A stretch of DNA of 64,000 nt from Gammaproteobacteria bacterium UBA2679 (GTDB lineage Bacteria; Pseudomonadota; Gammaproteobacteria; Pseudomonadales; Oleiphilaceae): positions 89,373 to 153,372 of the forward strand of contig DEMD01000014.1 of NCBI GenBank assembly GCA_002354735.1. The letters run 5' to 3'. The position numbers were made by a program, and so were the translations under genes. The notes under the pieces are model-generated. The model was not told where the DNA came from. It made no database searches and saw only the letters and a list, made by a program, of their open reading frames with translations. Shown here piece after piece: positions 1 through 64,000 of the stretch; the stretch's first letter is position 1, and each line of letters starts with the position of its first letter.

Positions 1-31
1 GTAATCATTCGTTAGCCAGTCGAGGGATTGA

Positions 32-790
32 ATGCTCGCTTTTATCGGTGGAACCGGCCTGACCAGGCTGGAAGGCTTCGAAATTCTCAATGAAAAGACA
101 GTCGATACGCCTTACGGTCAGCCATCTGCTGCAGTACTGGAAGTTGGCCATTCGGAACATCCGGAAAGCTCAGCCTTTTTCCTCGCGCGGCACGGCCACC
201 CGCATGGCATTGCCCCGCACGCCGTCAATTACCGCGCCAATATCTGGGCCCTCAAGGAAATGGGTGCGACTGCAGTCATCGGCGTCAATGCCGTAGGCAG
301 TATTGATCCCAGTCTGAAGCCAACCGACCTGGTACTGCCAGACCAGTTGGTTGACTATACCTGGGGCCGAGCGAGCACCTTTTCGACTGATACCGCTGTC
401 GAGCATATCGACTTTTCGTGGCCTTACACAGCATCGTTGATGGCTAGAATCATCGAGGCTGCCAAGCGCATTGATGTTCAGGTCAAGACGGGCGGCGTTT
501 ACGCGGCCACCCAAGGGCCGCGTTTGGAAACGGCCGCCGAGATTCGTCGCCTCGCGAACGATGGTTGCACACTTGTTGGTATGACCGGCATGCCGGAAGC
601 TGCGTTGGCTCGAGAAGCTGGCCTGGACTATGCCAGTCTGTGCCTCGTGGTGAATCCCGCGGCGGGCGTGAAGGCGGACGGTGCGCCGGATCGTGAAATC
701 ACGATGGCGGATATCGAACAGGCCGTGCTGGATGGCATGTCAAACGTGCGCCAGCTCATTGCCACCCTGGTGGGTGAGCAGCAGCGCTAA
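32..790 (+). CDS. S-methyl-5'-thioinosine phosphorylase (MTAP/PNP family)
   Basis: A 252-residue nucleoside phosphorylase that splits 5'-methylthioinosine with phosphate to hypoxanthine and methylthioribose-1-phosphate, salvaging the by-product of polyamine and homoserine-lactone synthesis. The N-terminal phosphate loop FIGGTGL (residues 4-10), RHGHPHGI (53-60), PHAVNYRANI (62-71) and GMTGMPEAALARE near residue 190 are MTAP-family motifs. The GMTGMPEA form is the one I recall from the P. aeruginosa MTI phosphorylase PA3004 rather than from adenosine-type MTAPs. GAGGGA sits 5 nt before the ATG. The neighbouring csiV-mfd-gap order matches that chromosome region in Pseudomonas. MTA phosphorylase activity cannot be excluded from sequence alone. 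Confidence 0.88.
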   Translation: MLAFIGGTGLTRLEGFEILNEKTVDTPYGQPSAAVLEVGHSEHPESSAFFLARHGHPHGIAPHAVNYRANIWALKEMGATAVIGVNAVGSIDPSLKPTDLVLPDQLVDYTWGRASTFSTDTAVEHIDFSWPYTASLMARIIEAAKRIDVQVKTGGVYAATQGPRLETAAEIRRLANDGCTLVGMTGMPEAALAREAGLDYASLCLVVNPAAGVKADGAPDREITMADIEQAVLDGMSNVRQLIATLVGEQQR

Positions 791-806
791 ATACGCAGGC
801 CGTGCA

Positions 807-828
807 GGCCCGCTGTTATTGGCGGGCC
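807..828. terminator. Hairpin between convergent MTI phosphorylase and csiV
   Basis: A perfect 7-bp stem GGCCCGC/GCGGGCC with an 8-nt AT-rich loop lies 17 nt after the phosphorylase stop and 8 nt from the csiV stop. It has no T-tract on either side, so termination efficiency is doubtful. Confidence 0.35.
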
Positions 829-835
829 GAGCTGG

Positions 836-1726
836 CTATTCCTCGTCGCCGAGTTCTTCGACTTCGAGCCCATTGGACGCTTCAGGGCCGCGCAGTCGAA
901 CCGCGGACTCATCACTGACGGACTGGATCATGGCCAGCACACCAATGGCCGGATGATCGATGTAATGCAGCTGACCGGACTTCATCCGTCGCGACTGCTG
1001 CAGTACATAACGGCCGTAAATCTCCCCGCTCGCTCCAGGAATCTCGATGCTTTCATCGCTGGTGTACACGGGTTCCCCCTGCGGACCGGTATGATCGGTC
1101 AGCACCAGCGTTGCGTTCATGTGCATGAAGCGCGACAGCCTGAACTGTAGCTCGCCCTGCAGCGACCACCGGTTGTCGTCCAGCGTCGAGGTGGCCAACG
1201 TGAAATGATAGTCCCGCTGTTTCACCATCGGCAACATCATGGAGCCATGCCAGAGCACGCGATACCCATAGGCGCGTTCAAGGTTCGTCAGCGCGTCGTT
1301 TAGCATGAAGTCCTTGCGAAGCATCAGTGGCCAACGATCTTCGCTGGCATCGCCCAAAGATATCGCATCATCGCGCATGTTCAGCAATGGAGAGCCATCG
1401 GGCTTCTTGCCACCGAAGCTGGCCTCGGGCCCATAGCCCTCAGCGCTTGTATCGATTGCAGTTTCAGTAGAGACGCCATTGCCTGCCGTGATTCCCGCGC
1501 CCCCAGAATTGGCCGCTTGGTCTGTTTCGATATCGCGCGGCGGCAGCGGCAACAGCCGCTCTGAATCGCTGATGGGATAATTGCGGAAAATGATCAGCTC
1601 GAGCTGATAGACACTCGCTTCATTGTCGGCCGCCAGTGCCGGCGCCTGGCCGGGTAAGGGCAGGAGTGCCGTACTCATGACGGCAGCGCATACGAGCGCA
1701 GGTGCTGGTAATCGAAAAAGGTTCAC
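836..1726 (-). CDS. csiV: CsiV-family envelope protein
   Basis: A predicted secreted protein of about 296 residues, recognised as the CsiV family that sits beside mfd in pseudomonads. CsiV in Vibrio is a periplasmic peptidoglycan-associated protein needed for resistance to D-amino acids and works through LpoA/PBP1a. The frame stays open to an ATG at 1756. I prefer the GTG at 1726: it overlaps the mfd stop as GTGA, has AAGGA 8 nt upstream, and directly starts a signal peptide (VNLFRLPAPALVCAAVMSTA, then an Ala-rich cleavage region). The mature N-terminus has YQLELIIFRN, typical of the family. It is probably translated from the mfd transcript by coupling. Confidence 0.75.
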   Translation of the reverse strand: MNLFRLPAPALVCAAVMSTALLPLPGQAPALAADNEASVYQLELIIFRNYPISDSERLLPLPPRDIETDQAANSGGAGITAGNGVSTETAIDTSAEGYGPEASFGGKKPDGSPLLNMRDDAISLGDASEDRWPLMLRKDFMLNDALTNLERAYGYRVLWHGSMMLPMVKQRDYHFTLATSTLDDNRWSLQGELQFRLSRFMHMNATLVLTDHTGPQGEPVYTSDESIEIPGASGEIYGRYVLQQSRRMKSGQLHYIDHPAIGVLAMIQSVSDESAVRLRGPEASNGLEVEELGDEE

Positions 1727-4700
1727 GCAAACATCCTTACAATCTGTTCTGCCCATTGATGGCGCTGCTCTGGATCAACCAAAGGTACGTTGTCGCGCAG
1801 TTTCTGGCTACCCTCTAGCCGGTAGCGCTTCGGTTTAGTCTGTACCAGTTCGATCAGCTTCATCGGCTGCACGCGGGTTTTCGCTGCGAACTCAACCACG
1901 CCGCCTTTCTCACCGGCATCGATCCGTACGATACCCAGTTGATCGGCTTCCATGCGAATGGCGGCCTGGCGGAACAGGTTCTTTGCTGCATCAGGCAGCA
2001 AGCCGAAACGATCGATCAGCTCGACCTGGAGATCCTTCAGCGCCTCGGGCGATTTCGCCGCAGCAATGCGCTGATATAGCACGAGCCGCGATTGCACATC
2101 GTGGATATAGCTGTCCGGCAGCAATGCAGGTGCCCTCAGGTTTACCTCGCAAACCTTCTCTTCCGGATCATCCAGCGACAGTTCCTTACCTTCGCGCATA
2201 GCCCTCACCGCACTGTCCAGCAGCTGCATGTACAGCGAGAAGCCGATGGCATTGATGTGACCACTCTGTTCTGCGCCCAGAAGCTCACCCGCACCTCTGA
2301 TCTCAAGGTCGTGGGTCGCCAGGGTAAAGCCGGCGCCGAGGTCCTGCGCCGCGCTGATGGCCTCCAGCCGCTTCCTCGCGTCTGCTGTCAGCGATCGAGG
2401 TGAGACTGTCAGCAGATAGGCGTAGGCCTGGTGATGCGAGCGGCCAACCCGGCCCCTGAGCTGGTGCAGCTGGGCAAGCCCAAGCTTGTCGGCCCTGTCG
2501 ATGATAATGGTATTGGCGCTGGGGATATCGATGCCGGTTTCGATAATGGTAGTACACACAAGCACGTTGTATTTCTTGTGATAGAACTCCGACATGACCT
2601 TTTCAAGCTGGCGCTCAGGCATCTGACCGTGCGCCACACAGATTCGCGCGCCGGGCACCAGTTCTGCCAGTGCGTCCGCCGTCTTCTGTATCGTCTTCAC
2701 TTCATTGTGCAGGTAAAAGACCTGGCCGCCGCGGAGCAGTTCCCGCATCACAGCCTCCTTCACGATGCCGTCTTCATGCTCATGCACGAAAGTCTTCACT
2801 GCCAGGCGTCGTTCGGGTGGGGTGGCGATAATGGACAGATCTCGCACGCCCTGCAATGACAGGTTCAGTGTTCGTGGAATTGGCGTCGCAGTGAGCGTCA
2901 GGATGTCGACTTCGGCGCGCAGGGCCTTCAGGCGCTCCTTTTGTTGCACGCCAAAGCGGTGTTCCTCATCGATGATCAGAAGACCGAGATCCTTGAACTC
3001 GACATCCTTTTGAATCAGCTTATGGGTGCCGATCACGATATCGACCTGCCCAGCTTTCATCGCTTCCATCGAGGTCTTGATTTCCTGCGTCGAACGGAAG
3101 CGGCTGAGCAGCTCGATACGCATGGCGGTGCCAGCAAATCGATCGCGGAAGCTGTTGAAATGCTGTTGTGCCAGCAATGTGGTTGGCACGAGCACGACGA
3201 CCTGGCGCCCCGCGTTGGCCACCAGGAAGGCTGCTCGCATCGCCACCTCGGTCTTGCCGAAGCCGACATCGCCACAAATGAGCCGGTCCATGGGCTGCTG
3301 CCGCTTGAGATCGGACGCTACGGCGCCGATGGCGCTGGCCTGATCGGGCGTTTCTTCAAAAGGGAAGTCATCAGCAAAGCGGCTGTATTCGATTTCTTCG
3401 ACCTTGTACGAATGCCCCTTTCGGGCCTCGCGCCGCGCGTAGATTTTCAGCAGTTCGCTCGCCACATCTCGAATCTTCTCGCGGGCTGCCCGTTTCGCCT
3501 TCTGCCATTTGTCGTTGCCGAGCTTGTGCAGTGGCGCGAATTCCTCATTGAGCCCGGCATAGCGTGAGAGCACCTGCAGCTGCGCTACGGGTACATACAG
3601 TTTCGCATCATCGCCATATACCAGCAGGATGAACTCCTGTTCCTGGTCACCCACGTTCAGACTGACCAGCCCATGAAAGCGCCCGACACCGTGTTCGATA
3701 TGCACGACCGGCATACCTTCCTTCAATTCGGCGAGGCTCTGGATAAGGGCATCGGTATCCGTGGCTGACTGCTTTCGGCGGCGGCGCTGCGGCACCTTGA
3801 GTTCGAACAGATCGGACTCGCTGATGAGCAGGGCAGGCGGGTCAAGCAAGCGGAAGCCACGGTCGATATCCGCTGTCAGTACCTGCCAGCTACCAGGGCG
3901 GCTGAGTGCTTCCTGCCAGCTATGTGCGCTCAAGAGCGCCTGATCATGCGCTGCAAAGAGGTCCTTCAGAGCTTCCGCACGACCGGCAGACTCTGCCGCC
4001 AGCACAACGGTGTCCTTGCCCGCCGCATCGATGAGCTTCTGCAGCGGCTGGTTCTGCTGCGTCTCAACGCCCACGGCCGGCAGCTCGGCGACCACCGCCT
4101 TTTCACCATCAGCTTTCGGGGTAACTTCTATTCGAGGTTGACGCGCCAGCGCGGCGAATAGCTCATCCGGTCGCAGATACAGCTTGTGCGGTGGTAAAAG
4201 CGGGCGGTGACGATCATGGCCCAGACTGTCGAAACGAGACTGCACATCAGCCCAGAACTCCTCTGCGCGCGCATGCAGGTTCGGCATCAGATACAGCTGA
4301 CTGTCGGGCGGCAGATAGTCGAAGAGGGTGGACGTGTCAGCGTCGAACAGCGGCATGTAGTATTCGATGCCCGGCGTGACGATGCCTTCTACGACGTCTC
4401 TCAGTACGGGCGTCTGACGTGGCGACTCCGGAAAGGCTTCGTAGAAGTTCTGCCTGAAGCGACTTCGGGCCGCCTCGTCGAAGGGGAACTCGAAGGCCGG
4501 CAGCAATTCGATTTCATCGATCTGATCGCCTGAACGCTGGGTTTCCGGGTCGAAATAACGCAGGCTGTCGACTTCATCATCGAACAGCTCGATTCGAAAC
4601 GGCTGGTCATGACCCATGGGGAACAGATCGATGATGGCACCACGAACCGCAAACTCGCCATGTTCGAAAACAGTGTTCACATTGCGGTAGCCGACCTGTT

Positions 4701-5208
4701 CAAGCTGTTCTCTATAGCTGCCGATGTCGATGGTATCGCCCTTCTTGATCCACAGCGTGGTGCCGAGCAGGTGCCGTCGGGAGGCAAGGCGCTGCATGAG
4801 CGTGGCAACCGAGATCAGTAATAGCCCACCTTTCTGGCGCGGCAGGCTCACCAGCGTGGCGATGCGTCGGCTCACGATATCCTGGTGCGGCGAGAAACTG
4901 TCGTAGGGCAGGGTTTCCCAGTCCGGCAGCGCCAGGGTGGGCGTGGCATCCCGCTCGTCCAGTCGGCGGAACAGGTCGAGCCCGGCCTCGAGACGCTCGA
5001 GCGTCGCCATGTCTGGCGTCACCACCACGGTGAGAGTATCGGGCTGTTGTTGTTCCAGTTGCGCGAGGAACATGGCATCGGCGCGGCCTGGCAAAATTGG
5101 CCAGCGTGCAGCCTGACCGGCCGGCATCTCGCGAGGCAGAGGGAAAGGCAGGGCTGTAGCCAGCTTTCGCTTGGCAGTCGTTCGGCTTGCAGAAGGCGTG
5201 CTTGTCAT
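1723..5208 (-). CDS. mfd: Transcription-repair coupling factor Mfd
   Basis: An 1161-residue SF2 translocase, close to the E. coli length of 1148, that removes RNA polymerase stalled at DNA lesions and recruits UvrA. The N-terminal UvrB-like module contains LPDWETLPYDSFSPH. An RNA-polymerase-interacting CarD-like region follows (IEHGVGRFHGL). The helicase core has Walker A GDVGFGKTE near residue 645 and the DEEH box (LIIDEEHRFG) near 747. The second RecA lobe contains QLRGRVGRS, and a C-terminal TRCF domain closes the protein. The stop overlaps csiV by 4 nt. The gene diverges from gap across 295 bp. Function is certain by family. Confidence 0.97.
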   Translation of the reverse strand: MTSTPSASRTTAKRKLATALPFPLPREMPAGQAARWPILPGRADAMFLAQLEQQQPDTLTVVVTPDMATLERLEAGLDLFRRLDERDATPTLALPDWETLPYDSFSPHQDIVSRRIATLVSLPRQKGGLLLISVATLMQRLASRRHLLGTTLWIKKGDTIDIGSYREQLEQVGYRNVNTVFEHGEFAVRGAIIDLFPMGHDQPFRIELFDDEVDSLRYFDPETQRSGDQIDEIELLPAFEFPFDEAARSRFRQNFYEAFPESPRQTPVLRDVVEGIVTPGIEYYMPLFDADTSTLFDYLPPDSQLYLMPNLHARAEEFWADVQSRFDSLGHDRHRPLLPPHKLYLRPDELFAALARQPRIEVTPKADGEKAVVAELPAVGVETQQNQPLQKLIDAAGKDTVVLAAESAGRAEALKDLFAAHDQALLSAHSWQEALSRPGSWQVLTADIDRGFRLLDPPALLISESDLFELKVPQRRRRKQSATDTDALIQSLAELKEGMPVVHIEHGVGRFHGLVSLNVGDQEQEFILLVYGDDAKLYVPVAQLQVLSRYAGLNEEFAPLHKLGNDKWQKAKRAAREKIRDVASELLKIYARREARKGHSYKVEEIEYSRFADDFPFEETPDQASAIGAVASDLKRQQPMDRLICGDVGFGKTEVAMRAAFLVANAGRQVVVLVPTTLLAQQHFNSFRDRFAGTAMRIELLSRFRSTQEIKTSMEAMKAGQVDIVIGTHKLIQKDVEFKDLGLLIIDEEHRFGVQQKERLKALRAEVDILTLTATPIPRTLNLSLQGVRDLSIIATPPERRLAVKTFVHEHEDGIVKEAVMRELLRGGQVFYLHNEVKTIQKTADALAELVPGARICVAHGQMPERQLEKVMSEFYHKKYNVLVCTTIIETGIDIPSANTIIIDRADKLGLAQLHQLRGRVGRSHHQAYAYLLTVSPRSLTADARKRLEAISAAQDLGAGFTLATHDLEIRGAGELLGAEQSGHINAIGFSLYMQLLDSAVRAMREGKELSLDDPEEKVCEVNLRAPALLPDSYIHDVQSRLVLYQRIAAAKSPEALKDLQVELIDRFGLLPDAAKNLFRQAAIRMEADQLGIVRIDAGEKGGVVEFAAKTRVQPMKLIELVQTKPKRYRLEGSQKLRDNVPLVDPEQRHQWAEQIVRMFA

Positions 5209-5503
5209 TGGTCCGGTCTGTGTAGTGTTGCTGTGGCCAATCGAAGAGTACGTTGCCGCTTACCATTCCGGGCGCAGCGATTGGACCTCATTTCATGACA
5301 TCTCTGCCGGTGTGCTGGCGCAGATTGTACTGTGGCTGCTATAAATGGCAATGCTGGTCTTCCATCCTGGGGCTGGAACGGCGATAATATGCGCCCAATT
5401 TTTCACTCTTATGCTTAAACTCAGAGCCTGACTACGCTCTGCCGACATTGTGCGGGAATGGCTCAATTCGTCCTGCCTGTCGGATCAACCGAGGTGCCTT
5501 GTA
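5209..5503. promoter_or_regulatory. Divergent mfd/gap intergenic region
   Basis: 295 bp between the divergent mfd and gap starts must hold both promoters. I see no clear operator. The stretch near 5395-5425 is AT-rich and is the likeliest place for the gap promoter. GAGGTG at 5491-5496 is the gap ribosome-binding site. Confidence 0.35.
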
Positions 5504-6970
5504 GTGAGTCAAGATAAACTGGACGCATGTTTTAGTGACTGGACGGCGAAAGAAAATGTCGCCGAGGCCATGATCCCGCTGATCGGCAGGCTCTACCGCA
5601 AATATAACGTCATTACGTCGATCTATGGCAAAGCAGTCATCAACCAGTCCGTCATCGGTCTGTTGAAGGCACATCGCTTCGTACGCCAGGTCGAGAACCG
5701 TGAGCTCTCCGTTCATGAAACCATGCCGGTGCTGCTCGCGCTGGACAAGCTGAATCTTGGACCTGCCCATATCGACATTGGTAAGATGGCCGTGCGCTAC
5801 AGCGACCACGGTAGTGGCAAGCCGCTTCAGGACTTCCTGGCCGAGGAACTCAAGGAAGTCGTTAACCGTCATAAGCCGCGCGAAGAGTCGGGTGCTGCTT
5901 CCAAGGACGTTGTACTCTACGGTTTCGGACGTATCGGTCGTCTGCTGGCGCGTATTCTGGTTGAAAAGGCAGGCGGCGGTGAGAACCTGCGTCTTCGTGC
6001 CATCGTGGTGAGAAAGGGCAAGGCGTCAAACGACATCGAGAAGCGTGCGAGCCTTCTGCGACGCGACTCGGTACATGGCAGCTTCAAGGGCACCATCACC
6101 ATCGATGAGGAAAACCAGGGCATCATCGCCAACGGTAACTTCATCAAGGTCATCTACGCCAACTCACCTGAGTCTATCGACTACACCAGCTATGGCATCA
6201 ACAACGCCATTCTTGTCGACAATACTGGCGTATGGCGCGACAAGGACGGCCTGGGCCAGCATCTCAAGGCCAAGGGCGTTGCCCGTGTACTGCTCACGGC
6301 GCCTGGCAAGGGTGATATCAAGAATATCGTCTTCGGTATCAACAACGAAGATATCAAGGCTGAAGACACCATCCTGTCTGCGGCATCCTGTACGACCAAT
6401 GCCATTACGCCAGTACTCAAGGTCATCAACGACCGCTACGGCATCCGCGATGGGCATGTCGAAACCGTTCATGCCTATACCAACGACCAGAACCTGATCG
6501 ACAACTATCATGCTGGTAGTCGACGCGGCCGAAGTGCCGGGTTGAATATGGTTATCACAGAAACCGGCGCTGCCAAGGCTGTTGCGAAGGCGCTGCCTGA
6601 GCTGGCTGGCAAGCTCTCCGGTAACGCGATTCGCGTTCCCATCCCCAACGTTTCCATGGCGATCCTGAACCTCAACCTGGACAAGGATACCAACGTCGAG
6701 GAGTTGAACGATTACCTGCGCACTATTTCGCTGCACTCGAAGTATCAGAAGCAGATCGACTTCGTGAATTCCCCGGAAGTTGTGTCGTCCGACTTCGTGG
6801 GCTCACGTCACGCAGGTATTGTCGATGCTCAGGCGACTATCGCCAGTGGCAATCGCATCGTGCTCTATGTCTGGTATGACAACGAAGCTGGCTACAGCGC
6901 CCAGGTCGTGCGCATCGTCAACCAGATGGCCGGCGTGCATTACAAGGTTTTCCCGGCAGCAACGGTCTGA
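5504..6970 (+). CDS. gap: Glyceraldehyde-3-phosphate dehydrogenase, long form
   Basis: A 488-residue GAPDH that oxidises glyceraldehyde-3-phosphate to 1,3-bisphosphoglycerate. It is longer than the usual 330-340 residues because of an N-terminal extension of about 130 residues before the Rossmann motif YGFGRIGR. The catalytic cysteine lies in SAASCTTNAITP (C296). The phosphate-site motif SRRGRSAGLNMV and the C-terminal YVWYDNEAGYSAQVVR are intact. An upstream ATG at 5450 is in frame, but the GTG at 5504 is preceded by GAGGTG at 7 nt and gives the N-terminus expected from pseudomonad homologues. The extended type lies beside mfd in Pseudomonas and is usually associated with gluconeogenic flux; cofactor choice cannot be read reliably here. 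Confidence 0.9.
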   Translation: MSQDKLDACFSDWTAKENVAEAMIPLIGRLYRKYNVITSIYGKAVINQSVIGLLKAHRFVRQVENRELSVHETMPVLLALDKLNLGPAHIDIGKMAVRYSDHGSGKPLQDFLAEELKEVVNRHKPREESGAASKDVVLYGFGRIGRLLARILVEKAGGGENLRLRAIVVRKGKASNDIEKRASLLRRDSVHGSFKGTITIDEENQGIIANGNFIKVIYANSPESIDYTSYGINNAILVDNTGVWRDKDGLGQHLKAKGVARVLLTAPGKGDIKNIVFGINNEDIKAEDTILSAASCTTNAITPVLKVINDRYGIRDGHVETVHAYTNDQNLIDNYHAGSRRGRSAGLNMVITETGAAKAVAKALPELAGKLSGNAIRVPIPNVSMAILNLNLDKDTNVEELNDYLRTISLHSKYQKQIDFVNSPEVVSSDFVGSRHAGIVDAQATIASGNRIVLYVWYDNEAGYSAQVVRIVNQMAGVHYKVFPAATV

Positions 6971-6976
6971 TTCCAT

Positions 6977-6999
6977 CCCTGGCGGCACGTTCGCCAGGG
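6977..6999 (+). terminator. Hairpin downstream of gap
   Basis: CCCTGGCG and CGCCAGGG form a perfect 8-bp stem with a 7-nt loop, beginning 7 nt after the gap stop. There is no T-tract afterwards, so it may act as a transcript-stabilising structure rather than a terminator. Confidence 0.4.
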
Positions 7000-7032
7000 T
7001 GCGCTATCATAAGTGCGGGCAAGGTTGGCGTT

Positions 7033-7078
7033 GACGATCGTCACGTGCTTTTCTTACGTCGCCACGTATACTGGCGAC
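7033..7078. promoter_or_regulatory. Palindromes and candidate -10 upstream of nqrA
   Basis: The 158-bp gap-nqrA spacer holds a 10-bp palindrome GACGATCGTC (7033-7042), a CACGTG (7042-7047), and an inverted repeat GTCGCCA-N7-TGGCGAC (7058-7078). The inverted repeat covers a TATACT hexamer (7067-7072) that could serve as a -10 element. No good -35 is evident at the standard spacing. Confidence 0.35.
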
Positions 7079-7128
7079 CGTAAACCGTTGCTTCGCAGGC
7101 CAATCAAGAAAAAAGACAGGCTGACTGA

Positions 7129-8484
7129 ATGAAAAAAATCAAGAAGGGCCTCGATATCCCGATATCGGGTGAGCCCAAGCAGATCATCGATCAGGGCCCA
7201 GCGGTCACGGAAGTGGCTATCGTCGGGTTCGATTACAATGGCATGAAGCCCACCATGGAGGTCGCTGAGGGCGATCGGGTGCTTTGTGGTCAACTGCTGT
7301 TTACTGACAAGAAAACTGAAGGTGTCCGCTACACTTCGCCGGCCACAGGTACCGTAAAAGCCATTCATCGTGGCGAAAAGCGGGTTTTTCAGTCCATAGT
7401 GATTGCTGTCGATCAGCATGAAGATGGCGAGAGTCAGGTACAATTCACCCATTATCCAGCCGATCAGCTCGAGTCGCTCTCACGGCAGCAGGCCGTCGAT
7501 CTGCTCGTGGAGTCGGGGGAATGGACAGCCTTCCGCACACGGCCGTTCAGCAAGGTTCCCGAGCTCGATGCCGAGCCCCACTCAATTTTCGTCTCTGTTA
7601 TGGATACGCAGCCGCTGGCCGCTGATCCGCTGGTCATCATCGCCCAGGCCAATGAAGACTTCCAGAACGGCCTCAGGGTGCTGAGTCGTTTGACCAAGGG
7701 CAAGGTTTTCGTCTGCTCCGCGCCGGATGTCGACGTGCAGCTGCCGAAACTGGACCGTCTCGAGCATGAAACATTTGCCGGTCCGCATCCTGCGGGGCTC
7801 GTCGGCACACACATTCACCACCTTGATCCGGTGAACCTGTACAAGAGCGTGTGGACGGTAGGCTATCAGGACGTGATCGCAATCGGTCGCCTGTTCACCA
7901 CTGGCTACAAGTTCGTTGAGCGCGTTGTGGCGCTGTCCGGCCCTGCCGTCAAACGGCCGCGGCTGATCAGAACCCGCACTGGCGCCTCGGTCAGTCAGCT
8001 CACCTTGAACGAACTGAAATCGGACAATGTTCGTACAGTTTCAGGCTCAGTGCTGGGTGGCAGATCCGCCCGTGACTCCGTCGACTACCTCGGTCGATAC
8101 GACTACCAGATCGCCTGTCTGGAAGAAGGTCACCACCGCGAGCTTTTCGGCTGGCTTTCTCCTGGTCTCAACAAGTTCTCTGTGATCAACATCTATCTGT
8201 CAAAGCTCATGCCGGGCAAGCGCTTCAACATGACGACGACAACCAATGGCAGTGAGCGGGCAATGGTGCCAATCGGTACTTATGAACGCATCATGCCGCT
8301 CGACATTCTGCCAACGCAACTGCTGCGTGCCCTGATTGTCGGAGATACTGAAGTTGCCCAGAAGCTGGGCTGCCTCGAACTCGATGAAGAGGATCTTGCG
8401 CTGTGTTCATTCGTGTGCCCAGGCAAGTACGAGTACGGGCCGATACTCAGGCGTAATCTCGAAACCATCGAAAAAGAGGGTTGA
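7129..8484 (+). CDS. nqrA: Na+-translocating NADH:quinone reductase subunit A
   Basis: The 451-residue cytoplasmic-face subunit of the sodium-pumping NADH:ubiquinone oxidoreductase. The NqrA N-terminal domain starts with [14 protein letters not shown] and has the barrel-sandwich-like segment [15 protein letters not shown] near residue 65. NqrA has no classical membrane helix and is thought to line the quinone site with NqrB. It is the first gene of an nqrABCDEF operon in standard order. The ATG follows ACAGG. nqrB begins 4 nt after its stop, so translation is likely coupled. Confidence 0.97.
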
Positions 8485-8488
8485 TGTC

Positions 8489-9688
8489 ATGAGCTTAAGA
8501 ACTTTTCTAGACAAGATAGAGCCCAACTTTCACAAGGGTGGGCGGTATGAAAAGATGTACCCGCTGTACGAAGCCGTCGACACGATCTTCTATTCGCCTG
8601 GTTCCGTAACTGCAGCGAACACCCACGTTCGCGACGGCATCGACCTCAAGCGGATCATGATCACGGTCTGGGTCTGCGTCTTCCCCGCCATGTTCTTCGG
8701 TATGTGGAACATCGGTTTTCAGGCAAACACCTATCTGGCAGAAGCCGGCATCGCCATGGATCAGGGCTGGCGTTACAGCCTGATCGCTGCGCTTGCAGGC
8801 AACGATCCGTCCAGTATATGGGACAACATGATCTATGGTGCAATGCACTTCCTGCCAATCTACCTGACGGTCTTTATAGTCGGTGGTGCCTGTGAGGTCG
8901 TTTTCGCCACGATCAGGAAGCATGAGGTCAACGAAGGCTTCTTCGTCACCTCGATACTCTTCGCGTTGATCTGCCCGCCGGATCTGCCCTTGTGGCAGGC
9001 TGCACTGGGCATCATCTTCGGTGTCGTCATCGGCAAGGAAGTGTTTGGCGGTACGGGCAAGAACTTCCTCAATCCTGCGCTGGCGGGTCGAGCGTTCCTG
9101 TATTTCGCCTATCCGGCGCAGATGTCGGGTGACTCGGTCTGGACAGCAGTGGATGGTTTCAGTGGTGCGACGCCGCTTAGCGTTGCCGCTTCCGGCGGTA
9201 TGGAAGCCCTGCAGGGCAGTCTGACCTGGTTCGACGCCTTCCTCGGTTTCCACCAGGGCAGTATCGGTGGCACCAGCGACCTCGCCATCATGATAGGCGG
9301 CGTGATCCTCCTCATCATGGGTATCGCCTCACTGCGTATCGTCCTCGGTGTGGTGCTCGGTGTTGTGCTGACTGCTGGCCTGCTCAACCTGGTCGGTTCG
9401 GATACGAACCCCATGTTCGCCTTGCCTCCGCACTGGCACTTCGTCATCGGCGGTCTGACCTTCGGCATGTTCTTCATGGCGACAGATCCTGTGTCTGCTT
9501 CGCATACACAAACAGGTCGCTGGATCTTCGGTATGCTTATCGGCGCCATGACCGTGCTGATCAGGGTCGTGAACCCGGCTTTCCCCGAAGGCATCATGCT
9601 CGCGATACTGTTCGCGAACCTGTTCTCGCCATTCATCGACCATCTCGTCGTGCAGGCGAATATCAAGCGGAGGCTCGCCCGTGGCTAA
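8489..9688 (+). CDS. nqrB: Na+-NQR subunit B
   Basis: A 399-residue polytopic membrane subunit carrying a covalently bound FMN. The flavinylation motif SGAT lies in [12 protein letters not shown] with acceptor Thr228, the substrate of ApbE encoded downstream. Many hydrophobic helices are visible from residue 50 to the C-terminus, and the segment [20 protein letters not shown] is typical. The frame is open from 8336 inside nqrA, but [14 protein letters not shown] at 8489, 4 nt after the nqrA stop, is the family N-terminus. It overlaps nqrC by 8 nt. Confidence 0.96.
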
Positions 9689-10487
9689 AGGATCATCAAC
9701 TGGAAAAACCCTTACGGTCGCCTTTCTGTTGTGCATCGTGTGTTCGGTCGTGGTTTCAGCCGCTGCCGTCATGCTGCGACCGGTACAGACCGAAAATCGC
9801 GAGCTGAACGTCAAGGAGAACATCCTGCGGGCGGCTGGCATGATTGAGCCCGGGTCATCGAAGGCCGAAGTCGAAGAGCGTTTCGCGAGTATCACGCCAA
9901 AGCTGGTCGAGCTGGAAACCGGGCGCTTCATCGAGCCTTCGGAAATCGGCCTCAAGAGCATTGAAGAGTTTCAGCAGCAGAAAGTCGCCACCAGGGAAGG
10001 GACGTCCTACACCCTGAGCCAGGCTGAAGACATTGCTGGCCTGGGCCGTGTGGAGAAATACGCCAAGGTTTATCTGGCTGAAGAGAACGGTGAAATCAAT
10101 CGGGTTATCGTTCCTGTTCGCGGTTACGGTCTCTGGTCGACGCTGTATGGTTTCATGGCACTGGAAAATGATGCCAATACCATTGCCGGCTTTGGCTTCT
10201 ACGAGCATGGTGAAACACCTGGTCTTGGTGGCGAGGTCGATAATCCGGCCTGGAAGGCTCAGTGGAGCGGGAAGGAAGTTTACGGTGAGGATGGTGAGGT
10301 TGCGATCCGCTTGATCAAGGGCGGCGCGAATCCATCTGCACCTGGTGCTGAACATCATATCGACTCGCTCTCGGGCGCGACGCTGACCAGCCGCGGTATC
10401 GAGAACCTGATCCAGTACTGGCTCGGCGATAGCGGCCTCAAGCCCTTTCTTGAGCGCATAAAGAACGGAGAGATTCGCAATGTCTAA
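9681..10487 (+). CDS. nqrC: Na+-NQR subunit C
   Basis: A 268-residue subunit with one N-terminal transmembrane helix (about residues 10-32) and a large periplasmic FMN-binding domain. The flavinylation motif is SGATLTSRG with Thr234 as the FMN attachment residue. [14 protein letters not shown] and [19 protein letters not shown] are classic NqrC/RnfG-type motifs. The GTG start overlaps nqrB by 8 nt, and the 3' end overlaps nqrD by 8 nt. It passes electrons between the Fe centre of NqrD/E and the NqrB flavin. Confidence 0.96.
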
Positions 10488-11145
10488 AAATCGTGTCGCG
10501 GAGATCGTCTTTGATCCGATCTTCAACAACAATCCGATTGCCCTGCAGATTCTGGGTATCTGTTCCGCGCTTGCGGTAACGACCAGTCTTCAGTTGTCGC
10601 TGGTCATGGGTGTGGCGGTCATGCTGGTTACCGCATGCTCCAGTGCGCTGATCTCGGTCATTCGTTCCCAGATACCCAGCAGTATCCGAATCATCGTGCA
10701 GATGACCATTATCGCTTCTCTGGTAATCGTCGTAGACCAGCTGCTCAAGGCCTATGCCTACGAAATGAGCAAGCAGCTTTCGGTCTTCGTTGGTCTCATC
10801 ATCACCAACTGTATCGTCATGGGCCGTGCTGAAGCCTATGCCATGCAGAATGGGCCGGTGCTGAGTTTCCTCGATGGCATCGGAAATGGTCTCGGCTATG
10901 CCGTGCTGCTTATCTTTGTAGCTTTCTTCCGCGAGCTGCTCGGTGCGGGCAAGCTCTTTGGCGTGGAAATACTGCCCCTCCAGGCAAACGGTGGCTGGTA
11001 CCTGCCTAACGGTCTTTTGCTGCTGCCGCCGAGCGCGTTCTTCATCATCGGCCTGGCTATCTGGGCCCTCAGAAGCTGGAAAGTCGAACAGGTCGAACCT
11101 AAGGACTACAAGCTTGCACCGCATCGTGTCAGGGAGGCCTTCTGA
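10480..11145 (+). CDS. nqrD: Na+-NQR subunit D
   Basis: A 221-residue membrane protein with about six helices, one half of the pseudo-symmetric NqrD/NqrE pair that holds an iron centre within the membrane. [20 protein letters not shown] sequence near residue 105 contains the conserved Cys that ligates iron. It overlaps nqrC by 8 nt and shares one base with nqrE. It is homologous to RnfE/RsxE, but the presence of nqrA, nqrB and nqrF identifies the complex as NQR. Confidence 0.95.
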
Positions 11146-11756
11146 TGTTTGAGCAATATCTGAGCCTGTTCATCAAGGCCGTATTCGTTGAAAACATGGC
11201 ACTGGCCTTCTTCCTGGGCATGTGTACCTTCCTGGCTATTTCCAAGAAGATCGAAGCGGCTATCGGTCTGGGCATTGCTGTAACGGTAGTGCTGGCCATT
11301 ACCGTTCCAGTCAACAACCTGATCTTCAACAGTCTGCTGCGTGAAGGGGCTCTGTCCTGGGCGGGCCTGCCGAACGTCGATCTGAGCTTCCTGGGCCTGC
11401 TGACCTATATCGGTGTTATCGCCGCTATTGTCCAGATCCTGGAAATGGTGCTGGATAAGTACTTTGTTGCGCTCTATGCAGCATTGGGCGTGTTCCTGCC
11501 CCTGATTACGGTTAACTGCGCAATCCTCGGTGCCTCACTGTTCATGGTCGAGCGGGACTACGAGTTTGGCGAAAGTGTGGTGTATGGACTGGGTGCAGGC
11601 GTTGGCTGGGCGCTGGCCATCATCGCGCTGGCCGGTATTCGAGAGAAGCTCAAGTATTCGGACGTGCCTGATGGCCTGAGAGGGCTGGGTATCACCTTTA
11701 TCACGGTCGGTCTGATGTCGCTAGGCTTCATGTCGTTCTCTGGTATTTCGCTGTAA
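11145..11756 (+). CDS. nqrE: Na+-NQR subunit E
   Basis: A 203-residue, six-helix membrane subunit and partner of NqrD in iron binding. [13 protein letters not shown] near residue 25 and [16 protein letters not shown] near residue 120 carry the conserved membrane cysteines. The ATG overlaps the nqrD TGA (TGATG). nqrF follows after 30 nt, with AGAGGTAG as its ribosome-binding site. Confidence 0.95.
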
Positions 11757-11786
11757 TTCGGCCCTCACCCAGACAGAGGTAGAAAC

Positions 11787-13013
11787 ATGGATACGGAAAT
11801 TATGCTCGGCGTTGGCATGTTCACTGTCATCGTTCTGAGCCTCGTGGCAGTCATTCTGATTGCGCGATCTCGCCTGGTCAGCACCGGCGACGTCAAGATC
11901 ATCGTCAACGATGATCCCAAGAGCGCCATTACGACGGAAGCCGGTGGCAAATTGCTGCAGACACTGGCGAACGAGGGCATGTTCCTGTCGTCAGCCTGTG
12001 GCGGCGGCGGAACCTGCGCGCAATGCAAGTGCAAGGTGCTGGACGGTGGCGGCGGCATGCTGCCAACGGAAAAGACTCACTTCACCAACCGTGAGGAACG
12101 TGAAGGCTGGCGGCTGGCCTGTCAGGTCAGCGTCAAGCAGGACATGAAAATTGAAGTGCCTGAAGAGGTGTTCGGCGTCAAGAAGTGGGAATGCGAAGTC
12201 GTTTCCAACCATAACGTCGCCACCTTTATCAAGGAGCTCGTGTTGCAGTTGCCTGAAGGCGAGAATGTCGACTTCCGCGCTGGTGGTTACGTTCAGCTCG
12301 AGGCACCCCCGTACGAAGTGCACTTCAAGGACTTTGAGATCGAAGAGCGCTTCCGGGAAGACTGGGACAAGCACAATATCTGGCAGTACAAGGCCGTCAA
12401 CAAGGAGCCTGTCATTCGGGCCTACTCGATGGCGAACTATCCGGATGAAAAAGGTGTGTTGAAGTTCAACATCCGAATCGCGACGCCACCTCCTGGTTCG
12501 GATCACCCGCCAGGCCTGATGTCTTCATGGGTGTTCTCATTGAAGCCGGGCGACAAGGTAACGGTGTTCGGTCCTTTCGGTGAGTTCTTCGCCAAGGAGA
12601 CCGGCGCGGAGATGATATTCGTTGGCGGTGGTGCGGGCATGGCACCGATGCGTGCGCACCTGTTCGATCAGCTGCGTCGCATTCATTCAAAGCGGAAGAT
12701 CTCCTTCTGGTACGGTGCGCGAAGCAAGCGCGAAATGTTCTACGTAAAGGATTTCGACGATCTTGCGGCCGAAAACGAGAACTTCGAGTGGCACGTTGCG
12801 CTCTCCGATCCGCTGCCCGAAGACAACTGGGAAGGCCCAACTGGCTTCATTCACAACGTCCTGCTGGAAAACTATCTGAAGAACCACCCGGCACCGGAAG
12901 ATTGTGAGTTCTATATGTGCGGGCCGCCGATGATGAACGCTGCCGTAATCAAGATGCTCAAGGATCTCGGTGTCGAAGAAGAGAACATCATGCTCGACGA
13001 CTTCGGAGGCTGA
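11787..13013 (+). CDS. nqrF: Na+-NQR subunit F, NADH dehydrogenase component
   Basis: A 408-residue subunit that oxidises NADH and feeds electrons to the complex. It has one N-terminal helix (about residues 5-25), then a plant-type 2Fe-2S ferredoxin domain with ligands C71, C77, C80 and C112. An FAD-binding reductase domain (RAYSMANYP) and an NADH-binding domain ([18 protein letters not shown]-terminal [12 protein letters not shown]) follow. It ends the structural nqr genes. An intrinsic terminator begins 20 nt after the stop. Confidence 0.97.
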
Positions 13014-14153
13014 TTGACAGTTACGACTTTGAAGCAGGCGCAAGCCTGCTTTTTTTATTGTTCGTTTCTCATTCGTGGCGCTGCCAGGCTGCCTCGGTAT
13101 CTCGGACTGATCACTGTGCTCGTGCTGACGGCAGCCTGCGACGGCGCAGCGCCAGATAAGGTAGGTGCCTCCGCAGCTACTGCGCAGGAGGCCCTGCGAG
13201 AGGTGTCCGGTCCCATCATGGGCACACAGTACTCGGTAAAGTGGACGGGCGAGTTCTTTACTGACGCCAAGCGCGTCATCCACACAGAACTGGAGCGAAT
13301 CAATTCGCTCATGTCCACCTACGACCCGTCTTCGGAACTGTCGCGTTTCAACCAGAGCCCGGTCGGTGAATGGTTCGAAATTTCACCGGAAACGCTTGCG
13401 ACCATGAAGGTTGCCAGGGAGGTAAATCAGGCCTCAGGTGGTGCTCTCGATGTCACAGTCGGCGCTCTGGTCAATCTTTGGGGCTTCGGCCCGGAAGGAC
13501 GGGTCACCCATGAGCCCTCGCAGGCAGATATCGACAAGGCGCGAGAGCGCTCGGGCTTTGATAAACTTGAGCTGGATTTAGAGCGTTCACGCATCCGCAA
13601 GACTTCAGACATCTATGTCGATCTTTCAGCGGTCGCCAAGGGCTACGCAGTCGACAAGGTCGCTGAACTGCTCGAAAGCAAAGGCATCAGCGACTATCTC
13701 GTAGATATCGGCGGCGAACTGCGAATGTCTGGCCACAAGCCGGATGGCTCGCAATGGCGAATTGCCATCGAAGCACCGAAAATCGAAATCAGGGAGATCT
13801 TCAAGATTTTCTCCTTCGATAAAGCTGCCATCGCAACTTCTGGCGACTACCGTAACTATTTCGAGCAAGACGGTGTTCGCTATTCGCACACCATAGACCC
13901 ACGTAGCGGCCGCCCGATACAGCACGCGCTCGTTTCCGTCAGCATCGTCTCGGATCAATCTGCAGTTGCGGACGCCTGGGCCACGGCATTGATGGCGGTA
14001 GGCCCTGAAACTGCGAAAACGCTTTCACAGTCACATAATCTTGCTGTATTGCTTATAATGATGGGGAGTAAAGGCTTCGAAACCTGGACTTCACCGCGGC
14101 TCGAGGCCCTGCAGAGCGAGCAGCCTGTCGAGCCAGCGGCAGATCAGCGCTAG
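13014..14153 (+). CDS. apbE: FAD:protein FMN transferase ApbE (lipoprotein)
   Basis: A 379-residue flavin transferase that attaches FMN to threonines of NqrB and NqrC. A lipobox LTAAC (Cys42) follows a hydrophobic stretch, so it should be a periplasm-facing lipoprotein. ApbE landmarks are GPIMGTQYSVKW, LNRFNQSPVGEW-like sequence, DLSAVAKGYAVD and the nucleotide-site YLVDIGGELRMSG. I use the TTG immediately after the nqrF TGA because GGAGG lies 4 nt upstream and no ATG or GTG occurs before the signal sequence. The start is nevertheless uncertain: an intrinsic terminator overlaps these first codons. A non-canonical later start such as ATT at 13071 has no visible ribosome-binding site. Confidence 0.88.
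   Translation: MTVTTLKQAQACFFYCSFLIRGAARLPRYLGLITVLVLTAACDGAAPDKVGASAATAQEALREVSGPIMGTQYSVKWTGEFFTDAKRVIHTELERINSLMSTYDPSSELSRFNQSPVGEWFEISPETLATMKVAREVNQASGGALDVTVGALVNLWGFGPEGRVTHEPSQADIDKARERSGFDKLELDLERSRIRKTSDIYVDLSAVAKGYAVDKVAELLESKGISDYLVDIGGELRMSGHKPDGSQWRIAIEAPKIEIREIFKIFSFDKAAIATSGDYRNYFEQDGVRYSHTIDPRSGRPIQHALVSVSIVSDQSAVADAWATALMAVGPETAKTLSQSHNLAVLLIMMGSKGFETWTSPRLEALQSEQPVEPAADQR
13033..13056 (+). terminator. Intrinsic terminator after nqrF, inside the start of apbE
   Basis: A 7-bp stem AGCAGGC/GCCTGCT closed by a GCAA tetraloop is followed directly by a run of seven T. This is a textbook rho-independent terminator 20 nt beyond the nqrF stop. It lies within codons 7-14 of the only conventional apbE reading frame start, so it probably lowers expression of apbE-nqrM-sth relative to nqrA-F. 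Confidence 0.85.
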
Positions 14154-14204
14154 TAGGCAGATTAACCAGACAGGTCGCTAGGCACTCAGTCTTAGGAGGA
14201 ACAC

Positions 14205-14387
14205 ATGCAAACTTTTCTGATCGTTCTCGGCGCTATGCTTGTACTGATGGCATTGATGTCGGTAGGTGTATTGCTCGGCCGCAAGCCCATTACCGGTAGC
14301 TGCGGCGGCATGAGCGCCCTGGGTATGGAAACAGAATGCGATGTCTGCGGTGGCAACAAGAACCGCTGCGAGAAGGAAAACGCCTGA
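14205..14387 (+). CDS. nqrM: Na+-NQR maturation factor NqrM (DUF539)
   Basis: A 60-residue membrane-anchored protein required to deliver iron to the NqrD/NqrE site. One transmembrane helix spans residues 4-24. The four cysteines C33, C45, C48 and C55 ([17 protein letters not shown]) give the DUF539 pattern. GGAGGA lies 6 nt before the ATG. It sits between apbE and sth, as in pseudomonads, completing the NQR assembly set. Confidence 0.92.
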
Positions 14388-14388
14388 G

Positions 14389-15783
14389 ATGGCAGAGCAT
14401 ACTTATGACGTAGTCGTCATAGGCGCCGGGCCTGCGGGCGAGGGCGCTGCCATGAGCGCGGCAAAGCACGGTCGTCGTGTCGCCGTCATCGAAGACAAGA
14501 AGCAGGTCGGCGGTAACTGTGCCCATCGCGGCACCATTCCGTCGAAGGCTCTACGTCATAATGTCAGACAGATTATTCAGTTCAATACCAATCCCATGTT
14601 CAGGGATATTGGTGAGCCGCGGTGGTTCTCTTTTCCACGCGTGCTCAAGGACGCTGAACGCGTCATTGCCAAACAGGTCAAGCTCAGAACCGGTTTCTAC
14701 GCCCGTAACCGGGTAGATCTGTATCATGGCAAAGCCTTCCTGTTGGACGAGCATCGCATCGAGGTGCGTGGTGCCGGCACGGCCAATGATGTGCTTGTCG
14801 CCAAGGAAATCGTCATTGCGACGGGCTCTCGCCCTTATCAGCCGCCGGATATCGATTTCAATCATCGCCGCATCTACTGCAGCGACAGCATTCTCAAGCT
14901 TGGCCATACGCCACGTACGCTCATCATCTATGGTGCTGGCGTCATCGGGTCGGAATATGCGTCGATTTTCGTGGGGCTCGGCGTCAAGGTCGACCTGATC
15001 AATCCCGGCTCAAAGCTGCTGAGTTTTCTCGACGATGAAATCTCCGACGCGCTGAGTTACCACCTGCGCGATAACGGCGTGCTGATGCGCCACAATGAGG
15101 AGTACGAGTCAGTCGAAGGTAACGAAACCGGCGTCATTCTCACCATGAAATCCGGCAAGAAGATTCGTGCCGATGCGTTTCTCTGGTGCAACGGCCGCTC
15201 GGGCAACACGGAGAAGCTTGGGCTGGAAAACGTTGGTCTCGAGTGTAACTCCAGAGGTCAGCTCAAGGTGGATGACCATTACCGAACGGAAGTCCCTCAC
15301 ATTTACGCCGTAGGTGATGTCATCGGATATCCCTCCCTGGCCAGTGCCGCTTATGATCAGGGTCGGTCGGCAGCCTCGGATCTGGTTTCGGATGCCTATT
15401 TCCGCTTTGTCGACGACGTCCCGACTGGTATCTATACAATCCCCGAAATCAGTTCAGTCGGTAAGACAGAAGCCGAGCTGACCGCCCAACGTGTCCCTTA
15501 TGAAGTCGGGCAAGCCTTCTTCAAGCACCTGGCACGGGCGCAGATCACCGGGGATACGGTTGGTATGCTGAAAATTTTGTTCCATCGCGAAACGAAGCAG
15601 TTGCTGGGTATTCACTGCTTCGGCGACCAGGCCTCGGAGATCGTCCACATCGGTCAGGCCATCATGAGTCAGCCGGGAGAGCTGAACACCCTCGACTACT
15701 TCATCAACACGACCTTCAATTATCCCACCATGGCTGAAGCGTATCGCGTGGCGGCGCTCAATGGCCTGAACCGGATTTTCTAG
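14389..15783 (+). CDS. sth: Soluble pyridine nucleotide transhydrogenase
   Basis: A 464-residue FAD flavoprotein that exchanges reducing equivalents between NADPH and NAD+. It belongs to the disulfide-reductase family but, as is usual for Sth, keeps only one of the two redox cysteines: [13 protein letters not shown] has C44, with Thr where the second Cys would be. FAD motif [13 protein letters not shown] at the N-terminus, NAD(P) motif [16 protein letters not shown] and the C-terminal dimer interface ([18 protein letters not shown]) are present. The ATG lies one base after the nqrM stop. The earlier in-frame ATG inside nqrM is not family-like. The stop overlaps the convergent phosphodiesterase gene. 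Confidence 0.95.
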
Positions 15784-16544
15784 AAGCGATCCTGCAGAAT
15801 CTGCTGCATTCGCAGCGGATAGTCTGTGATGACGGAGTCTACGCCGGCGTCACAGACGCGTTGCCAGTCCTGACTGGCGTTTACCGTCCAGGTGGAAACT
15901 GCCAGGCCTTTCGCCCGTAGCTGATCCACCACTTCGCGACTGACCATCTGATGATTCAGGGCAACAATATCGTATGGGGGCGATGGCGTCTTCAGGAGGG
16001 CTTGCAGGACTTTCTCGACTTCGACCGCCAGTCCCTGCCGTAACCCCTTCACGCCTGCCTTCTGCACTAATTGCGGTACCAGTGGATGAAAGCTGGTGAC
16101 CACACACTTTTCGAGCAGGTTCGGCGGGAGTTCACCGAGCATGGTGGTCAGCTGATCACACAGCCGCATCAAGGTATTTGTGTCGGTCGATTTAACCTCC
16201 AACTGCACCTGCTCGACAGAGTCAGGCGCTTGTAAGAGTAGGTCGAGCACATCCTTCAGGGCAGGAATATGGCACTCCACCGGCCATGGCGGCCCCACCT
16301 TTCGGGCATCCAGCGTCACCAGTTCAGCCAGGGTTCTGTCAGCAGCTCGCCCGCTGACGCCGCAGGTTCTGGCAAGGTCCTCGTCATGAAGAATATAGAT
16401 TTCATTATCGGAAGAGAGCTGCAGGTCGAACTCGAAGCTGTGGATGCCGTTTCGCCAGGCCCATTCGAAACCCTGCAAGGTATTTTCCGGCGCTTCGCCT
16501 CTCGCTCCGCGATGGCCAATCAGTATCGGTGTGCTCTGTGTCAT
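15780..16544 (-). CDS. Glycerophosphodiester phosphodiesterase
   Basis: A 254-residue GDPD TIM-barrel enzyme that hydrolyses glycerophosphodiesters to glycerol-3-phosphate and an alcohol. Catalytic and metal-binding motifs are [14 protein letters not shown] (H11, E20), [10 protein letters not shown] and [20 protein letters not shown] and DSVITDYPL close the barrel. It has no signal peptide and is therefore a cytoplasmic (UgpQ-like) form. It overlaps the convergent sth stop by 4 nt, and its ATG overlaps the upstream DUF2062 stop (ATGA), so the two are coupled. Confidence 0.9.
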
Positions 16545-17086
16545 GGGCGCTCCGTTTCGTCCTGGGGTTCAGCCTTGCGTCGCTGTCGTCTCGCTTTCCA
16601 GCTTTGGGCGATGGCCCGGCGCCACAGCAGGTCAATAGCAAAGTACCCGCCTACACTGGCCACGACGGCAACAACGAAAGATCCTAGATAGAGCGGCGCG
16701 CCGATATCACCGAGCTTGTTGAGAAACCAGTCCATGGTTGGCTCGAAAGCGAAGGGTTGCGGCTCCATGCCCAACAGCCAGGCGCCAATGACATAGTTGG
16801 CATAGAACAGCGGCGGCATGGTCAGTGGATTGCTGATCCAGACGAGGGCGCACGACAGGGGCAAATTGCTGCGCAGCCAGATGGACACGAAGCCTGCAAA
16901 CGCCATCTGGGCTGGCATGGGAATGAAGGCCCAGAACAGCCCATTGAGAAACGCGCGGGATACTGAGCGGCGGTTGATATGCCAGAGGTTCGGATCATGC
17001 AGCACATCGCCCAGAAAATGGAGCGACTTGTTCGACTGGATCTTCTCCGGACTCGGCATCCATTTCTTGATGAGCTTCTTGGGCAT
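16541..17086 (-). CDS. DUF2062 membrane protein
   Basis: A 181-residue inner-membrane protein of the DUF2062 family, function unknown. MPKKLIKKWMPSPEKI is the typical family N-terminus, so I start at 17086 although the frame is open to 17185; no ribosome-binding site is obvious. The conserved hydrophobic core includes FLNGLFWAFIPMPAQM and ISNPLTMPPLFYANYVIG, with two or three further helices and a basic C-terminal tail. In pseudomonads the homologue also sits just before comEC, near lolCDE; no lol genes are present here. Confidence 0.8.
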   Translation of the reverse strand: MPKKLIKKWMPSPEKIQSNKSLHFLGDVLHDPNLWHINRRSVSRAFLNGLFWAFIPMPAQMAFAGFVSIWLRSNLPLSCALVWISNPLTMPPLFYANYVIGAWLLGMEPQPFAFEPTMDWFLNKLGDIGAPLYLGSFVVAVVASVGGYFAIDLLWRRAIAQSWKARRQRRKAEPQDETERP

Positions 17087-17208
17087 GGTCTGCGATGATT
17101 TCGAATGACAGTGATTTTGAGAGCCGGTGTTGCTGGCCGATACCATAGCAGCGACTTTCAATTTAGAATAGCAGCGAATGCACAAGTTTTACGAACAGGA
17201 TGTTCGAT

Positions 17209-19812
17209 ATGCGCACATGGATAGTGCTGCATCTGGCTGCCTTCGTTCTGGTGTTTGTATGCGCACCAGAGCTGGTCGGTCAGGCGCCGCAGTGGGCGAT
17301 GCTGCCCGCGTTTCTCAGTTTACTTGCCCTCCTGGGGTATCGCCTGCTGGCCAGGCGCTGCCGATCTACCGCTCACAGGCGTCTGCCGGGTGCTCTCAAG
17401 CTATCGCGGCTGGTGTTTCTGCTCCTGATTGCGCTCGGTACCGGTGCCTTGCATGGCGGCCTTCGCCTACAGCCTTATAGCGCTATGGCCATGACCGACG
17501 GCGCGGTGGAGCAATTGGCTGCCGGAGGTCGTCTTGCTGTTGCAGGGTACTTCTGCGCGCTGGATTTGGACAGCGAACGTAAGCTCATTGCCGGAGCATT
17601 CATGAAACGCCCGCGAGTAGTGCGGATTTGTTTCGACGTCGAGCGCAGCCCTTCCGTCAGCTTACTTGAGGGCCGTCGTATCCTGCTCGAATGCAGCGGC
17701 TGCGCCAGACCGCAGCCCGGCCAGCCTTATCAGCTGCAGATCGATCTGCTAACAGACAAACGAGCGCTGCCGGTTAAAAGTGCGCTGGAGCTGCGAGTCG
17801 AGCGCTACAGGGCGCTGAGCCAGGGCGGACCTGTGCGAGCGAAGCTATTGACTGCGCAGCCAGATTCGTCGCTGCCGGCGAGGGTATCGCAGCGCCTACG
17901 GGCCGAAGCTCGGCAGGCGCTCATGGCCACGGTGGCGGATTCGCGCCATCTCGAAAGCTATCACGCCCTGTTCCTGGGCGATCGAACTGGCTTCAGCTAT
18001 CAGCAGCGTGACGCCCTGTCGGTATCAGGTCTGTCTCATCTCATGGTGATTTCCGGGCTGCACGTCGGGCTGATGGCAGGCTTCGTTACACTCACGCTAA
18101 GGCTGGCAGCCAGGCTCTTCAAGCTTCCAGCCTGGCGTGTGCCGGTCTATCTGGGCACGGTGCTCAGTCTTCTCGGCTACCTCTGGCTGGTAGACTACGC
18201 AGTGCCAGTGCTGCGCGCGACGATCATGGCGCTGCTCTTCATCGCGTTGACACTGCAGCGGCGGCGAATTCCGGTGACCGATTACTGGCTGATCACGCTC
18301 ACCGCCTGCCTGTTTTTTGACCCCTTCGCCTTTATCAGCGCCGGCTTCTGGCTGTCGTTCGGGGCGGTGGCTGTCATCGCACTTGTGATGTCTGGACGTC
18401 TCCGGCTGGGGCCAGCACCGGCTGAGGTGTCGTTGCCGACGAAACGCCGTCAGCGGCTACAGCAGCAATGGCAAGCGCTCAAGGCCTGGCTGGGCGCATT
18501 CTGGCGGGTGCAATGGCAGCTCTTTGCGACACTGAGTGTGTTGTTGGCCGTGTTCTTTCAGCAGGTCAGTCTGGCCGGCCTGATAACAAACCTGGTTGCC
18601 ATACCACTGGTCACACTACTACTAGTGCCTGTTGGTTTCCTGGCCCTGCTCACCAAGGTCTGGGCTGGAAGCTGGCCCCTGGTGCCGCTGCTTATCGATC
18701 TCACTGACACGCTGTTCGATGCATTCTGGGTCATCGTCAATAGCGGTGAGCACTTTCCCGTGGTTACGACGGAGCCGCTATCGCCTGGCGCACTTGGGCT
18801 CTTGCTGCTGCTGTCGGTGCCGACGCTCTGGTGCTGGCATATGCCATTCTCGCCATGGCTGCATGCGAGCAAGCTTCTACTCCTGACTGGCATGGTCACC
18901 ACCGCCACCCGCAGCCCGGTGCCTGCAGAGGCAGAAGTATTCCGCTTTATCGTCTTTGATGTAGGGCAGGGGCATGCGGCCTTGTTGGACGATGGTGAGA
19001 CGACGCTTCTGTTTGATACCGGGCCAGTTTTTCCCATCAGTAGCGGCTTCAGTGGCGGTCGATTAATTCCTGGCGGTGGTGGACGGCCCTTCAATCCGGC
19101 TGCCGATCAGATCCTGCCTTACCTGACGCAGCGGACGCGTGGAACTGAAGATGAAGCCCCTTTGAACGCGCGCCCGACTCTGGACTACCTCGTCGTGAGT
19201 CATGCAGATCACGACCATGCAGGTGGCACGGATGTCTTGTTGCAGCATCTGGATGTGTCGAGACTGGTCAGCGGTGAACCGGACAAGCTCAACCGCATCC
19301 TGGCGGTCGATCACGCAGAGCGGCCAAACCCTGCCAACCCACAAGCCGGGCCGGTGCACTTCGCTCAGTGTCTGGCGGGTCGGGGCTTCAGCTCCAGAGG
19401 ATATCGTGTCGAGACGCTGTGGCCACTCAGCCCGGCGGAGGGGGCGAGGTTCGCAGGCAACGATCTGTCCTGTGTGCTCCGGGTAACCACGCCCTCCGGG
19501 AAAACCATCATGCTCACAGGCGATATCGAGAAGCCAGCGCTGCAGGCGATGGTCCGGCACTATAACGCAGCGCAGCGTCCGGGCAGCCTGCTGGATGTCG
19601 ATATACTGGTGCTGCCCCACCACGGCAGCCGTTCGAGCTTTCTGCCCGCTTTCATAAGCGCAGTGACGCCTGAGCAGGCGATCGTGCCAGCAGGGGCCAA
19701 TAACCGCTTTGGCCATCCGCATTCACAGCCTATAGATTGGCTTACCCGCCGCGGTGTGGAGATCTGGAATACCGGGACGCAGGGTTACTATGAGTTCACC
19801 GATCCCCTGTAA
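17209..19812 (+). CDS. comEC: ComEC/Rec2 DNA-uptake channel protein
   Basis: An 867-residue polytopic membrane protein predicted to move single-stranded DNA across the inner membrane during natural transformation. An N-terminal DUF4131-like region (about 1-200) is followed by the competence domain with HLMVISGLHVGLMAG near residue 285. A C-terminal metallo-beta-lactamase-like domain contains VSHADHDHAGG (about 662-672) and LPHHGSRSS. ATG 17209 has AGGA 8 nt upstream; an in-frame ATG at 17200 is the alternative. It is full length, so the competence channel appears intact. Pilus and ComEA partners are not in the window. Confidence 0.92.
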   Translation: MRTWIVLHLAAFVLVFVCAPELVGQAPQWAMLPAFLSLLALLGYRLLARRCRSTAHRRLPGALKLSRLVFLLLIALGTGALHGGLRLQPYSAMAMTDGAVEQLAAGGRLAVAGYFCALDLDSERKLIAGAFMKRPRVVRICFDVERSPSVSLLEGRRILLECSGCARPQPGQPYQLQIDLLTDKRALPVKSALELRVERYRALSQGGPVRAKLLTAQPDSSLPARVSQRLRAEARQALMATVADSRHLESYHALFLGDRTGFSYQQRDALSVSGLSHLMVISGLHVGLMAGFVTLTLRLAARLFKLPAWRVPVYLGTVLSLLGYLWLVDYAVPVLRATIMALLFIALTLQRRRIPVTDYWLITLTACLFFDPFAFISAGFWLSFGAVAVIALVMSGRLRLGPAPAEVSLPTKRRQRLQQQWQALKAWLGAFWRVQWQLFATLSVLLAVFFQQVSLAGLITNLVAIPLVTLLLVPVGFLALLTKVWAGSWPLVPLLIDLTDTLFDAFWVIVNSGEHFPVVTTEPLSPGALGLLLLLSVPTLWCWHMPFSPWLHASKLLLLTGMVTTATRSPVPAEAEVFRFIVFDVGQGHAALLDDGETTLLFDTGPVFPISSGFSGGRLIPGGGGRPFNPAADQILPYLTQRTRGTEDEAPLNARPTLDYLVVSHADHDHAGGTDVLLQHLDVSRLVSGEPDKLNRILAVDHAERPNPANPQAGPVHFAQCLAGRGFSSRGYRVETLWPLSPAEGARFAGNDLSCVLRVTTPSGKTIMLTGDIEKPALQAMVRHYNAAQRPGSLLDVDILVLPHHGSRSSFLPAFISAVTPEQAIVPAGANNRFGHPHSQPIDWLTRRGVEIWNTGTQGYYEFTDPL

Positions 19813-19921
19813 GGAGGCTTACCAGGCCTGTGCGCAGAGATTAGTCTATGCTTCCAAAGCCTTACTTATGCTAGAGTGACCGCCGAATAATCGGCAGCTG
19901 AATTACGAACGGGAGAAAACA

Positions 19922-20557
19922 GTGCTGGAAATGCTCATGGCTGGCGGGTTCATCATGATACCCATCCTGCTCTGCTCAATAATTGCCTTCGCGATCATCC
20001 TCGAGCGCTTCTGGACGCTTCGCCACAGCAAGATCGTGCCTCAGGAAGTGATTAACGATGTGCTGGGCAAGCTCAAGAACAAGCAGCTCACTACACGCTA
20101 CCTCAAGGACCTCAGAGACAAGGCGCCAATCGGCCGTCTGCTCTCAACCGGTCTGCTCAACGCCAAACATGGCCGCGAGATCATGAAAGAAAGCATCGAG
20201 GAAGAAGCGAGCCATGTCGTTCACGACCTCGAGCAGTTTCTCACGGCGCTGGGTACGGTAGCTGCTGTAGCGCCATTGCTGGGTTTGCTCGGTACGGTCA
20301 TCGGCATGATCGAAGTATTCGCCGAGATCCAGATTGCCGGAGCCGGTAATACTCAGGCACTTGCCGGCGGTATATCTAAAGCACTGATCACTACAGCGGT
20401 TGGCCTGACTGTTGCCATTCCGGCGCTTGTTGCGCATCGCTACTTTCAGCGTCGGGTCGATGAAATCGTCGTCGAGCTCGAGCAGCGTTCGCTGAAGCTG
20501 GTCGAAGTCGTCCACGGTGAGCGTGAGGTGAACGAAGAGGGGACCGGCCCGCTGTGA
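19922..20557 (+). CDS. exbB: MotA/TolQ/ExbB proton channel family protein
   Basis: A 211-residue inner-membrane protein with a first helix at about residues 8-26 and two later helices. The family core is LGTVAAVAPLLGLLGTVIGMIEVF, followed by KALITTAVGLTVAIPALVAH. The GTG start has GGGAG 6 nt upstream. It overlaps the ExbD gene by 4 nt (GTGA). Such ExbB/ExbD pairs beside msbA and lpxK are conserved in gammaproteobacteria. The energised partner (TonB-like, Tol-like or other) is not identifiable here, so the symbol is by similarity only. Confidence 0.88.
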   Translation: MLEMLMAGGFIMIPILLCSIIAFAIILERFWTLRHSKIVPQEVINDVLGKLKNKQLTTRYLKDLRDKAPIGRLLSTGLLNAKHGREIMKESIEEEASHVVHDLEQFLTALGTVAAVAPLLGLLGTVIGMIEVFAEIQIAGAGNTQALAGGISKALITTAVGLTVAIPALVAHRYFQRRVDEIVVELEQRSLKLVEVVHGEREVNEEGTGPL

Positions 20558-21012
20558 AGTTCAAGCGTCAACACAAGGAAGAGCTGTCGGTCAACCTGAC
20601 TCCGCTAATCGACATTGTCTTTCTGCTGCTGATCTTTTTCATGGTATCGACGACCTTCACCAAGGAGTCGAGGCTTCAGATCGATCTGCCGAAGGCGTCC
20701 AGCGATCCGGTTGCTGCCGAAACCACACAGCTCGAAGTGGTTATCGATCCCCAGGGCAAGTACCGGGTCAATGACCGGCTTCTGGTCAACAGTCAGCTCA
20801 ACACGCTGAAGCGGGCGGTCGAGCAGCTCTCGGAAGGTAATTCGTCCCTGCCATTCATCATCACGGCAGATGCCCAGACGCCGCACGAGTTCGTGGTAAG
20901 GGCAATGGACGCTGCCGGTCAGCTCGGCTTCTCAAAGCTGAGTATCACCACTGCAGCGCAGGCGCCAGAAGATGACGCAGCTGGGGTCGATGGCGGTGCT
21001 GATGCTCAGTAA
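20554..21012 (+). CDS. exbD: ExbD/TolR family biopolymer transport protein
   Basis: A 152-residue protein with one N-terminal helix and a periplasmic domain. The conserved Asp of the proton path lies in LTPLIDIVFLLLIFFMV. The periplasmic part contains DLPKASSDP and later TADAQTPHEFVVRAMDAAGQLG, normal for ExbD. A GTG start overlaps the ExbB stop. It acts as the stator with ExbB. Confidence 0.9.
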   Translation: MKFKRQHKEELSVNLTPLIDIVFLLLIFFMVSTTFTKESRLQIDLPKASSDPVAAETTQLEVVIDPQGKYRVNDRLLVNSQLNTLKRAVEQLSEGNSSLPFIITADAQTPHEFVVRAMDAAGQLGFSKLSITTAAQAPEDDAAGVDGGADAQ

Positions 21013-21059
21013 GGTCATCAGCATTTTCGTAATCCGTAGTGTTGCCAGGTGGACCCGTA

Positions 21060-22913
21060 GTGGCCGATAGACAAAGTAACCTGGAAGGCCTGTCGTCCGA
21101 TGCCGATGAATACCCGAGCTGGCAGGTGTACCGACGAATTCTCGGGTATGTCAAAACGCTCAAGAAGTGGTTCATTCTCGCCATTATCGGCAACGTCATT
21201 TATGCCACGGCCAGCGCGCTCATGGCGCCCGGCCTGAAGTACATCATCAACAGCATCGAGAACCCGACCGAGACCAACCGCCTGTTGGTGTCTGGTCTTA
21301 TCGTAGCCCTGTTCATGCTGCGCGGCCTAGGCGCATTCATGGGCCAGTACTTCATGGCCAATGTGTCGCGGGGCATCGTTCACGACATGCGGCAGAAGCT
21401 CTTCCAGAATCTGATCAGGCTGCCCGCAACGTTCTTTGACCGAAATAGTGCAGGCCATCTGCTGGCAAAATTCACCTACAACATCGAGCAGGTGACGTTC
21501 GCCGCCACCAATGCGGTGACGCTCATCCTGCGCGAAGGGCTGACTGTGGTGGGTTTGCTCATCTACATGCTGTACGAGAACTGGCGCCTGACGCTTATCT
21601 TTCTCATAGCCGGACCGATCATCGCGCTGGTTATCCGCGTCGTCACGCGACGCTTTCATCGGTTGAGCAAACAGATCCAGCTATCGATGGGCGATGTCAA
21701 TCACGTGACCGGTGAGCTGATAGGCGGCTATCAGGTGGTACGGACCTTCGGTGGCGAAGATCGCGAGGTTGCCAGGTTTACCAAGGTCAGCAAGAACAAT
21801 GTTCGTCAGTCGCTGAAAATGGCGCTGACGCAGGCGGTGTCTACACCCATCATTCAGATCATTATCTCCTTGTGTATCGCGGTCCTGGTCTGGGTCGTGC
21901 TGGATCCGGCGATTCTTCAGGATATGTCTACGGGTGCAATCGTTGCGTTCCTCACTGCTGCGGTCACCTGTGCAAAGCCGGTGAGGCAACTGACCAGTGT
22001 GAATGCTGTGATACAGCGGGGTATTTCTGCGGCCCAGGATGTATTCATGCTGATCGACGAGCCGCGTGAAGCCGATACCGGCACCCATGTGGCGGAACGG
22101 GTTCGGGGTGACATCGAGATCAGTCATCTGACCTTCACGTATCCTGGTCAGGACGAGCCCGTGTTGAGGGACGTCTCACTCTCGATCAAGGCCGGGCAGA
22201 CCATCGCGCTCGTTGGTGCATCAGGTAGTGGCAAGTCAACGCTCAGTAGCTTGCTGCCGCGCTTCTACGACTGTGAGCCTGGGCAGATTCTGCTCGACGG
22301 CCTCCCACTGCAGAATTACACGCTCCGCAGCCTTCGTCAGCAGATCGCTCTGGTAACACAGCAGACCATTCTGTTTAACGACACTGTGCACAACAACATT
22401 GCCTACGGTGATCTGGGCGATGTGTCCAGAGAAGCGGTGCGGCAGGCAGCCAGGGACGCCAACGCACTGGAGTTCATAGAAGCCTTGCCTGAAGGCTTCG
22501 ATACCAACCTCGGTGATGATGGCAAGCGTCTGTCCGGCGGACAGCGTCAACGAATCGCAATCGCCCGTGCACTGCTGAAAAATGCACCGGTGCTCGTACT
22601 CGACGAGGCGACCTCGGCGCTGGACACCGTCTCTGAGCGAGCCATTCAGGATGCACTCGAACGCCTGATGAAAGGCAGGACAGTCATCCTGGTCGCCCAT
22701 AGGCTCTCCACCATCGAACAGGCAGACCTGATTGTGGTCATGAATGATGGTCGGATCGTCGAGCAAGGGACGCACGAGGAGCTGTTGGCGAAGCAGGGCG
22801 CCTACGCCATGTTGCACAGTCAGCAGGTCAACGATCGTTCGAGTGAGACAGTAGAGCAAGCGGAAGAGCCGGCAAGTCCTTCGTCCGCGCAGAGTCCGGA
22901 CAGCAACGATTGA
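21060..22913 (+). CDS. msbA: Lipid A/phospholipid flippase MsbA
   Basis: A 617-residue ABC exporter half-transporter that flips lipid A-core across the inner membrane. A six-helix membrane domain spans about residues 25-320. The ATPase has Walker A GASGSGKST (about 385), signature LSGGQRQRIAIARALL (about 490) and Walker B VLVLDEATSALD (about 511). The frame is open from a GTG at 21039, but GTG 21060 has AGGTGGA at about 7 nt and is preferred. lpxK follows after 7 nt, the standard msbA-lpxK pair. The C-terminal 25 residues are low-complexity and acidic. Confidence 0.95.
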   Translation: MADRQSNLEGLSSDADEYPSWQVYRRILGYVKTLKKWFILAIIGNVIYATASALMAPGLKYIINSIENPTETNRLLVSGLIVALFMLRGLGAFMGQYFMANVSRGIVHDMRQKLFQNLIRLPATFFDRNSAGHLLAKFTYNIEQVTFAATNAVTLILREGLTVVGLLIYMLYENWRLTLIFLIAGPIIALVIRVVTRRFHRLSKQIQLSMGDVNHVTGELIGGYQVVRTFGGEDREVARFTKVSKNNVRQSLKMALTQAVSTPIIQIIISLCIAVLVWVVLDPAILQDMSTGAIVAFLTAAVTCAKPVRQLTSVNAVIQRGISAAQDVFMLIDEPREADTGTHVAERVRGDIEISHLTFTYPGQDEPVLRDVSLSIKAGQTIALVGASGSGKSTLSSLLPRFYDCEPGQILLDGLPLQNYTLRSLRQQIALVTQQTILFNDTVHNNIAYGDLGDVSREAVRQAARDANALEFIEALPEGFDTNLGDDGKRLSGGQRQRIAIARALLKNAPVLVLDEATSALDTVSERAIQDALERLMKGRTVILVAHRLSTIEQADLIVVMNDGRIVEQGTHEELLAKQGAYAMLHSQQVNDRSSETVEQAEEPASPSSAQSPDSND

Positions 22914-22920
22914 GTGCCCC

Positions 22921-24027
22921 ATGACCAGCTGGCTGGAGCAAATCTGGTATCCTGCAGCAAATGAGCATCTCTCCCCGCTGCAGCGACTGGTTCTCCTGCT
23001 GCTTGTACCACTCTCCTGGTTGTTTACCAGCATTGCCAGCCGCCGTCGACGGCGACTGACGGCGTCCGCTGAGGCGTCGCAGGTGCCTACGCTCATCGTC
23101 GGTAACCTCAGCGTGGGCGGTACTGGTAAGACGCCGCTCGTTATTGCGCTCATCCAGCGCCTCAAGGCTGACGGATACCGAGTCGGCGTCATTAGTCGTG
23201 GCTATGGCGGCAAACCGACTACTGGCGAATACCCGCTCGATGTGGCCTCGCATCCGTTGGCTGCTGAGGTTGGTGACGAGCCTCTGCTGATTCATTGCGC
23301 TACAGGCATTCCCGTCTTCGTGGATCCGGACCGGCCGCGCGCGCGCCGCGAATTGCTGAAAAACCATCCCTGTGATCTTGTGATCAGCGACGACGGATTA
23401 CAGCATTACGCGCTTTCACGCGACTTCGAGCTCGTTGTCATCGATGCAAAACGCGGCCTTGGCAATGGATATTGTCTGCCCGCCGGCCCCTTACGGGAAC
23501 CGCCTTCAAGACTTACAGAGATTGATGCCGTAGTGATCAACCACGGTGCTGTCGTCGGAGGGGCCGAGCCTGAATCCGCTGTCGCCCTACGCGGTAGTGC
23601 AGGGTTTGACGGGAAGCACAGCTGGGCCATGACCCTGGTTCCACAGCCCCTCAGGCCGCTACAAGTCTCTGCACCCGGGCAGCCTGCCGGCGCTGTGCAA
23701 TCGCAGCCGCTGCCGCAGCCGGGCAAAACGCTTACCGCTGTAGCCGGGATTGGCAATCCGAAGCGATTCTTCGATACCCTCCGCGCTCTCGGATATAAGG
23801 TGATAGAGAAGCCGTTTCCTGACCACCACGACTTTACGGTGGACGATTTCAGTGGCCTGCAAGGTCCTCTGGTCATGACCGAGAAGGACGCCGTGAAATG
23901 CCGAAAGCTCCTGTCGACATTTGACGAAACGTGCTGGGTGCTTGGCGTCACGGCCACACTTCCGGACCAATTCTACCAGCACGTCGTAAGACATCTACTC
24001 GGTGTCGAAGCGCCAGGAATACGGTAA
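22921..24027 (+). CDS. lpxK: Tetraacyldisaccharide 4'-kinase
   Basis: A 368-residue inner-membrane-associated kinase that phosphorylates the 4' position of the lipid A disaccharide. The P-loop is GNLSVGGTGKTPL (about residues 61-73). Other LpxK features are VISRGYGG, SDDGLQHYALSRDFE and the C-terminal FPDHHDFTVDDF with ALVMTEKDAVKC-like sequence. An N-terminal hydrophobic helix (about 20-37) anchors it. It is co-transcribed with msbA. Confidence 0.96.
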   Translation: MTSWLEQIWYPAANEHLSPLQRLVLLLLVPLSWLFTSIASRRRRRLTASAEASQVPTLIVGNLSVGGTGKTPLVIALIQRLKADGYRVGVISRGYGGKPTTGEYPLDVASHPLAAEVGDEPLLIHCATGIPVFVDPDRPRARRELLKNHPCDLVISDDGLQHYALSRDFELVVIDAKRGLGNGYCLPAGPLREPPSRLTEIDAVVINHGAVVGGAEPESAVALRGSAGFDGKHSWAMTLVPQPLRPLQVSAPGQPAGAVQSQPLPQPGKTLTAVAGIGNPKRFFDTLRALGYKVIEKPFPDHHDFTVDDFSGLQGPLVMTEKDAVKCRKLLSTFDETCWVLGVTATLPDQFYQHVVRHLLGVEAPGIR

Positions 24028-24094
24028 AGTAGAGCCAGCAGAAGCAGCGCATTGACGCGCTGTCCTCGTTTTCGATAAACGGAGTTCAGTCATC

Positions 24095-24277
24095 GTGGAT
24101 AAAAAATTACTCAGTATTCTCGCCTGCCCACTGTGCAAGGGTGATCTCAAGTTCGATCGTGAGAAGCAGGAGCTCATCTGTCGGCCCGACGGCCTTGCCT
24201 TTCCGATTCGGGATGGCGTACCGGTGATGCTCGAAAGCGAAGCCCGAACCCTGACGACCGACGAGAGACTGAGCTGA
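24095..24277 (+). CDS. Trm112-family zinc-ribbon-like protein
   Basis: A 60-residue protein of the Trm112/YcaR family. [10 protein letters not shown] supplies C11 and C14, and [20 protein letters not shown] supplies C29 and the conserved core. The fourth family cysteine is not obvious. The start is GTG. The last base is shared with the kdsB ATG (TGATG). It is habitually encoded between lpxK and kdsB; its exact role in bacteria is unknown. Confidence 0.9.
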
Positions 24278-25047
24278 TGCCGGGCTTCATCGTCATCATT
24301 CCGGCACGTTTCGCCAGCACACGTCTGCCGGGTAAACCGCTGATCGATCTCGCCGGCAAGACCATGATACAGCGCGTCTATGAACAGGCCAGCGCAAGCG
24401 GTGCAACGGCTGTGTACGTGGCAACTGACAGCGTGCAGGTCGCGGAAGCCGTGTCTGCCTTCGGCGGCAAAGTGCTGATGACCAGTGCCGAGCACAGCTC
24501 GGGCTCTGAGCGTCTGGCTGAGTGCGTGGACCTGCTGGAGCTGGCGCCGGACGATTGTGTGGTCAACGTTCAGGGCGATGAACCGCTATTGCCATCCGAT
24601 CTTATCGATGAGGTGGCCGCCGTACTGCTGCATGATGATCTGACCCAGATGTCGACACTGGCTACGCCAATTACCACCCAGGCAGAATTCGAAAACCCGA
24701 ATGCCGTCAAAGTTGTACTGGATGGCGATAGCCGCGCACTCTACTTTTCGCGTGCACCGATTCCATTTCGAAGGGACGGCGCCACGCCTGAAACGGGTGC
24801 CTATTATGGGCTGCGTCATCTCGGCATTTATGCCTATCGTGCACGTTTCCTGCGGGAGTACGTGGGGTGGGTGCGCACCGACCTCGAGGATATCGAAGCG
24901 TTAGAACAGCTGCGTGCGCTGTGGCACGGCGTGCGTATACGCGTCGATGTCACCCATCAGACATTAGGCCCTGGAATCGATACGCAGGCGGATGTCGAAC
25001 ATGTACTGAAATTGCTGAAGCAGGCCGCCGGAGCGACCGAAGCATGA
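24277..25047 (+). CDS. kdsB: 3-deoxy-manno-octulosonate cytidylyltransferase
   Basis: A 256-residue enzyme that activates KDO as CMP-KDO for lipid A-core assembly. The nucleotide-binding motif IIPARFASTRLPGKPL is at the N-terminus. VVNVQGDEPLLP, ALYFSRAPIPF and YAYRARFLREYV are classic KdsB motifs. The stop overlaps the phosphatase start as ATGA. Confidence 0.96.
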   Translation: MPGFIVIIPARFASTRLPGKPLIDLAGKTMIQRVYEQASASGATAVYVATDSVQVAEAVSAFGGKVLMTSAEHSSGSERLAECVDLLELAPDDCVVNVQGDEPLLPSDLIDEVAAVLLHDDLTQMSTLATPITTQAEFENPNAVKVVLDGDSRALYFSRAPIPFRRDGATPETGAYYGLRHLGIYAYRARFLREYVGWVRTDLEDIEALEQLRALWHGVRIRVDVTHQTLGPGIDTQADVEHVLKLLKQAAGATEA

Positions 25048-25535
25048 TGAACATACTGTTTGTTTGCCTGGGCAATATATGCAGATCGCCCTCTGCTGAA
25101 GCGGTATTCCGCGGGCTTGTCCAGAAGCAGGGCCTGCAGCAGCACTACCGGCTGGATTCGGCAGGTACGGGTGACTGGCATGTGGGCAAGGCGCCCGACC
25201 CTCGGGCTATCGAAGCTGCTGGTAAACGTGAACTCGACCTTTCGGAACTGCGCGCCAGACAACTTTCGGCCGAGGATTTCCAGGCCTTTGATGCCATCGT
25301 CGTCATGGACGATCAAAACTTCGAAGACGTCATGAATATCTGTCCGAGCCAGAGCCTCGGCAAGATATCCAAACTCTCGGATTACGCCAGAAATCCCGAC
25401 GTGCGCGCAATCGACGATCCCTACTACGGTGATAATCAGGGCTTCGATCGCATGCTCGATAATCTCGAGGATGCCTGCGCGGGCCTGCTGGAGCGACTCG
25501 AAGTCAGACGCCAGGCTCTTGAAGACAGAGGCTGA
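25044..25535 (+). CDS. Low-molecular-weight protein-tyrosine phosphatase
   Basis: A 163-residue LMW-PTP. The P-loop CLGNICRS gives nucleophile C8 and R14, and the general-acid loop is IDDPYYGDNQGF. The first ATG overlaps the kdsB stop; a second ATG immediately follows. Such genes between kdsB and murB occur in pseudomonads. It could dephosphorylate a BY-kinase, but the exopolysaccharide locus of this window is far away and has a degenerate kinase. The substrate is unknown. Confidence 0.9.
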   Translation: MMNILFVCLGNICRSPSAEAVFRGLVQKQGLQQHYRLDSAGTGDWHVGKAPDPRAIEAAGKRELDLSELRARQLSAEDFQAFDAIVVMDDQNFEDVMNICPSQSLGKISKLSDYARNPDVRAIDDPYYGDNQGFDRMLDNLEDACAGLLERLEVRRQALEDRG

Positions 25536-26571
25536 CACGGCCCCCGGGGTCGCTGGGTTCAATCTTGCAGGCTTCAATACGCTGTCGATTCCAGCAATTG
25601 CGGAACGCTTCATCGAGGTCACTACGCCCGAGCAGCTGCGTGAGGAGCTCGCCAGCCTTCAGGCCTCTGGCTTGCAGCCGGCGCTGATACTGGGTGGCGG
25701 GAGCAATGTGGTGCTGACACAGCCGCGCTACCCGGTTGTATTGCACCTGCAGATGAAGGGCATCCGCTTTCGGGGTGATGGCCACGTCACCGTCGCCGCC
25801 GGGGAGAACTGGCATGGCTTCGTTGAGCGAACGCTCGAGCACAAGTGTTATGGCCTTGAGAATCTTGCACTGATCCCCGGCAGTTGCGGTGCAGCGCCGA
25901 TACAGAACATCGGCGCCTATGGCGTCGAAATTGGCGAGTTCGTCACCGCCGTGCGGGCGATGCACAGGCAGAGTGGTGAGATCAGATCTTTCTCAGCAGA
26001 TGAATGCCGATTCGCTTACCGCGACAGCTATTTCAAGGGGCCGGAGGGCAGGCAATGGATCATCCTGTCGCTGGATCTGCAGCTTCGAACACAGGCGCGC
26101 CTGAATCTCGCTTACCCTGAACTGGCCGCGGCCTGGGCAGCGCAGTCAGAGTGGCTAAATGAAAGTGAACTACAGATTGCTGACGAGGCGCAGCGGCTCG
26201 CCCGGGTGGTTGCAGCCTTGAGGCGCTACAAGCTGCCGGATCCTGCGGTCACGCCTAACTCGGGGAGCTTCTTCAAGAATCCAATCGTCGACGCACAACG
26301 TTTCGAAGATTTGCAGATGCGCTGGCCGGGTATCGTCGGTTATCCGCTCGCAGGCGGGCAGGTGAAGCTCGCAGCAGGTTGGCTGATAGACCGGGCAGGC
26401 CATAAGGGCAGTGTCTCGGGCGGCGTGGGTCTGCACCACCGGCAGGCGCTCGTGCTGGTGAATCCTGGCCGTTGCAGTGGTGCAGCGGTACTCGACTTCG
26501 CCAGCCGTATTCAGCAGGATATCGCCAGACATTTCGCCGTCAATCTTGAGATCGAGCCTGATCAGTACTGA
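25519..26571 (+). CDS. murB: UDP-N-acetylenolpyruvoylglucosamine reductase
   Basis: A 350-residue FAD enzyme that reduces UDP-GlcNAc-enolpyruvate to UDP-MurNAc in peptidoglycan synthesis. FAD-binding LILGGGSNVVLTQ, GLENLALIPGSCGAAPIQNIGAYGVE and the catalytic-serine segment NSGSFFKNPIV are clear. FNLAGFNTLSI is the expected N-terminal region. No ATG or GTG lies close upstream, so a TTG at 25519, overlapping the phosphatase gene by 17 nt, is my best start; an ATG at 25471 is possible. The 3' end overlaps the convergent GGDEF gene by 32 bp. Confidence 0.92.
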   Translation: MKTEADTAPGVAGFNLAGFNTLSIPAIAERFIEVTTPEQLREELASLQASGLQPALILGGGSNVVLTQPRYPVVLHLQMKGIRFRGDGHVTVAAGENWHGFVERTLEHKCYGLENLALIPGSCGAAPIQNIGAYGVEIGEFVTAVRAMHRQSGEIRSFSADECRFAYRDSYFKGPEGRQWIILSLDLQLRTQARLNLAYPELAAAWAAQSEWLNESELQIADEAQRLARVVAALRRYKLPDPAVTPNSGSFFKNPIVDAQRFEDLQMRWPGIVGYPLAGGQVKLAAGWLIDRAGHKGSVSGGVGLHHRQALVLVNPGRCSGAAVLDFASRIQQDIARHFAVNLEIEPDQY

Positions 26572-28729
26572 TTGGCGCAATGCCATGTTCGTCCATGAGC
26601 TCTACTCGATTTCGTCCATTCAGTTTGGCCCGATACAGGGCTCGGTCCGCGGCATCAACTAGCAGGTCCGGTGTGCTGTAGCCGGTGCCGGTGTTGCCCG
26701 GAATCGTGGCGGCAACGCCAATGCTCACGCTTATGTTGATAGTGATCGCCTCATGCCGCACCACAGTCCTTGCGATAAGTTGACGGATTCGTTCGGCAAT
26801 GGTCACAGCTGCAGGGCCGGTGGCATCCGCCAGCAGAATCATGAATTCTTCACCGCCCCAGCGCCCGACCAGATCGGACGGTCGCTGCACTACACTGGTC
26901 AGAAGTTTCGCCACCTCGCGCAGGGCCTGATCGCCGAAGGGATGGCCATACTCATCGTTGACGGCCTTGAAGTGATCCAGGTCCAGCAATAATACTGACA
27001 ATGCGGTGCCCTGACGTTCGCCGCGACTCCATTCCCGCTGCAGCGTCGCATTGATCGACCGCCGATTGCTCAGCCCGGTTAGCTCATCGGTGGTACTCAA
27101 CAGTTTCAGCTCCCGATTGGCGTCGGCCAGTTCAGCCATCGTCTGCTCAAGGGCCTGTGTCCGCTCGCGAACGTGAAGTTCGAGCTCCACCCGCGTCTGT
27201 TTCTGCGCCTCGATGGTTTGAAGTTGCGACTGGTTCAGTCTTGCGAGTGCTTCGCGTTCAGCTGCAGCTCGCCTCTGCCACTGCATCTGCAGCCGGAACG
27301 CCAGAGCTATCGACAGGATAAGTGCCTCAAAAGCAATGCCTACCTGGAACGCATGCAGGGTCATCGCGTTCGCAGGAATCAGGCCCATCTCAAGCAACAT
27401 GAACACGACGGCACCGGAAATCAGGGCCGACCAACCGGCAACATAGAACATCGCTTCGAAATAACCCTTGCGTACCTGTATGAGGCCGGCAATGAAGAGC
27501 AGTGTTCCACCCGGCGGCAGAATGATGCTCGTCAGCAGCAGCGCAGTGCTGTAGTCACCAAACAGGCAGTAGATGCCAAGCAGCACCCAGAGCCAGGCCA
27601 GTATCCGCAAAACCACGTCGAAACGCGGCAAGTGTTCAGGCAGCCGGAGGAACGCTCGGGTGAACATGACGCTGATACCCGCGCCGAGTATCAGGTCGAG
27701 CACAAAGGCGCGCTGGTTCCAGTCGGCACTGTCTGGCCAGAGAAACTGGTAGGCGTAGCCTTTACTGATGAAAATGAACATTACGGTGGAGAGAACGAAG
27801 ATGCTGTAATAGATGTACGCCCGATCCTTGATGGCAACGAAGACCGCAATACTGGTCAGGATCATGATGGCCATCAGGCCAAAGAAGCTGCCCTGGATGA
27901 GATTGGTACTGGCGACGTCGGCCACGTACAGATTTTCCGAGGTCAGGCGCATGGGCACCCGCATGCTCTGCCGGCTCTGGACCCGCATGATCACCCAGTC
28001 GGTGGCACCTTCATCGGGCAGGAGCAGGAAACTGAAATTGTTGTCCCGAATCAGGCGAAGGTCGAAGGGGAGGCTGGCACCGACTGTGTAATGCCTTAGC
28101 TGTAAGGTTTCCGCCTGCTCAAGCAATGCACTCACCTGGCTCAGATTCCAGCGTAGCTGTGGCGGCGGCTCCGTTTCTATATTGGAGAACGCAAAGCTTG
28201 TGGCTGTGTTCGGTGCCTCGGCAAGAATGACATCGACCTGGCGCTCGGGGCCACCGCGTCCACGCGCACTGTCGATCACTGAAGGGCTGGCCCGCGAGGC
28301 ACCCAATTCGGCCGGCTCATGGATACGATAGACATCGATGCGATCGAGCAGGGGGGCCTGAATCTGTAGGATCCATCGCCTGACCGCTACCCCTGCAGAC
28401 CATTCGAGGCCAAAGGCCAGCCAGACATGATCTGTGGTCAGGCCGAGATTGGGAATCTCGTCCATCCGTTCCCACTGTGACAGACGCTCGGGCGCCAGAA
28501 CGTCTTCCAGGCGCAGCTCGGCGCTGGCATCACGAAACATCATCAGTCCTGGTATCAGCGGCAGCTGGTTGATCGCTTCTGGCTGCCCGTGCCTGCGGTC
28601 GTTTGCCTCCGCCTGCCCACTCAGCACCCACAGCCAAATCAGCAGAACCCAGACGATCTGCAAACTCGTCAGCGGCCGAAATGTGCAAGCACCATGGTTG
28701 GCTCGGGCAGCAGAGCTTAGTTGATGCAA
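26540..28729 (-). CDS. 7TMR-DISM/GGDEF membrane diguanylate cyclase
   Basis: A 729-residue signalling protein. A signal-like helix (about 22-42) is followed by a periplasmic 7TMR-DISMED2-like sensor domain (about 55-260) and seven or so membrane helices. A coiled coil leads to a GGDEF domain. The active-site motif is GGEEF (625-629), with an allosteric I-site RPSD exactly five residues before it, so it should make c-di-GMP and be product-inhibited. The ligand of the sensor is unknown; related domains bind carbohydrates. A role in exopolysaccharide control is plausible given the downstream region, but is inference. Confidence 0.88.
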   Translation of the reverse strand: MHQLSSAARANHGACTFRPLTSLQIVWVLLIWLWVLSGQAEANDRRHGQPEAINQLPLIPGLMMFRDASAELRLEDVLAPERLSQWERMDEIPNLGLTTDHVWLAFGLEWSAGVAVRRWILQIQAPLLDRIDVYRIHEPAELGASRASPSVIDSARGRGGPERQVDVILAEAPNTATSFAFSNIETEPPPQLRWNLSQVSALLEQAETLQLRHYTVGASLPFDLRLIRDNNFSFLLLPDEGATDWVIMRVQSRQSMRVPMRLTSENLYVADVASTNLIQGSFFGLMAIMILTSIAVFVAIKDRAYIYYSIFVLSTVMFIFISKGYAYQFLWPDSADWNQRAFVLDLILGAGISVMFTRAFLRLPEHLPRFDVVLRILAWLWVLLGIYCLFGDYSTALLLTSIILPPGGTLLFIAGLIQVRKGYFEAMFYVAGWSALISGAVVFMLLEMGLIPANAMTLHAFQVGIAFEALILSIALAFRLQMQWQRRAAAEREALARLNQSQLQTIEAQKQTRVELELHVRERTQALEQTMAELADANRELKLLSTTDELTGLSNRRSINATLQREWSRGERQGTALSVLLLDLDHFKAVNDEYGHPFGDQALREVAKLLTSVVQRPSDLVGRWGGEEFMILLADATGPAAVTIAERIRQLIARTVVRHEAITINISVSIGVAATIPGNTGTGYSTPDLLVDAADRALYRAKLNGRNRVELMDEHGIAPISTDQARSQD

Positions 28730-28853
28730 GCGATGGTCGCCGATTGAGGTAGGTTCATACCATCAAGTCTAGACGACGCCTGGAATTTAGCCCTGGCGGC
28801 CGAGCTGAATTGCCGCCGCTGGAATCATACGCATTCCGCTATCATCCGCACGC

Positions 28854-28871
28854 TGAATTGTATACAATTCA
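28854..28871. promoter_or_regulatory. Perfect 18-bp palindrome, candidate GntR operator
   Basis: TGAATTGTATACAATTCA is a perfect 18-bp palindrome. Its core ATTGTATACAAT is the kind of site bound by FCD-type GntR regulators. It lies 60 bp upstream of the TTG start of the GntR gene that heads the prp operon. A second 10-bp palindrome TTACGCGTAA follows at 28879-28888. Autoregulation and control of prpBCD are the likely role. Confidence 0.7.
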
Positions 28872-28930
28872 CCTCCGATTACGCGTAAACAAGCCGGAAA
28901 ACCCCATCTTTTCGTGTTTATGGAGGAATC

Positions 28931-29650
28931 TTGTATTCAATAGAGCCTACAGAGCCCACGCCACAAGCCGGCCAGGCAACCTTGGGCGAGCAAGCATTCG
29001 ATCTGTTGCAGACGGCAATCATTCGTGGGGATATCGAGACCGGCACGCGGGTCAGTGAGGCAGACCTCATGACGCGCTTTGCATTAGGCCGGGCGCCCGT
29101 TCGTGAAGCCATGCAACGTCTCCAGGCGCGTGGGCTGATCGTGCGCCGCCCACATGCCGGTGCAAAAATCATTTCACTGTCCGCGCAGCAGCTCGACGAG
29201 CTCTATCTCGTCCGTGAAGCGCTCGAAGGCATGGCCTGCCGGCTTGCGGCCACGGCCATGACTGATGAAGAGTTACGCAGTCTTCGCGAACTGCTTGAAC
29301 AACATGCTGACGAGATTCGGCGCGAAGGCGGTCTGGAATATTATCAGCGCGAAGGTGATTTCGACTTTCACTACCGAATAATTGCTGGCTGCAAGAATGA
29401 ACAGCTCGCGCGGCAGCTGACGGGTGACCTCTACCATCTGCTGCGGCTGTACCGCTATCGTCTCAGTACGCTGCGGGGCCGTCCGGAACGGGCGCTCAAG
29501 GAACATATGCGGGTGCTCGATGCGCTTGATGAGCGCGACCCGGATCTGGCCGAGCTGCTGATGCGTCGGCACATTTCAGCAGCCAGAAACAATCTGCTTA
29601 CCAGGCTCAGCGCTACTACGCTGCTACAGAACAGGAGCTCACAACCATGA
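28931..29650 (+). CDS. GntR/FCD-family regulator of the methylcitrate operon
   Basis: A 239-residue transcription factor. The N-terminal winged helix (about 20-85) contains [20 protein letters not shown] and [20 protein letters not shown], and the C-terminal FCD domain (about 95-225) contains [16 protein letters not shown] and the metal-ligand region [11 protein letters not shown]. The TTG start has GGAGG at 5 nt. The stop overlaps the prpB start by 4 nt, so the regulator heads the operon. By position it should sense a propionate/methylcitrate-pathway metabolite. Confidence 0.9.
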
Positions 29651-30543
29651 ACGATACCTCGCATACCATCAGCCCAGGCCAGCGTTTCCGGCAGGCCATC
29701 GCTTCCGAGTCACCGCTGCAGGTGGTCGGCACTGTGAATGCCTACTGCGCCATGCTCGCCGAGCGGGTAGGCCACAAGGCCATCTACCTCTCCGGCGCCG
29801 GCGTCGCGAATGCCTCCTACGGCTTGCCTGATCTGGGCATGACCAGCCTCAACGATGTTATTGAAGATGTCCGTCGCATCACCGCAGCATCATCACTGCC
29901 GCTGCTGGTGGATATCGATACCGGCTGGGGCGGCGCTTTCAATATCGCCAGAAGCATTCGAGAGATGGAGCGAGCTGGTGCGGCTGCCATACATATCGAA
30001 GATCAGGTTGCGCAGAAGCGCTGCGGTCATCGTCCCAACAAGGCCATCGTGACCACAGCTGAAATGTGCGACCGTATCAAGGCAGCCGTCGATGCCAGGG
30101 TTGATCCAGATTTCTTCATCATGGCGCGAACGGATGCCTTTTCCAATGAAGGCCTGCAGGCAGCGATCGATCGTTCACATGCCTTTGTCGAAGCTGGTGC
30201 TGACGGTATTTTCGCCGAGGCGGTCAATGCACTCGACGACTACAAGGCCTTTACATCGGCGCTGGATGTGCCGGTTCTGGCCAACATTACCGAGTTTGGC
30301 CAGACGCCGCTGTATAACAAGGCCGAACTGGCAGAGGTGGGCGTTTCAATTGTGCTCTACCCACTCAGCGCCTTCAGGGCAATGAACAAGGCTGCGCTAA
30401 ACGTGTATGAGCACCTGCTCCAAGATGGCGACCAGAAAGCGGTTGTCGACAGCATGCAAACTAGAATGGAACTCTACGACTTTCTGAATTACCACGCCTT
30501 CGAGCAGAAGCTCGATGCGCTGTTCAACAAGAGCGGAGACTGA
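29647..30543 (+). CDS. prpB: 2-methylisocitrate lyase
   Basis: A 298-residue isocitrate-lyase-superfamily enzyme that cleaves 2-methylisocitrate to pyruvate and succinate. The active-site motif KRCGH has catalytic C126. [16 protein letters not shown] and [19 protein letters not shown] give the Mg-binding and substrate loops. Length and motifs match PrpB rather than AceA. prpC follows after 2 nt. Confidence 0.95.
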
Positions 30544-30545
30544 AG

Positions 30546-31685
30546 ATGGCTGAAAAGCAGGCTGAAAAGAAACTGGGTGGCGCGGGTCTGCGGGGCCAGG
30601 TAGCGGGGCAGACGGCACTTTCGACGGTAGGCAAGGCAGGTCATGGCCTGACGTACAGAGGTTTCGATATTGAGACGCTCGCGGAGAAGGCCACTTTTGA
30701 GGAAGTCGCTTATCTGCTGCTACGTGGGCACTTGCCGAACAGGACTCAACTGAGCACTTACAAGGCCAAGCTCAAGAGCATGAGAAAACTGCCGGAAGCA
30801 CTGAAGGCCGTGCTCGAACAGATACCCGCCGACTCGCACCCTATGGACGTGATGCGAACCGGTTGTTCCATGCTGGGCAACCTGGAAACCGAACAGAGTT
30901 TTGATGAGCAGGACCAACGCATCGATCGTCTGCTGGCGCTGCTGCCAAGCATCATCTGCTACTGGTATCGCTACAGCCACGATGGCATTCAAGTCGACCC
31001 GGCTGCTGAGTCAGCAGACTCCATCGCTGGCCACTTCCTGACGCTGCTGCACGACAAGCCGCCGTCAGCGCTGTTCGAGCGTGTGCTGGATGCTTCACTG
31101 ATCCTGTACGCCGAACATGAGTTCAATGCCTCGACCTTTACCGCCCGGGTCTGCGCATCGACCCTGTCGGATATTCATTCCTGCGTCACCGGCGCGATAG
31201 GCACACTACGCGGGCCACTGCATGGCGGCGCCAACGAAGCGGCCATGGAACTGATCGAGAGCTTCCAGTCGCCTGATCACGCTGAAGAAGGCCTGATGCA
31301 GATGCTGGCGCGCAAGGACAAGATCATGGGCTTTGGTCATGCCGTTTATAGCGAATGCGATCCGCGTAACGCCATCATCAAGCGCTGGTCAGAAAAGCTG
31401 GCCAAGGATGCCGGCGACGAGCGTCTCTACGATATCTCTGTTCGCTGCGAAGAAGTGATGTGGCGCGAGAAGAAGCTGTTTTGCAATGCCGACTTCTTTC
31501 ACGCCAGCGCCTATCACTTCATGGGCATCCCAACCAAGCTGTTCACGCCGATCTTCGTCATGTCGCGCGTGAGTGGCTGGACTGCACACGTGAAAGAACA
31601 GCGTGCAAACAATCGAATCATCCGTCCATCGGCGGAGTACACAGGCCCGGAATCAGCTGAATGGGTCGATCTGGCCGACCGCTAA
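30546..31685 (+). CDS. prpC: 2-methylcitrate synthase
   Basis: A 379-residue citrate-synthase-family enzyme condensing propionyl-CoA and oxaloacetate. Catalytic histidines lie in LHGGANEAAMEL (H226) and GFGHAVY (H265), and the catalytic Asp region is FFHASAYHFMGIP. Length and operon position identify PrpC rather than GltA. prpD begins 46 nt downstream with GAGGAG as ribosome-binding site. Confidence 0.95.
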   Translation: MAEKQAEKKLGGAGLRGQVAGQTALSTVGKAGHGLTYRGFDIETLAEKATFEEVAYLLLRGHLPNRTQLSTYKAKLKSMRKLPEALKAVLEQIPADSHPMDVMRTGCSMLGNLETEQSFDEQDQRIDRLLALLPSIICYWYRYSHDGIQVDPAAESADSIAGHFLTLLHDKPPSALFERVLDASLILYAEHEFNASTFTARVCASTLSDIHSCVTGAIGTLRGPLHGGANEAAMELIESFQSPDHAEEGLMQMLARKDKIMGFGHAVYSECDPRNAIIKRWSEKLAKDAGDERLYDISVRCEEVMWREKKLFCNADFFHASAYHFMGIPTKLFTPIFVMSRVSGWTAHVKEQRANNRIIRPSAEYTGPESAEWVDLADR

Positions 31686-31730
31686 AATCTTCGTTATTAA
31701 TTTCGTGGAAACACTTGAGGAGCTAAACAA

Positions 31731-33215
31731 ATGAGTGCAAATGTCGATCTCAACGATCGCCCGGATTACGACGACGCCATACAGGCCATAGCCGACTATG
31801 TGCTGAACTTCGATATCTCTTCCAGCGAAGCGTGGGATACCGCGCGTAACTGTCTGATGGATACCCTCGGTTGCGGCCTTCTGGCCCTGCGCTTTCCTGA
31901 GTGCACCAAGCACCTCGGTCCTATTGTTGAAGGCACGGTCGTGCCCAATGGTGCGCGAGTACCCGGCACCCAGTTCAGGCTGGATCCGGTCAAGGCCGCC
32001 TGGGACATTGGCTGTATCATCCGCTGGCTGGATTACAACGATACCTGGCTCGCCGCCGAGTGGGGCCACCCGTCCGATAACCTCGGTGGCATCCTCGCCG
32101 TAGCCGATCACCTGTCGCAGAAGCAGGTCGCTGCAGGCAAGGCGCCGCTGACGATGAAGGCTGTGCTCGAAGCCATGATCATGGCTCACGAAATCCAGGG
32201 CGTACTGGCGCTGGACAACAGCTTCAACCGCGTTGGTCTCGACCACGTGATACTGGTTCGTGTGGCATCGACTGCTGTCGTGGCCAAGCTGATGGGCGGC
32301 AACCGTGAGCGTATCATGGCTGCCGTTTCACAGGCCTGGGTCGATGGTTCGGCACTGCGTACCTATCGCCACGCGCCAAACGCGGGTTCACGCAAGTCAT
32401 GGGCAGCAGGCGACGCCACTTCACGCGCCGTGCGCCTGGCCGACATCACCATGCGTGGTGAGATGGGTATACCTGGTGTACTGACTGCCAAGCAGTGGGG
32501 CTTTTACGACGTCTCCTTCAGCAAGACCAACGCTGACCAGAAGATGAAGGACGCCGACAAGCGACGCTTCAGCTTCCAGCGTGACTACGGCAGCTATGTC
32601 ATGGAGAACGTGCTGTTCAAGATCAGCTTCCCTGCAGAATTTCACGCCCAGACCGCTGCCGAAGCAGCTGTTACGCTGCATCCTGAGGTCAAGAATCGTC
32701 TGCATGAGATCGAGCGCATCGAGCTGACTACCCACGAATCAGCCATCCGCATCATTTCAAAGGTTGGCGCCCTGGCCAACGCCGCAGACCGCGATCATTG
32801 TCTGCAGTACATGACAGCCGTGCCACTGGCCTTTGGCAATCTGGTAGCCGAGCATTACGAGGACAGCTTCCACAACAGCAATCCGATTATCGATGAGCTG
32901 AGAGAGAAGATGGTGGTGATGGAAGACAAGCGTTACAGCGCGGAATACCACGAGCCAGAAAAGCGCTCCATTGCGAACGCCATTCAGGTCTTCTTCAAGG
33001 ATGGCACTTCAACCGACAAGGTTGAAGTCGAGTACCCGATTGGGCATCGTCGTCGGAGAGAGCAGGGTATCCCGCTGCTGGAAGACAAGTTCCGCAACAA
33101 CCTGGCGACCCGTTTCCCGGCCTTCCGCTGTGATCAGATCTTCGCGCTGTGCAAGGATCAGGACACGCTGGAAAACACACCGGTCAACGAGTTCATGGAC
33201 CTGTTCGTAGTCTGA
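31731..33215 (+). CDS. prpD: 2-methylcitrate dehydratase PrpD
   Basis: A 494-residue MmgE/PrpD-family enzyme that dehydrates 2-methylcitrate. Family features are [20 protein letters not shown] at the N-terminus, [20 protein letters not shown] (active-site region) and [18 protein letters not shown]. No acnD or prpF follows, so a housekeeping aconitase must rehydrate the product. A 10-bp hairpin lies after the stop. Confidence 0.95.
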
Positions 33216-33230
33216 GAAAAACTGGACTGA

Positions 33231-33258
33231 ACCGTCGTCTTGTCCTTCAGACGACGGT
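33231..33258. terminator. Hairpin between convergent prpD and the UDP-sugar dehydrogenase gene
   Basis: ACCGTCGTCT and AGACGACGGT form a perfect 10-bp stem with an 8-nt loop, 15 nt after prpD and 16 nt from the opposite gene's stop. It is probably a shared terminator, although no good T-tract is adjacent. Confidence 0.5.
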
Positions 33259-33274
33259 CGAGGATGAGCCGGAC

Positions 33275-34546
33275 TTAGAGCCGGCCGTCCACTTCAGATC
33301 GCGGCAGCACGTACTTCACATCGAACAGTATATGCTCAGCCTTGCCGAACGAGTGAATGCGTTCAGCCCCAAGCTGTACAAACTGCTTGTGACCAACGGC
33401 CAGCACGATCGCGTCGTATTCTCCCGCCTTCGGCTCATGCACCAACTGCAAACCGTACTCATGTTCAGCCTCGGCAGGACTCGCCCAGGGGTCGAACACA
33501 TCGACAGTGGCATTGTAATCCTTGAACGCCGAAATCAGGTCGATGACCTTGGTGTTTCGAATGTCAGGACAGTTTTCCTTGAAGGTCAGGCCCATGATGA
33601 GCACCTTGCAGCCGCCGACCTGGATGCGCTTCTGCGTCATCAGGCGGACCACACGTTCCACCACACCTCGACCCATACCGTCATTGATGCGTCGACCCGA
33701 AAGGATCATCTCGGGATGATGCCCTACGGCCTGTGATTTGTAGGTCAGGTAATACGGATCTACACCGATACAGTGGCCGCCGACCAAACCAGGCCTGAAA
33801 GGCAGGAAATTCCACTTCGTACCTGCCGCCTCGAGCACTTCGAGGGTGTCAATGCCAAGCTTCTCGAAGATCTGCGACAGCTCGTTGATCAGTGCGATGT
33901 TGACGTCGCGTTGTGTATTCTCGATAACTTTTGCAGCTTCAGCCACCTTGATGCTGCTGGCCTTGTGGGTACCTGCCGTAATGATCGAGGCATACAGCGC
34001 GTCCACCTTGTCAGCAATTTCAGGTGTGCTGCCCGAAGTGACCTTCAGAATATTGGTCACACGGTGTTCCTTATCGCCTGGATTGATCCGCTCAGGACTG
34101 TAGCCAGCATAGAAATCCGTGTTGAACACCAGTCCCGAGACTTCCTCGAGTATTGGAATACAGACTTCCTCCGTCGCGCCTGGATATACCGTGGATTCAT
34201 AGATCACGATATCGCCCTGCTTCAGCACGCTGCCGATCATCCGGCTGGCACTGCGTAGCGGGCTCAGGTCAGGCGTCTTGAACGCATCGATCGGTGTAGG
34301 TACGGTCACGATGAAGATATTGCAGCGCTTGAGGTCAGCAACTTCAGCGCTGTAATCGAGCTTGTCGGCAGCGGCCAGCAGTTCTGGTTCAACTTCAAGC
34401 GTATGGTCTTCGCCTCCCCGCAGCTCCTGAATTCGGCGCTTGTTGATGTCGAAGCCCAGCGTGGGATACTTCTTGCCGAACTCGACCGCCAACGGTAAGC
34501 CGACGTAGCCAAGTCCTACGATCCCGATATGAACATTATCCTGCAC
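33275..34546 (-). CDS. UDP-N-acetylhexosamine 6-dehydrogenase (TviB/WbpO type)
   Basis: A 423-residue nucleotide-sugar dehydrogenase making a UDP-N-acetyl-hexosaminuronic acid. The NAD motif is [18 protein letters not shown], the catalytic cysteine is C259 in [11 protein letters not shown], and [10 protein letters not shown] and [15 protein letters not shown] are diagnostic of the TviB/WbpO/VipA branch rather than plain UDP-glucose dehydrogenase. GlcNAc versus GalNAc specificity cannot be read. It opens the exopolysaccharide region and should supply an amino-uronate building block. Confidence 0.88.
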
Positions 34547-34675
34547 AGTAGATCCTTCCTCCGAATGCTCGAGGTGCGCTCGAGAAAATTATGGTCAGCC
34601 AGTCCCTGCCTGAGTATCCGCCGACTGCCGAGTCTGCACTGAGTATAGCTTCCCCGGCCGCGTGTCAAAGCGAAA

Positions 34676-36289
34676 TCAATGTGAATCTTTATAGGCCTTG
34701 TAAATAGCTGATTCGATGTTGCCAGCCTGCGAGGTCATCAAGGCCTGCAAGGCGGCTTTGGCTGTACTGCAATCTTCACGCTCGCAAGGCGCGGAAGTGT
34801 AGAGCAGGGCAGCGTCGCTGCGCCCCTTGAGGAACAGACTCTCGAGCTGGCCGATCTTCGCCGACACGCCGCCGGTGAAGAACGAGCCGCCGATCATATA
34901 GCTATACAGCACCGCCGACCGCTCACCGGAGCCCCTGTGCTCCAGCTCCAGCCACTGATAGCCTGGCAGCTCTGCGGCGTAGGTATCGAGAGGACGCCAC
35001 AGCCGACCGTCGAACAATGCATTATTGTACTGGATCAGCTCGGCCCTGTGTTCCTCTCGCGAATACAGATAGATATCGATCGTCATCTGCTGCTTCGATT
35101 CCAGCGCAACGTAGCTGCCTTCAAACTTCTGGGTATAGCCATTCATGTCAGCACGTGGCGCATTCGGAAAGCGGAACGCAATGCGATTCCAATCCATGCT
35201 GTCAGGCCCCGTCTCGAGGCTCGCCGGCATGACGATTGGCGCGAAAACGCTCTGTTTCTTGGTCAGCCCATGCATGAGCTGGGTACCTGCTGGAACGCAC
35301 AGGACGACCGCAGCCACCGCGATCCAGAACCAGCGCCGCGCAGGCGTTCCGGAGTTTGCCTGTGTGCCCGCACTCGCCTCAGCTCGCTGTCCTTCGACAG
35401 GGTCGGACTCCAGTCGGCGCGCATACCAGAACCATGGAATCATTGCGCCTGCGTAGAGGTACCAGCCGAAGTTGTCATGATCCTGCATCAGTGGCGATTG
35501 CATATCGGTGTAGTAGCCAATCGCGATGAGGGCAGCGACCCGCACCCAATTGGTGATGAGAGAAACCACAATCGCAGACACGATCAACTTCATGATCTGT
35601 CGTCTGTTGTCGAGATAGAGATGGGCATAGAGAATGCCCAGCAGCAGGCTCACCAGCAGGTACCGCAGGCCCGAGCAGCCGCCGGCAATCTCGAAGGTGC
35701 CTTGGGGAATCTTAACGAAAAAGCCGTATATTTCCGCTTCGATATCGATCGCCCAAAGGGCAAACTCGCTGGCCTTGGTCGTCAGCCACTGTAGTGGGTA
35801 GTTCAGATAATCCCAGACCGGCATGGCAAAATAGAGGATGCCAACCGGGACGGACATTCGGTACAGTGCGCCGGATCCGAGAATGAGAATCAGTCCACCG
35901 TAAATGATTGCGGGGAGCAGGAGTTGCTGAACGAACTCGACACCGGTGAGCCAGGCCAGGGTCCAGAGCGCAGCCGCGCCAGTAGCCGCAAAGGCGACAA
36001 ACGGGGTGGTGAGTGCTGCAGATGCCAAGCCTGATGCTGGCCTGACAGGCAGGGCCCGCACGACCAGCCAGAGCACGAGTGCGAGTACCAGGAAGCCGTG
36101 ACCGTAGGACTGGTCCAGCTCCACCCATTTGCCGAACAGGGATGTCCAGGTTGGGGCGAAAACCACGCCGCAGAGGCCAAGCCAGACGACCACTGGCCAG
36201 AACTGGTCAGGCACCCGCCTGTTTGGCAAGGCATCTGAGCTTACTGTATGCACCGACTGCGAGTCCGGCGCTGGATCGTGACTACTCAT
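34676..36289 (-). CDS. xrtA: Exosortase A fused to EpsI domain
   Basis: A 537-residue inner-membrane protease/transpeptidase that recognises PEP-CTERM sorting signals. Eight or more helices carry the exosortase catalytic triad: C205 in GGCSGLRYLL, R250 in NWVRVAA, and H271 in QDHDNFGWYLYAG. A linker (about 290-320) leads to a further helix and a periplasmic EpsI (DUF3485) domain to the C-terminus. EpsI fusion is known for XrtA proteins. It is divergent from the EPS operon, and at least three target proteins are encoded 10 kb downstream. Confidence 0.93.
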   Translation of the reverse strand: MSSHDPAPDSQSVHTVSSDALPNRRVPDQFWPVVVWLGLCGVVFAPTWTSLFGKWVELDQSYGHGFLVLALVLWLVVRALPVRPASGLASAALTTPFVAFAATGAAALWTLAWLTGVEFVQQLLLPAIIYGGLILILGSGALYRMSVPVGILYFAMPVWDYLNYPLQWLTTKASEFALWAIDIEAEIYGFFVKIPQGTFEIAGGCSGLRYLLVSLLLGILYAHLYLDNRRQIMKLIVSAIVVSLITNWVRVAALIAIGYYTDMQSPLMQDHDNFGWYLYAGAMIPWFWYARRLESDPVEGQRAEASAGTQANSGTPARRWFWIAVAAVVLCVPAGTQLMHGLTKKQSVFAPIVMPASLETGPDSMDWNRIAFRFPNAPRADMNGYTQKFEGSYVALESKQQMTIDIYLYSREEHRAELIQYNNALFDGRLWRPLDTYAAELPGYQWLELEHRGSGERSAVLYSYMIGGSFFTGGVSAKIGQLESLFLKGRSDAALLYTSAPCEREDCSTAKAALQALMTSQAGNIESAIYKAYKDSH

Positions 36290-36490
36290 GCTGTTCTGTC
36301 TGCACCATTGAGATCGTTTGGCTGAAAACTGTCATGGAGCGGCGCAGATTGCCAGCTATACTGAATTTTTACCAGTTGCGGATGTGTAATTGTCAACAAT
36401 TGTAAAGGATGCATTCGCCGGATAGAAAAGCAAGGGTCGCTCTGGTAGAGTAACGCCGTTTTTTCAGTCACTTGTAAACTGTCATTTGTA
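36290..36490. promoter_or_regulatory. Divergent xrtA / EPS operon intergenic region
   Basis: 201 bp between the exosortase gene and the priming glycosyltransferase gene. It is AT-rich near 36380-36410 with an imperfect inverted repeat AATTGT-CA-ACAATT (36388-36401). No -24/-12 element is present here. Confidence 0.35.
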
Positions 36491-37957
36491 ATGTTGTATC
36501 GCAGCGTGATTCACACGGCTGCGCATGAATTCTTCAGGGGCGCTTCGTTGGCACGAGTCAGGATATTCCGGCACTACTTCTACATGCCGTACATGGTGCT
36601 GGGTCTACTCGACGCGGCCTTCATCTTCGCCGCGTGCTATCTGGCCATCTACTTCGAGTACTTCCAGATGACCGACTATTTCAAGGCCTATGCCCTGGAA
36701 GTCGTCAGCGCGCCGATACTCTTCACGGTTGTCAATTTCACCGCCATCACCGCGCTGGGCGTCTACCCGGCAAAGCTGACGGAGGGCATGACCGGCATGA
36801 TGCTGAGAACCATCATCAGTATCCTGGCCGCGACCCTCTTTATCGGTTTTATTGTCTATGTATTCTCGCCCGTGTTCTGGGCGCTCGAACGCGGCGTGCT
36901 CGAGCTGGCCTCGTTGTTATCCATCTTCATTCTGGGCCTGTGGCGGCTGATCTTCTTTTTCTTCGTTCGCGAGCAGTACTTCAAGCGCCAGGTGCTCGTA
37001 TTGGGTGCTGGCAAACGCGCTGCCGATCTGATTCATGAGCTCGCCGAACCGAGTAGCCGACAAGGCGTCAGTCTGATCGGCTTTGTCACGTCTAACGGTG
37101 ACGAGGTTCACATTGGTGAAGAGAATCATATCTTTACGCCGGAAAGTCTCAGCGAATACTGCAAGACCCATCCGGTCGATGAGATCGTCATTGCGCTAGA
37201 CGACCGTCGCAAGAAGCTGCCGCTCGAAGAGTTGCTCGAATGTAAGATGTTCGGCGTAAACATCATCGATGCCGCCAGCTTCATCGAGCGTGAGGTACGT
37301 AAGGTGGCGCTCGATCTCATTCAGCCAAGCTGGATGATTTATTCAGATGGCTTTGGTGGCGTATCGGCAACCCAGTTCGTGAAGCGGATTTTCGATGTTG
37401 CGGCGAGTCTGGTGCTGCTGCTGGTGTCTTGGCCCATCATGTTGCTGACGGCAATAGCCATCAAGATCGAGGACGGTATCAAGGCGCCCGTTTTCTATTT
37501 ACAGGAGCGGGTCGGCCTCAATGGCAAGCCGTTCAATGTCATCAAATTCCGTAGCATGGGTACTGATGCCGAGAAGAGCGGAGCGGTCTTTGCTCAGAAA
37601 AATGACGTACGTGTAACGAAAGTAGGCGCATTTGTTCGTAAAGTGCGAATTGACGAGCTGCCGCAGATCCTTAATGTACTCAAGGGTGACATGGCCTTCG
37701 TCGGGCCACGCCCGGAGCGGCCGGTGTTCGTGAAACAACTCGCGAAGAACATCAGCTACTACAATGAAAGACATCGGGTAAAACCCGGCATCACAGGTTG
37801 GGCTCAACTCTGTTTTGCGTATGCAGACAATGAAGAAGACACGAAGGAAAAGCTTCGCTACGACCTGTACTACATCAAGAACCAGAGCTTGCTGCTGGAT
37901 CTGATCGTGCTGGTGCAGACAGCCGAAGTCATCCTGTTCAAGAAAGGCTCACGTTAG
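36491..37957 (+). CDS. XrtA-associated priming sugar transferase (TIGR03013-like)
   Basis: A polyprenyl-phosphate sugar-phosphate transferase that starts the EPS repeat unit. N-terminal helices (about 30-150) are followed by a CoA-binding-like Rossmann region (VLVLGAGKRAADLIHELAE). The catalytic Bac_transf domain runs from about residue 298: KRIFDVAASLVLLL, VFYLQERVGLNGKPF, IKFRSM, RKVRIDELPQ and VGPRPERPVFV. The ATG gives 488 residues. A TTG at 36548 with AGGGG upstream would give LARVRIFRHY, closer to the usual N-terminus, so the first 19 codons may be leader. Confidence 0.88.
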   Translation: MLYRSVIHTAAHEFFRGASLARVRIFRHYFYMPYMVLGLLDAAFIFAACYLAIYFEYFQMTDYFKAYALEVVSAPILFTVVNFTAITALGVYPAKLTEGMTGMMLRTIISILAATLFIGFIVYVFSPVFWALERGVLELASLLSIFILGLWRLIFFFFVREQYFKRQVLVLGAGKRAADLIHELAEPSSRQGVSLIGFVTSNGDEVHIGEENHIFTPESLSEYCKTHPVDEIVIALDDRRKKLPLEELLECKMFGVNIIDAASFIEREVRKVALDLIQPSWMIYSDGFGGVSATQFVKRIFDVAASLVLLLVSWPIMLLTAIAIKIEDGIKAPVFYLQERVGLNGKPFNVIKFRSMGTDAEKSGAVFAQKNDVRVTKVGAFVRKVRIDELPQILNVLKGDMAFVGPRPERPVFVKQLAKNISYYNERHRVKPGITGWAQLCFAYADNEEDTKEKLRYDLYYIKNQSLLLDLIVLVQTAEVILFKKGSR

Positions 37958-38013
37958 CAGGACCCTACTCGGGGCAGCTGTACTCACATGATAGGCTATG
38001 AAAGGGAAACTTA

Positions 38014-38688
38014 ATGTCGAAATTACCGGGTAAACTGCTGCTGTCGATGCAGTTGCTACGTCGTGCAACCGCTTTACTGCTGATCGTGTCCGTGACAGCG
38101 GTTCTGGGTGCATGTCAATCTGTATCCTACTCGGACTCGGAGCTGATCGAAGCCGCACTGAAGGCCAAGCCTCAGTCCCTGGAAACCTATGTTCTCGGGC
38201 CTGGCGATGCCGTCAGCGTATCGGTCTGGCGCAACCCCGACCTATCTACAGAAACAACTATCCGGCCGGACGGCAAGCTATCCAGTCCGTTGGTAGGCGA
38301 CCTGTTGGCAGCTGGCCTGTCACCGGAGCAACTGGCGACCGCCATCGAAGACAGACTCTCGGTTTACCTTAAGGAACCCAAAGTCAGCGTCATAGTGCGC
38401 AACTCGAACAGTTATGAGTTCACAAATCGGGTTAGAATTACGGGTGCAGTCAATAATCCGCAGTCCATTCCTTACAAGGAAGGCGTTACAATACTTGATC
38501 TCGTGCTGTCTGCTGGTGGCATGACCGACTTTGCGAAAGGCGGTAGCGCCATTCTGTACAGGCAGTTCCAACAGCAGACCGTGGTGATCCCGGTTGATCT
38601 CGAAGCCATCATGAATGGCGGCGATATCAGGGCAAACTACCGCCTGTTGCCAGGCGACGTCGTTACTGTGCCTGAGAAAGTTCTCTAG
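38014..38688 (+). CDS. Wza-like exopolysaccharide export lipoprotein
   Basis: A 224-residue outer-membrane export protein. The signal peptide ends in lipobox VLGAC (Cys34). A Poly_export domain (YVLGPGDAVSVSVWRNPDLS) is followed by SLBB domains (VRITGAVNNPQSIPYKEGVT). At this length it matches the short XrtA/PEP-CTERM-associated exporter rather than full Wza. The ribosome-binding site is AAAGGG. It lies between the priming transferase and the chain-length gene. Confidence 0.9.
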   Translation: MSKLPGKLLLSMQLLRRATALLLIVSVTAVLGACQSVSYSDSELIEAALKAKPQSLETYVLGPGDAVSVSVWRNPDLSTETTIRPDGKLSSPLVGDLLAAGLSPEQLATAIEDRLSVYLKEPKVSVIVRNSNSYEFTNRVRITGAVNNPQSIPYKEGVTILDLVLSAGGMTDFAKGGSAILYRQFQQQTVVIPVDLEAIMNGGDIRANYRLLPGDVVTVPEKVL

Positions 38689-38775
38689 ACAGGGAAGAAC
38701 GCTGGGCACGCTCAGGCCCTTGGCAATGTATTGAACACCCGGATTGAAAACCCGATTTGAAACCAGAGTAAGCTT

Positions 38776-40278
38776 ATGGCAGTTGCAATCAGCGATCTTC
38801 CCAGTGAAGTCGTAAAGGTGCTCAGGGCGCGCAAATGGACTTGGTTCTTCCTCTTCCTGCTTGTCGCGACCTTTGTGCTTCTAATTGGCGTCGTGTTCCC
38901 AAAGAAATATATCTCCCATGCGGTCATCAAGATTGATGACCCGAACCTTATCAATCCGCTTATGAACGATAAGGCGCCCGCTGCCCATCAGCGGCCCGAT
39001 CGCGCCGCAGCCATCCTCGATGTATTGAACTCCAGGGAGATCCTGCTGCAGCTCGCCGATCTGGAAGAGATCTTTGGCGAGGTGAAGACCCCTGCCGATG
39101 AAGAGCGGGTTGTTCAGGAAATGCGGTTGAATATCTCCGTTGAAAAGCAGGGCAAGGAATATGTCAAGATTGGCTATGCTTCGCCGGATCCTGAGCACGC
39201 CTTTATCATTGCCCAGAAGCTGACCCAGCTCCTGATTGACGTCACCAGTTCCAATAAGCGTGAAGATGTGCGGGCAGCCTACGAGTTCATCGACAAGCAG
39301 GTGAGGGCCTACCAGAGTCAGATCGAGGCCAGCGAGCGTCGGCTGAAAGAGTTCCTGGCATCCAAATCTGTGGGTAGTGAAGCCCAGGTATCCAACAAGG
39401 TTATCGATCTCGAACGTCAGATCGAGGAAACGAGGCTTGCCAAGCAGGAAGCCGAAACCCAGGCCAGAGTACTGCGCTCCAAGGTTGGCGGCGGTTCCGA
39501 CAACCAACAGGAGCAGGGTCAATACGCCCGTTATGAAGACCGCATACTGAGCCTGCAGCAGCAGCTCGATACCTTGCGCTTGTCCTATCAGGAAAGTTAT
39601 CCCGATATCGTCAGCCTGAAACAGCAGATCAGTGAGCTCGAAGGCCTCAGAGATCAGTTGAGAGCGAGCAATCCAGGCGCAGTATCACCGGCCGGCCCTG
39701 GATTCCGTGACCTCCAGACTGAATTGCTGGCGACCGAAACCAGAATCGAAACACTTGGTACCCGGCTTAATTCTCTGGGACAGCTACTGGAGCTCGAACA
39801 GGGCAGGATGGAGCGTGTACAGGATACCCGCGCCAAGGTCTCGGAACTGACCCGTGACTACGAAGTGAACAAGGAAATCTACGACGACCTGCTGCAGCGA
39901 CGCGAGCGTGCACGGGTTTCGCTTCGCATCGACGTGGAAGGCTATGGCGTGAACTACGTGCTGCATGAAAGCGCGCGCCTCCCAAGAGAGCCTTCCGGTC
40001 TCGCATTCTACCATTTCGCGCTTGCCGGTCTGCCACTTGGTCTGCTTGCGCCATTCGCTATCGCCATCGCCTTCTGTATGGTCGATCCGCGGGTTCGTTC
40101 GGCCGCCTTGCTGCATGAGAACACTGGCGTGCCTGTGCTCTCTCACATTCAGTACCTGGTAACGCCTTACGAAGAGCGCAAGAACCGTTCGAAAACGCGC
40201 ACCATCATCATACTTTCCATTTTCGCAGCCGTTGCCTATATCGTCGTTGCGTGGTTCATATATGCAGGAGGCGTATAA
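38776..40278 (+). CDS. XrtA-associated polysaccharide chain-length determinant (Wzz-like)
   Basis: A 500-residue co-polymerase. The first helix (about 17-38, WTWFFLFLLVATFVLLIGVV) precedes a periplasmic Wzz domain, long coiled coils (about 160-360), a second helix (about 412-435) and an extra C-terminal helix (about 474-497). Having no kinase domain, it is the membrane half of a split BY-kinase system; the cytoplasmic half follows with TAATG overlap. Confidence 0.9.
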   Translation: MAVAISDLPSEVVKVLRARKWTWFFLFLLVATFVLLIGVVFPKKYISHAVIKIDDPNLINPLMNDKAPAAHQRPDRAAAILDVLNSREILLQLADLEEIFGEVKTPADEERVVQEMRLNISVEKQGKEYVKIGYASPDPEHAFIIAQKLTQLLIDVTSSNKREDVRAAYEFIDKQVRAYQSQIEASERRLKEFLASKSVGSEAQVSNKVIDLERQIEETRLAKQEAETQARVLRSKVGGGSDNQQEQGQYARYEDRILSLQQQLDTLRLSYQESYPDIVSLKQQISELEGLRDQLRASNPGAVSPAGPGFRDLQTELLATETRIETLGTRLNSLGQLLELEQGRMERVQDTRAKVSELTRDYEVNKEIYDDLLQRRERARVSLRIDVEGYGVNYVLHESARLPREPSGLAFYHFALAGLPLGLLAPFAIAIAFCMVDPRVRSAALLHENTGVPVLSHIQYLVTPYEERKNRSKTRTIIILSIFAAVAYIVVAWFIYAGGV

Positions 40279-41129
40279 TGGCTGACGAATTCAAGAAGCC
40301 TAAGTCCATCGATAGTCAGGGCGGCGGTGATATGCAAGCCCAGCGTGGCGAAGTCGTTTCCAACGACGGGGGACGCGGTGCTGCCAAGGATTCGGTGCTG
40401 GTACCGAGTTCATGGGAGGTTCAGGAAGGTGGCCTCGAACGTTATGTGGTCAGCAAGCAGATCGTGCGCATGCGCGAGCCGGGACTGCTGTCGCCGGACG
40501 ATCTCTGCGAAAAGCGCATCATCTTCCCCGAAAGCCCATATCGTAAATCGGTCGAGCGATTCCGGGAGCTGCGAACAAAGCTGCTCGAAATCAGTCGCGG
40601 CCACAACTTTGCGCTCGTGGTTTCGAGCATAGTGCCCGGCGGGGGAGCCTCGTTCAACGCGATCAATCTTGCTGCAGCATTTGCCTTTGATAGCAGCAAG
40701 ACCGCACTGCTGATCGACTGTAATCTGCGCCATCCAAAGCTGCACAGTGTGTTCGATCTGTTGCCGGACAGGGGCGTTACAGACTTCCTCGAAGATCCAG
40801 ACATGGATATCTCCACGATCATCTATCCAACTGGCATTCGTCGTTTGCGTCTTGTGCCGGCGGGCAGCCAGAAAGAATCTGCGAGTGAGTATTTTACTTC
40901 GTTCAGAATGCATCAGTTCCTGCAGACACTGCGTCGCCGCTACCCGGATCGTTTCATCATCCTGGACACGCCGCCGATTCTGGAATCACCTGATGCACGC
41001 ATATTATCTGAAGTCTGCGATTACACGCTTTTGATCGCCCCACATGGAAGAGTCACCGAAAGCCAGGTCGTCGAAGCGGCGTCCGCCATTCCAGAGGCAA
41101 AGCTTGCCGGTGTCGTCGTTAACGGATGA
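40278..41129 (+). CDS. CpsD/CapB-like ATPase with degenerate Walker A
   Basis: A 283-residue protein matching the XrtA-associated tyrosine autokinases in order and fold. FPESPYRKSVERFRELRTKL precedes the P-loop, ALLIDCNLRHPKLH is Walker A', and FIILDTPPILESPDA is Walker B. The Walker A itself reads VPGGGASFNAINLA and lacks the invariant Lys and Thr. The protein stops at GVVVNG, where homologues continue into a Tyr-rich tail. It is probably not an active kinase and may act only as a scaffold. The ATG at 40278 has AGGAGG and overlaps the preceding stop. Confidence 0.87.
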   Translation: MADEFKKPKSIDSQGGGDMQAQRGEVVSNDGGRGAAKDSVLVPSSWEVQEGGLERYVVSKQIVRMREPGLLSPDDLCEKRIIFPESPYRKSVERFRELRTKLLEISRGHNFALVVSSIVPGGGASFNAINLAAAFAFDSSKTALLIDCNLRHPKLHSVFDLLPDRGVTDFLEDPDMDISTIIYPTGIRRLRLVPAGSQKESASEYFTSFRMHQFLQTLRRRYPDRFIILDTPPILESPDARILSEVCDYTLLIAPHGRVTESQVVEAASAIPEAKLAGVVVNG

Positions 41130-41137
41130 GAGATTAC

Positions 41138-42478
41138 ATGCAGAAAACCTTCACACTTGCAGCCTGCACGACGGCCGTTCTGGCTGGCACGCTGACAGCT
41201 TCGGTCGTCAGCGCTGAGCCCGCCGAAATTTCGGTGACCAACGAGACCCTGTATTCGACGAATGCGGCGCTCCAGGAGAACAAGGAAGCTGATACCCGAA
41301 ATCGCACCACGCTGGATTTCTACAAGGTGCTTAGCAGAACAAGGCTTTCTGGCGACATCGGTTTCAACCTCGGCTATGAGCACTACTTTAACGACGTGTT
41401 CGCCAATGACAGCGATCTTGTTGCGACCATGGACGTCAACAGCGCCTATGAATTCAGTCCCAACTTCAAGTGGGAACTTCGTGACACCCTGAACCAGGTG
41501 CGGAAGAACTCCACCGAGGTGGGTACGCCGGATAACCGTCAGCTCATCAACGTATTTGAGACCGGTCCGCAGTGGATGATTCCTCTTAGCGGTCGCACTG
41601 GACTCAGACTTGGCTCCGAATACGAAAATCTCTGGTTCGAAGATAGTGATGAGCAAAGTAACCGGATCACTGGTACGGCTGCGCTGGTCACCGAACTGGC
41701 GACTGGTCACCAGATCGAAGGCGGCGTCGAAGCAGATCGCGCCTGGATCGAGCGTCGACCGACAGAAATAGGCGCCACGGGCACTATCGAGACAGACAGC
41801 AACAGCCAGACGCTTTTCGCGCAGCTCTCCAAGCAGTATGAGAATTCGCGCTATTCCGTCCGTGGTGGCTATACCTTTGTCAACACGGAATCGCCAACTC
41901 AAGAGACCGAGTTCGACGGACCGACCGCGCAGTTGAGCTATGTCTATGGCGGCGTTACCACGCAGGGCGTTATCGATATGAAATTGTCGCACTCGCTCAG
42001 CGACACCTTCTCTGACCAGAACGTGAAAACCTTCGACGCCCTCGATACACGTGATCGCTTCGACACTATCGAAACAACGCAGTTCAGGTTGCTGGGTAGT
42101 TACCCCCTCACAGCGGTCGATGAAATCAGTGCCGTTGGTTCTGTCTCCCTTGAGAAATATCAGACCCAGGAGATAGAAGACGAGCGCTACACAGCCGAAT
42201 TGTTGTATCGCCGAACATTCACACCGCAGGTGCTTGGTGACATCAGCTTCCGCCGCGATCAGGAAGAGTTCAGCAACAACTTCAGGGAGATTGTGACCTA
42301 TTACGTTGAGGCGAGCGTCGAACACCGGCCATTGAAAAACGTACGGCTTGAATACGCTGTCGGCTACACCGAGCGTGAGGAAGATATCATCATTTCCGAT
42401 GCACTCGGCGTGCGTCGCGGCCTGAATGGCATAGAAGAAGTCTATTTCAGCTTCGGCGTTACCTGGTTCAGGCTCTGA
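41138..42478 (+). CDS. PEP-CTERM system-associated outer-membrane barrel (TIGR03016-like)
   Basis: A protein of about 446 residues with a signal peptide (MQKTFTLAACTTAVLAGTLT, cleavage near VSA-EP) and many amphipathic beta-strands rich in aromatic and charged residues. It ends with an aromatic C-terminal strand (EVYFSFGVTWFRL), typical of outer-membrane barrels. Its place after the chain-length and CpsD-like genes is the standard XrtA locus order. The start may instead be ATG 41126, which overlaps the preceding stop; GAGAG favours 41138. Its likely role is passage or anchoring of EPS at the outer membrane. Confidence 0.82.
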   Translation: MQKTFTLAACTTAVLAGTLTASVVSAEPAEISVTNETLYSTNAALQENKEADTRNRTTLDFYKVLSRTRLSGDIGFNLGYEHYFNDVFANDSDLVATMDVNSAYEFSPNFKWELRDTLNQVRKNSTEVGTPDNRQLINVFETGPQWMIPLSGRTGLRLGSEYENLWFEDSDEQSNRITGTAALVTELATGHQIEGGVEADRAWIERRPTEIGATGTIETDSNSQTLFAQLSKQYENSRYSVRGGYTFVNTESPTQETEFDGPTAQLSYVYGGVTTQGVIDMKLSHSLSDTFSDQNVKTFDALDTRDRFDTIETTQFRLLGSYPLTAVDEISAVGSVSLEKYQTQEIEDERYTAELLYRRTFTPQVLGDISFRRDQEEFSNNFREIVTYYVEASVEHRPLKNVRLEYAVGYTEREEDIIISDALGVRRGLNGIEEVYFSFGVTWFRL

Positions 42479-42480
42479 GC

Positions 42481-43347
42481 ATGATAACGAATGCCATGAC
42501 GATTGACGTGGAAGACTACTTCCACGTTGCTGCGCTTGCTGAGTCCATCAAGGTTGATGAGTGGGATGCGCATGAGTGCCGCGTCGAAGCCAATACCGAT
42601 GCGCTACTGGCGCTCTTCGACGAGAAACGCATCAAGAGCACGTTCTTTGTGCTTGGCTGGGTGGCCGAGCGTTATCCGGATCTGGTCAAGCGAATCGCAG
42701 CAGCTGGTCATGAGGTAGCCTCCCACGGCTTCAGCCATCAGCTTGTCTACAAGCAGACTCCCGAAGTGTTTCGCGACGAGACCCGGCGCTCCAAGGACCT
42801 GCTTGAAAGTCTCATCCAGGCGCCGGTCGATGGCTATCGCGCAGCCTCTTACAGCATCACTGCCCAGAGTCGGTGGGCGCTCGATATTCTGGTCGAGCTC
42901 GGTTTCGTCTGGGACTCCAGCATTTTTCCGGTGAATCACGACCGTTATGGTATGCCTGGTACACCTGAGCTGCCTTATCGCCTGAAAACGGACAACGGTG
43001 GCGAGATCATCGAGTTTCCGCTCTCTACGGCGAAGCTGCTTGGACGTACGATACCCATTGCCGGTGGCGGCTATTTCAGGTTGTTCCCTTACTGGTTCTC
43101 GCGCTGGGGCCTGGGGTCGATCAACCGGAAGCAGGAGCCCTTTATCTTTTATCTGCATCCATGGGAGATCGACACGGAACAGCCACGGGTGAAGGCAAGT
43201 GCATTTTCCATGTTCCGCCACTACAACAATCTCGACAAGTGCATGGATCGCCTGCGCAATCTTACAGACGATTTTCAGTTTTCGACGGTTGGTGACGTGC
43301 TTCGAAACAAGCAGCTGCTGCCAGCCGAGCCCAGGAGTGGCGGATAA
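42481..43347 (+). CDS. XrtA-associated polysaccharide deacetylase
   Basis: A 288-residue NodB-fold deacetylase with a C-terminal DUF3473-like part. The metal and catalytic sites are MTIDVEDYFHVAA (the DVED motif) and ASHGFSHQLVYK (HxxxH). DGYRAASYSIT and the C-terminal FYLHPWEID are further family marks. No signal peptide is visible. It should remove acetyl groups from N-acetylhexosamines in the EPS repeat or polymer. It starts 2 nt after the barrel gene. Confidence 0.9.
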   Translation: MITNAMTIDVEDYFHVAALAESIKVDEWDAHECRVEANTDALLALFDEKRIKSTFFVLGWVAERYPDLVKRIAAAGHEVASHGFSHQLVYKQTPEVFRDETRRSKDLLESLIQAPVDGYRAASYSITAQSRWALDILVELGFVWDSSIFPVNHDRYGMPGTPELPYRLKTDNGGEIIEFPLSTAKLLGRTIPIAGGGYFRLFPYWFSRWGLGSINRKQEPFIFYLHPWEIDTEQPRVKASAFSMFRHYNNLDKCMDRLRNLTDDFQFSTVGDVLRNKQLLPAEPRSGG

Positions 43348-43352
43348 ACTCT

Positions 43353-44747
43353 GTGACAGATATGACCGAACAGATTCAGGCGCTTACTGACGAATCCAAG
43401 AAACTCAGTCGCCTGATAGGTGAGGCCAAGAAGCAGGGCCTGGATACCGCTGACGAACTGATTGCCCGCAAGAAGGCTGTGCAAGCCTCGATCGCAGAGC
43501 TCAAAGCGAAAATGGCGTCAGAGCAGCCTGACCAGGTCTCGGTAAAGCAGCCCACAGGCTCTGAAGCCGCACCAAGCGCCCCCGCAGTCACCAAAGCCAA
43601 ACGCCAACCCTCCGAGCTGGAGCGTCTTCAGGCACTTATTCCCCCAGTGTACCCTGAGCCTGTTGAACTGACTGAAGCTGCGCAGTCCTCCGGGCGCTAC
43701 CGTTGTGACGTTAGCCAGACTCCGCCGGCAGGTTGGGACGACTTCGTTCGTCAGCATCCCAGGGCCACGCTCTATCACGAATCGGTCTGGTTGAAGACCG
43801 TCGTAGACACCATGGGGCATGAAATCGCCTATGTTGCCTGCTATCTGGAGTCGGCTGCCGAAGAACAGCTTCAGGCGGTGCTGCCGATGATCCGGCAGAA
43901 GAGTCGTCTTTTCGGTGATATCTGGACCTCCATTCCGCTGGTCAACTATGGCGGCGCACTCGCGCTGGACAAAAACGCGGAAAAGCACGTGCTGAAAGCA
44001 GCTGCTGACTTCGCCAGAAGCAGCGGTGCACGCCATCTGGAAGTTCGCGGTTATCACAAGCAGCCGACCGGCTGGCCAGAACGCACAGATAAGGTCAACA
44101 TGTGGCTGCCACTGCCCGCAGATAGTGAGACCCTGTGGAAAGGCTTCAGCTCAAAGGTCCGCTCGCAGATACGAAAAGGCCAGCAAAACGAATACGAATC
44201 CCGCATCGGTGGCATGGAACTACTTGACGACTATTACCGGGTATTCAGCGAGAACATGCGTGATCTGGGCACCCCGGTGTATGGCAAATCGTTCTTCGCA
44301 GGCATCCTGACGAACTTCGGCAGTAGCGCCCGACTCATCGTCATATACTGCAAAGGCGAGCCCGCCTCCTGTGGCTTTCTAGTGGCACAGGAAACCGGTG
44401 CTGTGAAGCTGCTTGAGATACCTTGGGCGTCCACCCGGCAGGCATTCAACTCGCTGAACATGAACATGGTGATGTACTGGGAAATACTGAGTCACGCAGC
44501 TGACACTGGTTTCGACGTGTTCGATTTTGGCCGTTCCAGCAAAGACGCCGGCACCTATCGCTTCAAGAAGCAGTGGGGCGCCATGCCTGTGCAGCTCTAC
44601 TGGCATTATGCCCTGTTCCAGGCCGACGAATTGCCCGCGATCAATAACAATAATCCCAAGTTCAAACTGCTCGTGGCGATATGGCAACGCTTGCCACTGT
44701 GTTTCGCAAATCGTCTGGGTCCAGCTATTGTTAAATACATTCCTTGA
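43353..44747 (+). CDS. FemAB-like protein with N-terminal SerRS-like coiled coil (XrtA locus)
   Basis: A 464-residue protein. Residues about 90-450 are a GNAT-type FemAB/TIGR03019 domain (HPRATLYHESVWLKTVVDTM, VRSQIRKGQQNEYESRIGG, VFDFGRSSKDAGTYRFKKQW). Residues 1-52 are a charged helical hairpin (ALTDESKKLSRLIGEAKKQG then an ELIARKKAVQASI helix) that resembles the tRNA-binding arm of seryl-tRNA synthetase. A Pro/Ala linker joins the two. Cell-wall FemABX enzymes transfer amino acids from tRNA; the substrate here is unknown. The start is GTG 43353, or ATG 43362 nine bases later. Confidence 0.85.
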   Translation: MTDMTEQIQALTDESKKLSRLIGEAKKQGLDTADELIARKKAVQASIAELKAKMASEQPDQVSVKQPTGSEAAPSAPAVTKAKRQPSELERLQALIPPVYPEPVELTEAAQSSGRYRCDVSQTPPAGWDDFVRQHPRATLYHESVWLKTVVDTMGHEIAYVACYLESAAEEQLQAVLPMIRQKSRLFGDIWTSIPLVNYGGALALDKNAEKHVLKAAADFARSSGARHLEVRGYHKQPTGWPERTDKVNMWLPLPADSETLWKGFSSKVRSQIRKGQQNEYESRIGGMELLDDYYRVFSENMRDLGTPVYGKSFFAGILTNFGSSARLIVIYCKGEPASCGFLVAQETGAVKLLEIPWASTRQAFNSLNMNMVMYWEILSHAADTGFDVFDFGRSSKDAGTYRFKKQWGAMPVQLYWHYALFQADELPAINNNNPKFKLLVAIWQRLPLCFANRLGPAIVKYIP

Positions 44748-44764
44748 GTGGTTGTGACTGAGAG

Positions 44765-45832
44765 ATGAAGGCCTTACTGAAGAACATCCGGGACACGTAT
44801 CAGGCGAGAGCGGCTCGGCGCCTGCTTGGCCGCATGGGTGGAGAAGCAAAAGGCGATGCCACCGCGCAGCCACTGCTGATATTGATGTATCACCGCGTAC
44901 TGCCTGAGCAGGACGAGCGACTGGCGTTCGAAGAGCCCGGGATGTATGTCACACCAGAGACCCTGGATATGCAGCTGCGAACGCTGCAGCCGCTGGTACG
45001 TTTCGTCGAACTCGCGCAGTGGGTGAGGGCGAGGCGTGAAGGGCGCCCGCTTGAAGGTGGTGATGGACGACTGTGCTGTGCTGTCACCTTCGATGATGGC
45101 TGGCTCGATAACTATGAGTTTGCCTTGCCTGTGCTGAGGCAGCACGACGTACCGGCGACAATCTTTCTGGCTACGGGCTTCATAGGCACCGGACGCACAT
45201 TCTGGCCGGAGCAGCTCAATCGGCTGCTCAAACTGGCAGCGGCGCTCGGTCCTGACAGTCGCGCCAAAGGCAGCCTGGAACATTTCATTTCATCCGCAGG
45301 CATTAAACCTGACAGCAGCCGCTACGCCAACAAGGAATATGCAGCCGAAGTCATCGCCGCCTGCAAACAGTTCACCGATGCCCAGATCTACCAGTTTCTC
45401 GATGACACCTTTGCGCACCTGAAGCAGGATAGCGAACTTTCGGTGAATACCGCCGAAGAGATGCTGGACTGGCATCAGGTCAGCGCCATGACGCCCACCT
45501 TTGACGTCGGTGCGCACACTGTCAATCATCTCAGGCTCAACGAGGCGGCCAATCCGGCCGACGTCGATGCAGAACTCGATGGTTGTATCGAAGCCATTCA
45601 TTCACATCTCGGATCGCCGCCGGCCTTGTTCTGCTATCCCAATGGCGACGTAAGCGACTATGCCCGGACGGCGGTGGAACAACGTTTTGCCGCTGCAGTG
45701 ACTACCGGCAATGGCATCAACCAGGCGAACGACTCCCTGTTTGCGCTGAAGCGCATCGGTTTACACGAAGATGCCAGTAACACGCCTGAAGCCTTCCTGG
45801 CCAAACTCTACCGCGGCGCAGGCGCCTCGTGA
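44765..45832 (+). CDS. Second polysaccharide deacetylase (NodB family)
   Basis: A 355-residue deacetylase with LILMYHRVLP, the catalytic AVTFDDGWLDNYEFALPVL and VGAHTVNHLRLNEAA (HxxxH). A CYPNGDVSDYA motif is near the C-terminus. It differs from the DUF3473-type enzyme three genes before, so the locus encodes two deacetylases of different subtype. It is cytoplasmic or peripheral, with no signal peptide. A GT4 gene follows 10 nt after. Confidence 0.88.
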   Translation: MKALLKNIRDTYQARAARRLLGRMGGEAKGDATAQPLLILMYHRVLPEQDERLAFEEPGMYVTPETLDMQLRTLQPLVRFVELAQWVRARREGRPLEGGDGRLCCAVTFDDGWLDNYEFALPVLRQHDVPATIFLATGFIGTGRTFWPEQLNRLLKLAAALGPDSRAKGSLEHFISSAGIKPDSSRYANKEYAAEVIAACKQFTDAQIYQFLDDTFAHLKQDSELSVNTAEEMLDWHQVSAMTPTFDVGAHTVNHLRLNEAANPADVDAELDGCIEAIHSHLGSPPALFCYPNGDVSDYARTAVEQRFAAAVTTGNGINQANDSLFALKRIGLHEDASNTPEAFLAKLYRGAGAS

Positions 45833-45842
45833 GCGCGCTCAA

Positions 45843-46937
45843 ATGAACATTCTCCATGCTATCGAGACCTCGGGCCCTGGCGGGGCAGAAAACTTCATGC
45901 TGCGTCTGGTGCAGAGCCAGAAGGCTGAAGGCCATCAATGTCGTGTGCTCGTTATCAAGCCTGGTTGGCTCACGGCTCAGCTCGAACGTCTTAATATCGA
46001 CTACGACCTGATCCCGTTGCCACGTAGCCTGAGCGCGCAGTGGTTACTCACAGTGCGACGGCTTATGAAGACATACCGCATAGACGTCGTTCATACGAAT
46101 GAGTTTGCGATGAATATGCACCTGGCGCTTGTCGCACGCTCTCTGGGCGTGCCGCATATCGCCACTGTTCATGGTAAGAATTATTACACTGAGAAGTCAG
46201 TCAGGCGCTTTTTCATGCGGCTGACCGCCAGGCTCAGTACGCTGGTGGCCGTCTCTCACGATATCAAGAGTTTCCTTGCGACTGACGCAGACATACCGGC
46301 CTCGCGCGTCGTTGTGATCGAGAACGGGATTGATGTGAGCAGCTACAAGCCTGATCCGAAAGTGCGGGCTCGGTACCGTGCTGAGCTCGGCGTCGCGGAC
46401 GATGAGCATATGATTCTGGCGGTTGGTAACCTCTATCCGGTGAAAGGTCATATACATCTTATAGAGGCAGCAGCGCGCCTCGCTCGCAACGGCGCCAGAA
46501 TCAAGGTGTTCATCGCTGGACGAGGGAAGGAGGAGCATAGCCTTCAGAGTCGAATAGACTCACTCGGTCTGCAGGCGCAGTGCACCTTGCTCGGCTTCAG
46601 AGATGATGCCCGAGAGTTGTTATGGGCGTGTGATATATTCGCAATGCCATCGTTGAGCGAAGGGCTGCCCTTGTCCATCCTGGAGAGTCTGGCTGCCGAA
46701 CGCCCGGTCGTTGCATCTGCCGTGGGGGGCATCCCACAGGTGTTGACGGACGGCCATACCGGTTTACTCGTTCCAGCAGGCAATCCCAAAGCACTGGCGG
46801 AAGCGCTCGATAAGCTGATCCGAAATAGCGAGCTTCGCACAGCGCTTTCGAATCATGGACTTAGCTTGCTGGCAGAGCGCTATGATGCCGCTTTGATGGC
46901 CAAGCGATACGCTGAACTCTATCAGCGCAAAGTGTAA
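45843..46937 (+). CDS. GT4-family glycosyltransferase
   Basis: A 364-residue GT-B glycosyltransferase. The N-terminal donor-side loop is ETSGPGGAENFMLRLV, and the C-terminal domain has VGNLYPVKGHIHLIEAA, FIAGRGKEEHSL and the nucleotide-sugar site MPSLSEGLPLSILESLAAERPVVAS. I start at MNILHAIE (45843); the frame is open further upstream, inside the deacetylase gene. It is the last gene of the EPS operon before the PEP-CTERM tandem. Confidence 0.9.
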   Translation: MNILHAIETSGPGGAENFMLRLVQSQKAEGHQCRVLVIKPGWLTAQLERLNIDYDLIPLPRSLSAQWLLTVRRLMKTYRIDVVHTNEFAMNMHLALVARSLGVPHIATVHGKNYYTEKSVRRFFMRLTARLSTLVAVSHDIKSFLATDADIPASRVVVIENGIDVSSYKPDPKVRARYRAELGVADDEHMILAVGNLYPVKGHIHLIEAAARLARNGARIKVFIAGRGKEEHSLQSRIDSLGLQAQCTLLGFRDDARELLWACDIFAMPSLSEGLPLSILESLAAERPVVASAVGGIPQVLTDGHTGLLVPAGNPKALAEALDKLIRNSELRTALSNHGLSLLAERYDAALMAKRYAELYQRKV

Positions 46938-47211
46938 AAATATCCGACGTTATGGTTAGACCCTAGGCCTTTAGTTCCCCGCTATCCCACCGAGCGGTTT
47001 CTCCCGTTGTTTCTAATCCACTGATATTAAAACGCTTCTGCATCAGCAAAGACTGGGGCCCAAGCCCCTGATCGCTTTGCTATCGGCCGATTTGTATATT
47101 TTTGATACGACATTCTGACTTCTGTAACAGTGTGTCAATCTTCTATACATGTGGTTTCTTTTAATAATCTCTCTGTAGAAGAAAGTCTAAGTAAAACATG
47201 TGCTTACAAAG
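46938..47211. other. AT-rich gene-free region before the first PEP-CTERM gene
   Basis: No reading frame of note. It holds weak hairpins (CCGCT/AGCGG at 46979-46997 followed by TTTCT; GGGGC/GCCCC at 47055-47068) that could end the EPS operon. The AT-rich stretch 47095-47210 upstream of the -24/-12 promoter is where an enhancer-binding activator would be expected to bind. No dyad was recognised with confidence. Confidence 0.4.
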
Positions 47212-47228
47212 TTGGCACGACAAGTGCT
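47212..47228 (+). promoter_or_regulatory. Sigma-54 (-24/-12) promoter of PEP-CTERM gene 1
   Basis: TTGGCACGACAAGTGCT matches the RpoN consensus TGGCACG-N4-TTGCA, with GG (47214-47215) and GC (47226-47227) exactly 12 bp apart. Transcription would start near 47239, leaving a 66-nt leader. TACAAAGTTGGCAC (14 nt) is repeated exactly before PEP-CTERM gene 2. Confidence 0.82.
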
Positions 47229-47305
47229 TACCTTAATGTAACGAACAGGTAATTTAGATTACTTAGCGTTACAGCCGATCTAAAGGATTTTCATCAGGAG
47301 TTCAT

Positions 47306-48004
47306 ATGTTCACTTCAGTAGTAAAAGGTTTTTCCCTGACTGCAATCGCTCTTGCAGTTTCTCTGCCAGCATCAGCCGCCATCATCCAGGGCTTCGACGT
47401 GTCTAACGCTGCAAACGTTTCTTGCAACGGTGGCGCTCAGTACGGCCTGTGGACTAACAGCCTGACCCCTAGCAAGTGCTCCAAGTACTTCTCTATCCAG
47501 ACTGGTACTACGTTCCTGCGTTCAGACGATGGCACTGCAACCTTCACTGGTTCAGCGCTGAACCCACTCGGTACAACTGCGATCTTCGACCTTACCTTCA
47601 CTGGTTTCCAGGATGATTACTCAGTTGTTAAGACTGGCGGCACTGCCAAGCAGGCTGACTGGAATTTCTACACTGGTCTGACTTCAGACAGCAAGATCAC
47701 TGTTGGCGGCGTAGACTACTTCGCGCAGCTGGTTGGTGCACCGACTAACGTTGGTTCAATGCCAGTATTCCAGTACGGCACTGGTGCAAACGACAAGAAC
47801 GCAGCCTTCGGCGGTTCTGTCTGGATGGACATGTATGCTGCTGACGGCACTGCGCTGTTCACTGGTGGCAAGCACTGGGACATCAACTTCAACCTGACTG
47901 AGAACCCAGACCTGGTTCCTGACGTTGACGTTCCTGCGCCTGCTACCCTCGGCCTGCTGGCACTTGGTGTTGCTGCTCTGCGTCTTTCACGTCGCAGCAA
48001 GTAA
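47306..48004 (+). CDS. PEP-CTERM sorting-signal protein, paralogue 1
   Basis: A 232-residue exported protein. The signal peptide (FTSVVKGFSLTAIALAVSLP, cleavage after ASA) precedes a beta-rich domain of about 170 residues with one Cys pair (SCNGG and SKCSKY). The C-terminal sorting signal is VPAPATLGLLALGVAALRLS then RR. The motif is Pro-Ala-Pro rather than Pro-Glu-Pro, but motif-helix-Arg cluster is the exosortase substrate architecture. The gene has a strong AGGAG, a sigma-54 promoter and its own terminator. Its repetitive GGC/ACT/GCA-rich codons suggest high expression. It is likely an EPS-matrix or floc protein; function unknown. Confidence 0.9.
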   Translation: MFTSVVKGFSLTAIALAVSLPASAAIIQGFDVSNAANVSCNGGAQYGLWTNSLTPSKCSKYFSIQTGTTFLRSDDGTATFTGSALNPLGTTAIFDLTFTGFQDDYSVVKTGGTAKQADWNFYTGLTSDSKITVGGVDYFAQLVGAPTNVGSMPVFQYGTGANDKNAAFGGSVWMDMYAADGTALFTGGKHWDINFNLTENPDLVPDVDVPAPATLGLLALGVAALRLSRRSK

Positions 48005-48061
48005 GTATTCACTGACATTTGATCGGGAGGTCTTTGATCTTCCGGCAAGGTTAGCGAAAGA

Positions 48062-48088
48062 AAAACCCTTCCTCGGAAGGGTTTTTTT
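48062..48088 (+). terminator. Intrinsic terminator after PEP-CTERM gene 1
   Basis: AAAACCCTTCC and GGAAGGGTTTT form an 11-bp stem with a 2-nt TC gap (effectively a TCCTCGGA-type loop), followed by more T. A strong rho-independent terminator 58 nt past the stop. Confidence 0.92.
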
Positions 48089-48272
48089 ATGAGCTTTTTT
48101 ATTTCTCTGCTCGTACCCAGCCAGCTCTGTACCAAACGGAATAATCCCTTTGGATAGCCATTGTAACTTTGACGGCGAGCAGTGTAGTGAATTGTAAAAA
48201 CTACCCCCTGAAATGCTGCGTATAATTACGTAGACAGCGTTAAAACCCTATGTAGAACAGGCATCTACAAAG
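48089..48272. other. Gene-free leader region between PEP-CTERM genes 1 and 2
   Basis: 184 bp upstream of the second -24/-12 element. It is AT-rich, with a TACGTA palindrome near 48226-48231. It shares TGTAGAA with the corresponding region of gene 1, at a different distance from the promoter. No reading frame was recognised. Confidence 0.4.
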
Positions 48273-48290
48273 TTGGCACATTTCCTGTAT
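48273..48290 (+). promoter_or_regulatory. Sigma-54-like promoter of PEP-CTERM gene 2
   Basis: TTGGCACATTTCCTGTAT has a perfect -24 element TTGGCAC. At the correct 12-bp distance it has GT (48287-48288) instead of GC. The preceding ACAAAG is identical to that of gene 1. Expected start is near 48300, with a leader of about 90 nt. Confidence 0.65.
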
Positions 48291-48390
48291 GTTAACTTAC
48301 TGCAATACACGGAATGTTTTTGTGAAACGTTGTACCTGTAGACATCAGGATGACAACTCACGACCAACTACAACCTTACAGGGGTTTCTC

Positions 48391-49098
48391 ATGTTTAACT
48401 CAAAATTGGCGCAATCACTCTCTCTTTCGGCTCTGGCTCTTGCAGTCGCACTGCCAGCTTCAGCAGCTGTAATCGAAGGCTTTGACGTTAGCGATGCTGC
48501 CGTCAGTGCGGATGGCAACAGCTTTGGTCTGTGGACCAACACCCTGAACACTGGTGGTGATGTTCATTACTCAATCCAGACAGGCACAACCTTCATCCGT
48601 TCAGATGATGGCACTGCAACCTTCACTGGCACTGCTACCAACCCAAGCGGCGTTGGCGCAATCTTCGACCTGACCTTCACTGGCTTCACTGAAGATTACT
48701 CAGTAGTCAAGACTGGTGGCATGGAAGAGCAGGATGACTGGAAGTTCTACACTGGTCTGACAGCAGACAGCAAAATCACTGTTGATGGCGTAGATTACTT
48801 CGCCCAGTTGGTCGGCGCTCCAGACAACGTTGGCACTATGCCTGTATTCCAGTACGGCACTGGCGCGAACGACAAGACTGCCGACTTTGGTGGTTCTGTA
48901 TGGCTCGATATGTACAATGCTGAAGGCGAAGCCCTTTTCGGTGACAACCACTGGGACATCAACTTCGACCTGACAAACAACCCAGACCTCGTTCCTGACA
49001 ACCCAGGTTCAGGCGTAGACGTACCAGCACCTGCAACACTGGGTCTGCTGGCTCTTGGTGTAGCTGCTCTGAGACTGTCACGTCGCAAGCAAGCATAA
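48391..49098 (+). CDS. PEP-CTERM sorting-signal protein, paralogue 2
   Basis: A 235-residue paralogue of the preceding gene, very similar from DDGTATFTGTATNPSG to the C-terminus. The frame is open from 48289, but ATG 48391 (MFNSKLAQSLSLSALALAVA) has AGGGG at 6 nt and starts the signal peptide. Unlike paralogues 1 and 3, it lacks both cysteines of the N-terminal pair. A GSG-containing insert precedes the sorting motif VPAPATLGLLALGVAALRLS then RRKQA. Codon use is strongly biased, as in paralogue 1. Confidence 0.9.
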   Translation: MFNSKLAQSLSLSALALAVALPASAAVIEGFDVSDAAVSADGNSFGLWTNTLNTGGDVHYSIQTGTTFIRSDDGTATFTGTATNPSGVGAIFDLTFTGFTEDYSVVKTGGMEEQDDWKFYTGLTADSKITVDGVDYFAQLVGAPDNVGTMPVFQYGTGANDKTADFGGSVWLDMYNAEGEALFGDNHWDINFDLTNNPDLVPDNPGSGVDVPAPATLGLLALGVAALRLSRRKQA

Positions 49099-49116
49099 GA
49101 TTTCAAAGATTTGCAG

Positions 49117-49139
49117 AAGCCTCCTTCGGGAGGCTTTTT
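49117..49139 (+). terminator. Intrinsic terminator after PEP-CTERM gene 2
   Basis: An 8-bp stem AAGCCTCC/GGAGGCTT with a stable TTCG tetraloop and trailing T, 19 nt past the stop. Confidence 0.93.
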
Positions 49140-49270
49140 GTTAAGCGTCGATTATCCGCATCTAGTCACTTCCCCAATTGTCCAGAAAGCATACAGATCG
49201 TCTGGCAATGTCTCCGTTCCTACCCTTGTCTATCTTCTAAAGCTGTCGTGAAATCAGTGGGCTATTATTT

Positions 49271-49287
49271 CTGGCCTGGAAAATGCT
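49271..49287 (+). promoter_or_regulatory. Sigma-54-like promoter of PEP-CTERM gene 3
   Basis: CTGGCCTGGAAAATGCT has GG (49273-49274) and GC (49285-49286) 12 bp apart and keeps TGGC, the G before the spacer, and TGC of the consensus. Expected start is near 49298, giving a leader of about 72 nt like the other two genes. Confidence 0.65.
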
Positions 49288-49369
49288 TATGACGGTCAGC
49301 GACGGTCCTTCTCATACCCAACGTCCCCACGTACTCATTCAACACTTGGCTTACACAGGCTGTAAATAA

Positions 49370-50086
49370 ATGAAGGCTGTAATCTCAAAACGTTTTGCAC
49401 TGTCGGCTCTGGCGATGACTTTGTCCATGTCCGTATCGGCTACTGTGATCAGTGGCTACGATGTCACCGATACCGCCAGTAAGGATTGTGGTGGCGCCAG
49501 TCATGGCCTGTATACCAACTCCCTCAAACTGGGTTCCAAGAAGTGCGCAGCGAGATCATATAGCATCGGCAGTGGGTCAACATTTCTGCAGTCAGACGAC
49601 GGTACAGCACGCCTGACGGGAACCGCTTTGAATCCTTATGGAATCAACGCTGCCTTCGATCTCTTGTTCACCGGCTTTACCGAAAGCTATTCAGTCGTCA
49701 AGAAGGGTGGCTCTTCGAATACCGCTGACTGGAATTTCTATACCGGCATGTCGAGCGATAGCCGTATTACTGTGGATGGCATCGACTACTATGCGCAACT
49801 GGTTGCTGCCCCAGGCAAGTCTGGCAAAGCGCCCGTCTTTCAGTTTGGTACGGGTGCCAACGACAAGACCAATGCCTTTGGTGGCTCTGTATGGATGGAT
49901 ATCTATGCCGCCAATGGTAAGCCGCTGTATACCGGTAGCAAGCACTGGGACCTGAACTTCGATTTGAACTACAACGAAGACCTGGTGCCGGATATCAACG
50001 TTCCGACGCCAGCGACGCTCGGTCTGCTGGTGCTTGGCATAGCAGTGACCTGTCTTTCACGCAGGAAGAACAGCCAAGCTTCTTGA
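49370..50086 (+). CDS. PEP-CTERM sorting-signal protein, paralogue 3
   Basis: A 238-residue paralogue, more diverged than the first two. The signal peptide AVISKRFALSALAMTLSMSV is followed by the same beta domain, with the Cys pair (DCGGAS, KKCAAR) retained. The sorting signal is VPTPATLGLLVLGIAVTCLS then RRK. Pro-Thr-Pro replaces Pro-Ala-Pro, and a Cys lies in the hydrophobic helix. Codon bias is less extreme than in paralogues 1 and 2. The ribosome-binding site is weak. Confidence 0.88.
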   Translation: MKAVISKRFALSALAMTLSMSVSATVISGYDVTDTASKDCGGASHGLYTNSLKLGSKKCAARSYSIGSGSTFLQSDDGTARLTGTALNPYGINAAFDLLFTGFTESYSVVKKGGSSNTADWNFYTGMSSDSRITVDGIDYYAQLVAAPGKSGKAPVFQFGTGANDKTNAFGGSVWMDIYAANGKPLYTGSKHWDLNFDLNYNEDLVPDINVPTPATLGLLVLGIAVTCLSRRKNSQAS

Positions 50087-50142
50087 TACAAAGCGCAGGA
50101 AACAGGACAAACTGATCTCGTACCTGTTTTCTGAAGGCAATA

Positions 50143-50174
50143 AAAAAGGCCCTTCCGCAAGGAAGGGCCTTTTT
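50143..50174. terminator. Bidirectional terminator between PEP-CTERM gene 3 and the metalloprotease gene
   Basis: AAAAAGGCCCTTCC, a GCAA loop and GGAAGGGCCTTTTT form a 14-bp perfect stem whose A- and T-tracts serve both strands. It lies 56 nt past gene 3 and 23 nt past the protease stop. Confidence 0.93.
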
Positions 50175-50197
50175 GCGTTCTGGTGTGTCAGGTGTCT

Positions 50198-51445
50198 TTA
50201 GACGCCTTCCAGACCGAAGCGCTGATTGTCGCCACCGTTAGCGCTGTACTGCTGAACCGCTGCGCGGTTGTCATCAGACTGGCCGCGAATGTCCAGGTTC
50301 TTGTAGCTGGCCTTGTTCGATACGCGGAAGTGGCTGCCATCGGCAGTGAGCTTCCACTGCTGGCTAGAGCTGCCGTTGCAGTTTTCCTGGATCGCACGAG
50401 CACGATCACCGTTGCCATCGATAGACAGACACTTGCCTGAGTGACGTGCCTTCAGTGTGAAGTAGCCACCAGAAGTCGCTGAGGCTGTGAAGGCCTGGTT
50501 CGAACCACCGTGGCATGACCACTGGGCGATAGTGGCACCTGAGTAGCTCGCGTTACCGCTTACGTCGATACACTTGCCGCTGTTCTTAGCACGAAGACGG
50601 TAGGTCTTGCCGTCGGTGATTGACGAAGTCGAGCCAGAGCTGGTGTTGTTAGTTGGTGTCGAAGGCGATGTGGTGGTTGTTGAGCCACTCTTGCTCGCGC
50701 GGTAGTTCGAAAGCTCGTTTCGAACGTTCTGAAGTGCTCGAGCTGCGTCAGCTTCATTCGACTTGCCGGCAGGCACGCCACATGGCTTGCCGTTGCATGA
50801 CACGTTAGGGTTGGAGAACTTGCCAATACGGCTTGTGCCGTAGAGGTGAGCATAGGACATGATAGTGGCGAAGGAGTACTCGACACCGTAGCCCAGCGCG
50901 TAGGAGTAGCGCGAGCCGCTAGTCTTGCCCTGCTTGCGCGAGTGGTCAAGACCCATGTTGTGGCCGAGTTCGTGTGCCATGGTCATCGGGCCGCACTTCG
51001 GGCCGACAACACTGTAAGCATATTGGCTGGACATGGTGACATAACCAATGCCGCAATTGGCCTTGTCGCTCATCATGACGACGAAATCGGCGCCCAGGCT
51101 GTCACGCTTGCTGCGAACAGACGAATCTTTCTGCAGGTTGGTGATGAGGTCAGTCACGCTGCTGCCAGACTCACTGTGATATGAAGTGCCAACCAGGTTG
51201 AGCTTGATATCGACTTTCGAGTTGGCGTAATAGCTGTTGATCTGATTGACCCAGCTGCGTGCAACTGTTGAAGGCTCGCCACCAAGCTGTGATTTTGCGC
51301 CGCTATCGTATACCACGAGCACATCCATTGTTGCTGCCTGTGCTGCAGCTGCTGACGCGAGCATACCAGTGCCGAGAATTGCTGTGAGAAGAGGGTTCGC
51401 TGACCGTCGGTGACTCTTTTGGCTCGTGATGTTCGGGTTGTTCAA
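50198..51445 (-). CDS. Secreted metzincin metalloprotease with ricin-type lectin domain
   Basis: A 415-residue exported zinc protease. After a signal peptide (cleavage near AQAA, about residue 38) the catalytic domain starts at once with MDVLVVYDSGA. The zinc site is MAHELGHNMGLDHSR (HExxHxxGxxH), with a Met-turn in FATIMSYAHLYG. The domain resembles M72/M12-type peptidyl-Asp metalloproteases. A Ser/Thr linker joins a ricin B-type beta-trefoil (about 285-415) with three repeats ending NQAF, SQQW and NQRF. No propeptide is encoded; the gene just upstream may supply it. The start is TTG with AGGAGA. Confidence 0.9.
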   Translation of the reverse strand: MNNPNITSQKSHRRSANPLLTAILGTGMLASAAAAQAATMDVLVVYDSGAKSQLGGEPSTVARSWVNQINSYYANSKVDIKLNLVGTSYHSESGSSVTDLITNLQKDSSVRSKRDSLGADFVVMMSDKANCGIGYVTMSSQYAYSVVGPKCGPMTMAHELGHNMGLDHSRKQGKTSGSRYSYALGYGVEYSFATIMSYAHLYGTSRIGKFSNPNVSCNGKPCGVPAGKSNEADAARALQNVRNELSNYRASKSGSTTTTSPSTPTNNTSSGSTSSITDGKTYRLRAKNSGKCIDVSGNASYSGATIAQWSCHGGSNQAFTASATSGGYFTLKARHSGKCLSIDGNGDRARAIQENCNGSSSQQWKLTADGSHFRVSNKASYKNLDIRGQSDDNRAAVQQYSANGGDNQRFGLEGV

Positions 51446-51534
51446 GGTAATTCTCCTATCATCCGTAGTGTTTAGAGGCTGCCCCTCGGGACAGCAGCAA
51501 AGTTCTTGAAATGTTTCGTTCCTGACGCCTGTAA

Positions 51535-52464
51535 TCAGGAATTCTTTTGTTCTGGTGGGTAGACGCGGTCGTCCTCGTCTCCCGGATTGAACAGTGTGCC
51601 GGTCGGAACGATCCAGCCTGCAGCTGCCCGGGACTCGATCATGTATTCGCCGTTTGGCGTGGTGATGCCACCGATGGTGACTGTCTCACCCTGCGTGATC
51701 GATACCTGATTTTCTTGTTCGTAATCCTTTATGCGGCCGAACCAGGTCACTTCACCGGTTTCGCTCACTTCCACGTTGTCCACGACCATTTCCATGCTGC
51801 CACTTTCAAAGGACACAGGCAGTTCCAGCGTGTCGCCAGGGACCAGTGTCTCAATCTTCATCTGATCGACCTTGACGAACTCACGACCGTCGAAACGCTG
51901 TTCCGGGGTCAGGTCGAGCTGGTCACTAGCCTCGGCACTTTCCTGCCATGGGTGCTCTTGGGCCAGGGCTTTCAGAACGGATTCAGGGTCGAAGACCTTG
52001 CCGCCGCGACGAGCCTGCATTTCGAGCATTCTGGTTTCGAGGCTGGGGTAATCAGAGTTGGTATTGAGGGACTGGTACTGGGATTCTTGTGCGGGGGTAA
52101 CAGTGAAGCCGTAATTGCCTGATTCGTCTGCCAGATGCTCCGACTCAAAATCTGTCGGTGCATCGTTCGTCGTCTGGGCCACTGTCCCCTCGAGGCGCTG
52201 TGGGGCCGGCTGGACTGGCGCCTTCATTTGCAACGTATCCGGCTCAGCTACCGGTGCCACCATTGTGGTGACCGCTTCAGCGGAATCGACAACGGGGAGG
52301 GCGACGGTATGGTCGCCAGTAGGGACAGCATCCACAAGTATTGTAAGGGCTACAACAAAAGCGCCTATTGAACCGGTGGTCGAGACCCAGAACAGTGGTC
52401 TGCTGAGAATTCTCTCAGAAGCGTGATCCCGAGCTGTGCTCAGTTTTCTATTCTGCTGCTTCAT
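51535..52464 (-). CDS. Membrane-anchored protein with metalloprotease-propeptide-like domain
   Basis: A 309-residue protein with a cytoplasmic N-terminus, one transmembrane helix (about 25-46) and a periplasmic region. I do not recognise a named family. Residues about 195-295 (VDQMKIETLVPGDTLELP, EVTWFGRIKDYEQENQVSI, IGGITTPNGEYMIES) resemble the N-terminal propeptide found in many secreted metzincins. It lies 89 nt upstream of the propeptide-less protease in the same direction, with GGGAGG before its ATG. A trans-acting inhibitor or folding chaperone for the protease is the working idea. Confidence 0.7.
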   Translation of the reverse strand: MKQQNRKLSTARDHASERILSRPLFWVSTTGSIGAFVVALTILVDAVPTGDHTVALPVVDSAEAVTTMVAPVAEPDTLQMKAPVQPAPQRLEGTVAQTTNDAPTDFESEHLADESGNYGFTVTPAQESQYQSLNTNSDYPSLETRMLEMQARRGGKVFDPESVLKALAQEHPWQESAEASDQLDLTPEQRFDGREFVKVDQMKIETLVPGDTLELPVSFESGSMEMVVDNVEVSETGEVTWFGRIKDYEQENQVSITQGETVTIGGITTPNGEYMIESRAAAGWIVPTGTLFNPGDEDDRVYPPEQKNS

Positions 52465-52646
52465 CGCTGTTGCCTCCCGACTTAATCTCTTATCCGTACA
52501 TGTTCGTAATGTGCGGCAAGATTAACAGGTGGTAGACAGCGAAAAATCGGCCATTGGGCCTAAACTTGGTAAATCCTACAAAACTGTGTAAACCTTTACA
52601 TTCATAGGGTATTTAGCCCATTTACTACACAAAAAGTTACGAGGAC

Positions 52647-53813
52647 TCAGCCTCTGAGGGCCTTCCAGTACAATTTCAGTTCTCGCCAGAAAGGCTGCAA
52701 ATCCCCGCCACGATTGACCTCGTAGCGAGTTCCCGGCTGAAGAATTTTCAGAAACTGTAGTGTCTCGGATATTTTTTGCCGGGATGAATTTTGTCCACGG
52801 AGGACGAGATACAGACGGTCAAAGTCACCCATCAGCCAGCGAAGCCGATTGCCGGTGCGATATTTTTCCGGCCCGCGAGTTTTTCTGCCCATGGTGGCTT
52901 CATGCAGCAGGAAAGGAAAATCCACGCCAGAGTCGATCGCGAGCTGCAGTGATCCCCAGAAGCGCGTATTCACTTCCATTATGTAAGGCGTGCCGTCAGC
53001 CGCCACTTTATATTCCACCATCGCCACGCCATGCCAGTTCACGGCATCGAGGATGCGTTTGCTCTGTGCCAGCAGGGCAGGATCGGTAGCCACGCTTTCA
53101 GAGAGCACGGACACGCCGCCACTGGGTGGACGCTCACGAACACGGCGATGCGTGAAATGAGCGATGCACTCGCCATGGTCATATAGAAGAAAGACACCGG
53201 CGCCGTGACCCTCTATGCACTGTTGCACCATGAACGGATGTTGCTGCAGCGCGGGTTCGTTTTTCAGAATTGCCGTTGCTGCCTCGGCATCAGCGGCGTG
53301 ACGCACCGCCGCGTTGACCCACTGACCGTCAATCTGGATGCGCGACAGGGCAGGTTTGATGATCGCCGGATACGCAAATTTCCTGACATCATCGATTGCC
53401 GCTGCAGCACTGAAATACTGTACACTCTGCGGCGCCGCGACGCCCAGACCGTTACAAAGCGCTACCAATTCAGCCTTGTTGGCAAGCTGCTTGATGGTTG
53501 AAAATGGCGCAAGCGGAAGTCTTGTGTCGGCAAGTTCGTCGCGCCTGGCGAGCAAGGTATATAGCGAGATCTCGGTAACCGGATATAGAACATCGATCGA
53601 GTGCTTTTTTATAAGCGCATTGATTGACGCGAGAAAGGCGTCCGGATCGGATGGCGAGGCGTAGACTTCGCTTTCCGCGCTATATCGTGATGCACCGGCC
53701 AATGTCTCGGCAACGGTATCGGCAGTAATCACGCGGATGCCCCGGCTACCGAGAGAGCGGGTAACAGCCAGTGCGCTGCGCTGCTGTGCGTCGAGAACGA
53801 GAACGGTTTCCAC
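52647..53813 (-). CDS. ATP-grasp family ligase
   Basis: A 388-residue ATP-grasp enzyme of the carbamoyl-phosphate-synthase-like group. An N-terminal pre-ATP-grasp Rossmann region (VLVLDAQQRSALAVTRSLGS) is followed by KFAYPAIIKPALSR, the ATP site FMVQQCIEGHGAGVFLLYDH, and the metal-binding YIMEVNTRFWGSLQLAIDSG. These enzymes join a carboxylate to an amine or thiol through an acyl-phosphate. ATP-grasp genes recur in exosortase loci; the substrate is unknown. It is divergent from the O-antigen-ligase-like gene, with only 48 bp between. Confidence 0.85.
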   Translation of the reverse strand: METVLVLDAQQRSALAVTRSLGSRGIRVITADTVAETLAGASRYSAESEVYASPSDPDAFLASINALIKKHSIDVLYPVTEISLYTLLARRDELADTRLPLAPFSTIKQLANKAELVALCNGLGVAAPQSVQYFSAAAAIDDVRKFAYPAIIKPALSRIQIDGQWVNAAVRHAADAEAATAILKNEPALQQHPFMVQQCIEGHGAGVFLLYDHGECIAHFTHRRVRERPPSGGVSVLSESVATDPALLAQSKRILDAVNWHGVAMVEYKVAADGTPYIMEVNTRFWGSLQLAIDSGVDFPFLLHEATMGRKTRGPEKYRTGNRLRWLMGDFDRLYLVLRGQNSSRQKISETLQFLKILQPGTRYEVNRGGDLQPFWRELKLYWKALRG

Positions 53814-53861
53814 TACATTTTCCTTATTGAGTGCGTTGAGACGTACCGGATTCTAACTGCT

Positions 53862-55304
53862 ATGCGCCAGAATACGACAGCAAACAGATTTAAATCGAAA
53901 GTCGCGGTCGCTCAGGGCGACGATGAGCAAGGTAGTGTCGAGTCACTGGCGAACCTGAGCCCGAAGACGATCTGGCAGTCGGTGCGACGTGAGCATCTGG
54001 CGTTCTGGGCGATTTGTGGGTGGTTGTTTTTTGAGTATATCAAGCCGCAGGCGATCTATCCGTGGATGGATATCCTGCCTTGGTCGCAGACTTGTATTAT
54101 CGGAGCGTTTCTTCTGTCGCTGGCAAAAGGCGATAAGATAGCTGCATCAAAAGGGCTTTTCGGTCTGCATGCTTCAATTCTAGCATTTTTGGTACTTATA
54201 TTAGCCTCCAGTGCGTTTGCCTATAACAGTGCTTTCGCCTTCAGCAAACTGAGTATCATGGGACAGTGGTTCATAATTTATTATCTCGTTCTGAAAATTA
54301 TCAACACTGAAAAACGCTTTCTCATTTTCTTCCTGCTTTACCTGCTCTGCAATTTCAAAATGTCTCAGCATGGTTTCGTGTCCTGGGTCTCTAGAGGTTT
54401 TGCATTCGCGGACTTTGGAGTCACGGGTTCGCCCGGCTGGTTCCAAAACTCCGGTGAGTTTGCCATGCAGATGGCTATCTTTTTGCCAGTGTCTATAGCC
54501 TTCATTAACTCCTTTAAGCACCGATGGTCTAAGCTGCTTTACTATTTTATGCTCTTGTTTCCCATAAGCGCGTTCAGTTGTGTTCTTGCAAGTAGTTCCC
54601 GAGGTGGCGTGTTAGGACTAGTAGCGATGGGTCTTCTCATTCTTTTTCAGAAGAAGAAGATGTTCAAACGGCTGATGGCGGTGCTTTTGATCGTGGGCGT
54701 CGGTTACCTCATGCTGCCAGATAAGTTTAAGGAACGTTTCGAAACGGCCGGCGACGACGGAACGTCAAATCTTCGACTGTTCTACTGGGGCCTTGCAGGA
54801 GATATAGCTGCGGACAATCCATTTCTCGGCATTGGTTATATGAACTGGATACCTTACTATAAGGCATATTATTTCGATCCCTCCATCAAATACAAAGCTG
54901 AGGAAGTGCACAGCACCTACTTTCAAGCGATGTCGGAACTTGGATACACCGGTCTGATCATACTCATTTCGTTCGCGGGAGTTACCTGGCGGCTGAACAG
55001 ATCCACCAGCAAAGCTATGCTGCAGCATGAGGGCGAGGAAATGGCGGACTTCTACCGAAACGTGGCAAAAGGCTTGAATTACGGCTCGTTTAGTTTGTTC
55101 GTAACCTGCGCATTTATCTCGGCGCTATATTACCCATTTTTTTGGATGCAAGGCATATTGTCTGCAACCCTCTACGGAGTCGCACGGTTGCGCTATTCGC
55201 CTGTGAAAAATGCAGCTCGAATAGTAAAACCTTCCGCGCAACAGAAATCCACTAAGCTGCCAGCGTTTCCAGCTAAGCCGTCCAGACTCACGAGCGGTAA
55301 GTAA
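53862..55304 (+). CDS. O-antigen ligase/Wzy-like membrane protein
   Basis: A 480-residue polytopic protein with about ten or more helices and the Wzy_C-type periplasmic loop, with SSSRGGVLGLVAMGLLILFQ (the RG motif) and NPFLGIGYMNWIP followed by HSTYFQAMSELGYTG (conserved His). It is either a polymerase or a ligase for the local glycan. It starts an overlapping gene series (TAATG with the next gene) that is more AT-rich than the core genes. Confidence 0.85.
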   Translation: MRQNTTANRFKSKVAVAQGDDEQGSVESLANLSPKTIWQSVRREHLAFWAICGWLFFEYIKPQAIYPWMDILPWSQTCIIGAFLLSLAKGDKIAASKGLFGLHASILAFLVLILASSAFAYNSAFAFSKLSIMGQWFIIYYLVLKIINTEKRFLIFFLLYLLCNFKMSQHGFVSWVSRGFAFADFGVTGSPGWFQNSGEFAMQMAIFLPVSIAFINSFKHRWSKLLYYFMLLFPISAFSCVLASSSRGGVLGLVAMGLLILFQKKKMFKRLMAVLLIVGVGYLMLPDKFKERFETAGDDGTSNLRLFYWGLAGDIAADNPFLGIGYMNWIPYYKAYYFDPSIKYKAEEVHSTYFQAMSELGYTGLIILISFAGVTWRLNRSTSKAMLQHEGEEMADFYRNVAKGLNYGSFSLFVTCAFISALYYPFFWMQGILSATLYGVARLRYSPVKNAARIVKPSAQQKSTKLPAFPAKPSRLTSGK

Positions 55305-56782
55305 TGAGTCGAGCTTGTGCAGTCTTGCGAGTCGATGAGCTCGAAGACGGTATGTCTGCTGTACCGAAAGTGGAATATCTGCTTCGGGCGGGATTTCGAT
55401 TTATTTCGGTCGCCGAGTTTTTTAATGCGAAAGATACAGATTGCTTTCCGCACGATCAGTCTGCGTTTCTGGTAGTTCATTCTTTTGATCTTCAGTTTGC
55501 GGCATTGCTCTCGCAACGGCTTTCCGCGCTCGCTGTACCTTTTCTCCTAGTCTGTAATAGTAATACTCTGACGAGTCCGAATGCTAACTGGCCTAGCAGA
55601 GTTGAGAGGATCCTATCTGGTTCGGAATCAGGCATGCCAAGCCTGAAGTTAGGAGCTGGCGTCGTTAAATACGAAGTAAGTGAAACCTCTGTCTCTCAGG
55701 TAGTGACCGATGTTGTACGTAGGATGGCCGTTATGGGTCGTGGTGATCGAGACAGGGCGATCAGGGACCTTGAGCAAGAGCTAAAACAGAGCAGCTCAAT
55801 ACCTTCCCGGCCAGAGGAGAGGTCGTTTATTGGTATATTCGGCAATTTCGAGTCCAATCTTGTTAGTTTTGCTCCAATGCCCGAAAACTGCAGTAGTCGC
55901 TTATTGAACCACGCTGGATTCGACACGTCTGTCAGGGAGACAGTTCGGAAGCTCGAGGCGCTTGGGCTACGCCCGCTTCGAGACGTTTACAGCATGCCGT
56001 TCAGGCACGACTATTGGGAAAAGTTTACTCGCGCAGGTTCAGCAGAGGCTGTGATGTTCGCCTACAGTTTTTCCGGCCATCTTTGCACGCCGGCCGCAAT
56101 CGCCGCTGGATTGGTTCCGCAGCTGGCGTGCCCGTCAACGTTGGAGGAAGCGTTGCAACTTGGACGGAGATGCGTGCATGCGCAGCTTCAAGAACCGATG
56201 GGACGACTCTCGCAAGCTCATTACCACGGAGGAAAGCGAGCTCTTCTGAAGTCGCTTCGCTCGCATATTTGCAGTATTTTCGGCCGCTACCGAAGTCTCG
56301 CACGAATCGAGTTCGATCGCGTCCAGCGGGTAGTTTTCTTCTGCAAAGGAAATATTAATAGAAGTGCTTACGCAGCATGCTTATTGAAGTCGTTGGCAGC
56401 GGTAGAGACTTCCTCTTTCGGTTTGAGCGCCAATGATTCTGATGCTGCAAGCGTCCAGGCGCTTGAGCGAGCCTGCAGAGATGGACTTGACCTGACAAAC
56501 CACATAACCACGTCCTTCTCCTCATTCAAAGTTCGTGACGGTGATCTAATTGTTGGTTTTGAGCCGGGGCACGTTGCATTGCTCAGTCGACTCGTGCACG
56601 CCGAGAACAAGTCGCTTCAGTTTACTCTGGCTGGTTTGTGGTCTCAGCCGAAATCGCCCTATGTGCAAGATCCAATCGTAAGGTCAGAGCAGTATTACGA
56701 ACGATGCTTTGATCTCATTGCGTCCAGCGTCAATGAGATCAGCAGGCTGCTAGCCAAGCCTGTCCACGCAGGGGCAGTGTAG
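55304..56782 (+). CDS. Deacetylase-like domain fused to LMW-phosphatase-like domain
   Basis: A 492-residue protein of no standard family that I recognise. Residues about 1-90 follow the outline of a NodB deacetylase N-terminus (YLLRAGFRFISVAEFF then FLVVHSFDLQFAALLSQRLS), but the catalytic DD is missing. The middle (about 165-340) is unassigned. Residues about 342-485 are LMW-PTP-like: FFCKGNINRSAYAACLLKSL has the CX5R loop (C347), and VQDPIVRSEQYYERC the Asp loop. Asn replaces the usual Cys after Ile in the loop. Gene borders overlap both neighbours by one base, so it belongs to the glycan operon. Confidence 0.7.
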   Translation: MSRACAVLRVDELEDGMSAVPKVEYLLRAGFRFISVAEFFNAKDTDCFPHDQSAFLVVHSFDLQFAALLSQRLSALAVPFLLVCNSNTLTSPNANWPSRVERILSGSESGMPSLKLGAGVVKYEVSETSVSQVVTDVVRRMAVMGRGDRDRAIRDLEQELKQSSSIPSRPEERSFIGIFGNFESNLVSFAPMPENCSSRLLNHAGFDTSVRETVRKLEALGLRPLRDVYSMPFRHDYWEKFTRAGSAEAVMFAYSFSGHLCTPAAIAAGLVPQLACPSTLEEALQLGRRCVHAQLQEPMGRLSQAHYHGGKRALLKSLRSHICSIFGRYRSLARIEFDRVQRVVFFCKGNINRSAYAACLLKSLAAVETSSFGLSANDSDAASVQALERACRDGLDLTNHITTSFSSFKVRDGDLIVGFEPGHVALLSRLVHAENKSLQFTLAGLWSQPKSPYVQDPIVRSEQYYERCFDLIASSVNEISRLLAKPVHAGAV

Positions 56783-57954
56783 TGGGCACGACGGCAGTAG
56801 TTCATTTCGTGTCTGGAGACCTTTGGGGAGGCGCAGAAAATCAAGTCTACCAATTGGCTAAGCAACAGACTGAACGAGAGGGGCTCAAAGTCTGCGTGGT
56901 CATACTCAATCGTGGACAGTTGTATGACCGTTTGAGCGAGTCTAAGGTTGAAGTTCTCTTATGTGACGAATCGAAAGAGTCATTCTTCAAGATCCTGTCC
57001 GATGCGCTGAGCTTCGTGAAAGCGATCAAGCGTGAGTACGGCGATGTCATTCTTCACTCGCATAGGCGAAAGGAGAACCTGCTCGCTGCACTCGTAGCAC
57101 TTCGACAGCGTCTGAAGGTTGTACGCACCATGCATGGTGCCGATGAACATGTCACGACGGAGAACTTGAGAAAAAGGGCGGCAAAGCGGCTTGAACTATA
57201 TCTTTATAAGTTCTTGATAAGTCGCCACGTTGCGGTCGCAGCGCACCTAGAGAGCGACTTAAGTAGATGCGGCTACAGGGGGCGGTCAATTACCACCATT
57301 CCCAATGGAATCGACTTTGATAAACTTGAAGGAGATACTGGAGCCTCCGATGCTAATCCTTTAACAGCATCACTCCTTCCGTGTTCTGGCGGCAAAGCCT
57401 GGCGAGTCGGAATAGTAGGCCGTCTGGTGCCGGTAAAACGACATGACCTGTTTATTCAGCTCGCGAGCCGGACCTTTAGCGCCCGGGAAGAAATTGTTCA
57501 GTTTTTCATTATTGGCGACGGACCGATGTTGGAGACTACTAAGACGATGGCTGGTAGTTCACCGGCGTCTGCGCGTATTCACTTCCTTGGATTCCGGAGC
57601 GACGTTAATCGAATTATAAAAGAGCTAGATGCAGTCTTCATACTTTCAGATCATGAAGGCTTGCCTCTGAATTTGCTGGAAAGTATCGGCTTGGGCGTGC
57701 CAGTTTTTGGCCACGATGTTGGTGGAGTAGGAGAGATCCTTCGCCCTTATCCGGCACTGTTGCTCAAGGCGCCGTTGTTACCATCGGCGGAAAAAGCAAT
57801 TCAGGATCTCTTAACCGACGATTCGAACTTAAAACAACAGTTCCTAAGCTGTAGACAAGCGATAGTTGAGCGCTTTAGCCTAGCCCGATGTGAGCAAGCA
57901 TACTTCGAATTGTATGTTTCTTGTTTAAACCCTCTAACAACGAAATCCTCATAA
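56782..57954 (+). CDS. GT4-family glycosyltransferase
   Basis: A 390-residue GT-B glycosyltransferase: SGDLWGGAENQVYQLAKQQ at the N-terminus, VGRLVPVKRHDLFIQLAS, FIIGDGPMLE and FILSDHEGLPLNLLESIGLG in the donor-binding half. The GTG start overlaps the preceding stop (TAGTG); the stop overlaps the next ATG (TAATG). The sugar is unknown. Confidence 0.88.
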   Translation: MGTTAVVHFVSGDLWGGAENQVYQLAKQQTEREGLKVCVVILNRGQLYDRLSESKVEVLLCDESKESFFKILSDALSFVKAIKREYGDVILHSHRRKENLLAALVALRQRLKVVRTMHGADEHVTTENLRKRAAKRLELYLYKFLISRHVAVAAHLESDLSRCGYRGRSITTIPNGIDFDKLEGDTGASDANPLTASLLPCSGGKAWRVGIVGRLVPVKRHDLFIQLASRTFSAREEIVQFFIIGDGPMLETTKTMAGSSPASARIHFLGFRSDVNRIIKELDAVFILSDHEGLPLNLLESIGLGVPVFGHDVGGVGEILRPYPALLLKAPLLPSAEKAIQDLLTDDSNLKQQFLSCRQAIVERFSLARCEQAYFELYVSCLNPLTTKSS

Positions 57955-59057
57955 TGTCGGACACTCAGTCTACCAAGATGCTTTTTCGCACAAATAACTT
58001 CGACCTGCTGAGACTTTTCGCAGCTAGTCAAGTCGCTATTTTACACGCTTTGCATGTCATGAATGTTTCTGTTTCAAGCTTTGTGCAATCTGCACTAGGT
58101 CTTTTATATATATTTCCAGGCGTGCCCATATTCTTCTTTGTCAGTGGTTACTTGATCAGTAAGTCGTATGAAAGCAATTCCAGACTCGACGATTATTCAT
58201 CCAACAGAATTCTACGACTTTTTCCAGCTTTGATCATTGCGGTTACGCTGTCCTTTGTCCTGATTTTTGCCAGCGGTTACTCGGCTGAAGCGGATGCTTC
58301 CTTTTTCGACTGGTTGCTCCTGTATTTCGCGAAAATTAGCGTGGTTCAGTTTTACAACCCTGAATTTATGAGGGCGTATGGTGATGGTGTATTAAACGGT
58401 AGTCTCTGGACGATTACTGTCGAGCTTCAGTTTTATGTGCTCGTGCCCATTGTCTATACGCTTTTCAAGCTGAAAGATGATAATAACGTACGCTTGTTAG
58501 CATTGATTGCGATTTTCTTTGCCTTCAACAGAATCTTCAGCTTCGTGCCTTACGAATATCAAAGTGAAGTGATATACAAGCTCATCAGGGTGTCATTTAT
58601 TCCCTGGTTTTACATGTTTCTTATTGGCGTTTTCTTTCAAAGGAACTTCAGCCGAATTCACGACCTTCTAGCAGGGAAATTCTGGTATGTACTGCCAGTC
58701 TATCTCGCTATCGGACTTGTTGCTGTTCAGTACAATGCGAATTTTGGCAACAACGTTAACCCGTTATTCTTTGCATTGCTTGCCCCTCTAATTTTTTCGT
58801 TTGCCTACTCGTTCCCTACATTAGCTTCTCGCGTGACTCGGGGTAATGATGTTTCCTACGGAATCTATATTTACCATATGCCAGTAATTAACTGCATGGT
58901 TTACCTTGGCCTCACGGGAAGTTTTACTTTTGCTTTAACCGCTATGTTGCTCACTACGGTGATTGCGTTGTCGTCATGGTTTCTTATTGAGCGAAACTGC
59001 CTGAAACTTAAGAACCACCCATTCAATCCAATTTATAAAAGGGCTAAAGCGTGGTGA
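57954..59057 (+). CDS. Acyltransferase 3 (OafA-like) membrane protein
   Basis: A 367-residue ten-helix acyltransferase that would O-acetylate (or otherwise acylate) a sugar. RTNNFDLLRLFAASQVAILH, FPGVPIFFFVSGYLISKSYE, LRLFPALI and GSLWTITVELQFYVLVP are the family motifs. It has no C-terminal SGNH domain. ATG 57954 overlaps the GT stop; the frame is open slightly upstream. Among the most AT-rich genes of the window. Confidence 0.9.
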   Translation: MSDTQSTKMLFRTNNFDLLRLFAASQVAILHALHVMNVSVSSFVQSALGLLYIFPGVPIFFFVSGYLISKSYESNSRLDDYSSNRILRLFPALIIAVTLSFVLIFASGYSAEADASFFDWLLLYFAKISVVQFYNPEFMRAYGDGVLNGSLWTITVELQFYVLVPIVYTLFKLKDDNNVRLLALIAIFFAFNRIFSFVPYEYQSEVIYKLIRVSFIPWFYMFLIGVFFQRNFSRIHDLLAGKFWYVLPVYLAIGLVAVQYNANFGNNVNPLFFALLAPLIFSFAYSFPTLASRVTRGNDVSYGIYIYHMPVINCMVYLGLTGSFTFALTAMLLTTVIALSSWFLIERNCLKLKNHPFNPIYKRAKAW

Positions 59058-59087
59058 TATCAATATATTTTCTGGAGTTATCCTCAC

Positions 59088-60335
59088 TTGCAGAATAGAC
59101 AAAAAGAAAGGCCCAAGGTTCTTTGGCTTTCTCACTTTGCGCCTTATCCACCGAAAGGTGGCGCAGAGCAGCGTAGTTATAACATGCTTGCTGAGTTGGG
59201 GAGAGGGACTGATCTAACCTTCGTGGGATTGGCTCATTCCAGTCGTGTCAAGGCTTACTATACCGACTTTGATACAGGTGTTGTGGCGATAGAAGCGGCA
59301 TTTAGAGAGTTCTGCACTGATGTTCGTCTGGTCAAGCATGGGCACCTCAATCGCAAGATGAATCGGATCTTCACAGCTTTCAAGTCGCTGTTGTTGTTCC
59401 GCCCATACGATTATGTCTATCTCCAATCGGCTTTGTTTCAGAAGCAAATCGATACTGTACTAGCCGAGAACCAATTTGATGTTATCCATGTTGACTCTAT
59501 TGGGTTGTGGCAATTCCTGAATTCGAAGGATCTATCTGCAAAGCTAATACTCAACCATCACAATATCGAATCGGCCATGCTCGCACGCAGAGCGGAAAAT
59601 GCCGACGCTCCGCTTTCGTTTTATTTGAAGTGGCAAGCGCATCAGCTGGCTTCTATTGAGCGAGAAGCGTGTAAGCGTGCCGCATTGAATATCGTTTGCT
59701 CTGAGCTGGATGCGTCAAGGCTTCGAGAGCTACATAGTGTGGATAATGTAGAGGTGGTCCCGAATGGTGTCGACCTTGCCTACTTTACGCGAAGTCAGCC
59801 CTATGCGCCTCTGAGCAAGCATTTGCTTTTCGTTGGTGGGCTCGACTGGTACCCGAACAGAGATGCGGCCACGTTCATTGCGACTAAGCTCTGGCCTCTA
59901 TTGAAGAAAGCCATGCCGGACATCACATGCTCGATAGTTGGTCGCGGAACAATCACGGCACTCGACGAACTAGCAGCTAGTGACCCTAACTTCAAAGCGC
60001 CAGGCTTCGCTGACGACATTCGACCAGTCTTCGAATCCGCAACGATTTTTGTCTGCCCAATTCGTGATGGCGGTGGAACCAAGCTGAAAGTACTTGATGC
60101 GATGGCTATGGGTGTACCGCTTGTTGCTCATCCCGTTGCCTGCGAAGGCATCAATGTTGAAGACGGCCAAACAGTTAGGTTTGCTGAGTCCGCGGAAGAT
60201 TTTTGTTCGGCAATTGTGCAGCTTTTAGAGCAGCCTGAGGTGCTTTCTAGAATGTCTTCCGACGAGCGGGAGCTTATCGAGAAAAATTTTTCTTATGAGT
60301 CTATAGGGGCTGAGATTCGCCGGATGTATCAATAA
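59088..60335 (+). CDS. GT4-family glycosyltransferase
   Basis: A 415-residue GT-B glycosyltransferase: FAPYPPKGGAEQRSYNMLAE, HHNIESAMLARRAEN, VGGLDWYPNRDAATFIATKL and CPIRDGGGTKLKVLDAMAMG, the sugar-nucleotide site in its GGGTKLK variant. The likely start is a TTG with GGAG 11 nt upstream. It is the last gene of the AT-rich glycan operon. Confidence 0.86.
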   Translation: MQNRQKERPKVLWLSHFAPYPPKGGAEQRSYNMLAELGRGTDLTFVGLAHSSRVKAYYTDFDTGVVAIEAAFREFCTDVRLVKHGHLNRKMNRIFTAFKSLLLFRPYDYVYLQSALFQKQIDTVLAENQFDVIHVDSIGLWQFLNSKDLSAKLILNHHNIESAMLARRAENADAPLSFYLKWQAHQLASIEREACKRAALNIVCSELDASRLRELHSVDNVEVVPNGVDLAYFTRSQPYAPLSKHLLFVGGLDWYPNRDAATFIATKLWPLLKKAMPDITCSIVGRGTITALDELAASDPNFKAPGFADDIRPVFESATIFVCPIRDGGGTKLKVLDAMAMGVPLVAHPVACEGINVEDGQTVRFAESAEDFCSAIVQLLEQPEVLSRMSSDERELIEKNFSYESIGAEIRRMYQ

Positions 60336-60414
60336 TTCTCATCGGCTCCGGCCCGGGTTCTACGAGATCAGCTGTTCGAAGATAATGTTTCACAGCAAGG
60401 ATGTTCCTCCGTCT

Positions 60415-60438
60415 AGGGTCCCCAAAATTGGAGACCCT
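60415..60438. repeat. Inverted repeat after the glycan operon
   Basis: AGGGTC-C-CCAA-AA-TTGG-A-GACCCT is a 24-nt near-perfect hairpin (10 of 11 pairs, one C/A mismatch) in the 197-bp gap between the GT4 gene and the convergent PEP-CTERM-like gene. No T-tract follows. It could be a weak terminator or transcript-end structure. Confidence 0.6.
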
Positions 60439-60532
60439 GCGACGTCTAGCTTATTTTGCAGATCCGGTGACCCTACGCCCATTGGTGTTGGTATCTAATC
60501 ATTTACATGAACCTTCCGCGATTTTAACCTCG

Positions 60533-61111
60533 TCAACATAGATGAGCAGAGTAACTCAGTTTGCGGTGAACTAGCATGCCAGCCAAACCCACCAGCAACA
60601 GTGCACCAGTTGGTCCTACAGGCACTTCCTGAGCGGCGCTATCGAAGAACGATACTTGCACGCTCTCATTGACTAAACCACTAGAAGGGCCATAACCGCA
60701 GAACCATTCTCCATCTTCGCAGGGGAGCAGCTCACGGAAGTTAAATCGGACGGTGTAGGTGTAGACCTGGTCAAGCAAAGGTCCGATTATTGTTTCCTTG
60801 CCTACAGCCGCAGCCTCACTTGAAGGACGCGGAGCGGCAAACAGTATCCGCAAGCCAAAGTCTATGGTTCCGTCGTTGTATCCAGCATCATCAAATTGGG
60901 CGTAGTAGTCGTCATTTTCTAGAGTGTAATAGACGCTCGGTACGTCCACCCTGAATCCGTCCCTCGGATCGCCAGTGAAAGGGATGGAAAATGTCCAGGG
61001 ATCAGCGTTGATATCGAAGGATACGGAATCTGGAAAGGTTATTACACCGGCCTGAGCCGACATGGACCCCAAAAGGAGCCCCGCTAGAGAAAACGCTTTA
61101 AGGTTGTTCAT
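60533..61111 (-). CDS. Secreted protein with PEP-CTERM-like C-terminus
   Basis: A 192-residue exported protein. The signal peptide NNLKAFSLAGLLLGSMSAQA precedes a beta-rich domain with one Cys pair (PCEDGEWFCGY). The C-terminus VPVGPTGALLLVGLAGMLVH then RKLSYSAHLC has the layout of a sorting signal: Pro motif, hydrophobic helix, basic residue. The motif is non-canonical and a ten-residue tail follows the basic pair. The domain is unrelated to the three tandem paralogues. AGGAGA lies 5 nt before the ATG. Confidence 0.75.
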   Translation of the reverse strand: MNNLKAFSLAGLLLGSMSAQAGVITFPDSVSFDINADPWTFSIPFTGDPRDGFRVDVPSVYYTLENDDYYAQFDDAGYNDGTIDFGLRILFAAPRPSSEAAAVGKETIIGPLLDQVYTYTVRFNFRELLPCEDGEWFCGYGPSSGLVNESVQVSFFDSAAQEVPVGPTGALLLVGLAGMLVHRKLSYSAHLC

Positions 61112-61760
61112 GATGTCTCCTGCTGTAGCTTATTAGGTATGGGCATAGCAGAGGCATGGTAACCTTTTTGGACCACGTTTTGTGTAACATACGCGGTCAG
61201 AATTTATTGATCCGAATACTCAGGGAAAAATGAGGGTCACGATCTCTCTCACCCCCCTCGCACCACTCGCGGCCTTATAGCAGCCGTAAAGCAATCTTTG
61301 GGCATAGCTAAATGGTGGCTGTTTCGGGCAGGGGCAGCTTGCTCGCAGCTATCTCGCAGACTGGTGTCTGGCCCCTCATTAGCTAAATGGTTTCGATATC
61401 AAGACCACCTAAACCCTCGCTTTGCAGGAAATTGTGTTGCCTATCCTCGCAGCTTGACCAGTCATTAAAAGATCTTCTCTAGCTTAGCGAACCTGCGCAA
61501 TCTGCCATCTGTGCTATGCTCAAAAAACATACAGTGGCAATTGCACCCCGCCAACAATAAATTCTTAAATAGCGGATAAATAAGATATTTAAGCAATATG
61601 TCGTCGAAAGAAGACGTTGAGTAGCGGACGACTTGTCTTTCCAGCGCCGACATAGACGGGAGCGAGCAGAGAGTTATTTCTTTCTGGCAGCTGAAGGGCC
61701 CGTGTCCCGATTCCTTTCACGCGTCTAACTTCAAAATGCTTGTACAAATTGGGGACCAAA
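61112..61760. other. Gene-free region between divergent secreted-protein genes
   Basis: About 650 bp. A 62-codon open frame on the minus strand (61465-61653) has no family features or supporting context, and I do not call it. TGGCAGCTGAAGGGC (61685-61699) has GG and GC 12 bp apart and is a weak -24/-12 candidate 60 nt before the next gene, but its -12 box is poor. Otherwise nothing was recognised. Confidence 0.4.
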
Positions 61761-63869
61761 TTGAAGCAAATTAGCTTTCAGCAACAGAGTCTTGGACTAA
61801 CTCTTCTTATAGCGGCAAGTGCTGCTTTGACCACTGGGTCATCAGCTACCGAAGCTGCAATAGTTTTTGAGGGAACGGTACAAGAGCCGTTCGTTTCGGC
61901 CGTACTGGAAGTAGTACTTGGCTCAGGCTTGGCTCGGGACTCCAGCGGTCTCAAGCCCATTGATACTACGCAGACACATGTTCGCTACGCCAGCGATCCC
62001 GCAAGCAATCGCATAGATTCGACCGTTGTCTTCGGGACTGGAGCTATCTGGTGGGATATGAATGGCCCCGGCATCTTCGATGCCAATGGCAATGGATATT
62101 ACCTTCAGAGAAATGGCTATCAGGTCAGGCTATTCCAGTACTCCGGTGGATTAATTACTCAGCTAGGCCCTACGGTCAATGTAAGCGTTAGAGCAGGGGA
62201 TACTGCAAAGGTTGTTTACGATAACGAATCTGGAGCACTCGAAGGCCATTACAACGGATCAGTGGTTATTCAGAGCTCCACCTTGTCCTTCGCGGGAGCT
62301 GCATTGGGGCCAGGGCTTTTTATGAAATGGACGAATACCAATCAGGCCCGCCTGTCCTCTTTCGAGTCGAGTCTCGAAAGTGAGACAGCTGCTTCGACTG
62401 ATACCGCAACATCAGATACTGTCGATCTCACCGGACCTGTGGCCGCCCCTTTCACTGCTCCCCAACTAGAAACGGTGCTGGGCGCGGGCATGAAGATCAG
62501 TGCAGCGGGAGTGAAGCCGCTGAATCAGAGTAGAACCCACGTCCGATCTGCGGAACCTGCCAATGTTGAGAGACTGACATCAAGCACAACGTTTGGAAAT
62601 GGCGTCGTCTGGTGGGACCTGAATGGGCCAGGTCTCTTTGATGCAGAAGGGAATGGCTACTACATTCAGCGCAATGGGAATAAAGCTGCGCTGCTCAAGT
62701 TCACCAATGGTTCTTCCGTTTCGCTTGCCACCCCAGTTACTGTTTCTGTTGGGCCAGCAGACACATGTGCACTCGAGCTAGACTCGGCCACTGGAGAATT
62801 AGTTGGGCGCTATAACGGTTCCGTTATTCTTCGGAAAACGGTATCCACGACAGCATTTGTAGATCTCCGACCAGGCTTTTTCCTGCACTGGATGAACAAA
62901 AACGATGCGACATTGACCTCCGTAGCGCTTTCAACGAACTCTGGTGATGCTGGTGGGGGAAGCGATACACGGTCCAATCCTAACGACATCAGGCCTTACA
63001 CGTTCGTCGGTCCAAAGCCCATCATCTCCGACGTGAACAACTACGAAGTAACCCGGATTCTTGATCCAGATTGGACATATGAGGAAAACTTCAGCTCTGG
63101 CGAAGTTACGTCAAAAGGTTTTTTCAATCATCGTGAAAAAGCCTGGCAAGGCGCTCATCCTACCGACTCTGCAGCTGCGCCGACCGATGGTGATAGTTCA
63201 ATCATGGTTTTCAAGTACGCCCAACTCGGTGAGACATCTGAAACGCCGTACGATGCGTGGAGTCAGTTGGGCTTCAAGCTTCCTTTCAATGTACAGCAGT
63301 TGGAGATGAGCTACGACCTATACCTCCCGAAAAATTATGTCGCCGGCGCTGAAAATCATAAAGGTTTCGTTTTCTACAGCGGACCCTACCGCGCAGTCAA
63401 TGCGAACATACATATTGGCCAAGAGAACTGGGGCGGGGGGCATCCAGGATTTCCTGACGATGGGGCGACGCCATCCTTGAATCTGGGGACCGATCACTGG
63501 AACATGGGGCACTCATTTCTGAAGGACAAAGCTGAAATCTACGACAATAGGGCCGGGCGGTGGCAGCGTATTCATGTGTATATCGAACTTGCGAAAGAGC
63601 CCGGAGATTATGGACGGGTAGAGGTATTTTCGAATGGGAGGCTGGTAACGGGAACTAGCTTCCCAAGCCTTCTGCCGTCAGTAGAGAGCCCTGCGGGCAA
63701 TAGGCAGCTTCGTTACTCCAAGTTTGGTAACTATTTGGACACTGGGTACCTTCTTGGCTGGATGTCCCACAGTCTCGGCAAACGCGAAACAATGTACCTA
63801 GGCATAGATAACTTCAAAATAAAGCTTAGAAGCTCTGTCGGAGCAACCAATAACAGTCCAGCGCCGTAA
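61761..63869 (+). CDS. Large secreted protein: two tandem repeats plus jelly-roll-like C-terminal domain
   Basis: A 702-residue exported protein, family not recognised. After a signal peptide (KQISFQQQSLGLTLLIAASA) two homologous domains of about 160 residues (about 22-190 and 203-370) share WWD(M/L)NGPG, a GNGYY(L/I)QRNG segment and HYNGSVVI/RYNGSVIL. A Gly/Ser linker leads to a 300-residue C-terminal domain rich in Trp and Tyr (YDAWSQLGFKLPF, LGIDNFKIKL at the end) that looks like a concanavalin-A/polysaccharide-lyase jelly roll. It has no sorting signal. TTG 61761 has GGGGA 5 nt upstream; TTG 61740 is the longer option. Carbohydrate binding or cleavage is inference. Confidence 0.75.
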   Translation: MKQISFQQQSLGLTLLIAASAALTTGSSATEAAIVFEGTVQEPFVSAVLEVVLGSGLARDSSGLKPIDTTQTHVRYASDPASNRIDSTVVFGTGAIWWDMNGPGIFDANGNGYYLQRNGYQVRLFQYSGGLITQLGPTVNVSVRAGDTAKVVYDNESGALEGHYNGSVVIQSSTLSFAGAALGPGLFMKWTNTNQARLSSFESSLESETAASTDTATSDTVDLTGPVAAPFTAPQLETVLGAGMKISAAGVKPLNQSRTHVRSAEPANVERLTSSTTFGNGVVWWDLNGPGLFDAEGNGYYIQRNGNKAALLKFTNGSSVSLATPVTVSVGPADTCALELDSATGELVGRYNGSVILRKTVSTTAFVDLRPGFFLHWMNKNDATLTSVALSTNSGDAGGGSDTRSNPNDIRPYTFVGPKPIISDVNNYEVTRILDPDWTYEENFSSGEVTSKGFFNHREKAWQGAHPTDSAAAPTDGDSSIMVFKYAQLGETSETPYDAWSQLGFKLPFNVQQLEMSYDLYLPKNYVAGAENHKGFVFYSGPYRAVNANIHIGQENWGGGHPGFPDDGATPSLNLGTDHWNMGHSFLKDKAEIYDNRAGRWQRIHVYIELAKEPGDYGRVEVFSNGRLVTGTSFPSLLPSVESPAGNRQLRYSKFGNYLDTGYLLGWMSHSLGKRETMYLGIDNFKIKLRSSVGATNNSPAP

Positions 63870-63874
63870 GCCTG

Positions 63875-64000
63875 ATGAGTTTCAAGGTCTGGGTGCAGAA
63901 TCGCCATAAGGCGCTGCGGTTTTCCTACAATACAACTGACCGATTATGCCTGCTCAAGGCAGAAGCATATTTAAACCTGCTAGTGTCCCGTCTGGTTAAT
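63875..64000 (+). CDS. Partial gene, possible lasso-peptide B2-like (McjB-type) protein
   Basis: An ATG 5 nt after the preceding stop opens a frame that runs to the window edge (42 codons: MSFKVWVQNRHKALRFSYNT and onward). The basic start, then DRLCLLKAEAYLNLLVSRLV, resembles the N-terminal helix of lasso-peptide-B2/transglutaminase-like proteins, which occur in exosortase loci. It is too short to be sure, and the ribosome-binding site is weak. Confidence 0.4.
   Translation, partial: MSFKVWVQNRHKALRFSYNTTDRLCLLKAEAYLNLLVSRLVN

Follow-up and report, generated by a model that had tools for sequence, protein, structure and literature searches.

A metzincin exported without a propeptide and its membrane-anchored neighbour: a probable split zymogen related to CpaA/CpaB and Mep72/BamI

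How is a secreted metzincin folded and kept in check if it is exported without a propeptide of its own? This question is raised by two adjacent genes on the minus strand of the window, the 64,000 nt stretch of DNA from a marine bacterium that was analysed. One codes for a 415-aa secreted metzincin with a ricin-B lectin domain (50198-51445) and the other, located upstream, for a 309-aa membrane protein (51535-52464). We consider it likely that the pair represents a split zymogen, with the C-terminal domain of the 309-aa protein being the propeptide of the metzincin, supplied in trans.

The metzincin gene has a TTG start codon, with an AGGAG motif 7 nt upstream of the TTG on the minus strand (by eye). 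Residues 1-37 (51335-51445) were assigned as signal peptide by eye, and the catalytic domain follows directly (50696-51334). The main Pfam matches to this domain begin at residues 38-39 (Reprolysin_5; Reprolysin_4 from residue 39, E 2e-16), at most two residues from the AQA|A cleavage site predicted by eye. A short linker connects the catalytic domain to a ricin-type beta-trefoil lectin domain (approximately residues 281-410; 50210-50608; RicinB_lectin_2, E 1e-35). The zinc site, HELGHNMGLDH, is of the HExxHxxGxxH type (residues 158-168; 50942-50974) and is conserved in the alignment. Together with a downstream methionine, Met196, which is invariant in a 21-row alignment, this characterizes the protein as a metzincin of the M12B/M72-like type. 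As judged from the sequence, there is no space for a propeptide, as had been claimed in the preliminary description. At most 49 residues precede the catalytic domain in 119 of the 120 homologues listed (from a total of 532), so the missing propeptide is not due to chance and is a trait of the whole protease branch rather than of this gene alone. The remaining homologue has an extension of 123 residues with a match to PF02839. This domain is presumably carbohydrate-binding, and the extension probably is as well.

The two genes are separated by a gap of 89 bp (51446-51534), for which a terminator scan listed no terminator-like site on the minus strand. A single stretch of the 309-aa protein is clearly hydrophobic (KD 1.81 for windows starting at residues 26-29; the next best value is 1.35), consistent with a single N-terminal transmembrane helix at about residues 24-46 (52327-52395), which an AlphaFold2 (AF2) model contains as a low-confidence helix at residues 24-45. 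This supports the prediction that the protein is membrane-tethered. The helix is followed by a beta domain resembling prodomains (residues 157-301; 51562-51996), and both motifs previously singled out, EVTWFGRI and IGGITTPNGEYMIES, are in this C-terminal domain. Pfam yielded nothing meaningful for the 309-aa protein, and a PDB sequence search with this single sequence returned no match up to E 10. Matches were obtained to the NCBIfam models for CpaB (NF033512; E 2.4e-12, 47.2 bits, below the curated cut-off of 90) and BamI (NF052435; E 0.0015, 18.4 bits, below the curated cut-off of 180). The Pfam domain PF27177.1 is precomputed for all nine listed relatives (the 100% identical P0001 and eight others). 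Structure comparison of the AF2 model, which was computed from a 76-row alignment, revealed the CpaB fold in the C-terminal domain.

Proteases with a partner in trans are of a kind already known, because the pairs CpaA/CpaB and Mep72/BamI have been published, and a split zymogen is in outline not a new idea. According to the available text of PMC4713064, CpaB is a membrane-anchored chaperone which is required for type II secretion of CpaA, and its deletion abolishes this secretion; cpaB is located after cpaA in Acinetobacter, and only two weak orthologs were reported outside this genus by BLASTp. The accessible part of PMC7542363 describes the complex as a novel protease-chaperone arrangement and likens the CpaB tail in the active site of CpaA to zymogens. 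BamI, encoded adjacent to and co-transcribed with mep72, binds the Pseudomonas aeruginosa biofilm metzincin Mep72 and rescues Escherichia coli from its toxicity, with Mep72 showing minimal activity on generic substrates (PMC4334185, available text). In a literature search with incomplete coverage of the work on CpaB, we found no statement linking CpaB, Mep72, or CpaA to propeptides.

The window pair differs from both precedents. Its partner is only 22% identical to CpaB (PDB 6o38) over the aligned fold and is encoded upstream of the protease, whereas cpaB follows cpaA. The catalytic domain of CpaA is C-terminal (profile match at residues 375-575 of 575) beside Ig-like repeats, whereas that of the window protease is followed by the ricin lectin domain. 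In Mep72/BamI, as in the window, the catalytic domain comes first, sugar-binding domains follow, and the partner gene is adjacent. Mep72 is also the nearest NCBIfam match of the window protease (NF052434, E 1.9e-59), ahead of CpaA (E 4.6e-23). However, the pair scores below both cut-offs (201.8 vs. 645 bits for the protease, 18.4 vs. 180 bits for the partner), and a ricin lectin domain is present instead of two CBMs. With a single N-terminal transmembrane helix and a gene adjoining that of a secreted client, the 309-aa protein shares two features with membrane chaperones for type II secretion system (T2SS) substrates. It thereby resembles, by description, the Lif/LipB lipase-specific foldases, membrane-anchored steric chaperones encoded beside a type II substrate, which in that case is a lipase (PMC4713064, available text). 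The prodomains of profragilysin and ADAM17 differ in being N-terminal parts of the protease chain (cis); when PDB chains were searched with a family profile, neither was matched by sequence up to E 10.

The pairing extends far outside the genus of the window. A species-genome scan, in which 80 of 412 protease relatives were retained from among the matches listed, revealed a separate same-strand ORF with the domain beside the protease in 54 of the 80 loci. The 55 separate ORFs are located upstream in 38 cases and downstream in 14; the three unplaced ones are a fragment and two overlapping frames. An N-terminal hydrophobic window (KD at least 1.6) is found in 42 of the 55. Each of ten separate partners chosen from this set was matched by the CpaB and/or the BamI model, with E values no higher than 0.0011. 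In another 18 of the 80 loci, the domain is included in the protease frame itself, at its N-terminal end (E<1e-3 with a combined profile which included 10 of these 18 domains), and locus L079 was additionally assigned as fused by eye (profile E 2.1). Neither form was found in three loci (L016, L057, L063), and four of the 80 are cut by contig ends (L020, L064, L074, L075). No locus has a strong domain match in both forms. The median number of residues ahead of the catalytic domain is 26 in the 56 proteases with a separate partner vs. 181 in the 19 fused ones, counted from the first ATG, with outliers probably reflecting start-codon guesses and truncated ends.

Two kinds of irregular loci were encountered. 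In Nitrospira, a small protein that looks secreted and has a weak CpaB-like domain is encoded just downstream of the metzincin (L069, 4884-5384; L056, 4900-5427; both plus strand), and these metzincins also carry a weak fused copy of the domain. In L005, a 95-aa ORF upstream of the metzincin (3673-3957, plus strand) corresponds to the C-terminal part of the domain, with a full partner downstream; it looks like the remnant of a moved or duplicated gene.

The existence of fused forms allowed a sequence comparison between the partners and genuine N-terminal extensions. NCBIfam and local Pfam provided no name for the fused N-terminal domain in the ten fused forms analysed. A profile built only from separate proteins was searched against 30 N-terminal stretches together with 2,901 other ORFs; ten of the stretches were matched at E<1e-4, the best of them at 3e-22. 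Among the 2,901 other ORFs, the 55 below E 1e-3 were the profile's own source partner genes, and nothing further scored below E 5. The same profile matched 98 of 120 listed relatives (134 in total) of one fused form at E<1e-3, these relatives being related to each other. Controls were clean: no matches to 120 reversed N-termini (best E 6.6), to 120 catalytic parts (best E 1.5), or to 120 metzincins lacking an N-terminal extension (best E 0.56). Reciprocally, at E<1e-3, a profile from ten fused domains matched 55 of 56 separate proteins, with the fragment from L005 as the exception. It matched the 309-aa protein of the window at E 3.3e-20; its two best non-seed matches (7e-4 and 8e-4) are the Nitrospira ORFs from L056 and L069. 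Pfam itself provides an independent model, PF27177, which is precomputed for 13 of the 120 relatives listed for the fused form; the curators of Pfam may thus be aware of the homology already. These sequence comparisons assign CpaB/BamI-type chaperones and the propeptides at the N-terminus of related metzincins to one homologous domain. The resemblance of the upstream domain to metzincin propeptides, initially proposed from the letters of the sequence, is thus supported both by its fold and by its homology to extensions that occur naturally at the N-terminus of metzincin relatives.

Both forms also have a common tail motif, D-x-x-x-P, found in the 309-aa protein at residues 299-303 (51556-51570), where it is a candidate for an active-site-blocking tail. 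Among rows having the conserved proline, an aspartate precedes it by 3-5 residues in 41 of the 55 separate sequences and in 12 of the 14 fused ones. Separate proteins end 0-25 residues after this proline (median 8, 61 rows). In 11 of 15 fused chains, 16-62 residues separate the proline from the catalytic domain; in the other four, which have a longer insert, the distance is 187-200 residues. These distances suggest that the gene break lies near the presumed cut site of the prosegment. Seven fused forms of the acidobacterial type (L061, L068, L059, L037, L043, L080, L042) have the tail sequence [FL]-P-[EP]-C-[GA]-G, with a cysteine two residues after the conserved proline, like a cysteine switch; the window tail has acidic residues at this position.

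The preliminary description had suggested examining co-occurrence, and this bore out the pairing. Among 145 genomes from the order of Hahella, the domain and the protease are each found in 26. Of 55 domain matches, 47 are within 3 kb of a detected metzincin, 46 of them on the same strand; seven share the open frame of the protease (equal frame length) and 40 are separate neighbours. Homologues are therefore not routinely found without the protease, just as structural similarity to propeptides is not lacking. Among the eight other matches, one (L082) adjoins a metzincin missed by the query; the domain is beside other genes in L081 (cut by a contig end), L083, and L085; and the match in L086 looks, by eye, like a chance match in an HlyD-like protein. 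The remaining three are copies within a single 434-aa ORF (L084, 2592-3893, minus strand), around which no metzincin was seen in 7 kb and which may encode an independent inhibitor composed of several domains. Conversely, 22 of 70 protease matches, some of them weak and distant, have no domain match within 3 kb.

In cis, the domain is found in Acidobacteria, in some Gammaproteobacteria and, with weaker matches, in Nitrospira and others; it is found in trans elsewhere. It is present in 9 of 149 genomes from the phylum of an acidobacterial fused form, where 11 of 12 matches are in frames of at least 485 aa, and in 11 of 151 genomes from the class of the planctomycete L055. On a catalytic-domain tree of 83 rows (82 in the careful tree, computed without the long branch L058), the fused and separate states need at least three changes by parsimony. 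A single clade of all 19 fused rows is mildly rejected (AU p 0.019) but is not rejected when L023 is omitted (AU p 0.098), so more than one change is likely but three are unproven. The change between the two forms thus probably occurred more than once; its direction cannot be read from the tree, which is compatible with either splitting or fusion. The presence of a T2SS was considered as a divider between the forms and rejected: GspD scores above the cut-off in 9 of 11 genomes with split and 3 of 4 with fused forms (12 of 15 overall; 2 of 14 control genomes).

The pair is surrounded by an exosortase/polysaccharide region, which contains genes for PEP-CTERM proteins and one resembling an O-glycosylation ligase. 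On the plus strand, convergent with the pair, three similar PEP-CTERM-like proteins are encoded in tandem (47306-50086); their NCBIfam matches are weak and mostly confined to the sorting tail. By eye, the interval between them and the protease gene contains a perfect hairpin (50143-50174) that is rich in GC and has runs of A and T on its flanks; it seems fit to end both convergent genes and is absent from the terminator-scan list. A 492-aa protein (55304-56782, plus strand) matches low-molecular-weight tyrosine phosphatases in its C-terminal part (E 4.6e-11), with no NCBIfam match to its long N-terminal part. The preliminary description had tied the protease to exosortase substrates. A PEP-CTERM pattern detects the three tandem genes, yet such ORFs occur near only 1 of the 80 related metzincin loci, and the link is therefore local, not system-wide.

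Starting from what was observed (the pairing of the genes, the fold, the homology of the domain to fused propeptides, and the split point), the following mechanism can be proposed. The metzincin would be exported without its own propeptide, while the N-terminal helix of the partner would anchor the propeptide domain to the inner membrane on its periplasmic side. In this position, the domain would assist protease folding and cover the catalytic cleft, with its short C-terminal D-x-x-x-P tail running through the active site. Acting as both propeptide and chaperone, the partner would stay behind when the protease exits by type II secretion. That the partner binds the protease, inhibits it or helps it to fold, and is parted from it by secretion is suggested by analogy with CpaB/CpaA and BamI/Mep72, and coverage of the active site with latency by structure 6o38, as described in PMC7542363.

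The partner might instead be only a secretion chaperone or foldase, helping the protease to fold and to reach the type II machine without imposing latency, so that its likeness to propeptides would reflect folding help. CpaB is indeed called a chaperone. Propeptides, however, often both fold the protease and keep it latent, which speaks against this alternative. The loss of CpaA secretion upon cpaB deletion (PMC4713064) and the minimal activity of Mep72 on generic substrates (PMC4334185) fit this reading, but BamI binds Mep72 and relieves its toxicity (PMC4334185), and we regard the absence of latency as rather unlikely.

That toxicity relief, reported in the accessible text of PMC4334185, would also fit a dedicated immunity or inhibitor protein unrelated to maturation. 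In fused forms, however, this domain is itself an N-terminal extension of the protease, and CpaB is required for CpaA secretion (PMC4713064, available text), which makes this the least probable of the explanations. Hardly more probable is that a general lipocalin/SRPBCC-like beta fold was recruited separately by different proteases, its likeness to propeptides being convergence. Such convergence is at odds with the reciprocal profile searches, which used disjoint sets and had clean controls, with the single Pfam model (PF27177) spanning both forms, with the common tail motif, and with the complementarity of separate and fused forms across loci.

We thus retain the split zymogen as the preferred reading and consider it likely that the membrane-tethered type II secretion chaperones resembling CpaB and BamI are metzincin propeptides that have become detached, distributed in cis and in trans as described, with three changes between the forms by parsimony on the catalytic-domain tree. 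A protease zymogen would accordingly be splittable into two genes, because the gene break falls close to the junction between pro and mature parts, with the prosegment becoming a membrane-retained secretion factor. CpaB, BamI, and the partners encoded at some 50 loci are thereby united with cis propeptides in a single family. Such a family would explain the origin of these chaperones, the position of the CpaB tail within the active site, and the lack of a prosegment in so many secreted metzincins. It also provides one protease in naturally occurring fused and split versions for direct comparison at the bench.
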